Shown: positions 1 to 43,531 of the stretch, one piece after another
Layout: every line of letters begins with the position of its first letter
Position numbering within the stretch: the stretch's first letter is position 1
Source: Spongiactinospora gelatinilytica
GTDB lineage: Bacteria > Actinomycetota > Actinomycetes > Streptosporangiales > Streptosporangiaceae
Direction of reading: 5' to 3'
DNA: 43,531 bases
Assembly: GCF_003236385.1 (NCBI RefSeq)
Contig: NZ_POUA01000016.1
Coordinates: 1-43,531 of the forward strand
Program-made: the position numbers and the translations under genes
The notes under the pieces: generated by a model
Database searches by the model: none
The model's input: the letters and a program-made list of their open reading frames with translations, nothing else
What the model was told of the DNA's origin: nothing

Positions 1-196
1 GCCCTGGGCGGGGCGGATACGAGGGTGCGGGGGTTTGTGCTGGGTGCGGGCCGGAGCTTCGTGTGACGTTAGGCCGCCAGGAGTCCGGATATTCCCGGCC
101 GTTAACGGCCCGCCGATCCAATCGACCCTGACCGATGGCCCGCGGGTAGCGTGGTCGTGAATACGTCGCGCCCCGGACATGTGGAGGCAGGTCCCG

Positions 197-1339
197 ATGC
201 TGCGCCGTACGTACGCCCGAACGGGCCCGTGTACTGCCCGGGCGCTGAACGGATCGCTGTGGCGCGTGGCCGCGGCGGGCGGGAGCGCGCCCGGCGCGGA
301 GGGCCCGTACGGCCCGCTGCTGCCGCCCGACCACGACGGCATTGCCCTGCCGGCCGGGTTCAGCGGCCGGGTCATCGCCCGCACCGGGCATACCGTGGGC
401 GGCCTGCGCTGGCACGCCGCGCCCGACGCCGGTGCGTGCGTCCCTGACGGTGAGGGTTGGATCTACGTCTCCAACTCGGCGGTCCCGCTGCTCGGCGGCG
501 CGTCCGCGATCAAGTTCCGCCCGGACGGCTCGGTACGCGACGCCTACCGCATCCTGTCCGGTGCCACCCTCAACCGCGCCGGCTGCGCGACCCCGTGGCG
601 TACCTGGCTGTCGGGCGAGAGCACCGTCCTCGGACGCATCTTCGAGTGCGACCCGTACGGCGTGCGCGCGGCAATGCCGCGCCTGGCCATGGGCCGATTC
701 AAGCACCAGGCCCTCGCCTGCGACGCCGATCGGGGGGTCGTCTACCTGACAGAGGACGAGGACGATGGCTGCCTCTACCGCTTCAGGCCGATGGACTGGG
801 GCGAGCTGATCGAGGGCGAGCTTGAGGTGCTGTGCCACGCGCCCGGCCCCGCCCCGGGGCGGGTCGCCTGGCGGCCGGTGCCCAGCCCGGCCTCGCTGTT
901 CACCCCGGCGCGGCACCAGGTGCCGGAGGCGGTGCACTTCGCCAGGACCGGCGGCTGTCACTACGCGGACGGCGTGCTCGCCCTCACCACCACGGGCGAC
1001 GGCAAGGTGTGGGCGTACGACGCGGCGGCCGAACGCCTGGACGTCGTCTATGGCGGCGGACGCCTGCTCGCCGACCCACCGCACCGCGGCCACGACCTCT
1101 ACACCGCGGAAGACGGCGGCGCGCTGGAGATCAGTGTGGTCACGCCCGACACGGCGGGCCCGGGTCCACTGCTCCGGCTGACCGGCCAGGACCGCTCGAA
1201 GATCACCGGCCTTGCCTTCTCACCGGACGGCCGCCGCCTGTACTTCTCCACCCGCCTCACCCTCGCCCGCCGCCCCAGCCGATCCCTGACCGCCATCGGC
1301 GGCACCACATACGAAATCACCGGCCCCTTCCGCCCCTGA
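197..1339 (+). CDS. PhoX-like (DUF839) phosphatase homologue with altered active-site motifs
   Basis: The 380-aa protein has the PhoX/DUF839 layout: YGPL and LPAGFSGRVIARTG near the N-terminus, GWIYVSNS, TPWRTWLSGE, ECDPYG, VYLTEDEDDGCLYRF, and a final beta-propeller blade FSPDGRRLYFSTR. PhoX enzymes are secreted calcium/iron phosphomonoesterases. Here the usual NCAGG-TPWGTWLSCEE block reads NRAGC-TPWRTWLSGES, so the conserved Cys and second Glu are lost, and the usual GxFxHEA reads GRFKHQA. Activity is therefore doubtful. The start is ATG 197, because GGAGG (183-187) sits 9 nt upstream; an in-frame ATG at 179 lacks a ribosome site. The N-terminus is Arg-rich but has no convincing signal peptide. 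The family call is firm; a catalytic role is not. Confidence 0.8.
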   Translation: MLRRTYARTGPCTARALNGSLWRVAAAGGSAPGAEGPYGPLLPPDHDGIALPAGFSGRVIARTGHTVGGLRWHAAPDAGACVPDGEGWIYVSNSAVPLLGGASAIKFRPDGSVRDAYRILSGATLNRAGCATPWRTWLSGESTVLGRIFECDPYGVRAAMPRLAMGRFKHQALACDADRGVVYLTEDEDDGCLYRFRPMDWGELIEGELEVLCHAPGPAPGRVAWRPVPSPASLFTPARHQVPEAVHFARTGGCHYADGVLALTTTGDGKVWAYDAAAERLDVVYGGGRLLADPPHRGHDLYTAEDGGALEISVVTPDTAGPGPLLRLTGQDRSKITGLAFSPDGRRLYFSTRLTLARRPSRSLTAIGGTTYEITGPFRP

Positions 1340-1738
1340 CAGCAAGCCACCAAGCCCCCTTTGGGACCTGGCCTTCCCACCGGACGACCCCAACTTGCAC
1401 CCCTGCACCCCGAGGCGGTCCCCTGACCGCCATCGGCGGCACCATCGGCCCGGGCCGCCACAGGCCACCGGGCCCCATGGCGGCTTGGCCTTCCCATCGG
1501 ACAGCCGTCGCCTGAACTTCTCCACCCGCCGCTCCGGCCGGTCCCTGACACCGTCCATGGGGCGCTGGTCCGTACCAGGCCATCGGGCTTCTTGGCGGCG
1601 GCAGAGCCAGCGGTCTTGGTCACCGCGTAGGCCGCGGGCCCGGCGACGTCGCCCCCTCCGAAGTGGAGAGGGGTCCGTCGGGCCGGGCCCGGGTGTCGGG
1701 TCGTCCCGGATTTCGCCGGGATGATCGGGCAGGCGGTG
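1340..1738. repeat. Decayed tandem copies of the preceding gene's 3' end
   Basis: This roughly 400-bp stretch has no convincing gene. Two degenerate copies of the last ~110 bp of the PhoX-like gene lie in it, in the same orientation. Copy B (about 1367-1450) keeps 24 identical bases (1421-1444 versus 1284-1307, encoding the LTAIGGT part). Copy C (about 1485-1560) reads, in one frame, AFPSDSRRLNFSTRRSGRSL against AFSPDGRRLYFSTRLTLARR in the gene. Both carry indels and stops. The rest, to the dps stop, shows nothing recognisable. Confidence 0.7.
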
Positions 1739-2206
1739 TTAACGCTGGGCCTGCATCATCCAGTGTTGCTTCTCCAGGTCCTGGGTCGCCTTGATCAGGA
1801 GATCCTGGGTCACCGGATCTGCCTCTTCAGTCGCCTTCACGCGCTCGCGCATCCGTTCGACCATGCCCTCCAGGGCGTCGGTGATCAGGGCGACCACCTT
1901 GCCGTCGTTGATCCATCCCACGTCGGGCTGCGGCAGCTCCGTGGCGCGGGCCACGGTCGCGGAGCGCCCGTCAGGGTTCATCCCGAGGGCGACGGCGCGC
2001 TCGGCCATCACGTCGGTGTGTTCGCGGGCGAGCGAGACGATCTCGTCCAGTTGAAGGTGCAGCGGCCGGAAGTGGTGGCCGACGATGTTCCAGTGTGCCT
2101 GCTTGGCCACGAGTGAAAGGTCGATCAGATCGATGAGCGCCCCCTGTAGGGCCTCGCCCACGACCTTCCTCTCCTCCGGCGGCAGCGCGCCCGTGATGGC
2201 GGCCAT
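1739..2206 (-). CDS. dps: Dps family ferritin-like DNA-protection protein
   Basis: The 155-aa protein matches the Dps/ferritin-like fold. Near residues 36-70 it has the signature block HWNIVGHHFRPLHLQLDE followed by HTDVMAERAVALG, which supplies the inter-subunit ferroxidase His, Asp and Glu ligands. A four-helix pattern continues to the C-terminus (QDLEKQHWMMQAQR). Dps dodecamers oxidise Fe2+ with H2O2, store iron and can coat DNA. ATG 2206 is chosen because a GGGGAGGGG tract precedes it by about 7 nt; upstream in-frame starts would add residues unlike the family. The gene diverges from merR-VIT/VWA across a perfect palindrome, suggesting shared control. The family is certain; DNA binding was not tested. 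Confidence 0.93.
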   Translation of the reverse strand: MAAITGALPPEERKVVGEALQGALIDLIDLSLVAKQAHWNIVGHHFRPLHLQLDEIVSLAREHTDVMAERAVALGMNPDGRSATVARATELPQPDVGWINDGKVVALITDALEGMVERMRERVKATEEADPVTQDLLIKATQDLEKQHWMMQAQR

Positions 2207-2285
2207 GTCGCATCCCCTCCCCGAAATCGACATCAAGGTCAGGTTCATCCCGCTACCCAGCCGTTCGCGGCATATGCCCAACGCT

Positions 2286-2310
2286 TGACACTGTCATAAT
2301 TACAGTGTCA
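2286..2310. promoter_or_regulatory. Perfect 9-7-9 palindrome between divergent dps and merR
   Basis: TGACACTGT-N7-ACAGTGTCA is a perfect inverted repeat with an AT-rich centre (CATAATT) in an otherwise GC-rich region. TTGACA at 2285-2290, overlapping the left arm, could be a -35 element for the rightward transcript. The merR start lies 11 nt to the right with no ribosome site, so that message is probably leaderless or nearly so. The symmetry and position suggest the operator of the adjacent MerR protein, acting on itself and on dps. That assignment is inference. Confidence 0.65.
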
Positions 2311-2320
2311 CCATCGCGGT

Positions 2321-3265
2321 ATGAGCGAAACCTGGACCCTCGGTGAGCTGGCCGAGCGCGCGGCCGACACGCTGCGCGCCAGGTCCGGCGACGCCGCCGC
2401 CGCGCAGACCGCCCCCGGCGGCCCGGGCAGGGCGGCCCAGGCGGCGAACGGCCGGGTCCGCGAGGTGCCCGGGGCGCGCCTGATCCGGTGGTACACGACG
2501 ATCGGCCTGGTCGATCCGCCGCTCACCCGCCGCGGCCGGATCGCCCTGTACGGGCGACGCCACCTGCTCCAGCTCGTCGCGATCAAACGCCTGCAGGCGG
2601 ACGGCCTGTCGATCGCCGAGATCCAGACCCGGCTGGCGGGGGCCACCGACGCGCACCTCGCCACCGTCGCCCAGGTCCCCCGGCCGCAGGCGGATGAACC
2701 GGAGGGACCATCTCCCCGGCCCGCGCCGCCGGAGCCCGCCAAAGCCCGCCCGCGCTTTTGGGCCGCGCCGCCGTTCCCGGCTCCGGCCCCGAGTCCGACT
2801 CCGCCGGAGCTCGACGGGCAGGCGGCGGGCATGGTCCACGGCGTACGGCTGGCGCACGGCGTGACCGTGCTGCTCGACGGCGCGGGCCGGACACCCGCGC
2901 CCGGCGACCTCGCAGCCATCACCGCCGCCGCCGCGCCACTGCTCGCCGTACTCGCCGAGCGGGGCCTGATCGCCACCGGACCGCCCACAGCGCACCCCAG
3001 CACACAAAGCAGCACAAAAGGCCTAGCGATCCCGATCAACACCAAACCGCCTACCGCGCACCCAGACCGACAAGACAGCGCGAAAGACCCAGCGCATCCG
3101 ATCAACACCAAACCGCCCACAGCGCACCCCGACACACAAAGCAGCGCGAAAGGTCCGGCGGGGCCGATTGGTGCTGGGCGGTGCTCCGTGCGAAGTGGCG
3201 CAGGGGATGCGACTGATCTAGCGGGCCCGACTCACGTCAGCCACTCGGAAGGGAGCACCGCATGA
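2321..3265 (+). CDS. MerR family transcriptional regulator with expanded HTH loop and repeat tail
   Basis: The 314-aa protein has a MerR-type winged HTH. WTLGELAERAADTL forms the first helices, then comes an unusual ~30-residue Ala/Gly-rich insert. RLIRWYTTIGLVDPP, the RRGRIALYGRRHLLQLVAIKRLQ wing and LSIAEIQTRL helix complete the domain by about residue 110. A Pro-rich linker (residues 120-165) leads to a short hydrophobic domain (about 170-220). The protein ends in three 22-residue repeats beginning PPTAHP. The last codon overlaps the VIT/VWA start (ATGA at 3262-3265), so the two are translationally coupled. It probably binds the palindrome just upstream. No effector-binding Cys cluster is visible, so a heavy-metal role is unlikely. 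Confidence 0.85.
   Translation: MSETWTLGELAERAADTLRARSGDAAAAQTAPGGPGRAAQAANGRVREVPGARLIRWYTTIGLVDPPLTRRGRIALYGRRHLLQLVAIKRLQADGLSIAEIQTRLAGATDAHLATVAQVPRPQADEPEGPSPRPAPPEPAKARPRFWAAPPFPAPAPSPTPPELDGQAAGMVHGVRLAHGVTVLLDGAGRTPAPGDLAAITAAAAPLLAVLAERGLIATGPPTAHPSTQSSTKGLAIPINTKPPTAHPDRQDSAKDPAHPINTKPPTAHPDTQSSAKGPAGPIGAGRCSVRSGAGDATDLAGPTHVSHSEGSTA
2981..3178 (+). repeat. Three 66-bp tandem repeats inside the merR gene
   Basis: Units run 2981-3046, 3047-3112 and 3113-3178. Each encodes a 22-residue block starting PPTAHP, with a centre like QSSAKGPA and, in the first two, the ending PINTK. The block is richer in A than its surroundings (runs such as cacacaaagcagc), so its base composition differs from flanking coding DNA. 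Copies are imperfect, and the unit length preserves the reading frame. Confidence 0.9.
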
Positions 3266-5658
3266 TTGTTCCGATCACCCCGCTGCGGCCGGAGGAGTGC
3301 GTCCCTGATCCCGACGCGGGTCTCGGTACGCTGCGCACCGAGCGGGGCAACCTGCCGCTGGAGAGCCTGGACGTCACCGCCGACGTGACCGGCCTGATCG
3401 CCGCCGTCGAGGTGACCCAGGGCTTCCACAACCCGTTCGACCTCCCGCTGGAGGCGACCTACATCTTCCCGCTGCCGCCCAGGGCGGCGGTCACCGCGTT
3501 CCGGATGGAGGCCGACGACCGGGTGGTCGAGGGCCTGCTCAAGGAGCGTGGCCAGGCCCGGGCCGACTACGATCGGGCCATCGCCGAGGGCAGGCGCGCC
3601 GCGATCGCCGAAGAGGACCGGCCCGACGTCTTCAGCATCAGGGTCGGCAACATCGTGCCCGGCGAGAAGGTCCGGGTGCGCCTCACGCTGAGCCAGCCGC
3701 TGCCGTACGAGGACGGCGCCGCGACCTTCCGCTTCCCGCTGGTGGTGGCCCCGCGGTACATCCCGGGCGCGCCGCTGGACGACGCCCCGGCCGGGCCGGG
3801 CGTGGAGCCCGACACCGACGCCGCGCCGGACGCCTCGCGCATCTCGCCGCCGGTGCTGCTGCCCGGGTTTCCCAACCCGGTACGCCTGTCGCTGGCCGTC
3901 AACGTCGATCCGGCCGGGCTGGACCTGCGCGAGATGCGATCCAGCCTGCACGTGGTCTCGATCGACGGCACGAACGTCAGCCTGCGGCCCGGCGAGCGAC
4001 TGGACCGCGACTTCATCCTGCGTCTCGCCTTCGAGACCTCCACGGCGCTCGCCATGGTCCCCGACGACGAGGACGCCGCGAGCGGCGAGGGCACGTTCGC
4101 GCTGACCGTGATGCCGCCGGCCGGCGAGGCCGTGCGGACGCCGCGTGACGTGGTGCTCGTACTCGACCGTTCGGGCAGCATGGGCGGCTGGAAGATGGTC
4201 GCCGCCCGGCGGGCCGCGGCGCGGATCGTGGACACCCTGACCTCGGGCGACCGCTTCGCGGTGCTGTCCTTCGACACCGTCGTGGAGCACCCGGAGCACC
4301 TGCCCGAGGGGCTGGTGGCGGCCACCGACCGCAACCGCTACCGGGCCGTGGAGCATCTGGCCAGGCTGGAGGCGCGGGGCGGCACCGAGATGCTGTCGCC
4401 GATCGAGCGGGCCCTAGGCCTGCTGGCCGACGGCGAGCGCGATCGGGTCCTGGTGCTGGTCACCGACGGCCAGGTCGGCAACGAGGACCAGATCCTGGAG
4501 CGTACCGGCGCCCGGCTGGCGCAGGTACGCGTGCACACCGTGGGCATCGACCGCGCGGTCAACGCCGGGTTCCTCGGCAGGCTGGCCGGGCTCGGCGCGG
4601 GCCGCTGCGAACTGGTGGAGTCGGAGGACCGGCTGGACGAGGCGATGGAGCACATCCACCGGCGGATCGGCGCGCCGCTGGTGACCGACCTGTCGCTGAA
4701 GGCCGACGGGTTCGAGCTGGTCCCCGACACGGTGACCCGGCCGGGGTCGCTGTTCTCCGGGGTGCCGCTTTCGGTCTTCGGCCGCTACCGGGCCGCGAGC
4801 GGCGCGGCGGCCACGCTGACCGTGCGCGGGCTGGCGGCGGGCGGGCGGCCGTGGGAGCGCGAGGTGACCGGCGCGGCCTCCGGCAACCCGGCGGTGCGGG
4901 CCGTGTGGGCGCGGGCGCGGCTGCGCGCGCTGGAGGACCGCTACGCGATGGGCGACCGCGCGCTGGAGGAGACGATCGTCGCGACGTCTCTGAAGTACGG
5001 CGTGCTGTGCAGGTTCACGGCGTTCGTCGCGATCGACACGCGGGTGGTGGCCGAGGGCGGGCCGCAGCACCGCGTCGTGCAGCCGGTGGAACCGCCGAGC
5101 GGATGGGACGCGCCCGCCGCGGGCGGTGGGGGGCAGATCGGGTTCGGCGCGCAGGCCATGGCGGCGTCGTTCGCCCCACAGGCCCCTGGGTCGTTCGGCG
5201 CGCCCGAGGGGTTCGCCGGTGCGCCGGCCCAGGGCCGGGCCTTCCCCGCGCCGGCGGCGCCCGGCCCGCGGCCGCAGCGCGGCTTCACCGCCCCGGTGCG
5301 GCCGGTGCCGCACGCGTTCGAGTCGGTACGGCCGCAGTTGGTCTCCGAACTGGAACGGCTGCGCGCCGCCGAGTCGCTGCCCGATCCCGCGCTGGCGGGG
5401 TACCTGGCCGACCTCGGCAGCCGCCTGGCGGTCCTGGCCGGGCACCTCGGCGGCCACCAGGAGCTGGCCGACCTGGCCAGAAACCTCGTGGCGGCCGAAG
5501 TCCCGGGCGCGGACCCGCGCGGTCTGTGGCGGCGCGCGTTCACCCTGCTGACCCGCCTCAGCGGCGGCGACACACCGGCCCCGGGCGCGCTCGGCACCCA
5601 TCGCCGCCCCAACGACGGCGGCGCCCGCACCTCCCGCGCCTTCTGGAAGCGCCCCTGA
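3262..5658 (+). CDS. VIT and von Willebrand factor A domain protein
   Basis: The 798-aa protein has a VIT domain at about residues 15-170 (VTGLIAAVEVTQGFHNPFDLP, ATYIFPLPP, FSIRVGNIVPGEKVRV). A VWA domain follows at about 295-470, with a complete metal-ion-dependent adhesion motif DRSGSMGG starting at Asp302, a GGTEM Thr loop near residue 375 and LVTDGQVGNE. A beta-rich region and a long Gly/Pro/Ala linker (about 610-690) precede a C-terminal helical domain. There is no signal peptide or membrane segment, so it is probably cytoplasmic. VIT/VWA proteins are thought to be assembly or interaction scaffolds. The gene overlaps merR by 4 bp and ends at a strong hairpin. The exact role is unknown. 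Confidence 0.9.
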   Translation: MIVPITPLRPEECVPDPDAGLGTLRTERGNLPLESLDVTADVTGLIAAVEVTQGFHNPFDLPLEATYIFPLPPRAAVTAFRMEADDRVVEGLLKERGQARADYDRAIAEGRRAAIAEEDRPDVFSIRVGNIVPGEKVRVRLTLSQPLPYEDGAATFRFPLVVAPRYIPGAPLDDAPAGPGVEPDTDAAPDASRISPPVLLPGFPNPVRLSLAVNVDPAGLDLREMRSSLHVVSIDGTNVSLRPGERLDRDFILRLAFETSTALAMVPDDEDAASGEGTFALTVMPPAGEAVRTPRDVVLVLDRSGSMGGWKMVAARRAAARIVDTLTSGDRFAVLSFDTVVEHPEHLPEGLVAATDRNRYRAVEHLARLEARGGTEMLSPIERALGLLADGERDRVLVLVTDGQVGNEDQILERTGARLAQVRVHTVGIDRAVNAGFLGRLAGLGAGRCELVESEDRLDEAMEHIHRRIGAPLVTDLSLKADGFELVPDTVTRPGSLFSGVPLSVFGRYRAASGAAATLTVRGLAAGGRPWEREVTGAASGNPAVRAVWARARLRALEDRYAMGDRALEETIVATSLKYGVLCRFTAFVAIDTRVVAEGGPQHRVVQPVEPPSGWDAPAAGGGGQIGFGAQAMAASFAPQAPGSFGAPEGFAGAPAQGRAFPAPAAPGPRPQRGFTAPVRPVPHAFESVRPQLVSELERLRAAESLPDPALAGYLADLGSRLAVLAGHLGGHQELADLARNLVAAEVPGADPRGLWRRAFTLLTRLSGGDTPAPGALGTHRRPNDGGARTSRAFWKRP

Positions 5659-5678
5659 CCTATTGGGGGCGGAGTTCG

Positions 5679-5715
5679 CGTCCCTCACTCCCGGGGTCGC
5701 CGGGAGTGAGGGACG
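5679..5715. terminator. 16-bp hairpin between convergent VIT/VWA and protease 1
   Basis: A perfect 16-bp stem (5679-5694 with 5700-5715, tccctcactcccgg arm) encloses a 5-nt loop. It lies between two convergent stops and can end transcription from both sides. No U-tract follows, which is common in actinomycetes. An almost identical hairpin follows the second protease at 9819-9856. Confidence 0.8.
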
Positions 5716-5762
5716 GCCTCCCTCAGGTTCCCGCTTGCCGTACCCGTTCCGGCCGGACGGGT

Positions 5763-8700
5763 TCAGCGGCGGGCGTAGGCGCGGATCACCTCTTGGGAGA
5801 GGCTGTTCCCGCGCTGGTCGGTGGCCTTGAGGCGGAGGGAGACGAACTCGCCCCCGGGGCGGCCGAGCCTGGCCTCGTAGGTGTTGCCGCCCTTGGCGCG
5901 CAGGCGGGCAACGGGCCGCCAGGTGGCGCCGTCGTCGTAGGAGACCTCCAGGGACACGTCCTTGATCCGGGCGGGGTCCGAGCCGCGCTGGTGGTACAGC
6001 CGCAGCCCGAACTGGTCGCCCCTGGCCCGGTTCCTGATGTCCACGGGCACGTCGTACTCGGCCAGCAGCAACGGCACCACCATGGTCGCGTCACCCTCCG
6101 GGCGCTGCGAGCCGAACGTCCATTCCGCCCGGGTCCTGGTGGACAACTGGACGTACGGTCCGGGCGTGCGGATCTCGTACTCGATCCGGTAGTCCATCCG
6201 CTGCGCCGGCAGGGCGATGGTGCCCGCCGGAGTGGCCTCGGTCTCGGCGACCAGCGTCTCGCCTCGGTACAGGCGGAAGTCGCTCGTCGTCGCGCCCGGG
6301 AAGTGGCCCGTGCTCGTGGTCCCGGTGTTGCCGTGCGCGTCCACGTACGCCTGCATGTCCACATAAAGCAGGTCGCCCGTCCTGCGCAACTGGTCGTACC
6401 GCCGCACGCCCGGCGCCATCGGCTGCCTGAACCAGTCCAGCTCGCTCCGCTCCCCCGCCGACAGCGACCGGTTGGTGAACTCCGACAGCGCGATCCGCGG
6501 CACGTCCTTCGGCTGCCAGATGACGTTGTAGTTGCGCTCCGGCGCGACCGCCATCGCCTCCCAGGTCACCTTGGGGTCGGCGGTGACGTAGTCCACCCGG
6601 GTGCGCGGCGCGTACTGCGCGTGCCAGGAGTCGTAGGAGCCGTCCTCCCAGGGCTGCCAGCCGAACCGGGTCTCCGACAGGACCACCTTGTCGGTGAGCT
6701 GGGTCCGGTACGTGGTCTTCACCGTGGCCATCGATCTCGGCCGCACGGTGTACTCCAGCCTGGCCGGGATGCGCCCCTCCTCGCGCTCGTAGACCTCGTA
6801 GGCGTAGGGGCTGGCCACGACGCCAGTGGCGAGGACGACGACGGGGATCTTGCGCATCCGCTCCAGCAGCCGCAGGCCCTCCTCGTGGGTCAGCCGCAGG
6901 GTCGGGACGGACAGCCGCGTCCCGGTGCCGGGGAACACCGGGTCCACGCCGGGCGTGCCACTGTAGATCGCCACCAGCTTGGCGCCCGCCGCCGCGGCGG
7001 CGTTGGACTGCGCGGCGACCGTGGCCGAAGGGTCCCGGCGGACCAGCGCGAGCCTGCCCCGCAGGTTCTTGCCCGCGAGGTCCTTGGCGGTGGCGCGCCC
7101 GGCGTCGGCGGCCAGGAGCAGCGCGTTGCCGTCCAGGCGCGGGAACTGGGTGGTGTCGTCGCTGAACCACACCGAGTCGTAGTAACGCGGGTCGAGTTCG
7201 ACGCCGGGCGTCCGCAGGGTGATCTGCGGCGCGGTCAGCCGCCACCTGCTCGCGAACCCGAACTCGCCCTTGGTCACCCGCCGGGTCGGCGTCGCGAAGA
7301 GCCGCTCCTCCTGGCTGCCCGCGGGCAGGTAGGAGTCCACGTTGTCCGGGCCCTTCTCCGGGGCCCGGTGCCAGGTCAGCTTGGTGGCTCCGCTCGGACC
7401 GGCCTGGGCGTCCCGGTGCGGGGTGTCGATCTTGATCTCGGCGCCCTTGCGGGCGTCGAGGACCACTTCGGTGTCGCCGGTGACCTTCACCTCGGGGTCG
7501 CCGGCGAAAGTGGCGTTCAGGACGTTGCCGCGCATGCCGTCGTCGAAGGGGTCCAGGCTCGGGTGGACGGTGGTGACCCGCCCCAGCACGGAGTAGGTGC
7601 CGGGCAGGACCCGTACGCACGAACCGGGGACGCTCCCGCCGTCGCACCACTGGACCGGGTCGCCGGGCAGCGCGCGGCCGTGCAGCCCGCCGTCGGCCAC
7701 GTTGACGATGTTGACCACGGACCTGGTCACCCGGCCGTCCCTGGCGATCGGCACGACCTTCAGCTCTGCCCGCTCGGGCTCGGCGTTGGCGGTCAGCAGC
7801 GTGCGCAGCGCGGGGCCGCCGGCGGTCTTGGCGACGAGTTCGGTGCGCTGCCACCCGGCCTCGGCCCTGGCCGGGTCAAGGGTGACGGTCACCTGGCCGG
7901 TGCCGCCGGCGGGCAGGTCGAGCCGGGGCGGGGCGACGCTGAACGCGCCGCCCGCGGTGAGGTCGAGCGTGACCGGCGCGGCCGAGGGGTTGCGGTAGGT
8001 CACCGTACGGGCGACCGGCTCGCCCTTCGGGATCACCACGAGCCCGAAGCCCACCGATCCCGACGATGCCTGGACCGGCTGGGCGAGCGCGGCGGCGACG
8101 TCGATCCGGCCGGCGCCCTGCTTGTCGGCGGGGACATCGGCGGCCGGCTTGGCGGTGCCCATGAGCAGCGACTTCAGTTCGGCGGCGGTGATCCCGGGCC
8201 GGGCCTGGCGCAGCAGCGCGGCGGCGCCGGCGACGTGCGGGGTGGCCATGGAGGTGCCGGAGATCCTGGTGTAGGTGGCGTCCACCGGCTCGCCGAGCCG
8301 GGTGCCCTTCGCCCTGGCCGCGATCACGCCCACGCCGGGCGCGGTGACGTCGGGCTTGACCGCGCGCTGCATGCCGACCGGCCCGAAGCTGGAGAAATCG
8401 GCGAGCCGGTCCTGGCCGTCCACCGCGCCGACGGTCAGGGCCTCCGGAGCGTCGCCGGGGCTGCCGACGCACGCCTGACAGCCGGAGTTGCCGGCCGCCA
8501 CCACGAACAGCGTGCCGTACCTGCGGCTGAGGTCGCCCACCGCCTCGGTGAGCGGCCCGCCGGGCTCCGCGGTGCCAAGGCTCATGTTGACGACGTCGGC
8601 GTGCTGCTCGGCCGCCGCCCACTCCATGCCCGCGATGATCCAGGAGGCGAATCCCATTCCGCCGCCGTCGAGGACCCGGCCGCTGATCAGCTTCGCGCCG

Positions 8701-9608
8701 GGCGCGACGCCCTTGCGCGCGCCGCCCGAGCCCTGGCCGCTGCCGCCGAGGGTGGCGGCGACGTGCGTGCCGTGCCCGTGCTGGTCGCCCTCGCCCGTCT
8801 CGGTGAAGTCCTTCTCGGCGGCGATCCGCCCGGCGAGGTCGGGGTGCCCGGCGTCCACGCCGCTGTCCAGGACCGCGACGGTGGTGCCGGTCCCGTCGAA
8901 TCCGGCCGCCCAGGCGGCGGGCGCGCCGATCTGCGGCACGCTGTGGTCAAGTACCGAGCCGACCTTGCGGTCCAGCCAGATCTTCCGCACGCCGTCCAGC
9001 GGGGTCGCGGCCTTGGTACGGCCGGACGCGGCCAGCCTGGACAGCGCGCCGCCGAAGCCGGCCGCCTTGGCCTTGTCCAGGCTCGCCCCCGCCCCGCCGA
9101 TGCTGGACAGGGCACGCACCCGGTCGAGTTGCGGGACCGCCGCCCTGGCGGCGGCCCCGGCGTTCTCGGCGTAGGTGAGGATGAGCGGGATGGAGCCGGA
9201 CCCGGCGTCGGTGTGCCCCTCTTCGGCCAGCGTGGTCACGTTGAACAGCTCGGGGTCCAGACGTTCGGGGATGAGCCCGAGCATGTCGTTGGGGTAGACG
9301 TACGTGTCGCCGTCGCGTTGCTGGACGCGGAACCCGGAGGGCAGGCCGTTCCCCCGCCTGGCGGGCGTGACCGTGGCGGCACTTCGGCCGCCGGCCGACT
9401 CGGTGACGTGTACACGGTCACCGGTGATCAGGGTGACGTCGTAGGAGCGCTGCCCTGCGGTGAGCCCCTGGGCTGGGGGAACGCTGAGCGCCGCCGCGCC
9501 CGTCCCGGTGAGCATCGTGGCGGCCACCGCGGTGGCCAGCGAGACGGTGGTGACGGACACGGTCAGGGCGGCACGACGCCAGCGCGGCGATCCCGGCCGG
9601 AGGCCCAT
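5763..9608 (-). CDS. Secreted subtilisin-like serine protease (S8), paralogue 1
   Basis: The 1281-aa preproprotein starts with an Arg-rich N-terminus and a hydrophobic stretch ending near GTGAAALS, a Sec-type signal. A pro-region follows, with VTLITGDRVHV, typical of large actinobacterial subtilases. The S8 triad is complete: Asp248 (VAVLDSGVDAGHPDL), His279 (HGHGTHVA) and Ser453 (SGTSMATPHVAG), with oxyanion Asn374 (AAGNSGCQAC). Residues 830-920 resemble a protease-associated segment (GRLALVRRDPSATVAAQSNAAAAAGA), and beta-sandwich-like repeats follow. ATG 9608 is chosen because GGAGG (9615-9619) sits 6 nt upstream; a TTG 15 nt earlier overlaps that site. It is nearly collinear with the protease at 9904. 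The substrate is unknown. Confidence 0.95.
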   Translation of the reverse strand: MGLRPGSPRWRRAALTVSVTTVSLATAVAATMLTGTGAAALSVPPAQGLTAGQRSYDVTLITGDRVHVTESAGGRSAATVTPARRGNGLPSGFRVQQRDGDTYVYPNDMLGLIPERLDPELFNVTTLAEEGHTDAGSGSIPLILTYAENAGAAARAAVPQLDRVRALSSIGGAGASLDKAKAAGFGGALSRLAASGRTKAATPLDGVRKIWLDRKVGSVLDHSVPQIGAPAAWAAGFDGTGTTVAVLDSGVDAGHPDLAGRIAAEKDFTETGEGDQHGHGTHVAATLGGSGQGSGGARKGVAPGAKLISGRVLDGGGMGFASWIIAGMEWAAAEQHADVVNMSLGTAEPGGPLTEAVGDLSRRYGTLFVVAAGNSGCQACVGSPGDAPEALTVGAVDGQDRLADFSSFGPVGMQRAVKPDVTAPGVGVIAARAKGTRLGEPVDATYTRISGTSMATPHVAGAAALLRQARPGITAAELKSLLMGTAKPAADVPADKQGAGRIDVAAALAQPVQASSGSVGFGLVVIPKGEPVARTVTYRNPSAAPVTLDLTAGGAFSVAPPRLDLPAGGTGQVTVTLDPARAEAGWQRTELVAKTAGGPALRTLLTANAEPERAELKVVPIARDGRVTRSVVNIVNVADGGLHGRALPGDPVQWCDGGSVPGSCVRVLPGTYSVLGRVTTVHPSLDPFDDGMRGNVLNATFAGDPEVKVTGDTEVVLDARKGAEIKIDTPHRDAQAGPSGATKLTWHRAPEKGPDNVDSYLPAGSQEERLFATPTRRVTKGEFGFASRWRLTAPQITLRTPGVELDPRYYDSVWFSDDTTQFPRLDGNALLLAADAGRATAKDLAGKNLRGRLALVRRDPSATVAAQSNAAAAAGAKLVAIYSGTPGVDPVFPGTGTRLSVPTLRLTHEEGLRLLERMRKIPVVVLATGVVASPYAYEVYEREEGRIPARLEYTVRPRSMATVKTTYRTQLTDKVVLSETRFGWQPWEDGSYDSWHAQYAPRTRVDYVTADPKVTWEAMAVAPERNYNVIWQPKDVPRIALSEFTNRSLSAGERSELDWFRQPMAPGVRRYDQLRRTGDLLYVDMQAYVDAHGNTGTTSTGHFPGATTSDFRLYRGETLVAETEATPAGTIALPAQRMDYRIEYEIRTPGPYVQLSTRTRAEWTFGSQRPEGDATMVVPLLLAEYDVPVDIRNRARGDQFGLRLYHQRGSDPARIKDVSLEVSYDDGATWRPVARLRAKGGNTYEARLGRPGGEFVSLRLKATDQRGNSLSQEVIRAYARR

Positions 9609-9695
9609 TGGCAACCTCCACAAAAGGGGGAAAAGATCGTCCTAATTCCTAATCGCCTGGACATCCGGCTGTCCACGTCCGGACATGGCGAAGAC

Positions 9696-9735
9696 CTGAC
9701 ATGTCGTAAACCCGACTCCCCTGGAGGCGTGTCAG
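9696..9735. promoter_or_regulatory. Candidate operator upstream of protease 1, shared with protease 2
   Basis: CTGACA (9696-9701), overlapping the palindrome GACATGTC (9698-9705), and TGTCAG (9730-9735) are retained in both duplicated promoters with the same 28-nt gap. Between the arms only scattered bases match (cccgact is kept). This makes it a candidate binding site for the TrmB/LuxR-type regulator encoded at 13907. Function is inferred from conservation only. Confidence 0.4.
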
Positions 9736-9751
9736 CCAGCGGCCCGTACGG

Positions 9752-9783
9752 ATGAGGGCACCGAGCGTGGCGGAACGGCGTCC
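9752..9783 (+). pseudogene. Remnant of the 5' end of the protease regulator gene
   Basis: These bases align without gaps to 13892-13923, the start of the intact TrmB/LuxR-type regulator. The copy keeps the ribosome-site region and the first codons (MAERR), but the ATG has become GTG (9767), and similarity stops after the fifth codon. The frame runs on for 27 codons and stops at 9848-9850, inside the next terminator hairpin. It is a duplication scar, not a regulator. Confidence 0.75.
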
Positions 9784-9818
9784 GGCACGGCCGCGTCCCG
9801 GCGGCCGGAAAACGAACG

Positions 9819-9856
9819 CGTCCCTCACTCCCGGGGTCTACCGGGAGTGAGGGACG
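9819..9856. terminator. 16-bp hairpin after protease 2
   Basis: A perfect 16-bp stem (9819-9834 with 9841-9856) encloses a 6-nt loop. It is the same element as at 5679-5715 apart from the loop. It lies 3' of the second protease (minus strand) and marks the left edge of the right duplication copy. Confidence 0.8.
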
Positions 9857-9903
9857 GTCTCCTTCATGATCCCCGCTCGCCGAATCCGTTCCGGCCGGAC
9901 GGG

Positions 9904-12900
9904 TCAGCGGCGGGCGTAGGCGCGGATCACCTCCTGGGAGAGGCTGTTCCCGCGCTGGTCGGTGGCCTTGAGGCGGAGCGAGACGAACTCGCCGCCCGGC
10001 CGGCCCACCGAGACGTCGTACAGGCCACCGCCCTTGCCCTGCAGGCGGTCAACGGGCCGCCAGGTCGCGCCGTCGTCGTAGGACACCTCCAGGGACACGT
10101 CCTTGATCTCGGCGGCCTCCGAGCCACGCTGGTGGTACAACCGCAGGCCGAACTCGTCGACGCCGCTCCTGTTCTGGATGTCCACCGGCACGTCGTACCC
10201 GGCGAGCAGCAGCGGGACGACCGCGGTCTCCTCGCCCTGCGGGCGCTGCGAGCCGAACGTCCACACCGCCTTGGTCCTGGTGGAGAGCTTGGCGTAGGAG
10301 CCAGGGGTCCGCACGTCGTATTCGATCCGGTAGCCCGCGGGCTCCGGCGGCAGTGCGATCGTCCCTGCCGGAACCCCCTCGGTCTGCGCGACCAGCGTGT
10401 CCCCCTGGTACAGGCGGAAGTCGGTCGTCGTCGCGCCCGGGAAGCGGCCCGTGCCGACGGTCCCGGTGTTGCCGTGCGCGTCCACGTACGCCTGCATGTC
10501 CACGTACAGCAGGTCGCCGGTCCTGCGCAACTGGTCGTACCGCCGCACGCCCGGGGCGAGCGGCTGCCGGAACCAGTCCAGCTTCGTCACCTCCCCCGGC
10601 TTGAGCGGCCGGTTGGTGAACTCCGACAGCGAGATCCGCGACAGGTCCGGCGGCTGCCAGATGACGTTGTAGTACCTCTCCGGCGCGACCGCCGTCGCCT
10701 CCCAGCTCAGCCCGGTGTCGGCGGTGACGTAGTCCACCCGGGTGCGCGGCGCGTACTGCGGGTGCCAGGAGTCGTAGGAACCGACTTCCCAGGGCTGCCA
10801 GCCGAACCGGGTCTCCGAGAGGACCAGCTTGTCAGTGAGCTGGGTCCGGTACGTGGTCTCGACCGTGGCCGCCCCCTCCGGCGCCACCGTGTACTTCAGC
10901 TCGGCCGGTATCCGTCCCTCCTCGCGCTCGTAGACCTCGTAGGCGTAGGGGCTGGCCACCACACCCGTGGTGTGGACGACCACGGGCCCCTCACGCATCC
11001 GCTCCAGCAGCTCGAGGCCCTCCTCGTGGGTCAGCCGCACGGTCGGGACGGTGAGTTTCGTCCCGGAGCCGGGGAAGACCCCGTCCAGGCCGGGCGTGTC
11101 ACTGTAGATCGCCACCAGCTTGGCGCCCGCCGCGGCGGCGGCGTTGGACTGCGCGGCGACCGTGGCGGACGGGTCTCGCCGGACCAGCGCGAGCCTGCCC
11201 CGCAGGTCCTTGCCGGCGAGGTCTTCGGGCCTGGCGCGCCCGGCGTCGACGGCCGTCAGGTCGGCTTCGCCGTCCAGGCGCGGGAACTGGGTGGACTCGT
11301 CGCTGAACCACACCGCGTCGTAGTAACGCGGGTCGAGTTCGACGCCCGGCGTCCGCAGGGCGATCTGCGGCGCGGCCAGCCGCCACCTGCTCGCGAACCC
11401 GAACTCGCCCTTGGTCACGCTCTCGGTCGGCGTGGCGAAGAAGCGCTCTTCGAGGCTGCCCGCGGGCAGGTAGGCATCGACGACGTCGGCGCCCTTCACC
11501 GGCTTCCGGTGCCAGATCAGCTTGGTCGCACCCTCCGGAAGCGGCTGAGCGTCGGGATGTGGCGTATCGATCTCGATCTCGACCGCCTTGCGGGCGTCGA
11601 GCACCACTTCGGTGTCGCCGGTGACCTCCACCTCGGGATCGCCGGCGAAGGTGGTGTGCAGCACGCTGCCGCGGATGCCCTCCTCCAGCGGGTCCAGGCT
11701 GGGGTGGACGGTTATGACCCGCCCGAGCACGGAGTAGGTCCCGGGGAGAACGCGCACACAGGAACCGGGCAACTGGCCCTCATCACACCACTGGACCGGG
11801 TCGCCGGGCAGCGCGCGGCCGTCCAGCCCGCCGTCCTCCACGTTGACGATGTTGACCACCGGTTTGGTCTCCCGGCCGTCCCTGGCGAACGCTTTGACGT
11901 TCAGCTCGGCCCGCTTCGGCTCGGCGTTGGCGGTCAGCAGCGTGCGCAGCGCGGGACCGCCGGCGGTCTTGGCGACCAGCTCGATGCGCTGCCACCCGGC
12001 CTCCGCCTCCCCCGGATCGAGGGTGACGGTCGCCGAGCCCGTACCGCCCGCGGGCAGATCGAGCCTGGCCGGGACGACACTGAACGCGCCGCCCGCCGTG
12101 AGATCGAGCGTGACCGGCGTCGCCGAGGGGTTGCGATAGCTCACGGTGCGGGTGACCGGCTCGCCCTCAGGGGTCACCACGAGCCCGAAGTCCACGGACC
12201 CGGAGGACGCCTGGACCGGCTGGGCGAGGGCCCCGGCGACGTCGATCCGGCCGGTGCCCTGCTTGTCCACGGAGATGCCGGCGGCCGGCTTGGCGGTGCC
12301 CATCAGCAGCGACTTAAGCTCGGCGGCGGTGATCCCGGGCCGGACCTGGCGCAGCAGCGCGGCCGCCCCGGCGACGTGCGGGGTGGCCATGGAGGTGCCG
12401 GAGATCCTGGTGTAGGTGGCGTCCACCGGCTCACCGAGCCCGGTCCCCCGTGCTCTCGCCGCGACGATGCCCACGCCGGGCGCGGTGACGTCGGGCTTGA
12501 CCGCGCGCTGCATGCCGACCGGTCCGAAACTGGAGAAGCCGGCCGACCCGTCTTCGCGATCCACCGCACCGACGGTCAGAGCCTCGGGGGCGTCACCGGG
12601 GCTGCCGACGCACGCCTGACAGCCGGAGTTGCCCGCAGCCACCACGAACAGCGTGCCGTATCTACGGGTGAGGTCGCCCACCGCCTCGGTGACCGGTCCG
12701 CCGGGCTCGGCGAAACCGAGACTCAGGTTGACGACGTCGGCGTCCTGTTCCCCCGCGGCCCACTCCATCCCGTCGATGACCCAGGACGCGAAGCCCATTC
12801 CTCCGCCGTCGAGGACCCGGCCGTCGAGCAGCCTCGCGCCGGGGGCGACGCCCTTGCGCGCGCCGGCCGAGCCCTGACCGCTGCCGCCGAGGATGGCCGC

Positions 12901-13749
12901 GACATGCGTGCCGTGCCCGTACTGGTCACCGGTGCCGATGCCGGTGAAATCCCGCTGACCGGCGATCCGCCCCGCGAGGTCGGGGTGCCCGGCGTCCACG
13001 CCGCTGTCCAGGACCGCGACAGTGGTGCCGGCCCCGTCGAATCCGGCGGCCCAGGCGGCGGGGGCGCCGATCTGATGCGTGCTGCGGTCCAGCGTCGATC
13101 TGGCCTTGCGGTCCAGCCAGATCTTCCGCACGCCGTCCAGCGGGGTCGCGGCCTTGGTACGGCCGGAGGCCGCGAGCTTGAGGAGCGCGCCGCCGAAGCC
13201 GGCCGCCTTGGTTTTGTCCAGGGTCACCCCCGCCCCGCCGATGCTCTCCAGCGTACGAAGCGTGGTGAGCTGGGGAACCGCTGCCTTGGCGGCGTTCCCG
13301 GCGTTCTTCGCATAGGTGAGGATGAGCGGAATGGCCGCCGGTCCGGCGTCGGTGAGCCCTTCCTCGGCCAGCGTGGTCACGTTGAACAGCTCGGGATCCA
13401 AGCGATCCGGGATCAAACCGAGCATGTCGTTGGGGTAGACGTACGTGTCGCCGTCGCGTTGCTGAATGCGGAACCCGGATGGCAGGGAGTTCCCGCGCCT
13501 GGCGGGCGTGACCGTGGCGGCGCTGCGGCCGCCGGCCGACTCGGTGACGTGTACACGGTCACCGGTGATCAGGGTGACATCGTAGGAGCGTGGCGCGGCG
13601 GTGATCTCTGTGGGTGGCGTGGCCCCGGTCGCCGCGGCCGGGGCCTGTCCGATGAGCGCCGTGGAGGCCACGGCGGTCGCCAGGGAGATGGTGGTGACGG
13701 ATAAGTTCACAGCGGAACGGCGCCAGAACCGCCCTTGCCGGAGGGTCAT
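9904..13749 (-). CDS. Secreted subtilisin-like serine protease (S8), paralogue 2
   Basis: The protein has 1281 residues, the same length as its neighbour, and aligns with it almost without gaps; identity looks above 80% by eye. The triad is at the same positions: Asp248 (VAVLDSGVDAGHPDL), His279 (YGHGTHVA) and Ser453 (SGTSMATPHVAG), with Asn374. The signal peptide and N-terminal 60 residues differ most. Differences elsewhere cluster in the pro-region and in the C-terminal half (for example VKGADVVDAYLPAGS versus EKGPDNVDSYLPAGS). ATG 13749 has GGAGG (13756-13760) 6 nt upstream. It diverges from the TrmB/LuxR-type regulator and is probably its target. It is expected to be an extracellular protease with a broad or unknown substrate. 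Confidence 0.95.
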   Translation of the reverse strand: MTLRQGRFWRRSAVNLSVTTISLATAVASTALIGQAPAAATGATPPTEITAAPRSYDVTLITGDRVHVTESAGGRSAATVTPARRGNSLPSGFRIQQRDGDTYVYPNDMLGLIPDRLDPELFNVTTLAEEGLTDAGPAAIPLILTYAKNAGNAAKAAVPQLTTLRTLESIGGAGVTLDKTKAAGFGGALLKLAASGRTKAATPLDGVRKIWLDRKARSTLDRSTHQIGAPAAWAAGFDGAGTTVAVLDSGVDAGHPDLAGRIAGQRDFTGIGTGDQYGHGTHVAAILGGSGQGSAGARKGVAPGARLLDGRVLDGGGMGFASWVIDGMEWAAGEQDADVVNLSLGFAEPGGPVTEAVGDLTRRYGTLFVVAAGNSGCQACVGSPGDAPEALTVGAVDREDGSAGFSSFGPVGMQRAVKPDVTAPGVGIVAARARGTGLGEPVDATYTRISGTSMATPHVAGAAALLRQVRPGITAAELKSLLMGTAKPAAGISVDKQGTGRIDVAGALAQPVQASSGSVDFGLVVTPEGEPVTRTVSYRNPSATPVTLDLTAGGAFSVVPARLDLPAGGTGSATVTLDPGEAEAGWQRIELVAKTAGGPALRTLLTANAEPKRAELNVKAFARDGRETKPVVNIVNVEDGGLDGRALPGDPVQWCDEGQLPGSCVRVLPGTYSVLGRVITVHPSLDPLEEGIRGSVLHTTFAGDPEVEVTGDTEVVLDARKAVEIEIDTPHPDAQPLPEGATKLIWHRKPVKGADVVDAYLPAGSLEERFFATPTESVTKGEFGFASRWRLAAPQIALRTPGVELDPRYYDAVWFSDESTQFPRLDGEADLTAVDAGRARPEDLAGKDLRGRLALVRRDPSATVAAQSNAAAAAGAKLVAIYSDTPGLDGVFPGSGTKLTVPTVRLTHEEGLELLERMREGPVVVHTTGVVASPYAYEVYEREEGRIPAELKYTVAPEGAATVETTYRTQLTDKLVLSETRFGWQPWEVGSYDSWHPQYAPRTRVDYVTADTGLSWEATAVAPERYYNVIWQPPDLSRISLSEFTNRPLKPGEVTKLDWFRQPLAPGVRRYDQLRRTGDLLYVDMQAYVDAHGNTGTVGTGRFPGATTTDFRLYQGDTLVAQTEGVPAGTIALPPEPAGYRIEYDVRTPGSYAKLSTRTKAVWTFGSQRPQGEETAVVPLLLAGYDVPVDIQNRSGVDEFGLRLYHQRGSEAAEIKDVSLEVSYDDGATWRPVDRLQGKGGGLYDVSVGRPGGEFVSLRLKATDQRGNSLSQEVIRAYARR

Positions 13750-13835
13750 CGACAACCTCCACAATTAGGGAAAGATCGTTCAAAGTCCTAATCGCAAGGA
13801 CGTATCCCTGTCCATGGCCTGGCCATGGCGAGGAC

Positions 13836-13875
13836 CTGACATGTCGTGAACCCGACTGCGCGAGTAAAGTGTCAG
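13836..13875. promoter_or_regulatory. Candidate operator between protease 2 and its regulator
   Basis: The counterpart of 9696-9735: CTGACA at 13836-13841 overlapping GACATGTC (13838-13845), and TGTCAG at 13870-13875. Just to the left lies another inverted repeat, CCATGGC-CTG-GCCATGG (13812-13828). At that place the left duplicate has a different, weaker inverted repeat (TGTCC/GGACA). The two promoters may therefore respond differently. Binding is inferred. Confidence 0.4.
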
Positions 13876-13906
13876 CCGCCGGCACGTACGGATGGGGGCA
13901 CCGAGC

Positions 13907-14902
13907 ATGGCGGAACGGCGTCTGCTGGAGGGATTGGGGGTCAGCGCCGCGGAGGAGAACGCCTACCGGGCGCTGCTGCGGCACGGGCCGTCCACGCTGA
14001 GCGGCCTTTCCGCGGGGACCGGGAGTTCGGTGACCGCGATCCGCCGGATGCTGCCAAGGATGGAGAACCTCGGGCTGGTCACCCGGGTGGCGGGCCGCCC
14101 GCTCCGGTTGTTCGCGACCCCGCCCAACGTGGCGATCGACATCCTGGTGGCGCGCAGGCACGACGAGATCACGCACAGCCGGGCCGCCGCCGCGGCGCTG
14201 ACCGCCGAGGTCGGCGACCCGTCCGGGCACCACCCCGAGGAGCTGCTCGAAGTGGTGACCGGCCGGGAGGCGGTCGCCCGGCGCTTCCTCCAGCTTGAGC
14301 GCAACGCGACCGAGGAGTTCCTGGTCCTGGTGCATCCGCCGTACGCGGTGGACATCACCGACGAGGGGGTCAACCGGCGGCGCAGCATGCGCCGGGTCCA
14401 GGCCCGGGCGATCTACGGGCCGCGCGCCTTCGACGACCCGGTCATGCTGGAGCACACCCGGCGGGCCATCGCCGAGGGCGAGCACGCCCGGCTGGGCGAG
14501 GTGCCGATCAAGATGGCCATCGCCGACGGGCGTACGGCGATCCTGCCGCTCGCCTCCGAGCCCGACCCGAACGACGCCCTGGTGGTACACCCCTCGGCGC
14601 TGCTCGACGCGCTGGTGGCGCTGTTCGAGACGCTGTGGCGGGGCGCCGTGCCGCTCCGGCTCGCGCCCGCTGGGACGGGCGATCCCAGCGAGGCCGAGCC
14701 CGGCCCGTGGCCGCGGTCGTCCGACACCGAGGTGCTGACCCTGCTGGCCACCGGGCTGAAGGACGAGGCCATCGCCCGGCAGCTCGGCCTCAGCGCGCGT
14801 ACCGTGCAGCGCCGTGTGCAGACCCTGTGCGAGCACCTCGGCGCCCGCACCAGGTTTCACGCGGGCTTCCTGGCGGCCCGGCACGGGCTGCTCACCCGCT
14901 GA
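13907..14902 (+). CDS. TrmB-type N-terminus, LuxR-type C-terminus transcriptional regulator
   Basis: The 331-aa protein has a TrmB-like winged helix in residues 5-65 (LGVSAAEENAYRALLRHGPSTLSGLS, AIRRMLPRMENLGLVTRV). A central sensor-like domain follows at about 90-250. A LuxR-type HTH lies at about 272-325 (DTEVLTLLATGLKDEAIARQ, LSARTVQRRVQTL). Regulators of this build often lie next to large secreted proteases in actinomycetes. ATG 13907 is preferred because a GGGGG tract lies about 7 nt upstream; ATG 13892 is the in-frame alternative. The gene diverges from protease 2, and the same 5' end survives beside protease 1, so both proteases were probably under its control at the time of duplication. 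No ligand can be deduced. Confidence 0.88.
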   Translation: MAERRLLEGLGVSAAEENAYRALLRHGPSTLSGLSAGTGSSVTAIRRMLPRMENLGLVTRVAGRPLRLFATPPNVAIDILVARRHDEITHSRAAAAALTAEVGDPSGHHPEELLEVVTGREAVARRFLQLERNATEEFLVLVHPPYAVDITDEGVNRRRSMRRVQARAIYGPRAFDDPVMLEHTRRAIAEGEHARLGEVPIKMAIADGRTAILPLASEPDPNDALVVHPSALLDALVALFETLWRGAVPLRLAPAGTGDPSEAEPGPWPRSSDTEVLTLLATGLKDEAIARQLGLSARTVQRRVQTLCEHLGARTRFHAGFLAARHGLLTR

Positions 14903-14925
14903 ACCGCCCGGCGGCCAGGTGCGGG

Positions 14926-15642
14926 CTAGCCCGTCTGCTCGCCCGCCTTGGCCTCGCGGGCGGCGCGGACCATCTCGATCTTCGCGCTGGCGGCGTACTT
15001 GTCGACGTACTCCTGCCCGGCCAGCTCCATCAGCGCGTACATGATCTCGTCGGTGACCGCGCGCAGCACCAGCCGGTCGTCCTCCATGCCGTAGTAGCGG
15101 GAGAAGTCCAGTGGCTTGCCGAAGCGCACCCCCGGCCGGATGCCGAGCTTGGGCAGCGGACGCCCGGGCGGCATCATCTCGAAGGTGTCGACCATCGCCC
15201 ACGGGATCACCGGCACCCGCGACTCCAGCGCGAGCCTGGCCACCCCGGTCTTGCCCTTGTAGAGCCGCCCGTCCGGCGAGCGGGTGCCCTCGGGGTAGAT
15301 GCCGAGCACGTGCCCGTTGCGCAGCACCCGCAGCCCGGTGCGCAGCGCCGCCTCGCTCGCCTTGCCGCCGGACCGGTCGATCGGCACGGTGCCGACCCCG
15401 GAGAAGAACATCCGGCTCAGCAGGCCCTTGATCCCGGTACCGGTGAAGTATTCGGCCTTGCCGAGCGAAATGACCTTGCGCGGCAGGAACAGCGCGCCGA
15501 AGAAGTGGTCGGCGAACGACAGGTGGTTGCCCGCCAGAATGACCGGCCCTTCGCGCGGCACGTTGTCAGTGCCCTCCGCCCACGGGCGGAACACCAGGTG
15601 AAGGAACGGCCCCAAGATGGCCTTGACCACCCAGTAGAACAC
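14926..15642 (-). CDS. PlsC-like 1-acylglycerol-3-phosphate acyltransferase
   Basis: The 238-aa protein has the acyltransferase motifs in order: NHLSFAD (HX4D catalytic pair), a GKAEYFTG block, GVGTVPIDRSGG and GIYPEGTRSPDG (EGTR phosphate-binding motif), then VPVIPWAM. The N-terminal hydrophobic stretch (FYWVVKAILGPFLHLVF) would anchor it to the inner leaflet. The family acylates lysophosphatidic acid or related lipids. GTG 15642 is chosen because GAGG (15650-15653) lies 7 nt upstream and homologues begin close to this point; an ATG at 15663 has no ribosome site. It is divergent from the carboxylesterase gene, and its stop is 23 bp from that of the protease regulator. Confidence 0.9.
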   Translation of the reverse strand: MFYWVVKAILGPFLHLVFRPWAEGTDNVPREGPVILAGNHLSFADHFFGALFLPRKVISLGKAEYFTGTGIKGLLSRMFFSGVGTVPIDRSGGKASEAALRTGLRVLRNGHVLGIYPEGTRSPDGRLYKGKTGVARLALESRVPVIPWAMVDTFEMMPPGRPLPKLGIRPGVRFGKPLDFSRYYGMEDDRLVLRAVTDEIMYALMELAGQEYVDKYAASAKIEMVRAAREAKAGEQTG

Positions 15643-15824
15643 TCGGGCACCTCTTCTCGGCATCGGTGGCCGCCGCAGGCCGCCATTCGGGTCCGGCGCC
15701 GGTACGGCAGGCAGCCATCCTCCCATCTTCCGGCCGGGAAGTCTCACCGCCAAACCGGCGTTCCTCTCCCCAAACCAGCGTGTCTCATGCGACGATCGGG
15801 CGAACCGCCGAAGGAGGGAGCGCG

Positions 15825-16589
15825 ATGCCCGTGCTGCCCGGCGCCGAGCCGTACCACCGTGACGAAGGCCCCGTCGGCGTGCTGTTCTGTCACGGATTCA
15901 CCGGCACACCGCAGTCGCTGCGGCCGTGGGCCGAGCATCTGGCGGGGGCGGGCCTCACCGTCGCCCTGCCGAGGCTCCCCGGCCACGGCACCACCTGGCA
16001 GGAGATGAGCCGCACCCGCTGGGAGGACTGGTACGCGGAGCTGGACAAGACCTTCGCCGACCTGCTGGGGCGCTGCGCGGAGGTGTTCGTGGCGGGCCTG
16101 TCGCTCGGCGCGTGCCTGGCGCTGCGGCTGGCCCAGGTACACGGCGCGGCGGTCCGCGGCGTGGTCGCGGTCAACCCGTCGCTGGCGGTCGATGTGCCAC
16201 TGCTGCGCCTGGCCCCGGTGCTGAAGCTGGTCATCCCCTCGGTGGCGGGCGTGGCGGGCGACATCAAGAAGGAGGGCGCGACCGAGCTCGCCTACGCGCG
16301 CACGCCGGTGCGCGCGGCGGCGACCCTGCCCCGGCTGTGGTCGCTGGTGCGGTCGCGACTGGACCTCATCACCCAGCCGCTGCTGGTCTTTCACAGCCCG
16401 GACGACCACGTCGTCAAACCCACCAGCGTCAGGCTCCTGCGCGAACGCCTGACCGGCGGCAACCTGACCGTCGTCGAGCTGGCCGACAGCTACCACGTCG
16501 CCACGCTCGACAACGACGCCGGCGAGATCTTCGCGGGGAGCCTGGACTTCATCAGGACGCACGCCTCGGTACCCTTACAGAGGGACTGA
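15825..16589 (+). CDS. Alpha/beta-hydrolase, carboxylesterase or monoacylglycerol lipase type
   Basis: The 254-aa cytoplasmic protein has the fold markers LFCHGFTGTPQSL (oxyanion hole), the nucleophile elbow GLSLG with Ser93, the acid loop FHSPDDHVV and the catalytic His in DSYHVATLD. Length and motifs fit Est30-like carboxylesterases, which hydrolyse short to medium acyl esters. A strong ribosome site (AAGGAGGGAG, 15811-15820) fixes ATG 15825. The gene diverges from plsC and is followed after 66 bp by a small membrane protein gene, probably in one transcript. The setting suggests a lipid role, but the substrate is unknown. Confidence 0.9.
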   Translation: MPVLPGAEPYHRDEGPVGVLFCHGFTGTPQSLRPWAEHLAGAGLTVALPRLPGHGTTWQEMSRTRWEDWYAELDKTFADLLGRCAEVFVAGLSLGACLALRLAQVHGAAVRGVVAVNPSLAVDVPLLRLAPVLKLVIPSVAGVAGDIKKEGATELAYARTPVRAAATLPRLWSLVRSRLDLITQPLLVFHSPDDHVVKPTSVRLLRERLTGGNLTVVELADSYHVATLDNDAGEIFAGSLDFIRTHASVPLQRD

Positions 16590-16655
16590 CCCGATGGGCG
16601 TGGCGGCCTCGGGAGGAAGAAGGCACGGGACTTCGATGACTGACAGGCCCACTAC

Positions 16656-17159
16656 GTGACGCCCCAGAGCGACGAGGACGAGGTCTGGCGGCAGATCGTC
16701 GCCTCGTTCAACGAGCCGTCCGCGGACTCCGCGGACGATCACCCCTGGCCGGACAGCGAGAATCTTCCCTCCGAGCCCGCCAGGCGGACACTCGAGCGCG
16801 ACGGCGACGAGCCGGGCGCGGGGGGCGACGCCGATGGGGCGACGCCCGCCGGTGATCTCACCGGGGCGGCCGACGCCGTTGACGCCGCCGGCGCCCCGGC
16901 CGAAGACGAGGAGGGACACTACGTCCCCCCGCCCCCGCCGCCGCTGCCCAAGGCCGACGCCTCCACACGGATCGCCTGGGCCGCCCTGTTCGGCGGTCCC
17001 GCCTATCTGCTGCTGGCCGTGCTGCTCGGCTGGGAGTTGCAGAACTGGGCGCTGTTCGCGGCGGTCGCGGCCTTCGTCGGCGGGTTCGTGATGCTGGTGG
17101 TGCGCAAGGGCGACGGCCCGCCGGGCGGCTCCGGCTGGGACGACGGCGCGGTGATCTGA
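16656..17159 (+). CDS. Small acidic protein with two membrane segments, function unknown
   Basis: The 167-aa protein has a long acidic, Asp/Glu/Ala-rich N-terminal half (residues 1-88), the motif HYVPPPPPPLP, and two hydrophobic helices (about 105-127 and 130-149). It ends in a short polar tail (GWDDGAVI). The Pro motif followed by a membrane pair is widespread in uncharacterised actinobacterial proteins. GTG 16656 is the only sensible start. The N-terminal part is presumably cytosolic. It is probably co-transcribed with the esterase and ends in a hairpin. No function can be proposed. Confidence 0.8.
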   Translation: MTPQSDEDEVWRQIVASFNEPSADSADDHPWPDSENLPSEPARRTLERDGDEPGAGGDADGATPAGDLTGAADAVDAAGAPAEDEEGHYVPPPPPPLPKADASTRIAWAALFGGPAYLLLAVLLGWELQNWALFAAVAAFVGGFVMLVVRKGDGPPGGSGWDDGAVI

Positions 17160-17175
17160 CCGCCCTCAGGCGGTC
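17158..17175. terminator. Short hairpin between convergent genes
   Basis: GACCGCC-CTCA-GGCGGTC, a 7-bp stem with a 4-nt loop, begins at the stop codon of the membrane-protein gene and ends immediately before the stop of the opposing gene. It can serve both strands. Confidence 0.6.
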
Positions 17176-18369
17176 CTATGACCTGGTGGCGGGCGTCGCG
17201 CCGGCCGAGGGCTCGCCGTCGAGCGCCTTGGGGCTCTTGGGGCCGAACCGCTCGACCACGTCGGTGTAGGCGTCCTTGTCGTCGATGACGTGGCCCACCG
17301 CCCACACGGTGTCGTCGGTGCCCGGCAGGTGGCTCACCGCCTGTAGCCGCATGGTTCGCGGCGACCCGGTGGACTCGCCGCGCACGATGTCGGTGTGCTT
17401 GCCCTGGTGCCGCAGCAGGAACGCCTCGCCGGGGCGGCCGGGGTCGTGGCCGGAGATCCAGAAGGTGCCCTTGCCGTCGCCGGTCACGCCGTACAGGCGT
17501 GCGTCGCCGTCGGGCAGCTTCACCTGGGACCAGCGCTTGCCGTTCCAGGACAGCACCAGCGGGGAGATCTCGCCCGAACCGCGGTAGACGCCGCCGATCG
17601 CCAGGGCCCGCTTGGGCCCGTCGCTGTGGACGTCGCGCAGGTATCCGCCGCGGATGCGCGGCACCGCCGCCTTCTTCCAGGCCCCGCCGCCGGACTGGCG
17701 CATGATCAGCGGCCTGCCCTCCGCGTCGCCGACCGCGAAGCCGTCGCCCTTGGCGGTGAGCGACACGCCGTACAGGGTGCCCTCCTCGCGCATGGACTCC
17801 ACCCGCCACGTCGCGCCGGTGCGGGTGACGATGAGCGGCTTGCGGTCGCGGCTGCCGACCGTGGCCATCCGCCCCGGCACGGCCGCGACCCCCGCCAGCC
17901 AGTCGCTGGCCCGGAGCTGGTCGACGCCCACCCGGTCGAAGCCGGAGCCGTCGCCGTGCGCGACGTACGGCAGGCCGTCGTGCCCGGCGCCGACCGTCCA
18001 CAGGTCGTTCGCCGCGGCGGCGGCGATCGAGCGCAGGTATCCGGCGCCGGTGTCGTCGTTGCGGATGCCCACCTGGGTCCACGCGCGGCCGTCCCAGTGG
18101 GCGATCGCGCCGCGGTTCTCCCAGGCGTCCCAGATCTCCTGCTGGCCGACCGCCCAGACGTCCGTGCCCGACAGCCCGGCCACGTCGGCGAGGGAGCTGT
18201 CGCCCTGCAGCCGCACGCGCTCGGTCCGCAGCCAGGACTCGGCGAGCGCGGGCGGGCGCGTGGGGTCGGCGTGCGCGTAGGCGGCCGACGTGCCAGGAAG
18301 GACGAGCCCGGCGAGGAGCGCCGCTCCCGCGCCTGTCACCACCACGCGCCGCAGTGAGCGGCTGGTCAT
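17176..18369 (-). CDS. Secreted beta-propeller-like protein
   Basis: The 397-aa protein starts with a Sec-type signal (SLRRVVVTGAGAALLAGLVLPGTSAAYAHA). The mature part repeats a WD/Kelch-like blade pattern: VAGLSGTDVWAVGQ, IAAAAANDLWTVGAG, VSLTAKGDGFAVGDA, VTGDGKGTFWISGHD and TDDTVWAVGHV. Each is followed by a strand such as HWDGRAWTQV or SWNGKRWSQV. This predicts a six- or seven-bladed propeller outside the membrane, used for binding rather than known catalysis. The C-terminal tail (GEPSAGATPATRS) is Ala/Thr/Pro-rich. ATG 18369 fits the signal peptide. It is separated by about 150 bp from the next upstream gene, so it probably has its own promoter. Confidence 0.8.
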   Translation of the reverse strand: MTSRSLRRVVVTGAGAALLAGLVLPGTSAAYAHADPTRPPALAESWLRTERVRLQGDSSLADVAGLSGTDVWAVGQQEIWDAWENRGAIAHWDGRAWTQVGIRNDDTGAGYLRSIAAAAANDLWTVGAGHDGLPYVAHGDGSGFDRVGVDQLRASDWLAGVAAVPGRMATVGSRDRKPLIVTRTGATWRVESMREEGTLYGVSLTAKGDGFAVGDAEGRPLIMRQSGGGAWKKAAVPRIRGGYLRDVHSDGPKRALAIGGVYRGSGEISPLVLSWNGKRWSQVKLPDGDARLYGVTGDGKGTFWISGHDPGRPGEAFLLRHQGKHTDIVRGESTGSPRTMRLQAVSHLPGTDDTVWAVGHVIDDKDAYTDVVERFGPKSPKALDGEPSAGATPATRS

Positions 18370-18520
18370 AGTCAGAATCGTACGGGGATGCTCTCACCCG
18401 TGTGGACATCCGCCTCGTCAAGGACAGGTGTCACATCAGTATGAATGACCCTTTCCGCCTCAAGTTCCCTGCTCAGCGACGGTTCGCCAGGGTCATGTAT
18501 CGAGATGGTCGCGCGGGCGG

Positions 18521-19213
18521 TCAGGAGGCCCGCAGCTCGGCCACGACCGGCAGGTGGTCGCTGGCGGCGGCGAGGTCGGCGGGATCGGCGTCCACCCCGC
18601 CGCAGGACACGATCGACAGGCCGGGGCCGGCGAAGACCGCGTCGATCCGCTTGGCCGGCCGCCTGGCGGTGAACGTCATCCCCTCGCCGCGCGGGGCGCG
18701 GGCGTAGCAGTCGGCGAGGCGGCCCGCCAGGTGACGGAAGGTGTCCTGGTGGGCCTGCTCGTTGATGTCGCCGGCCAGTACGAGGGCCGCGCCGTACGGC
18801 TCGGCCGCCGCCTCCAGCAGCGTCACCGCCTCCTCCGCGTGCCGGGCGCGCGCGGCCACGTGCAGGTCCAGGTGCACCGAGGCGACCGCGACGCGCAGCC
18901 CGCCCGACTCCACCACCGCGATCGCCGTCGCCCTGCGCTCCAGGAAGAAGTAGAAGCGCAGCAGGTGGGTCTCGGCGCGCAGCACCCGCACGCCGGGGCC
19001 GGTCAGCACCGCGGTGCCACCGCGCCGCCGGCCGGCCGCCACGATCATCCCGGTCTCGGCGGCGAGCCGGGCGCGCTTGCGCCGCCAGGACCACCGCCGG
19101 GGGACCTCCTGGACGCACAGGATGTCCGGCCGGGTCGCCCGGATCACCCGGACCAGCGCCGGGACGTCGTCGCGCATCCCGTGCACGTTGTACGTCGCGA
19201 CCCTGATCGTCAT
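18521..19213 (-). CDS. Endonuclease/exonuclease/phosphatase family protein
   Basis: The 230-aa protein has the EEP motifs in order: ATYNVHG (Asn), CVQEVP (metal-binding Glu), VASVHLDLH, LAGDINE (Asp/Asn) and AASDHLPVVAEL (Asp-His catalytic pair). The family cleaves phosphodiesters or phosphomonoesters in nucleic acids, inositol phosphates or sphingolipids. There is no signal peptide, so it is probably cytoplasmic. The ATG start is followed directly by the first beta-strand. It lies 100 bp after the glucokinase gene on the same strand. The substrate cannot be predicted from sequence. Confidence 0.88.
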   Translation of the reverse strand: MTIRVATYNVHGMRDDVPALVRVIRATRPDILCVQEVPRRWSWRRKRARLAAETGMIVAAGRRRGGTAVLTGPGVRVLRAETHLLRFYFFLERRATAIAVVESGGLRVAVASVHLDLHVAARARHAEEAVTLLEAAAEPYGAALVLAGDINEQAHQDTFRHLAGRLADCYARAPRGEGMTFTARRPAKRIDAVFAGPGLSIVSCGGVDADPADLAAASDHLPVVAELRAS

Positions 19214-19313
19214 GCAGCGCAGGGTAGTTCGGGGCGCGGCGGCCCGGCCAGCACCCTGACCGCTACCGGACAGGCCCGTCGTTCCCGGTCAGAACCGGCG
19301 TATCGGGTGATGC

Positions 19314-20258
19314 TCATCGGCGCCGGGCGAGGTCGGCCGCGCCCACCACCCCGGCCGACGCGCCCAGTTCGGCGAGCCGGATATCGGCGACCGGGCGGTG
19401 CCCGCTGCCGGTGAGCGCGCGGGTGAACGACTCCCTGACCCGGTCGATGAACAGGTCGGCCGCCCGTGACACGCCGCCGCCCAGGATGAAACAGCCCGGG
19501 TCGAGCACCGCCGCCATGTCGGCCATGCCCTGGCCGAGCCAGTGGCCGATGCTCGCGAAGGCGGACAGCGCCGCGTCGTCGCCCGCCCTGGCGGCCTCGG
19601 TGACCTCCTCCCCCTCGATGTCGGCGGGTGAGCCGCCGGCCATCTCCAGCAGCGTGGCGGCGCGCCGCGGCTCGGCGGCCGCGATCACCCTGGCCTCCTC
19701 GACCAGCGCGCTGCCGCTGGCGTAGCGCTCCCAGCAGCCGAGGTTGCCGCACCCGCACAGGCGTCCGCGCTGGACCACCTGCATGTGGCCCATCTCCGCG
19801 CCCATCCCCCACCGGCCCCGGTACAGCTCGCCGCCGAGCACGATGCCGCCGCCGATGCCGGTGCCGACGGTGACGCACACGATGTGGCTCTCCCCGCGGC
19901 CCGCGCCGTACCTGGCCTCGGCCCAGGCCATCGCGTTGGCGTCGTTCTCCACCACGACGGGCAGCCCGACGAGGGCGGCCACCTTCTCGCGCAGCGGCTC
20001 CTCGCGCCAGGCCAGGTTGGGGGCGAAGCGCACGATCGAACGGGTCTCATCGACGAACCCGGCCGCGCCGAGGCCGACCGCCTCCACCTGGTGCCCGTGC
20101 GCCAGCTCCTTGATCACTTCGGCGATGGTCTGCGCCACCTGGTCGGGATAGTCGGCGGGGGTGGACCGCAGGGTCTGGGCGACGATCTCGCCGTGCTCGT
20201 CGACCAGCCCGGCGGCGACCTTCGTCCCGCCGATGTCCACGCCAATGGTCAGCGCCAT
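19314..20258 (-). CDS. glkA: ROK family glucokinase
   Basis: The 314-aa protein has the ROK signatures: an ATP phosphate-binding loop GVDIGGTK with Asp8, NLAWREEPL, ENDANAMAWAE (catalytic Asp region), the glycine-rich TVGTGIGGGIV, EMGHMQV and the zinc motif CGCGNLGCWE. There is no N-terminal DNA-binding HTH, which separates it from ROK repressors. It should phosphorylate glucose with ATP, and in actinomycetes such kinases also take part in glucose repression. ATG 20258 follows GAGAGG. It is the last gene of a tight minus-strand run: metallophosphoesterase, SRPBCC, CxxCxxC-type protein, then this gene 24 bp later. Confidence 0.92.
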   Translation of the reverse strand: MALTIGVDIGGTKVAAGLVDEHGEIVAQTLRSTPADYPDQVAQTIAEVIKELAHGHQVEAVGLGAAGFVDETRSIVRFAPNLAWREEPLREKVAALVGLPVVVENDANAMAWAEARYGAGRGESHIVCVTVGTGIGGGIVLGGELYRGRWGMGAEMGHMQVVQRGRLCGCGNLGCWERYASGSALVEEARVIAAAEPRRAATLLEMAGGSPADIEGEEVTEAARAGDDAALSAFASIGHWLGQGMADMAAVLDPGCFILGGGVSRAADLFIDRVRESFTRALTGSGHRPVADIRLAELGASAGVVGAADLARRR

Positions 20259-20282
20259 CTGCCAGCCTCTCTCCAAGGGCGA

Positions 20283-20924
20283 TCAGCCCGGGTCGTTGTG
20301 CTCCCCACGGTCGCCGGGGTCGTCCCGGTCGTCTCTGGGCCTGCGCGGGGGCGCCGGGCGCGCCAGCGCGTCCACCGCCTCGCGCAGCGCGGTGACCAGC
20401 TCGCCGCCGGCCGCCACCAGATGGTCGGCGATGTCGGTGCCGACGCCCGCGCTCGTGTTCTGCCCGGCCTCGCGGCGCGCGGCGATCACCCGGCAGACAG
20501 GACAGGAACGGCAGATGTAGCCGTCCTCGTGCGCGTAGATCGCCTCCTCCCAGACGTCGCGCTCGCCGCGCTGCCCGCCGCCCCCGCCGCCGAACACCTG
20601 GCCGATGCCCTTCCGGGTGCCCCACAGCAGGCCGCGGCCGATCTCGCGGGCGGCGCGGTCCTGGAGCGAGTCGAGCAGCCGCCTGGCCTCGCGAGCCACC
20701 ACGGTGAGCGGATCGCGGCCCTCGGCCCTGGCCCGCTCGACCTCACGCTCCCAGGCCGCCCGCCGGGCCGCCTCGGCCCGTTCGTCCCACTCCGCACTTC
20801 CGGCGTCCCGAGGTTCGGGGGCACCGGGCTCGGCGGCATCGGCGGCATCGCCGACCTGGTCCACGACGGCGCTCCACGGATCTTCCGCGCCTCTGCCGCC
20901 GTCAATGTCACGGTTCTCAGTCAT
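20283..20924 (-). CDS. Conserved actinobacterial protein with CRSCPVCR motif (DUF5304-like)
   Basis: The 213-aa protein has a charged helical region rich in Ala/Arg/Glu (about 45-90), a Gly-rich linker, and EDGYICRSCPVCRVIA near residue 140. Those two Cys could bind metal or form a disulphide. A helix (DIADHLVAAGGELVTALREAVDALA) and an acidic C-terminus follow. The length and motif resemble the DUF5304 family, which I recall as having no assigned function. It lies 24 bp upstream of glkA and 57 bp downstream of the SRPBCC gene, in one probable operon. Confidence 0.8.
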   Translation of the reverse strand: MTENRDIDGGRGAEDPWSAVVDQVGDAADAAEPGAPEPRDAGSAEWDERAEAARRAAWEREVERARAEGRDPLTVVAREARRLLDSLQDRAAREIGRGLLWGTRKGIGQVFGGGGGGQRGERDVWEEAIYAHEDGYICRSCPVCRVIAARREAGQNTSAGVGTDIADHLVAAGGELVTALREAVDALARPAPPRRPRDDRDDPGDRGEHNDPG

Positions 20925-20981
20925 TCAAGGCCTCCTGACTCGAACCGTACCCGCAGGTGACCTTCGCGGCGCGCGCCCGCG

Positions 20982-21419
20982 TCATGCCGCCTCGACGCGC
21001 TTCTTCAGCCCCTTCAGCGCGGTGTCCACGATGACCTTCTCGGCCTTGCGCCTGATCATGCCGATCATCGGCACCTTGAGCTCGACCGCCAGCTCGTAGG
21101 TCGCCTCGGTGCCGCCGCCGGTCGCGGCCAGCCGGTAGCCGCCGGTCAGCCCGGACACCATGGCGCCGGGCTCGGCGATGCGCCAGCCGACCGCCTCGTC
21201 GTCGTGCCAGTCGTAGGCGAGCACGTAGGAGTCGCTGATCACCCCGGCGTCCAGCGTGAACCTCACCTCGGCGGGCCGTCCGGCCGCGTCGGCGGACATG
21301 ACCTCCGCGGCCTTCACCTGACCCGCCCACTCCGGGTAGGCGGCGAAGTCGGCGATCACCGCCATGACGGCCGACCGGTCCGCGGTGATCGTGATGCTGG
21401 AGGTGGTGCGATCAGCCAT
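20982..21419 (-). CDS. SRPBCC (polyketide cyclase/START-like) family protein
   Basis: The 145-aa protein fits one SRPBCC domain. SITITADRSAVMAVIADFAAYPEW is the classic first strand and helices, a beta-meander follows (VRFTLDAGVISDSYVLAYDW, WRIAEPG), and the C-terminal helix is KAEKVIVDTALKGLKKRVE. The fold forms a hydrophobic pocket for lipids or other ligands. From memory, the mycobacterial homologue (Rv2185c, TB16.3) sits near fadD15 and pimB, as here. It is 37 bp downstream of the metallophosphoesterase gene. A carrier or sensor role in lipid metabolism is inference. Confidence 0.88.
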   Translation of the reverse strand: MADRTTSSITITADRSAVMAVIADFAAYPEWAGQVKAAEVMSADAAGRPAEVRFTLDAGVISDSYVLAYDWHDDEAVGWRIAEPGAMVSGLTGGYRLAATGGGTEATYELAVELKVPMIGMIRRKAEKVIVDTALKGLKKRVEAA

Positions 21420-21456
21420 GGGCTAACCGTACTCGTTCCTCCGATGCATCACATAG

Positions 21457-22224
21457 TCACCACTCCAGGGCATAGGGTGTGCGCCTGGCCCGAAAGTGCC
21501 CGACATTTATGCACTCGGTGCGGCCGATCCTGGTCCGGGCGGCCAGCGGCTGGTGGACGTGACCGAACAGCGCGTACTTCGGCTGGGTCTCCTTGATCGC
21601 CTGGAGCGTCGCCTCGCTGCCCCGCTCGAACCGCCGGGCCACCACGTCGTACAGCAGCTCGGGCACGGCCGGCGGGATGTGCGCGCACAGCACGTCCACC
21701 TCGCCCACGGCGGCCACCTTCGCCGCGTACTCCGCGTCGTCGATCTCGTAGGGGGTGCGGTAGCGCGTGCGCAGCCCGCCGCCGACGAACCCGAAGGTCA
21801 GCCCGCCGATCTCGACCCGCTCGCCGTCCAGGATGTGGTGCCCGTCGCGGGCGTGGCCCGCCCAGAAGCGCGGCACGTCGACGTTGCCGTAGGTCATGTA
21901 GGCGGGCGTCGGCATGGCCGCGAACAGCTCCGCGTACTGCTTGTCGACCATCCGCTCGATGTGCTCGCCGGGATCGCCGTCCAGCGACGCCCACAGCCCG
22001 GCCGACATGACGCGGGCCTCGTCGAAGCGGCCCGCCGTGCGCAGCCCGACGTAGCGGGCGGCGTTGTCCGCGCCGAACAGCTCGGGGAAGATGCCCTGCG
22101 AGTGATCGGCGTAGTCGATGAACAGCACGAGGTCGCCCAAACAGACCAGGGCGTCCGCGCCGTCTCCCGCGCGGGCCAGGGCATCGGCCCTCCCGTGCAC
22201 ATCGCTGACGACATGGACCCGCAT
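21457..22224 (-). CDS. Calcineurin-like metallophosphoesterase
   Basis: The 255-aa protein has the metallophosphoesterase motifs in order: HVVSDVHG, CLGDLVLF, TYGNVDVPRF (GNxD/E), a histidine in DVLCAHIPPA and LFGHVHQP (GHxH). These residues bind a dinuclear metal centre. The family acts on phosphomonoesters or diesters, including cyclic nucleotides and lipids. ATG 22224 is preferred because it begins at the first beta-strand; ATG 22233 is the alternative, and neither has a strong ribosome site. It is the first gene of a run ending with glucokinase. It diverges from the FadD15-like gene across ~190 bp. Confidence 0.88.
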   Translation of the reverse strand: MRVHVVSDVHGRADALARAGDGADALVCLGDLVLFIDYADHSQGIFPELFGADNAARYVGLRTAGRFDEARVMSAGLWASLDGDPGEHIERMVDKQYAELFAAMPTPAYMTYGNVDVPRFWAGHARDGHHILDGERVEIGGLTFGFVGGGLRTRYRTPYEIDDAEYAAKVAAVGEVDVLCAHIPPAVPELLYDVVARRFERGSEATLQAIKETQPKYALFGHVHQPLAARTRIGRTECINVGHFRARRTPYALEW

Positions 22225-22413
22225 GGCCGACATCCTAATCAGCCGCGCGAGCGCCGCCGGGGGGCGGGTGCGGCGCGTTCCCCGGGCGTTCGGGCATGCA
22301 CTGGTAGCGTGGGGTGCATCGTTGGTAACGCGTGGGTTTCGAGCCCTACCCACACGTAACCTATCGCGGTAGCGTCCCAGCCATCGATCGACATGCGCCG
22401 CAAGGAGTGCCCC

Positions 22414-24219
22414 GTGCGCGAGTACAGCGTCCCGGTGCTGGTGGACGTCCCCCCGGCCGCCAACTGCACCGACACGGTGTTCGAACGGGCCGAGCAGCAG
22501 CCCGGCGCCGTGGTGATCCGCCGCAAGGACGGCGACGGCTGGTCGGCGGTGACCGCCAGGGAGTTCCGTGACGAGGTGGCGGCGCTGGCCAAGGGGCTGA
22601 TCGCCATGGGCATCACCCCCGGCGACCGGGTCGGACTGATGTCGCGCACCCGCTACGAGTGGGCGGTCATCGACTACGCGCTCTGGGCGGCGGGCGCGGT
22701 CAGCGTGCCCATCTACGACACCTCCTCGGCCGACCAGATCAAGTGGATCCTCGCCGACAGCGGCGCCAGGGCGGTCTTCGTGGAGCTGGGCGACCACCGC
22801 GACACCGTGCGCGAGGTCGAGGACGAGCTGCCCGCCGTTGCGCACCTGTGGTGCGTGGAGGACGGCGCGCTCGGCGAGGTGACCGCCGCCGGCGCCGAGG
22901 TCACCGACGAGACCTTGGAGGAGCGCCGCACCTCGCGCGGCATCGCCGACCTCGCCACGATCATCTACACCGCCGGCACCACCGGCCGCCCCAAGGGCTG
23001 CCGGCTCACCCACGACAACCTGATGTTCACCGCGCGCAACGTGGCGCAGGGGCCGCTGGAGCAGTTGTTCGAGGCTCCCGACCGCTCCGGGCTGCTCTTC
23101 CTCCCGCTGGCGCACAGCCTCGCGCGGATCATCCAGGTCGTGCTGATCGAGACCGGGACGGTCATCGGCCACTCCCCCAACCTGCGCGCGGTCGCCCCCG
23201 ACCTGCAGTCCTTCAAACCGAGCTTCCTGCTCGCGGTGCCCCGCGTGTTCGAGAAGGTCTACAACGGCGCGGTGCAGCGGGCCGCCGCCGACGGCAAGGG
23301 CAAGATCTTCAAGCTGGCCGCCGACAGTGCGATCGCCTGGAGCCGCGCGGAAGGCTCCGGCGGGGCGAGCCTCGGCCTGCGGCTGCGGCGCGCGCTGTTC
23401 GACCGGCTGGTGTACGGCAAGCTGCGCGCCGCCACCGGCGGCGAGATGACGGCGGCGGTCTCCGGCGGCTCCGCGCTCGGCGAGCGGCTCGGCCACTTCT
23501 TCCGGGGCGTGGGCATCGAGGTGTTCGAGGGGTACGGCCTGACCGAGACCTCCGCCCCCTCCACGGTCAACATGCCCGGCGGCAACAAGATCGGCACGGT
23601 GGGCAAGCCGCTGCCCGGCGTGACCATCCGCATCGGCGACGACGGCGAGATCCTGATCAGGGGCCGGCACATCTTCGACGGCTACTGGAACAACCCCGAG
23701 GCCACCGCCGAGGTGATCGACGAGGACGGCTGGTTCCACTCCGGCGACGTGGGCGAGCTCGACGCCGACGGCTACCTGCGCGTCACCGGGCGCAAGAAGG
23801 AGATCCTGGTCACCGCGGCGGGCAAGAACGTCGCCCCGGCCCCGCTTGAGGACCGCATCCGCGCCCACCCGCTGGTCAGCCAGGCGCTGGTGGTGGGCGA
23901 TGACCGGCCGTTCATCGCCGCCCTGGTCACCCTCGACGCCGAGGCGCTGGAGCAGTGGAAGAGCGCCAACGGCCACGCCTCGGCCACGCTGGCCGACCTG
24001 AGCGCCGACCCCGCCGTCCTCGCCGAGGTCCAGAACGCCATCGACGATGCCAACCGGATGGTGTCCAGGGCCGAGCAGATCAAGAAGTTCGCGGTGCTGC
24101 CGATCGAGCTCACCGAGGAGACCGGGCACGTCACCCCCAAGCAGTCGATCAAGCGCTACGTGGTGATGGCGGAGTTCGCCAAGGAGATCGACGAGCTGTA
24201 CGTCGACACCCGCTCCTGA
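22414..24219 (+). CDS. Long-chain acyl-CoA synthetase, FadD15-like
   Basis: The 601-aa AMP-forming ligase has the family motifs: IIYTAGTTGRPKG phosphate loop (about residues 183-196), FLPLAHSLAR, GYGLTET (about 372), DGWFHSGDVGELD, and YLRVTGRKKEILVTAAGKNVAP with the usual catalytic Lys region in the C-terminal domain. It activates a fatty acid to acyl-AMP and transfers it to CoA. GTG 22414 is chosen because AAGGAG (22402-22407) lies 6 nt upstream; ATG 22393 would place the ribosome site inside the gene. Its stop shares a small hairpin with the stop of the opposing PimB-like gene. The FadD15 comparison rests on motif and neighbour similarity. Confidence 0.92.
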   Translation: MREYSVPVLVDVPPAANCTDTVFERAEQQPGAVVIRRKDGDGWSAVTAREFRDEVAALAKGLIAMGITPGDRVGLMSRTRYEWAVIDYALWAAGAVSVPIYDTSSADQIKWILADSGARAVFVELGDHRDTVREVEDELPAVAHLWCVEDGALGEVTAAGAEVTDETLEERRTSRGIADLATIIYTAGTTGRPKGCRLTHDNLMFTARNVAQGPLEQLFEAPDRSGLLFLPLAHSLARIIQVVLIETGTVIGHSPNLRAVAPDLQSFKPSFLLAVPRVFEKVYNGAVQRAAADGKGKIFKLAADSAIAWSRAEGSGGASLGLRLRRALFDRLVYGKLRAATGGEMTAAVSGGSALGERLGHFFRGVGIEVFEGYGLTETSAPSTVNMPGGNKIGTVGKPLPGVTIRIGDDGEILIRGRHIFDGYWNNPEATAEVIDEDGWFHSGDVGELDADGYLRVTGRKKEILVTAAGKNVAPAPLEDRIRAHPLVSQALVVGDDRPFIAALVTLDAEALEQWKSANGHASATLADLSADPAVLAEVQNAIDDANRMVSRAEQIKKFAVLPIELTEETGHVTPKQSIKRYVVMAEFAKEIDELYVDTRS

Positions 24220-24235
24220 GCGCGGGCGTCGCTCA
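24217..24235. terminator. Small hairpin formed by two opposing stop codons
   Basis: TGAGCG-N7-CGCTCA, a 6-bp stem with 7-nt loop, contains the stop codon of the acyl-CoA synthetase (24217-24219) and the stop of the opposing glycosyltransferase (24233-24235). It is a possible weak bidirectional terminator. Confidence 0.4.
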
Positions 24236-25381
24236 CGGGGTCAGCAGCTCGGCGAATCGGCCGGCCACCAGGGGCCAGGACCACTCGCGCGTGGTCCAGG
24301 CCCGGCCCCGGTCGCCCATCGCCCGGGCCCGGCCCCGGTCGCTCAGCAGCTCGACGAGCGCGGCGGCGACCTGTTCCACCGATGTGCCGTCCACCAGCAG
24401 GCCGGTCTCGCCGTGCCGTACCGCGTCGGGCGCGCCGCCAGAGGAGCCCGCGATCACCGGCAGCCCGGTCGCGGACGCCTCCAGGTAGACGATGCCGAGC
24501 CCCTCCACGTCGATGCCGCCGAGCCGGGTGCGGCAGGGCATCGCGAAGACGTCGCCCGCGTCGTAGTGGGCGGGCAGGGCCGTCCACGGCACCGGCCCGG
24601 TGAACCGCACGGACCCGCCGAGCCGCGCCGCGGACCGCTCCAGCGCCCTGCGGCCCGGACCGCCGCCGACCAGCAGCAGCACGGCGTCGGGGACCGCCCG
24701 CAGCACCCGCGGCCAGGCCCGTACCAGCACGTCCTGGCCCTTGCGCGGGACCAGCCGCGAAACGCACACCGCCACCGGCCGCCCGGACAGCCCGAGCCGT
24801 TTGCGCACCTCGGCCCCACCGGCGCCCGGGCGGAACACCGTCGTGTCCACGCCCGGGGTGAGCCTGGCCAGTTTGCCAGGGTCGATCACCCGCTCCAGCC
24901 GGCCCCGGGTGTACTCGCCCAGGTAGGTCACCACGTCGGCGTGCGCGCCGATCCGCGCGAGCACCTGGCGGGGGCCCGGCAGCCGCGCCCACGACGCCTC
25001 GTGCCCGTGGGTGAGCATGACGACCCGCCGGGCCCCGGCCGCGCGCAGCGCCGGGGCCAGCAGCCCGAGCGGCGCGGCCGCGCCGAACACGACCGTCTCG
25101 ATCCCGTGCAGCCGCACCAGCCCGGCCGCCCGGCGGGCCACGGCGGGCAGCGGCAGCATCAGCGCGCCCGGGTGGCGCACGACCTGGTACGGCTGGCGGC
25201 CGTCGAACGCCTCGCACCCGGGCCAGCGCGGCGCGTAGACGACCACGGAGCCGGGCGGGCGGTGCATCGCCAGCCCGTGGACGAACGCCTGGATCCCGCC
25301 GGGCCGGGGCGGGAAGTCGTTGGTGACGATCAGCGTCCGGGCGGTGCCGTTGGGCTCCGGCCGTAGGCCGGGCGGCGTCAT
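24233..25381 (-). CDS. pimB: GT4 glycosyltransferase, PimB-like mannosyltransferase
   Basis: The 382-aa GT-B enzyme has the acceptor-side loop NDFPPRPGGIQAFVHGLA, the nucleotide-sugar site VSRLVPRKGQD, and the C-terminal EX7E-type motif EGLGIVYLEASATGLPVIAG. These match GDP-mannose-dependent phosphatidylinositol monomannoside mannosyltransferases (PimB'), which add the second mannose to PIM at the inner leaflet. ATG 25381 overlaps the stop of the upstream M48 gene (ATGA, 25378-25381), so translation is coupled. The FadD15-like gene lies next door in the opposite direction, as I recall for Rv2187/Rv2188c. The GT4 class is certain; the exact acceptor is inferred. Confidence 0.85.
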   Translation of the reverse strand: MTPPGLRPEPNGTARTLIVTNDFPPRPGGIQAFVHGLAMHRPPGSVVVYAPRWPGCEAFDGRQPYQVVRHPGALMLPLPAVARRAAGLVRLHGIETVVFGAAAPLGLLAPALRAAGARRVVMLTHGHEASWARLPGPRQVLARIGAHADVVTYLGEYTRGRLERVIDPGKLARLTPGVDTTVFRPGAGGAEVRKRLGLSGRPVAVCVSRLVPRKGQDVLVRAWPRVLRAVPDAVLLLVGGGPGRRALERSAARLGGSVRFTGPVPWTALPAHYDAGDVFAMPCRTRLGGIDVEGLGIVYLEASATGLPVIAGSSGGAPDAVRHGETGLLVDGTSVEQVAAALVELLSDRGRARAMGDRGRAWTTREWSWPLVAGRFAELLTP

Positions 25382-26631
25382 GGCTCCGGCACACGATCGC
25401 GCAGCGCCCACGAACGGGCGGCGGCGATCCGCTGGGGAGCCGTGGGGTGGGAGGAGTAGAGCAGGTATTCGAACGGGTCGGGGTCGAGGTCGGCGATGTT
25501 GGTGAGCGCCAGCCGCCGCTGCATCGCCACGAACGTGCCCGGGTCGCGGGTCAGGTCCAGCGCGTGAACGTCGGCCCTGGCCTCGATGTGCCTGCTGACC
25601 AGGTTCTGGCCCGGGCCGGACAGGAAGGCGGCCAGGCTCATCAGGCCCATCAGCAGACCGACGGCCCGGGGATCGGCGATCGACGGCACGGCCGCGCGGC
25701 GGCGCGGCGCGCCGGCCGAGGTCACCAGGTAGAGCAGGATCACGCCCCAGGCCGCGCCGAGGCCGCCGATCAGGGTGCCGGAAAGGACGTCGTCGCGCTC
25801 GGCATGACCCAGCTCGTGCGCCACGATCAGCTCGATCTCGTTCTCCGGGGCCTTGAGCAGCGTGTCGTAGACGACGATGCGGCGGGTCGCGCCGAACCCG
25901 GACACGTACGCGTTGAGCGCCGTGGTGCGCCGGGAGGCGTCGGCGACCAGCACGTCGTCCACCGGCACGCCGTCGCGGCCGGCCATGGCCAGCAGGTCAT
26001 CGCGCAACCGCCCGGCCTGCATCGGCCGGAAGTCGTTGAAGATCGGCTCCACCACGACGGGGTAGACGAACGAGGCGGCCAGCGTGAGCGCGAACGCGCC
26101 CAGGGCCGCCGGAATCCACCAGCGGGCGAACCGCCGCGCCAGCGCGATCAGCACGACCACCATGAGCGCGGTCAGCAACGTGCTCACCGCGGTGTTCTTC
26201 AGCCGGTCCACGCTCCAGGACAGCCAGGTCTGCGTGGAAAGGCCGTACTCGCGGAGGTAGGTCTCGGACCAGACGCCGAGCGGCCACCGCAGCAGCTCGA
26301 CCACCACCGTGAGCGCCACCACGCCGCCCACCGCCTTGACCCACCACGGGCCGGGCACGCGGCGCACCACCCGCGCCCCGAACGGCGTCGCCACCAGCAC
26401 CACGGCGAAGACCAGCCCGAGCGCGAGGGACAGATAGGCGGGCGCGCTGAGCGCCGCGTCGAACGCCTGCGACCGGGCGATATCCGCCGCGGTGAAGTCG
26501 CGGGCCGGATCGGCGGCCACCTCGGGCGCGCCCGGCGGCAGCGCCCGCCACGGCGTCGTCACCGCGACGATCCCGGCGAGAGCCAGGCCGAGCACCACCA
26601 GTGCGGCCCATGCCGCGCGAACCCCCCGCAC
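25378..26631 (-). CDS. M48 family (Ste24-like) membrane zinc metallopeptidase
   Basis: The 417-aa protein has the zinc motif HELGH (His272, Glu273, His276), preceded by the YVSGFGATRRIVVYDTLL block and followed by the third ligand region EARADVHALDLT. Several membrane helices lie before the active site (about residues 8-27, 70-90, 108-125, 155-200) and one or two after it, as in Ste24/HtpX-like CAAX proteases. GTG 26631 has GGAG 8 nt upstream; GTG 26640 is also possible. The length suits Ste24-like enzymes. It is coupled to the PimB-like gene. A role in membrane-protein quality control is inferred. Confidence 0.9.
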   Translation of the reverse strand: MRGVRAAWAALVVLGLALAGIVAVTTPWRALPPGAPEVAADPARDFTAADIARSQAFDAALSAPAYLSLALGLVFAVVLVATPFGARVVRRVPGPWWVKAVGGVVALTVVVELLRWPLGVWSETYLREYGLSTQTWLSWSVDRLKNTAVSTLLTALMVVVLIALARRFARWWIPAALGAFALTLAASFVYPVVVEPIFNDFRPMQAGRLRDDLLAMAGRDGVPVDDVLVADASRRTTALNAYVSGFGATRRIVVYDTLLKAPENEIELIVAHELGHAERDDVLSGTLIGGLGAAWGVILLYLVTSAGAPRRRAAVPSIADPRAVGLLMGLMSLAAFLSGPGQNLVSRHIEARADVHALDLTRDPGTFVAMQRRLALTNIADLDPDPFEYLLYSSHPTAPQRIAAARSWALRDRVPEP

Positions 26632-26816
26632 GTCAGCCACTCCCCCCGCCGGCGCCACATCTAGTAGCGCATTCTCCAGGATCGGCCGGTCGCGGGGCCA
26701 CACTTGCGCGTCCACGCCATGTCCACCGGCCGGCAGTGGAGCCTATTCAAGCGGATGGAAGCGTCTCCACGGCGGGCCCAGGTCTTTACCGCCGGGCCGG
26801 ATTTCCAGGATTACGG

Positions 26817-26848
26817 AGAAATGCGGGTGATCAGAAATGCGGGTGATC
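26817..26848. repeat. Exact 16-bp tandem duplication
   Basis: The 16-mer AGAAATGCGGGTGATC occurs twice head to tail (26817-26832 and 26833-26848) in the gap between the M48 gene start and the NlpC/P60 terminator. The unit carries GATC. It may be a recent slippage product or a double binding site; nothing else points to a function. Confidence 0.85.
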
Positions 26849-26866
26849 ACCGTCGACCACGAAAAA

Positions 26867-26908
26867 GCGGCCCCGCCCCACCGGAGGGGAACGAAAGGAC
26901 GGGGCCGC
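26867..26908 (-). terminator. Intrinsic terminator of the small NlpC/P60 gene
   Basis: GCGGCCCCG (26867-26875) pairs with CGGGGCCGC (26900-26908), with further pairing inside the loop. On the minus strand the stem is followed by CTTTTTCG, so it terminates the NlpC/P60 transcript before the M48 operon. Confidence 0.85.
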
Positions 26909-26948
26909 CTTCCCGTGCCGGCGGTCTCCGGAGAAAGCGCCGCCGGAA

Positions 26949-27545
26949 CTAAAGGCCCGGCCGTACGGCGCCGCTGAAACTCGCCTTGCGCCAGCCGCTC
27001 AGCTTCTCGACGCGGACCGTCTTTCCGCTGCTCGGCGAGTGGACCATCTTGCCGTCGCCGACGTACATACCGACGTGGCCCTTACCCCGGAAGAACAGCA
27101 GATCTCCCGGGCGCAGGTTCTTGAAGGACACCTTCTTCTTGATACGGGTGTACTGGCTGTACGTCACCCGGGGAAGGCGCACTCCTGCCTTCTTCCAACT
27201 GAACTGGACGAGGCCCGAGCAGTCGAAGGCGTTGGGGCCGCTACCTCCCCACCGATAAGGGTCGCCGACCTGTTTCTTGGCCACCGAAACGGCCTTGGCG
27301 GCCTTGATCCGCTGTGTGGCGGCCTTGCTGAGTTTCTTGGCCGCCGGCACCGCGGAATTCTCGTGCTCCGCCTCGGCGGGGGACGGCGTTTCCGCCGGGT
27401 CGGTCTGCACGGCGGTCGGTTCGATGGCGGCCGTCGCCTCCGCCGCAGTGGCCTGCAGCGACATCGTCACCACCGAGGCGGTGACGGTGAGGGCCGCGCC
27501 GCCGAGGGAAAGGCGGACACGGTGAGACGGCCGTGAATCATACAC
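26949..27545 (-). CDS. Secreted NlpC/P60 peptidoglycan endopeptidase
   Basis: The 198-aa protein has a signal peptide (RLSLGGAALTVTASVVTMSLQATA), a Pro/Glu/Ala linker (residues 40-70) and one NlpC/P60 domain. The catalytic residues are Cys109 (AFDCSGLVQ), His157 (GKGHVGMYVGDG) and His169 (MVHSP). It should cut the D-Glu-diamino acid bond in peptidoglycan stems. The start is uncertain: GTG 27545 is the only standard codon, but GAGGAG (27563-27568) lies 17 nt away. CTG 27557, 5 nt from that site, would add four residues. A c-di-AMP riboswitch precedes it, and a strong terminator follows it. Confidence 0.92.
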   Translation of the reverse strand: MYDSRPSHRVRLSLGGAALTVTASVVTMSLQATAAEATAAIEPTAVQTDPAETPSPAEAEHENSAVPAAKKLSKAATQRIKAAKAVSVAKKQVGDPYRWGGSGPNAFDCSGLVQFSWKKAGVRLPRVTYSQYTRIKKKVSFKNLRPGDLLFFRGKGHVGMYVGDGKMVHSPSSGKTVRVEKLSGWRKASFSGAVRPGL

Positions 27546-27582
27546 GGATGCGGACAGGATCGCTCCTCAACTCTTCCACGAA

Positions 27583-27739
27583 CGCCTACCGGGTTAGCTG
27601 ACGGATTCGGGCGGGGAAGTTCGCCCTACGGCGCTCACGCGCCGATTCACCCCCGGCCGTTTCCCGCAGCGAAACGCTCGGTGCGGGACGGGCCCATTGG
27701 GTCCCCGGCTCCATGCCTCATGTCTGCATGGATTCGGCT
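27583..27739 (-). promoter_or_regulatory. c-di-AMP riboswitch (ydaO/yuaA class)
   Basis: Read on the minus strand, the leader shows the class landmarks in order: GCCGAATCC at the 5' end (27730-27738), GCCGGGGACCC, GGGGGTGAATCGGCGC, the short hairpin and CCGTAGGGCGAA, then CCCGAATCCGTCAGCTAACC and CGGTAGGCG at the 3' end (about 27583-27593). The 5' GCC and the 3' GGC can close the P1 stem. These match the conserved c-di-AMP-binding core known upstream of actinobacterial cell-wall hydrolases. Its 3' end is about 38 nt from the NlpC/P60 GTG, with no terminator between, so control of ribosome access is more likely than termination. In this class, ligand binding usually turns expression off. Confidence 0.92.
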
Positions 27740-28692
27740 GAGTCACCACCCGGAATCGGGGGGTACGGCACGCGTCGCGGCGGACGGGCGGTGACCAAGC
27801 GGATCTCGCCATTCAGAAAACGACACCGGCGGATCCGGGCCGATGTCGTGCGGCGACTTGGCATGTTCGCCGCGATGCGAGAAGGTACTCCCATCGCCAT
27901 ATTCCGGCAAAGGGCCGACAAAGCGCGGAGATCGATAAGGCCCTCGTGGATCACGCGAATCCCCCACGCCACATGGGGTTCCCGGCGCCCGATGTGACAC
28001 TGCTCACATATTCGGTGAATCATGTAACAGAGATCACTTATGGCAGCCGTGGATCACGATCTTCACTCCCGTCACGGGAGGCGTTTTTCGCGAACTTCGC
28101 AAAGGGCGCGGTAAGCCGTGCTAGGCTCCAGTCCCACTGGAAGTTCCACCGAACAGGAGCGACGACAGGGCAACCGGGTGCCGGCGGGAGGCCGCATCGA
28201 GCGGGCCGGAAGCCGTACGAACGGGCCGTCCACGCGGGCGTCCCGGACCGCACCACCCGAGGGACCGCGAAGCCGTGGAGGCCGCCCTCGCTCTCGTCAG
28301 AGGCCGCGTACCGCGCGAGCCGCCGCCGTTCGAGCACTACCACGACCTCGGCCACACAGCGAGCCAGAGCAAGGCGCCGTCCTGACAGGGCCGCCGCCCC
28401 CAGGCCGCCCAGAGCGACGATGGGCGGCCCGTGCCGTCCTTCGGCGCACCCAGCGACCTCGTAGCGGTCAGACCACGCCTGAAGGAGCCGGTCCGGCCGC
28501 GCCGGAAGACCGGCCCTTTCCGGAGTGGCCGGTTCGGGCTGATCTACATCGCCCTGGCCGGCGATGCCCGCTCGATCATCGGGCCTGCCGGAGCCCACCG
28601 CGCCGGGGGGGCCGGGCCACGACAGCCCCAGGGCGGCCGGTGTGGCCGGTTCCGGCCACAAGGGGACGGGCCCCGAAAGGGGGCAAAAGCAA
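27740..28692. other. Long intergenic region without an assignable gene
   Basis: The left part (to about 28100) is relatively AT-rich and has no clear coding frame; it should contain the riboswitch promoter, which I cannot place. A plus-strand TAGGCT (28122-28127) resembles an actinobacterial -10 element. Downstream, one plus frame shows strong G/C third positions from about 28250 to TGA 28383-28385 (GTG 28275 would give 36 aa ending in PFEHYHDLGHTASQSKAPS). It rises again from GTG 28431, in the same frame after that stop. This could be a small gene, two small genes or a decayed one. I assign no function. Confidence 0.4.
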
Positions 28693-28722
28693 ACGGCCAG
28701 GCCGCTCGTGCGGCCTGGCCGT
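28693..28722 (-). terminator. Intrinsic terminator of the cold-shock gene
   Basis: A perfect 12-bp stem (28693-28704 with 28711-28722, acggccaggccg arm) encloses a 6-nt loop. On the minus strand it is followed by the T-rich sequence TTGCTTTTGCC. It lies about 50 bp after the csp stop. Confidence 0.9.
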
Positions 28723-28772
28723 ACTCTGCCCGGCGGGCGCGCGCTCGCGCGTGCCCGCCGTCCGACCCGGTG

Positions 28773-29124
<352 letters not shown>

Positions 29125-29220
29125 TGGGTACCACAACTGCAACTTCTTCAACTTACCACGCCCGCCATGCGCCTGTGCAGACTCTTGTCACTCCGGCCGA
29201 GAGCCGCCAGGAACGGCGCA

Positions 29221-29245
29221 GCGGGGGTGCCCCTGGCACCCCCGC
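29221..29245 (-). terminator. Hairpin after the large NlpC/P60 gene
   Basis: GCGGGGGTGCC-CCT-GGCACCCCCGC forms an 11-bp stem with a 3-nt loop, starting 15 bp beyond the stop of the RipA-like gene. It has no U-tract. Confidence 0.75.
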
Positions 29246-29260
29246 GCGACCAGGGCACGA

Positions 29261-30244
29261 TCAGGGGCGGATGGCTCCGACGAAGCGACCCCGGCCGTAG
29301 GAGTCGAGGCTGACGACCTTGATGACGTCGCCCGTCTGCGGCGCGTGGACCATCTTATTGTTGCCGGCATAGATCCCGACATGCCCGAGCCCGTGGCTGA
29401 ACAGCAGGTCGCCGGGCTGCAGGGCGTCCATCGAGACCTTCCGGCCCGCCCCCCACCGCCACTGCTCCCAGGTGGTCCGGGGCAGCGACACGCCGCCGGA
29501 GCGCCAGGCCGCCTGGGTGAGCCCTGAGCAGTCGTACCCGCCCGGACCCGTCCCGCCGTACCGGTACGGCTTGCCGATCTGGGCGAAGGCGAAGCCGAGC
29601 ACCTGGCGGGCGTTGCCCGAGGCGCTGCCGGTGTACTTGACGCCCGGGCTGTTCGGGTCGCCGTTGCGGTAGGCCCCGAGCCGGCGCAGCAGCTTGGTCT
29701 GCTCCTTGACCAGCCCTTCGACCTTCTTCTTCTCGCCCTTGACCTCGTCGAGCACCTTCTCGGTCTCGCCCAGCGCCTTCTTGGCGGCGTCCCGCTTGCG
29801 CACCAGGTCGCGGGTGGCCGAGTCGAAGGCGGTCAGCGACTGGGATCGGGACGCGGAGAGCTGGCTGATCGAGGCCAGGCCGGCGAGCATGGCCGCCGGG
29901 TCCTGCTGGCCCATCATGCCCGGCCAGGTGCTCAGGTCGGCGCCCTGGTAGGCGGTGACGGCCATGCCGACGAGCTGGCGGCGCAGGCCGTCCACGGTGC
30001 CGCTCTGCTTGGCGTACTCGTCCTTGAGCCGCTGGTACTTCTTCTTGGCGCTCTTCTGCCGCTCGGTCGCCGCGTTGTAGCGGTCGACCACCTTGTCCGC
30101 CTCGTCGTTGAGCTTCGCCAGCTTCGCCTTGGCCTGCTGAATGGTCGGTCTCGGGTCGGCGACTGCGGACCCGCCGAGCGGTACGGTCAACGCGGCCACA
30201 ATGACCCCAGCGGCGACGGAAATCCGCACTACCCTCACCTGCAC
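29261..30244 (-). CDS. Secreted RipA-like coiled-coil NlpC/P60 endopeptidase
   Basis: The 327-aa protein has a signal peptide (ISVAAGVIVAALTVPLGGSAVA), a long coiled-coil segment (about residues 35-190, rich in Lys/Glu/Gln heptads) and a C-terminal NlpC/P60 domain. The catalytic residues are Cys239 (GYDCSGLTQ), His288 (GLGHVGIYAG) and His300 (KMVHAP). This is the layout of RipA/PcsB-type hydrolases that split septal peptidoglycan, the coiled coil acting as a regulatory arm. The start is one of GTG 30244 or GTG 30229; the latter has GAGG close by. No riboswitch precedes it, unlike the paralogue at 27545. The gene follows the NYN gene after 89 bp. Confidence 0.93.
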   Translation of the reverse strand: MQVRVVRISVAAGVIVAALTVPLGGSAVADPRPTIQQAKAKLAKLNDEADKVVDRYNAATERQKSAKKKYQRLKDEYAKQSGTVDGLRRQLVGMAVTAYQGADLSTWPGMMGQQDPAAMLAGLASISQLSASRSQSLTAFDSATRDLVRKRDAAKKALGETEKVLDEVKGEKKKVEGLVKEQTKLLRRLGAYRNGDPNSPGVKYTGSASGNARQVLGFAFAQIGKPYRYGGTGPGGYDCSGLTQAAWRSGGVSLPRTTWEQWRWGAGRKVSMDALQPGDLLFSHGLGHVGIYAGNNKMVHAPQTGDVIKVVSLDSYGRGRFVGAIRP

Positions 30245-30333
30245 CAACCCAAATCTTTACGTTTCCGGACTTGGGGCGAAATAGTACAGAATTATGCAGG
30301 TGTGGCTCACGTTTTCGCCGCGATTGAGATCCT

Positions 30334-31656
30334 TCAGGCGCGGCCGAGGCGGCGCAGCAGCAGCGACGACTGCACCGGGCGCGCGCCCATCCGCCGCACC
30401 GACTCGGCGACCTCCCGGTCGGAGGACACCACGGCGATGGCCCGGCCCGCCGGTTCGGCCCGCACGAGCTGCCTGATCAGGTCATCGGCGATCTGGCCGG
30501 GGGCGCTGAACATCACCCGCACGCCGCGCGGCGCGGTGACCGGCACCGGGCCGTTCAGCTCGGCCCCGTCGAAGACACAGGTCACCTCGACCCTGGTCTG
30601 CGCGACCAGCCCGCCGAGGCCGGTCAGCAGCCGGCCGCGCTGGTCGGCCAGGGTGAGCGTGCCGTAGCCGGTCTTGGTGACGTTGTAGCCGTCGATGATC
30701 AGATGGACCTGCGGCAGCGCCAGCAACTGGTCCAGCAGCGCCGGGTCGTCATCGGCCAGGGCGCGGGCCGGGACGGCGCGCACCCCCGGCCGGTCCGGCG
30801 ACACCGCGTTGACCGTGTCGGCCGGACGGCTGATCGTCGAGGGCAGCGCCAGCTCCCTGCGCAGCCCGGCCGCCGCGTCCTGGAGGGCGTCCAGCAGCAC
30901 GCGCACGCGGGTGTCCTCCGCGCTGCGGCCCTCGCGGGCGGACCGGCGGCCCGCTTCGAGCTGGCGTTCGGCCTCCGTCAGGCGCTCGCGTGTACGGCGC
31001 AGCTCGGTCTCGGCCGCGCTGCCCGCCGAGGCGAGCGCGGCCCGCGCCTCCTCGGCGGCCCCCTCGTGCCCGGCCGCCCGGGCATCGGCGGCCTTGGCGC
31101 GTTCCCGCGCGTCGTGCAGTTTGCGGCGCAGGTCGGCGATCTCGGCGCGGGCCGACCTGAGCTGCTCGCGGACGCGGTCGATCTCCTCCTTGGCCGCCGC
31201 CTTCTGGCCGGCGAGCTGTTCGCGCAGCCGCGCGATGGTCTGCTCGTGCGCGGAGCCCTCCGCGGCGGCGGCGGAACGGGCGAGGTCGGCCCGCGCGGAC
31301 TCCACCATGTCCGGCCAGCCGGGCGGCCGGGTCAGGTAGGCGGCGGTGGCGACCAGCACCGGATCGGCGGCGGGCGGCACCGTGCCCTCGGCCAGACTGG
31401 AGACCAGCTCGGGCCAGCCCGCGGCCAGCGTCTCCGCGACGACCTCGCGGAACTTCTTGTCGGTCTCCAGTTGCGCGGCGATCGCGGCACCGCCCAGCCT
31501 GGCCCGTTTGCGGGGTTCGAACTTGGCTATCCCGCGCAGCGGCGCGGGCACGGCCGGGCCCGGGATCGTCCCGAGCACCTGGGCCGCGAGATCGACCACG
31601 TGGCCCCTCACCTGTTCGGGCAGCGGACGAGACAGGCCCTCATCGGCTGAACTCAT
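30334..31656 (-). CDS. Coiled-coil NYN-domain (YacP-like) RNA-binding protein
   Basis: The 440-aa protein has a helical N-terminal domain (about 1-125), a long Ala/Arg/Glu coiled coil (about 130-260), and a C-terminal NYN/PIN-like nuclease domain. Acidic positions in the latter are visible in LIIDGYNVTKTGYG, TCVFDGAE, and AVVSSDREVAESVRRMGARPV. NYN domains are metal-dependent RNases or RNA-binding modules; YacP (Rae1) in Bacillus cuts ribosome-bound mRNA. Here the long coiled coil is the distinguishing part, and this layout occurs widely in actinobacteria. ATG 31656 follows a GAGGGG tract. The end of the protein (LLLRRLGRA) is basic. Confidence 0.88.
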   Translation of the reverse strand: MSSADEGLSRPLPEQVRGHVVDLAAQVLGTIPGPAVPAPLRGIAKFEPRKRARLGGAAIAAQLETDKKFREVVAETLAAGWPELVSSLAEGTVPPAADPVLVATAAYLTRPPGWPDMVESARADLARSAAAAEGSAHEQTIARLREQLAGQKAAAKEEIDRVREQLRSARAEIADLRRKLHDARERAKAADARAAGHEGAAEEARAALASAGSAAETELRRTRERLTEAERQLEAGRRSAREGRSAEDTRVRVLLDALQDAAAGLRRELALPSTISRPADTVNAVSPDRPGVRAVPARALADDDPALLDQLLALPQVHLIIDGYNVTKTGYGTLTLADQRGRLLTGLGGLVAQTRVEVTCVFDGAELNGPVPVTAPRGVRVMFSAPGQIADDLIRQLVRAEPAGRAIAVVSSDREVAESVRRMGARPVQSSLLLRRLGRA

Positions 31657-31764
31657 CCCATGTCCCCTCAGCCCTCGTCAGGCACCCTTCCAGAAAAAAC
31701 GTCTATCCGACAAGGGTACGGCCGTCACGCAACTGGCTTGGTCCGGCACAGGAGCGCACATGAC

Positions 31765-32433
31765 CTAGACGTGACCGGCGTCGTGAACGGTCAGGGCGAT
31801 CTGGACGCGATTGTTAAGTTCCAATTTGGTGAGGACGCGCGAGACGTGCGCCTTGACGGTGGCCACGCTCATGAACAGCTCGGCGCCGATCTCGGCGTTG
31901 GAGCCGCCCCTGCCGACGGCGAGCGCGACCTCGCGCTCGCGTTCGCTCAGCCGGTCGAGCAGTTCGCGGGCGCGGGACCGGCGGTCGCCCGCCCAGGGGT
32001 CGGCCACGTGGTCGATGAGCTGCCTGGTCACGATGGGCGACAGGATGGGCTCGCCGGCCGCGACCCGGCGGATCGCCTCCACCAGGTCGCCCGGCGGGGT
32101 GTCCTTCAGCAGGAAGCCCGCGGCCCCGGCGCGCAGCGCGCGCAGCACCTGGACGTCGGCGTGGAAGGTGGTCAGGATGACGACCTCGGGCGGCCGGGGC
32201 GCGGCGCGCAGCCGTTCGGTCGCCTCCAGCCCGTCGAGCTTGGGCATCCGGATGTCCATCAGCACGATGTCGGGGCGGTGCCTGGCGACCATCGCGGGCA
32301 CCTCGTCGCCGTCGGCGGCCTCGCCGGCCAGGGCGATGTCCGGGGCGCCACCGAGGATCATGGACAGTCCGGCGCGCACCAGGGCGTCATCGTCCACGAT
32401 CAGGACGCTGATGGGGTCGGCGGGAGCGCTCAT
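31765..32433 (-). CDS. NarL/LuxR family response regulator
   Basis: The 222-aa protein has an N-terminal receiver (LIVDDDALVRAGL, phosphoacceptor Asp60 in VLMDIRMPKLDG, TTFHAD, switch Lys in FLLKDTPPGDL) and a C-terminal LuxR HTH (LSEREREVALAVGRGGSNAEI, VATVKAHVSRVLTKLELNNR). ATG 32433 overlaps the kinase stop (ATGA, 32430-32433), so kinase and regulator are made together. A GTG 9 bp earlier is less likely. The phosphorylated form should bind promoters as a dimer. Its targets cannot be read from the window, though the neighbouring divergent membrane operon is a plausible one. Confidence 0.95.
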   Translation of the reverse strand: MSAPADPISVLIVDDDALVRAGLSMILGGAPDIALAGEAADGDEVPAMVARHRPDIVLMDIRMPKLDGLEATERLRAAPRPPEVVILTTFHADVQVLRALRAGAAGFLLKDTPPGDLVEAIRRVAAGEPILSPIVTRQLIDHVADPWAGDRRSRARELLDRLSEREREVALAVGRGGSNAEIGAELFMSVATVKAHVSRVLTKLELNNRVQIALTVHDAGHV

Positions 32434-33614
32434 GAGGGCCACGGTAGCCAGGCGCGCAGCACATAGTCACCATCGGGGCGCGTACCGTGCTCCAGCCGCC
32501 CGCCGGCCAGCCCCGCCCGCTCGGCCAGGCCGATCAGCCCGGTGCCGCTGCCGGGGATGACGATGTGGCGGCCGGACGTACGCGCGGGATTGCGGATCTC
32601 GACGGTCAGCCCGGGGCCGGGCGCGCCGTCCACGGCGACGGTCACCGGCACGCCGGGGGCGTGCTTGCGCGCGTTGGTCAGCCCTTCCTGCACGACCCGG
32701 TAGACCGTACGGCCGAGCGCCGCGGGCACCTCCGGCTCGCCGGGCACGCGCAGCGCGGGCCGTACCTCCATCCCGGCCTTCCGCGACGCCTCAAGCAGCC
32801 CGTTCAGGTCGGCCATCGTCGGCTGCGGCGGCTCGGGGGCCTCGCCCTGCCGGTCCCAGCGCAGCACGCCGATGACCTCCCGGAGGTCCTGGAGCGCCTC
32901 GTGCGCGCCGGACCTGATCGCGGTGGCCGCCGTGGCGATCCCCTCGGCGGAGGCGTCCTTGCGGAACTCCAGCGCTCCCGCGTGCAGGCTGAGCAGCGTC
33001 AGGCGGTGGGCCAGCACGTCGTGCATCTCCCTGGCGATCCGCTCGCGCTCCAGCCGCCGGGCCTGCTCGGCCGCCTGGTCGGCGCGCTCGCGCAGGGTGA
33101 ACATGAGCTGCCGCCTGGACCGGGTGAGCATCCCCCAGGCGATCAGCACCAGGTAGACCAGCACCGCAATGATGACCGTCCCGGCGAAGCCGAGCTCGGG
33201 ATCGGGGTGCAGCCAGCCGTAGGGCAGCAGGGCCAGCAGGTGCGGCACCATGATCAGCACGATGTACCGGAACGGCCGGTGGACCGCCACCGTGAAGACC
33301 ACGATCAGCAGCGGCCCCGAGACGAGCAGCGAGAACGCCGACAGCGGCGCGAGCGTGAGCGCCAGCCCGACCGGCCACCTGCGGCGCAGCCAGACCGCCG
33401 CGCACGACAGCGCCCCCAGGATCTGCTCGGCGAACACCATCTCCTCCGGCCGGCCCTTCAGGTCGCCCAGGAAGATCAGGGTGATCAGGCAGGCCAGCAG
33501 GAACATGGTGATGTCCACGGCCCAGTCACGGGGCGTGCGCCGCACGGGCCGCCCCGGGCGCTCCTCCAGGGTGCCGATCAGGGCCGCGGGCAGCAGCCAG
33601 CGATACTCAGTCAT
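32430..33614 (-). CDS. Membrane sensor histidine kinase (HisKA_3 type)
   Basis: The 394-aa protein has about five membrane helices in residues 1-170, with no large extracellular domain. A HisKA_3 dimerisation domain follows with phosphoacceptor His198 (REMHDVLAHRLTLL). Then comes a HATPase_c domain: TVYRVVQEGLTNARKHA (N box), and GSGTGLIGLAERAGLAGGRLEHG (G box). It should phosphorylate the response regulator encoded directly downstream with a 4-bp overlap. The short extracytoplasmic loops suggest sensing within or at the membrane, as in LiaS/DesK-type kinases. ATG 33614 is chosen because upstream sequence does not look coding; no strong ribosome site is visible. Confidence 0.92.
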   Translation of the reverse strand: MTEYRWLLPAALIGTLEERPGRPVRRTPRDWAVDITMFLLACLITLIFLGDLKGRPEEMVFAEQILGALSCAAVWLRRRWPVGLALTLAPLSAFSLLVSGPLLIVVFTVAVHRPFRYIVLIMVPHLLALLPYGWLHPDPELGFAGTVIIAVLVYLVLIAWGMLTRSRRQLMFTLRERADQAAEQARRLERERIAREMHDVLAHRLTLLSLHAGALEFRKDASAEGIATAATAIRSGAHEALQDLREVIGVLRWDRQGEAPEPPQPTMADLNGLLEASRKAGMEVRPALRVPGEPEVPAALGRTVYRVVQEGLTNARKHAPGVPVTVAVDGAPGPGLTVEIRNPARTSGRHIVIPGSGTGLIGLAERAGLAGGRLEHGTRPDGDYVLRAWLPWPS

Positions 33615-33726
33615 CCTGACGTGCAGGTTACGTGGTCGAACGGATACCGCGACAGCTACCAAAGTCGATGGCACGGACGCCCTCCGGCCGAAGCGGCGCG
33701 GCGGGCGGTCCGCGATCGTCGGGGGC

Positions 33727-33954
33727 ATGAAAGTGATACTCGACGTCGCCGGGGTGCTGTGCATCGTCCAGGCCGTGGGCGGGGCGCTCAACAACCTGCT
33801 GGGCAGTTCCACACCGAGCTGGTTCCTGGTCAACCACATCGCGGCCCTGGACGGATACGAGATCTTCGCCAGCATCGTGGTCGGCGTGCTGGGCGTGGCG
33901 CTGTGCGCCGCCGCGCGGGCGGTGGGCAGGACGTCCGGCCGCGGGGAGGGCTGA
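33727..33954 (+). CDS. Small two-helix membrane protein, function unknown
   Basis: The 75-aa protein has two hydrophobic helices (about 3-25, DVAGVLCIVQAVGGALNNLLG, and 43-62, IFASIVVGVLGVALCAAARA) joined by a Trp/Phe-containing loop. The C-terminus is basic. ATG 33727 follows the GGGGG tract by a few bases. It stands 4 bp before the first PH-domain gene, so it is the first gene of that operon. It is divergent from the sensor kinase with 112 bp between. I do not recognise the family. Confidence 0.75.
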   Translation: MKVILDVAGVLCIVQAVGGALNNLLGSSTPSWFLVNHIAALDGYEIFASIVVGVLGVALCAAARAVGRTSGRGEG

Positions 33955-33958
33955 GCGG

Positions 33959-34441
33959 ATGGATCTGCGCCCCCCGCGCAACCGGGCCGACCGGCGGGCC
34001 GTCACCTGGTGGACCGTGCAGGGACTGATCGGGGCCGCGGTGGCCGCGGTGGCCGTGGGCGTGCCGTACGTGCTGTTCACCGACCGGCCGCTGTGGCTGG
34101 CGGCGGTGGCGGCCGGGTTCGTCGCGGCGCTGCTCGCGCTGGCGCTGGTGTGGCCGCGGGCCTACTACCGCCTCTCCCGCTGGGAGGTGACGGACGAGGC
34201 GGTCTACACGTGCTCGGGGTGGTTGTTCCGGTCGTGGCGGATCGCGCCGATGTCGCGCATCCAGACGGTCGACACGGTACGCGGTCCGTTGCAGCGGCTG
34301 TTCGGGCTTTCCGACGTGACGGTGACCACGGCGTCGTCGGCGGGCGCGATCAAGATCGAGGGCCTGGACCACGCGCTCGCCGCCGGGCTGGCCGAACGGC
34401 TCACCGAGATCACCCAGCGCACGCCGGGGGACGCCACGTGA
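33959..34441 (+). CDS. Bacterial PH-domain membrane protein, YdbS-like
   Basis: The 160-aa protein has two membrane helices (about 15-42 and 45-65), then one bPH2 (YdbS) domain: YYRLSRWEVTDEAVYTCSGWLFRSWRIAPMSRIQTVDTVRGPLQRLFGLSDVTVTTAS is its length and pattern in outline, with the family's R-I-Q-T-V-D core visible at residues 101-107. It ends in a short amphipathic helix. The protein is the small partner of the following YdbT-like protein. Its GTGA stop overlaps that gene's start (34438-34441). Family members are membrane-associated and poorly understood; Bacillus homologues affect sensitivity to some bacteriocins. Confidence 0.9.
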   Translation: MDLRPPRNRADRRAVTWWTVQGLIGAAVAAVAVGVPYVLFTDRPLWLAAVAAGFVAALLALALVWPRAYYRLSRWEVTDEAVYTCSGWLFRSWRIAPMSRIQTVDTVRGPLQRLFGLSDVTVTTASSAGAIKIEGLDHALAAGLAERLTEITQRTPGDAT

Positions 34442-35952
34442 GCGACGAGTGGCTGCGCCTGCACCGGCGCACCTTCCTGGCCTCCGCGGTGATGTCGATG
34501 GCGCTGGTCGTCCCGCTGGTCACGGTCTTGACCAAGGTGCTGCTGGACCAGGAGGTGGCGCTGCGCCTGGTGGTCGCCGCCGACGCCGGGGCGACGGTAC
34601 TGATCATCATCGGGGTGGTGATCTACGACGTGCTGCGCTGGCGCGCCACGACGTACCGGATCACCGGCGAGCGCGTGGAACTGCGCTCGGGGATCATGGT
34701 GCGCGAGCACCGCTCCATCCCCAGGGACCGGGTCCGCACGGTGGACGTCACCGCCGACCCGGTGCGCCGCGTACTCGGCCTGGCGGTGGTCAAGGTCGGC
34801 ACCGGCGAGCGGGCCGGCGACGACAAGGCCGAGCTGACGCTCGACCCGGTAGGGCGGGCCGATGCCGACCGGCTGCGCCGCACACTGCTGCACAGGAGCC
34901 CGGAGCCGGACGGCACACCGCAGGCCGACGCCACCATCGCCGAGCTGCGCTGGGCGTGGATCCGTTACGCCCCGCTGACCGTGTGGGCGTTCGTCGGCGG
35001 CGCCGTCCTGGTGGGCGTGGCCCACCGGGCGCTGGACATCATCGGCGTGGAACTGTTCTCCCTCGACGCGCTCGGTGACCTTTGGGACCGGCTGAGCGTG
35101 ATCCCGGGATGGCTGCTCATCGTGCTGCTGCCGGCGGCCGACCTGCTGGTCGGGACGGTCGGCGCGGTCGCGCTGTTCGTCGAGTCGTGGTGGCACTACC
35201 GGCTGGACCGCGAACCGAGCGGCACCCTGCGGCTGCGCAGGGGCCTGCTGACCACCCGCTCCCTGACGCTCACCGAACGGCGGCTGCGCGGCGTCGAGCT
35301 GTCCCGGCCGCTGCTGCTGCGCTGGGGCGGCGGCGCGCGGGTCAAGGCGGTCGCCACCGGCCTGTCGAAGAACGACAAGGAGACCGAACGCGCCGACACC
35401 CTGACCCCGCCGGTCCCGCTGGCGGAGGCCCTGCGGGTCGCCCAGGAGATCTCCCCGGGCGAGCACCCCGCGCTGCGGGCGCACCCGAAGGCCGCGCGCG
35501 CCCGGCGGATGCGCTGGGCCGGGTTCGCGGTGGTGATGCTCGCCGTGGCCACGGCCGCGCTGGACGCGGTGTTCGCCTGGGTGCCGTGGTGGGCGTGGGC
35601 GGTCCCGGCCGCCGCCGTACCGGCCGCCGCGTACTTCGCCGCCGACGCCTACCGGGGGCTCGGGCACGGGCTCACCGGCCGCCACCTGGTCACCCGGTCC
35701 GGTACGGCGGTGCGCCGCACCGTCGCGCTGGACCGTACCGGGATCATCGGCTGGCACTTCCGCCAGTCGGTCTTCCAGCGCCGCGCCGGACTGGCGACCC
35801 TGGTCGCCACCACCGCCGCCGGGCACGGTTCCTACACCGTCCACGACGCCGCCGAGGCGGCGGCGGTGGATCTGGCCGACCTGGCCGTCCCCGGGCTGGT
35901 GGCCCCCTTCCGGGCGAGCGGAGATCGTGACGGATTCGTGACGCCGGGCTAG
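34438..35952 (+). CDS. Bacterial PH-domain membrane protein, YdbT-like, three PH repeats
   Basis: The 504-aa protein has three copies of membrane pair plus bPH2 domain. The PH cores are marked by YRITGERVELRSGIMVREH with PRDRVRTVDV (about residues 77-105), LRLRRGLLTTRSLTL with RRLRGVELSRPLLL (about 260-295), and GRHLVTRSGTAVRRTVALDR with GIIGWHFRQS (about 415-445). Hydrophobic helices precede each. The start is GTG 34438, inside the upstream stop. This is the YdbT layout and it normally works with the YdbS partner. The substrate or ligand is unknown. The downstream ABC operon begins 64 bp later and may be read through. Confidence 0.9.
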   Translation: MSDEWLRLHRRTFLASAVMSMALVVPLVTVLTKVLLDQEVALRLVVAADAGATVLIIIGVVIYDVLRWRATTYRITGERVELRSGIMVREHRSIPRDRVRTVDVTADPVRRVLGLAVVKVGTGERAGDDKAELTLDPVGRADADRLRRTLLHRSPEPDGTPQADATIAELRWAWIRYAPLTVWAFVGGAVLVGVAHRALDIIGVELFSLDALGDLWDRLSVIPGWLLIVLLPAADLLVGTVGAVALFVESWWHYRLDREPSGTLRLRRGLLTTRSLTLTERRLRGVELSRPLLLRWGGGARVKAVATGLSKNDKETERADTLTPPVPLAEALRVAQEISPGEHPALRAHPKAARARRMRWAGFAVVMLAVATAALDAVFAWVPWWAWAVPAAAVPAAAYFAADAYRGLGHGLTGRHLVTRSGTAVRRTVALDRTGIIGWHFRQSVFQRRAGLATLVATTAAGHGSYTVHDAAEAAAVDLADLAVPGLVAPFRASGDRDGFVTPG

Positions 35953-36016
35953 GCAATGCCTCGCCGCGCCGGCCGGTACTCAGGGCAGCCGATTCCGCCG
36001 AGACCATGGAGGCCCG

Positions 36017-36673
36017 ATGTCCGAGCCGGCGTTGTCCTGCCAGTCCCTCACCTGCGAGGCCGGCGGGCGGGAGATCTTCCGCGACCTCTCCCTGGAGTTC
36101 CGGGCGGGCGAGCGCGTCGCGGTGATGGGCCCCTCGGGCTCGGGGAAGACCACGCTGCTGACCACGCTGGCCGGGCTCGGGCCGCCCGCGTCGGGACAGG
36201 TGCTGGTGGGCGGCGTCCCACTGGCCCGCGACCCGTCGCTGCGGTCGCAGGTGGCGCTGGTGTTCCAGTCCTACGGGCTGCTCACGCTGCTCACCGCGGC
36301 CGAGAACGTCGAGGTGGCGCTGCGCGCGGCGGGCCGTACCGGGGCCGAGGCGATGGCCGCGGCGGTCGGGCCGCTGGCCAGGCTGGGCCTGGCCGGGCAC
36401 GCCGACCACCTGATCGAGGAACTGTCGGGGGGCCAGCAGCAGCGCGTGGCGGTGGCCAGGGCGCTGACGCTCGGCCCCCGGGTGCTGCTGGCCGACGAGC
36501 CGACGGCCGAGCAGGACGCCGGCCACCGCGAGATCGTGCTGACCGAACTGCTCGCCGTCGCCGATCGCGGCGGCGCCCTGGTGATCGCCACGCACGACGA
36601 CGAGGTCGCCGCCCGGTGCGACCGGGTGGTCGAGCTGCGCCCCGCCGTACGGGGGGCGGTGGGCGCCCGATGA
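36017..36673 (+). CDS. ABC transporter ATPase (MacB/LolD-like), first subunit
   Basis: The 218-aa nucleotide-binding protein has Walker A GPSGSGKTT (about residues 39-47), a Q-loop in LVFQSYGLL, signature LSGGQQQRVAVARAL, Walker B VLLADEPTAEQD and the H-loop IATHDDEV. It belongs to the class that pairs with FtsX-type permeases to drive lipoprotein, peptide or antibiotic extrusion. The ribosome site GGAGG is 5 nt before ATG 36017. The stop overlaps the next ATPase start (ATGA, 36670-36673). The final ~12 residues are basic and Ala/Pro-rich. Confidence 0.93.
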   Translation: MSEPALSCQSLTCEAGGREIFRDLSLEFRAGERVAVMGPSGSGKTTLLTTLAGLGPPASGQVLVGGVPLARDPSLRSQVALVFQSYGLLTLLTAAENVEVALRAAGRTGAEAMAAAVGPLARLGLAGHADHLIEELSGGQQQRVAVARALTLGPRVLLADEPTAEQDAGHREIVLTELLAVADRGGALVIATHDDEVAARCDRVVELRPAVRGAVGAR

Positions 36674-37482
36674 CCGCGGCCGTGCGCTGTGACGGCGTCG
36701 TGCAGATCTACAAGACCAGGGACCTGGAGATCGTCGCGCTGCGGGACGTGGACCTCGTCATCGCCCAGGGCGAGACCGTGGCCCTGCTCGGCCCGTCGGG
36801 CGCGGGCAAGTCCACGCTGATGTGGCTGATGGCCGGGCTGCTGCGGCCGAGCGCGGGCAGGCTGCGGATCAACGGCACGGACGTGTCCCGGCTGTCGCCG
36901 GGCGCGCTGGACCGGATGCGGGCCGCCGACATCGGCGTCGTGCTGCAGAATCCCGGCCGCAACCTGATCCCCTACGCCACCGCCGCCCAGAACGTGGCCT
37001 TCGCCCAGCGGGCCGCCCGCACCGATCGGCGCCGCGCCGCAGCGCTGCTCGACCGGGTCGGGCTGGGCGGGATGCGGCGGCGGGCCGGTGCGATGTCCGG
37101 CGGCGAGCAGCAGCGTCTGGCGGTGGCCGTGGCGCTGGCCAACGCGCCCCGGCTGCTGCTGGCCGACGAGCCGACCAGCCAGCTCGACGACGATTCCGGG
37201 CGGGCCGTCATCGGCCTGATCGAACAGGCGGCCGAGGAGAACGGGACGACCGTCGTGGTGGTCACCCATGACGCGGCGGTCAGCCGGGCGCTCGGCCGTA
37301 CCATCACGATCCGGGACGGAAAGGTCGGCGCGGAGGGCCGGCACGGCGAGGAGTTCGTGGTGGTCGGCCGGGAGGGCGGGGTGCAGCTTCCCCCCGAGTT
37401 CCACGAACTGCTGCCGCCGGGCTCGATGGCCAGGGTCGAGGCCCTGCCCGACGGCGTGGCGCTGCGCCGGGCCGAATCATGA
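36670..37482 (+). CDS. ABC transporter ATPase with AbrB-like C-terminal extension
   Basis: The 270-aa protein has Walker A GPSGAGKST, Q-loop VVLQNPGRNLIP, signature MSGGEQQRLAVAVAL, Walker B LLLADEPTSQLD and H-loop VVTHDAAV. After about residue 220, where the ATPase domain normally ends, a 45-residue extension follows: EEFVVVGREGGVQLPPEF, HELLPPGSMARVEALPDG and VALRR. The pattern (VG-x-x-G-x-VQLP-x-E-x3-L-x-PG-x-x-A-x-V) resembles a swapped-hairpin AbrB/MazE unit. It could dimerise the subunit or bind regulatory DNA. The gene overlaps both neighbours by 4 bp. The ATPase call is certain; the AbrB relation is inference. Confidence 0.92.
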   Translation: MTAAVRCDGVVQIYKTRDLEIVALRDVDLVIAQGETVALLGPSGAGKSTLMWLMAGLLRPSAGRLRINGTDVSRLSPGALDRMRAADIGVVLQNPGRNLIPYATAAQNVAFAQRAARTDRRRAAALLDRVGLGGMRRRAGAMSGGEQQRLAVAVALANAPRLLLADEPTSQLDDDSGRAVIGLIEQAAEENGTTVVVVTHDAAVSRALGRTITIRDGKVGAEGRHGEEFVVVGREGGVQLPPEFHELLPPGSMARVEALPDGVALRRAES

Positions 37483-40400
37483 GTGCCCGGAGTCGGGGGC
37501 TGACCCTGCGCGGGCTGTGGGAGCGCCGCGGCCTGTCGCTGGCCGTGCTCGTCGTGACGGTCGTCTCGGTGGCCACCTCCGCGTTGGGACCGATCTTCGC
37601 CGAGGCGGCGGGCACCGCGCTCGTCCGAGGCGTCCTGAACCAGGCCGCCCCCGAGGGCAGGGGCTGGCGCATCACCGCGCGCGACGCCGACGTCTCGCCG
37701 CTCGCCGACCGGTTCCGCTCCGGCGCGGCCTTCCTCGGCACGCCCGTCAACGGCGCGGAACTCCCCGGCCGCGACCCGCGCGGCGGCGTCGTCCGCCCGG
37801 TGATCTACCAGGACGACGTCTGTGCGCACCTGGTCCTGGTGAAGGGCCGCTGCCCGGCGAACGGGGGCGAGGTGATCGCCAGCCAGGCGAGCCGCCTCGA
37901 CGCGGGCAAGGTCGTCCGGGTTGCGGGGCTGGCGGTCGCGCCCGCCCCGGGCGAGGTGATCGCCGCCAGGGCGGAACTGGCCCCGCTGCGCGTGGTCGGG
38001 GTCTACCGGCCGCGTGACATCAACGACCCGTACTGGTTCGGCGGCAACCTGTTCGCGCAGACCGCCGGATCGTCGGAGAGCAAGGCCGACCCGTTGTTCA
38101 CCGTCGAGGAGACCCGGCGGGCCACGCAGGCCACCGTGCAGTGGACGCACTGGTCCATCGTGTCCATCGACCCCACCAAGATCACCGCCGCGGATCTCCC
38201 CCGCCTGGAGGAACTGACCGCCGCGGCCCCCCGGCTCGGCCTGGCCCAAGCCCCGGTGATCACCCTCAGCCGCGTCCCGGACACCATGCTGGAGGTGCGC
38301 GCGCAGACCGGCACGCTGGGCGTGCCCGCGCTGCTGGTGATCGCGCAGTTGGTGGCGCTGGGCTGGCTGCTGCTGTACCTGACGGTCTCCGACCTGGTGG
38401 CCGCGCGCGCCCCGGAGATCGCGCTGGCCCGGCTGCGCGGGCAGGGCCGGCTGCGGGTGTGGCGGTTCGCGCTGGCCGAGCCGGTGCTGCTGCTGGCGCT
38501 CGCGCTGGCCGCCGGGCTGGCCCTGGGGATGCGGCTCGCCCAGGTCGTGGCGGCGGCTCTGCTGCCCGGCCAGGTGGCGCTCGCGCTGCCGCCCGCGGGC
38601 GTGCTCGCGGGCGCCGCCGTACCGCTCGGCGGGCTGGTCGCGGCCGTGATCGCGGCGCGCGGCATGGCGGTGCGGCCGGTCACCGAGGAGTGGCGGCGCA
38701 CGCCGAGGCGGCGGGCCCGAGGGTGGGTCATCGACGCGATCGTGCTGTCCCTGACGGCGCTCGGCCTGGTGGAGCTGCTGGCGGCGGGGGTCATCACGCA
38801 GACCTCGGGGCAGACGTCGGCGGCGCTGGCCGTACCGGGGCTGCTCGCGCTGGGCGTCGCGCTGCTGGCCTGCCGGGTCGTGCCGTTCCTGGCCGGGCGG
38901 CTGTTCCGGGCGAGCAGGCGGGCCGGGGGCATCGGGGCGTTCCTGGCGCTGCGCCAGATCGCCCGCGGGCGCGCCACCGCGGGCAGCCTGATCGTGCTGT
39001 GCACCGCGTTCGGCATGGCCGTCTTCGCCACCGCCGCTTGGGACGTCACCTCGGCGAACTTCGAGCGGGTGGCCCGCGTGCACAACGGCGCGGCGGGCGT
39101 GCTGGAACTGCGCGCCGGCAGTGTGGCCGAACTGCGCGCGGCGGTCGAGGCCGCCGATCCCGGCGGGCGGCACGCCGCCCCGGTGATCGTCATGCCCGGC
39201 CCGCCGAAGATGATCGCGACGGACCCCGCCCGGTTCGCGCACGTCGCCGACTGGGCCGCGGCCCGCCCGGGGACGGACGCCGCGCGGCTGACCGCCGGGC
39301 TGGCCGGCCCGCCCGGCACGCCGCGTCTGATGGTGCGGGGTGAGCGGATTAGGCTGCGGATCGGTCCGGTGAAGGTGCCGGACAAATGGGAGCCGACGCT
39401 GTTCGCCGACTTCCGGGTCCCGGGGAGCACCCTGGTCAAGAGCATCCCGCTCGGGCCGATCGGCCCCGCCACGATGGAATGGGGCCTGCCCCCGGAGTGC
39501 CGGGCCGCCACCTGCGAGCTGCGCGCCCTGCGCGCGGAGGTGACGGTCCTCGACGAGGTCACCACCAACGCGAGCATGTTCGCGGACGTCAAGAGGATCG
39601 AGGTGCGCACCGGTGGGCGCTGGCGGGAGATCGACGCCGGCCTCACCGACCGCGCCCGGTGGAGCGGCACGGCGTCGGCCGGCGAGGACGGGCTGTCGCT
39701 GATGATCCCCCTGTTCGGCGGGGCCAAGGCCGTACCCGCGACCTTCCCCCGGCACCTGCCGGCGCTGGTCAACGGCCCGATCGACGGCGAACTCACGCCG
39801 GGCCTGGACCAGAACTTCGCAGCCGGGCACGCCGTGCTGGGCGAGCGGGCACCGCTGCCGGGACTTTCCGAACCCGGCGCGATCGTGGACCTCGAACTCG
39901 CCGACCGGGCCGCCCTGGGCATCGCCCCCGAGGCGCGGTTCGAGGTCTGGGTCGCGGCCGGGCGTCTGGAGCAGGTCGCCGCGGCGCTCAAGGCCCAGGG
40001 CCATCCGGTCTCGCCCGCGCGCACCCCGGACCAGCTCGTCTCCCGTTACACGACCCAGGGCCCGGGGCTGGCGCTGGCGCTCATGCTGGCGGCCGCGCTC
40101 GCCGCCGGGGCGCTGGCACTGGGCCGGGCCGTACTGGCCCTGTACGGCGCGGCCCGGCGGCGCGGGTACGAGCTGGCGGCGCTCGCGGCCACCGGGGCGA
40201 AACCCGGCGAACTGCGCGCCGCGCTGCTGCTGGAACAGCTCATCACGCTCGCGGCGGGCACCCTCAACGGAGCCGGCGCGGGCCTGCTCGCCGCGCGGGT
40301 GGCACTGCCGCGCGTCCCGGAGTTCGCGACCGCGCCGAGTACGCCGCCGCTGCTGTACGAGCCGTCCCTCGGGCCGGTCGCCCTGGTCGCCGGGGCGGCG

Positions 40401-40490
40401 CTGGTGGTCGCCTTCGCCGCCGTCGCGCTGACCGCCGAGGCGCTGCTGCGCGGCATCCGGGCCGACCGCCTGCGGCAGGCGCAGCCGTGA
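37479..40490 (+). CDS. Large FtsX-like ABC transporter permease
   Basis: The 1003-aa membrane protein starts with one helix (GLSLAVLVVTVVSVATSALG), followed by a ~240-residue extracytoplasmic domain. A first FtsX-type cluster of helices lies at about 280-400 (ALLVIAQLVALGWLLLYLTV). Further helices at about 425-480 and 505-525 precede a second large extracytoplasmic region (about 530-850). A C-terminal FtsX cluster (LALALMLAAALAAGALALGRAVLALYG) runs from about 860 to 985. Two FtsX modules in one chain means it could act without a second permease. It is the last gene of the two-ATPase operon. The cargo is unknown; MacB-like export of peptides or lipids is inferred. Confidence 0.92.
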   Translation: MSARSRGLTLRGLWERRGLSLAVLVVTVVSVATSALGPIFAEAAGTALVRGVLNQAAPEGRGWRITARDADVSPLADRFRSGAAFLGTPVNGAELPGRDPRGGVVRPVIYQDDVCAHLVLVKGRCPANGGEVIASQASRLDAGKVVRVAGLAVAPAPGEVIAARAELAPLRVVGVYRPRDINDPYWFGGNLFAQTAGSSESKADPLFTVEETRRATQATVQWTHWSIVSIDPTKITAADLPRLEELTAAAPRLGLAQAPVITLSRVPDTMLEVRAQTGTLGVPALLVIAQLVALGWLLLYLTVSDLVAARAPEIALARLRGQGRLRVWRFALAEPVLLLALALAAGLALGMRLAQVVAAALLPGQVALALPPAGVLAGAAVPLGGLVAAVIAARGMAVRPVTEEWRRTPRRRARGWVIDAIVLSLTALGLVELLAAGVITQTSGQTSAALAVPGLLALGVALLACRVVPFLAGRLFRASRRAGGIGAFLALRQIARGRATAGSLIVLCTAFGMAVFATAAWDVTSANFERVARVHNGAAGVLELRAGSVAELRAAVEAADPGGRHAAPVIVMPGPPKMIATDPARFAHVADWAAARPGTDAARLTAGLAGPPGTPRLMVRGERIRLRIGPVKVPDKWEPTLFADFRVPGSTLVKSIPLGPIGPATMEWGLPPECRAATCELRALRAEVTVLDEVTTNASMFADVKRIEVRTGGRWREIDAGLTDRARWSGTASAGEDGLSLMIPLFGGAKAVPATFPRHLPALVNGPIDGELTPGLDQNFAAGHAVLGERAPLPGLSEPGAIVDLELADRAALGIAPEARFEVWVAAGRLEQVAAALKAQGHPVSPARTPDQLVSRYTTQGPGLALALMLAAALAAGALALGRAVLALYGAARRRGYELAALAATGAKPGELRAALLLEQLITLAAGTLNGAGAGLLAARVALPRVPEFATAPSTPPLLYEPSLGPVALVAGAALVVAFAAVALTAEALLRGIRADRLRQAQP

Positions 40491-40515
40491 ATCCAAAACC
40501 GTTGAATCCGGGAAT

Positions 40516-42273
40516 ATGTCGGTGGCCGCCCTTATGGTCAAGAGCGTGGAGATCGCTGTGCAGGGCGCGCTCGACGAGTTGGGCACGCCACTCGACCAGG
40601 TGACATTCGTGGTGTTCGACCTGGAGACGACGGGAGGCTCGGCCGCCGAGCATGCGATCACCGAGATCGGGGCGGTCAAGGTGCTCGGCGGTCAGGTGGT
40701 CGGCGAGCTGGCCACGCTGGTCGATCCCGGCGGGCCGATTCCGCCGTTCATCGCGGTGCTGACCGGCATCACCGACGCGATGGTGGCGGCGGCGCCGAAG
40801 TTCGCCTCGGTGCTGCCGTCCTTCCTGGAGTTCATCAAGGGCGCCACCCTGGTGGCCCACAACGCCCCCTTCGACATGGGCTTCATCAAGGCGGCGTGCG
40901 CGGCGCACGGATATCCGCCGCCGGCCAACCCGGTGGTCGACACCGCCGACCTGGCCAGGCGGGTGCTCACCCGCGACGAGGCGCCCAACTGCAAGCTGTC
41001 CACGCTCGCCCGGATCTTCCGCAGCTCGACCGAGCCGTCCCACCGGGCCCTGGCCGACGCCAGGGCCACCACCGACGTGCTGCACGCCCTGCTCGAACGC
41101 GCGGGCTCCTTCGGCGTGCACACCCTGGAGGAGCTGAAGGGGTTCGTCCGCGCCCCCACGCCGGAGCAGCGGCGCAAGCGCCACCTGGCCGACACGGTGC
41201 CCGCCGCGCCGGGCGTCTACGTGTTCGAGGACGAGCACGGCGAGGCACTGTACATCGGCAAGAGCGGCAGCCTGCGCACCCGGGTGCGCAGTTACTTCAC
41301 CGCGAGCGAGACCCGCCGCCGGATCCGCGAGATGATCGGCATCGCCGAGCGGGTCCGCACCATCGTGTGCGCCACCGGGCTGGAGGCCGAGGTCAGGGAG
41401 CTGCGGCTGATCGCCGCGGGCAAACCGCGCTACAACCGCCGCTCCCGCTTTCCGGAGCGGGCGGTGTGGCTCAAACTCACCGACGAGCCGTTCCCGCGGC
41501 TGTCGGTCGTCCGTGAGGTCCGCGACGACCAGGCGGCCTACCTCGGGCCCTTCGGTAGCGGCCGCGCCGCCGAAGACGCCAGGAGCGCCCTGCACGAGGC
41601 GATCCCGCTGCGCCGCTGCACCGAGCGGCTGGGCCTGCGGCCCTCCCGTACGGCCTGCGCGCTGGCCGAGCTCGGCCGCTGCGGCGCGCCCTGCGAGGGG
41701 CGGGAGAGCCAGGCCGGCTACGCCGTACACGCCGAGGCGGTGCGCCGCGCGATGGAGCACGACGCCTCGGCGGTCTACGCCGCCGTACAGGCCCGGATGG
41801 AGCGGCTGTCGGTCGAGCAGCGCTACGAGGAGGCCGCCGCCGACCGCGACCGGCTGGCCGCCTACATCCGCGCCGCCGCGCGCATGCAGCGCCTGTGGTC
41901 GCTGACCCGGCTGCCCCAGCTCGTGGCCGCGAGCCCGGCCTTCGGCGGCGGCTGGGACATCCACGTCGTCCGGTACGGCAGGCTCGCCGCCGCCGGGGTG
42001 ATGCCGCGCGGCGCGCACCCCACCCCCTTCGTCGACGCCCTGGTGGCCACCGCCGAGACCGTACGCCCGGGCCCCGGGCCCACTCCGGCGGCCACCGCCG
42101 AGGAGACCGAGTGCATCCTGCGCTGGCTGGAGTCGCCGGGGGTCCGCCTGGTGCAGGCCGACGACGGGTGGAGCATGCCCGCCTGGGGGGCGGCCCGGCT
42201 GCGGGGCCGTATCGAGCGGGCCTACCAGGCGCTGCGGCGGCACAGTGAGCGGGAGGGGCGTCCACTGCGGTGA
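40516..42273 (+). CDS. DnaQ-type exonuclease fused to UvrC/Cho-type GIY-YIG nuclease
   Basis: The 585-aa protein has an N-terminal DEDDh 3'-5' exonuclease (about residues 28-195): FDLETTGG with Asp35 and Glu37, HNAPFDMGF, and HRALADARAT. A GIY-YIG domain follows (about 230-310: PGVYVFEDEHGEALYIGKSG, then TRVRSYF). A Cys-containing segment (RTACALAELGRCGAPCEG) and a UVR-like motif (RYEEAAADRDRLAAYI, near 435) resemble Cho/UvrC. It should cut at DNA lesions and degrade the end; this fusion is a known actinobacterial type. ATG 40516 follows GGGAAT. The gene lies 26 bp after the ABC permease but has an independent role. Confidence 0.92.
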   Translation: MSVAALMVKSVEIAVQGALDELGTPLDQVTFVVFDLETTGGSAAEHAITEIGAVKVLGGQVVGELATLVDPGGPIPPFIAVLTGITDAMVAAAPKFASVLPSFLEFIKGATLVAHNAPFDMGFIKAACAAHGYPPPANPVVDTADLARRVLTRDEAPNCKLSTLARIFRSSTEPSHRALADARATTDVLHALLERAGSFGVHTLEELKGFVRAPTPEQRRKRHLADTVPAAPGVYVFEDEHGEALYIGKSGSLRTRVRSYFTASETRRRIREMIGIAERVRTIVCATGLEAEVRELRLIAAGKPRYNRRSRFPERAVWLKLTDEPFPRLSVVREVRDDQAAYLGPFGSGRAAEDARSALHEAIPLRRCTERLGLRPSRTACALAELGRCGAPCEGRESQAGYAVHAEAVRRAMEHDASAVYAAVQARMERLSVEQRYEEAAADRDRLAAYIRAAARMQRLWSLTRLPQLVAASPAFGGGWDIHVVRYGRLAAAGVMPRGAHPTPFVDALVATAETVRPGPGPTPAATAEETECILRWLESPGVRLVQADDGWSMPAWGAARLRGRIERAYQALRRHSEREGRPLR

Positions 42274-42328
42274 TCGGCTCGCGCGATAGGGTGGGGGCCA
42301 CGCTGGCAGGTCACCGAAGGAGGGGCTC

Positions 42329-42616
42329 GTGGTCACCGCGATCGTGCACATCAAGGCCGAGGTCGACCGGATTCCGCAGGTGGCCAAGGAGATCGCCGAC
42401 ATCGACGGGGTGAGCGAGGTCTACTCCATCACCGGCGAGTTCGACCTGATGGCCATGATCAGGGTGCGTGCATACGAGCAGGTCGCCGACCTGGTGCCCG
42501 GCAAGCTGAACAAGGTCGTGGGCGTCCGGCACACCGAGACGCACCTGGCGTTTCGCACCTACTCCAAGCACGACCTGGAGGCGGCCTTCTCCATCGGGCT
42601 CAACGAGGCCGACTGA
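42329..42616 (+). CDS. Stand-alone Lrp/AsnC ligand-binding (RAM) domain protein
   Basis: The 95-aa protein is one RAM domain with the AsnC_trans_reg pattern: TAIVHIKAEVDRIPQVAKEIADIDGVSEVYSITGEFDLM is its outline, and HTETHLAFRTYSKHDLE closes it. It lacks any DNA-binding HTH. Such short Lrp-like proteins form octamers, bind amino acids and can modulate full-length Lrp proteins or act as sensors. GTG 42329 has an excellent ribosome site (GAAGGAGGGG, about 42316-42324). Its 3' end overlaps the 3' end of the opposing sensor kinase gene by 17 bp. The ligand is unknown. Confidence 0.93.
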   Translation: MVTAIVHIKAEVDRIPQVAKEIADIDGVSEVYSITGEFDLMAMIRVRAYEQVADLVPGKLNKVVGVRHTETHLAFRTYSKHDLEAAFSIGLNEAD

Positions 42617-43514
42617 CCTCGCCGCCGCCCGGTCCCGATCCGGGGGTCGGCAGCCGGACGCGTACCTCGAAGCCGCCGCCCGGGTGCGCGGCGGCTGACA
42701 GGGTGCCGCCGAAGAGCGCGGCCCGCTCTCCCATTCCGGCCAGTCCTCGGCCGGGGGTCACGGTTTCGGCCCTGGCCATGCCATTATCCCGGACGAGCAG
42801 GTCCAGCGCGCCGGAGCACCAGCGCAGCGACACTTCGGCGGTGCGGGCCGCGCCGTGCCGTACGGCGTTGGCCAGCGCCTCCTGCACGATCCGGCAGACC
42901 GACACCTCGAACATCGGCGACAGCGGCGGCGGCGTTCCGGCCACGCCGAGCCGTACGGCCAGGCCGCCCGCCTCGGCCTCCGCGACCAGCCGGGGCAGAT
43001 CCGCGAGCCCCGGCAACGGCTCCCGTGCCCGCGCGAGGTCGGTCCACGGCCGTTCTGAAAGCCCGGGCAGCGGTTCACCGGAGCCCGGGAAATCCCCATC
43101 GGGCCGCTCCGAAGGCCGTGGCAGCGCCGCCAGGCGGCGCAGTTCCGCCACGGCCAGCCGACCGGCGTCCTCGGCCTCGCGCATCGCGGCCTCGGCCTGC
43201 TCGGGATCACGACGCATGACCAGCCGCGCCCCGCCGACGCGCAGCGTCATCACCGAAACCACGTGCGCCACCACCTCGTGCACCTCCCCCGCGATCAGTT
43301 GCCGCTCCCCGGCCGGCACCGCCCGATCCAGCTCGGCCCGCTGCGCGGCCAGCAGCTCCCGCTGTAGCCGCACCCGCCCCGAAAGCGCGGAAGCCCTGCG
43401 CCGCTCACGCACGGCCCAGCCGCCCACCAGCCCGAGCGCACCGGCCAACAGCACCGCGGGACCCCACACGACAATGGGCTGGACGATGGCGACCACAAGG
43501 TCGAGACGCCGCAT
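42600..43514 (-). CDS. Sensor histidine kinase (HisKA_3 type) with repetitive linker
   Basis: The 304-aa protein has one N-terminal membrane helix (about 7-33, VVAIVQPIVVWGPAVLLAGA) followed by a basic stretch. HisKA_3-type dimerisation follows with phosphoacceptor His79 (IAGEVHEVVAHVVSV), then a linker and a HATPase_c domain (VCRIVQEALANAVRHG N box; GRGLAGMGERAALFGG G box). The linker (about 135-175) repeats EPLPGL and is absent in typical kinases. There is no response regulator in the window; one may lie just beyond 43514. The ATG at 43512-43514 is inside the window, so the gene is complete. Signal unknown. Confidence 0.9.
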   Translation of the reverse strand: MRRLDLVVAIVQPIVVWGPAVLLAGALGLVGGWAVRERRRASALSGRVRLQRELLAAQRAELDRAVPAGERQLIAGEVHEVVAHVVSVMTLRVGGARLVMRRDPEQAEAAMREAEDAGRLAVAELRRLAALPRPSERPDGDFPGSGEPLPGLSERPWTDLARAREPLPGLADLPRLVAEAEAGGLAVRLGVAGTPPPLSPMFEVSVCRIVQEALANAVRHGAARTAEVSLRWCSGALDLLVRDNGMARAETVTPGRGLAGMGERAALFGGTLSAAAHPGGGFEVRVRLPTPGSGPGGGEVSRPR

Positions 43515-43531
43515 GCCGGGCAGCGTAGGAC

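Follow-up and report, generated by a model that had tools for sequence, protein, structure and literature searches.

The stretch of DNA analyzed here (the window) is 43,531 bp long, has a G+C content of 73% and originates from Spongiactinospora gelatinilytica. A dps gene on the minus strand (1739-2206) and a merR gene on the plus strand (2321-3265) diverge from a gap of 114 bp, which is bounded by the dps ATG at 2206 and the merR ATG at 2321. The merR gene is followed on the same strand by a gene for a VIT/VWA protein (3262-5658). The two overlap by 4 nt (ATGA, 3262-3265), and this overlap is kept in most loci. The dps product is ferritin-like (PF00210, 75.2 bits); among solved structures, those of the 2z90 type are closest to it (PDB 2z90/8hwz). 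GGAGGGG precedes the dps ATG. Farther downstream, near-identical long inverted repeats (GTCCCTCACTCCCGGGGTC..CCGGGAGTGAGGGAC) at 5679-5715 and 9820-9855 lie on both sides of an S8 peptidase gene (5763-9623) and are candidate terminators or element ends.

The MerR protein belongs to the MerR family, with a PF13411 (MerR_1) score of 43.1 bits against a cut-off of 21.6; all 28 homologues examined (28/28) match this family as well. Alignments and the AlphaFold model of the homologue from locus L033 (mean pLDDT 85) delimit a winged helix-turn-helix (wHTH), a helix, a disordered linker of variable length and a separate, conserved C-terminal beta-beta-alpha domain of about 50 amino acids. Matches of the model to PDB folds were weak, with none below E 0.001 over approximately 60 to 105 aligned columns, and are consistent with a contribution of the wHTH part alone. 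No conserved cysteine was found in the alignment of the MerR homologues, and the usual metal sensing is therefore unlikely. Linker and tail vary widely in length among the homologues, and in the window tandem peptide repeats of the type INTKPPTAHPD.QSSAKGPA are encoded at 2985-3150, after the C-terminal domain.

The partner protein contains a VIT domain (PF08487, 121.5 bits) and VWA families with the MIDAS residues in a DRSGS motif, and has no obvious signal peptide. It scored 388.8 bits with the model for marine sortase-target proteins (TIGR03788), below the cut-off of 551.65 bits. A domain search identified MerR as the sole DNA-binding protein of the pair. The translational coupling of the two genes suggests that their products act together, and modulation of MerR by the VIT/VWA protein is a working hypothesis. 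An apparent gene fusion of the pair in locus L097 was an artefact of a run of N, and the reading as a defense system was dropped as no PADLOC match was obtained. No relevant publications on MerR with VIT/VWA were found in the open-access literature searched.

The earlier note had described a perfect 9-7-9 palindrome in the divergent gap, and this description was borne out. Positions 2286-2310 read TGACACTGT-CATAATT-ACAGTGTCA, a 25-bp dyad without strand (TGACACTGTCATAATTACAGTGTCA) with two perfect 9-nt arms around a 7-nt core; counted over all 12 possible pairs, 11 match. When the 114-bp gap was randomized under a Markov (dinucleotide) model, 0.3% of the versions contained a perfect 9-bp inverted repeat with arms at most 15 nt apart. 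Elsewhere in the window, perfect 9-bp inverted repeats abound, with about 16 expected; these are GC-rich hairpins. With up to three mismatches allowed, the dyad is the sole match in the 8.05-Mb genome. No extra operators were detected elsewhere in this genome, in 151 genomes of the family or in a Nonomuraea set (n=55). A chance origin of the dyad is excluded by its conservation across loci.

A query with the VIT/VWA protein returned 80 loci, nearly all of them from Streptosporangiaceae, and a query with the MerR protein returned more; the aligned set with the site comprises 91 loci that have both merR and the VIT/VWA gene. In almost every locus of Streptosporangiaceae, a 25-bp site resembling TGACASTGYMAYNRTKRCAGTGTMA precedes the merR start codon by 10 bp, and the distance to the ATG is exactly 10 nt in 83 of the 91 aligned loci. 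On the dps side the information content drops sharply just past the T that precedes the site. The site was present in 87 of the 151 Streptosporangiaceae genomes, with no second copy in any of them; in Nonomuraea (the genus of G005) 51 of 55 genomes had a single copy, including genomes as large as 14 Mb. Every site that was fetched (30/30) was located at merR. Outside Streptosporangiaceae, the site accompanies merR-VIT/VWA in at least two further families of the class. Among 395 genomes from the whole class it was found in 25 of 27 merR-positive and in 3 of 368 merR-negative genomes, the latter three being imperfect; in the two merR-positive exceptions (G295 and G458) the units are rearranged. 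The corresponding Fisher test (p ~5e-34) is inflated by relatedness, and the pattern holds across families. In a set of 37 genomes (G000-G036) the site accompanied merR in 19 of 20 cases and was absent from all 17 genomes without merR (0/17); the one exception, G021, carries a 9-6-9 version. Absence of the palindrome upstream of homologous merR-VIT/VWA pairs had been set beforehand as grounds for rejection, and the palindrome is conserved there.

Comparison of the loci resolves the 9-7-9 palindrome into two 11-bp dyads of the form TGACA-S-TGTCA with centers 14 bp apart. Neither has a strand; the left unit is TGACA-C-TGTCA (2286-2296) and the right unit is TTACA-G-TGTCA (2300-2310), which matches in 10 of 11 positions. 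The pair 6/20 demanded by the 9-7-9 form is broken in 43% of the loci because position 6, freely C or G, is the center of the left unit; its 9-7-9 partner, position 20, is nearly always G. In loci L168 and L169 two such units are 21 bp apart in place of 14 bp. The presence of a separate dyad in each half and the altered spacing in these two loci make the 11-mer the likely true binding unit of the site. The operator region of locus L166 contains three near-units with spacings of 14 and 13 bp.

The families f6 and f19 show further variants. In f19, merR and the VIT/VWA gene diverge around a perfect 31-bp palindrome and dps is missing, so the site follows both merR and the VIT/VWA gene. The palindrome of three loci (L161, L162 and L164) has TTGACA-18-CAAGAT on both strands and is thus a fully symmetric two-way promoter/operator. 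All nine loci of f6 and f19 (L161-L169, 9/9) possess a further 11-mer, TGACASTGTCA with 10 or 11 of 11 matches, in the 3' part of merR at 464-741 bp from the main operator. It lies in codons for D-[ST]-V-T that usually end in T, which is unusual in such GC-rich genes, and its placement suggests a second operator with DNA looping. The intragenic 11-mer is absent from merR of Streptosporangiaceae. Auxiliary 11-mers in that family were also considered and rejected; their number, 4 in 1.1 Mb including one that belongs to the L019 operator, is near the counts for control dyads.

The site coincides with the putative merR promoter on the plus strand. The -35 hexamer TTGACA (2285-2290), present in 87 of 91 loci, overlaps the left arm, and the presumed -10 hexamer is CACCAT (2309-2314; NANNNT), whose A2 and T6 are kept in 89 of the 91 loci. 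The geometry over the 91 loci is TTGACA, an 18-bp spacer (nearly all loci; 17 bp in G021), NANNNT, 6 nt and ATG. In 83 of the 91 loci this geometry places the predicted transcription start on the merR start codon. The transcript is accordingly predicted to be leaderless, which would explain the constant spacing between site and ATG. A generic promoter scan did not report the merR promoter because its -10 hexamer is far from TATAAT.

Both the co-occurrence of the site with the regulator gene and its position on the putative promoter of that gene are as expected for an autoregulatory operator. We consider it quite probable that the dyad is the operator through which the MerR regulator represses its own gene and the translationally coupled VIT/VWA gene, and that dps depends mainly on a stress-sigma promoter of its own. 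MerR dimers would bind both 11-bp units. These overlap the -35 and extend as far as the -10 of the predicted leaderless promoter of sigma-70 type, so the bound protein should block access of RNA polymerase and thereby repress both merR and the VIT/VWA gene. Repression may be lifted via the C-terminal domain of MerR, either by a signal or by the VIT/VWA protein. The module would be self-contained, with one site per genome. Since merR and the VIT/VWA gene travel together, co-occurrence alone does not tell which of the two proteins needs the site. The 21-bp spacing of the units in L168 and L169 does not fit the same promoter geometry and counts against this reading.

Classical MerR activator promoters have a spacer of 19-20 bp with the operator in the spacer region (PMC5859096). 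Were the present regulator of this type, bound MerR would keep the promoter inactive until a ligand causes untwisting of the DNA and switches on merR-VIT/VWA. The operator does lie between and over the -35 and -10, as in those promoters, and repression and activation are not distinguishable from the sequence. However, the spacer of 18 bp (17 bp in G021) is nearer the normal 17 than 19-20 bp, which favors plain repression; in addition there are two 1-bp-centered dyads instead of one spaced dyad, and no cysteine is among the conserved residues of MerR. Activation of the classical kind is therefore regarded as rather unlikely.

The classical activators MerR, CueR, SoxR and BmrR share with the regulator of the window the wHTH family, an operator inside the core promoter and autoregulation (predicted here), but differ in spacer length, conserved cysteines and C-terminal domain; the CueR model gave 22.6 bits with the window protein, far below its cut-off of 147.4 bits. 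A parallel may also be drawn to CvkR (Alr3614) of Anabaena, a leaderless MerR-type repressor of a type V-K CAST which acts from the dyad ACATnATGT with a 1-bp center (PMC9938897). Both have a MerR wHTH, a leaderless gene (predicted here) and a 1-bp-centered dyad like TGACA-S-TGTCA, and CvkR (7xn2) was the best PDB fold match to the MerR model, though a weak one (E 0.014, TM 0.34). Sequence motif and target are different, and the system of the window combines two dyads, spaced by 14 bp, with a VIT/VWA partner and a C-terminal domain of another kind. BldC of Streptomyces, a protein of 68 aa which consists of the wHTH only and binds AATT-type direct repeats at many sites (PMC5859096), is likewise MerR-like, actinobacterial and a binder of repeated elements (binding being predicted here), whereas the window regulator carries a further domain and has a single site in each genome. 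The proposed operator is ordinary in kind and, like the MerR-VIT/VWA operon, apparently undescribed.

The earlier note had also proposed that the site is shared, with bound MerR repressing or activating dps as well, in one iron/oxidative stress module. The assignment of the site to the MerR/VIT-VWA pair is supported, also by its conservation upstream of such pairs; a role of dps as a co-target is not supported. Divergent dps is close to the site in 68 of 93 loci, and dps has remained the neighbor in Sphaerisporangium (6/6) and in Streptosporangium (8/8) although some other neighbors are scrambled there, so a positional influence of the site on dps is possible. In Nonomuraea, however, a homocysteine-methyltransferase-like gene and other neighbors are as syntenic as dps. 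About a quarter of the loci have no adjacent dps and yet keep the site, which is equally conserved in 22 dps-unlinked and 69 dps-linked loci; no close dps homologue was found in five genomes with the site (G015, G024, G036, G090 and G162), and the f19 version between divergent merR and VIT/VWA genes likewise stands without dps. No site was found at unlinked dps genes. The possibility that the reverse strand of the operator contains a dps promoter was considered and rejected, as no dps-specific signature was seen: position -3 is A in 45% of the dps-linked and 73% of the unlinked loci, and no dps-facing -10 is enriched in linked loci.

Separate promoter motifs for dps were found between the site and the dps start, at variable distance from the site. 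A SigB-like GGKTA occurs in 30 of 62 dps-linked gaps (12.7 expected) and an ECF-like GGAAG-N17-19-GTT in 25 of 62 (0.3 expected); neither type is present in 28 of 88 gaps of an enlarged set, and the assignment of dps promoters is incomplete to this extent. In the window, GGGTAG (2253-2258, minus strand) is a candidate -10 of SigB type for a promoter of dps itself, without a convincing -35. The dpsA gene of S. coelicolor has a SigB-like promoter (SigB consensus GGGTAC/G), which the GGGTAG upstream of dps resembles, but no MerR gene or operator was reported there (PMC3184153). The dps gaps of Nonomuraea and others (for example L087, L102 and L103) contain GGAAG-N18-GTT, resembling an ECF (SigR-like) promoter, and those of other genera the GGGTA type (SigB-like), an apparent switch of the sigma factor between genera as judged from these motifs. 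The distance from the operator to the GGAAG (-35) of the ECF-type promoters falls into two groups (2-7 and 11-15 nt) with no value of 8-10 nt, and jumps by about one helical turn on the tree, which would favor a shared operator. Helical phasing appeared striking at 25 loci; at 34 loci the distribution was bimodal with similar concentration for periods 9 to 11, so that the helical period does not stand out. As the site neither depends on dps nor recurs at dps genes, dps is probably a bystander with its own stress-type promoter, and direct control of dps as a function of the site is possible but unlikely. The reading as an iron/oxidative stress module depends entirely on the dps link.

TGACA-N-TGTCA dyads are plausible for other repressor families too, but a regulator of the TetR, GntR or similar type, beside which the proximity of merR would be incidental, is very improbable, as, in several families, genomes with merR have the site and those without merR lack it, and further sites would be expected for a regulator encoded elsewhere.

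In a more far-reaching version, which is speculative and unlikely to hold as a whole, the cytosolic VIT/VWA protein would be the co-regulator or sensor of a leaderless two-dyad MerR repressor, with an intragenic second operator acting by looping in some families and dps recruited in Streptosporangiaceae. If dps shared the switch, the VIT/VWA proteins would be linked to protection from stress; the evidence obtained here argues against this. Bacterial VIT/VWA proteins of this kind have been assigned no role in the open-access papers searched. The strictly conserved, single-target MerR switch tells when the pair is made, and its promoter and operator provide a ready handle on these proteins.
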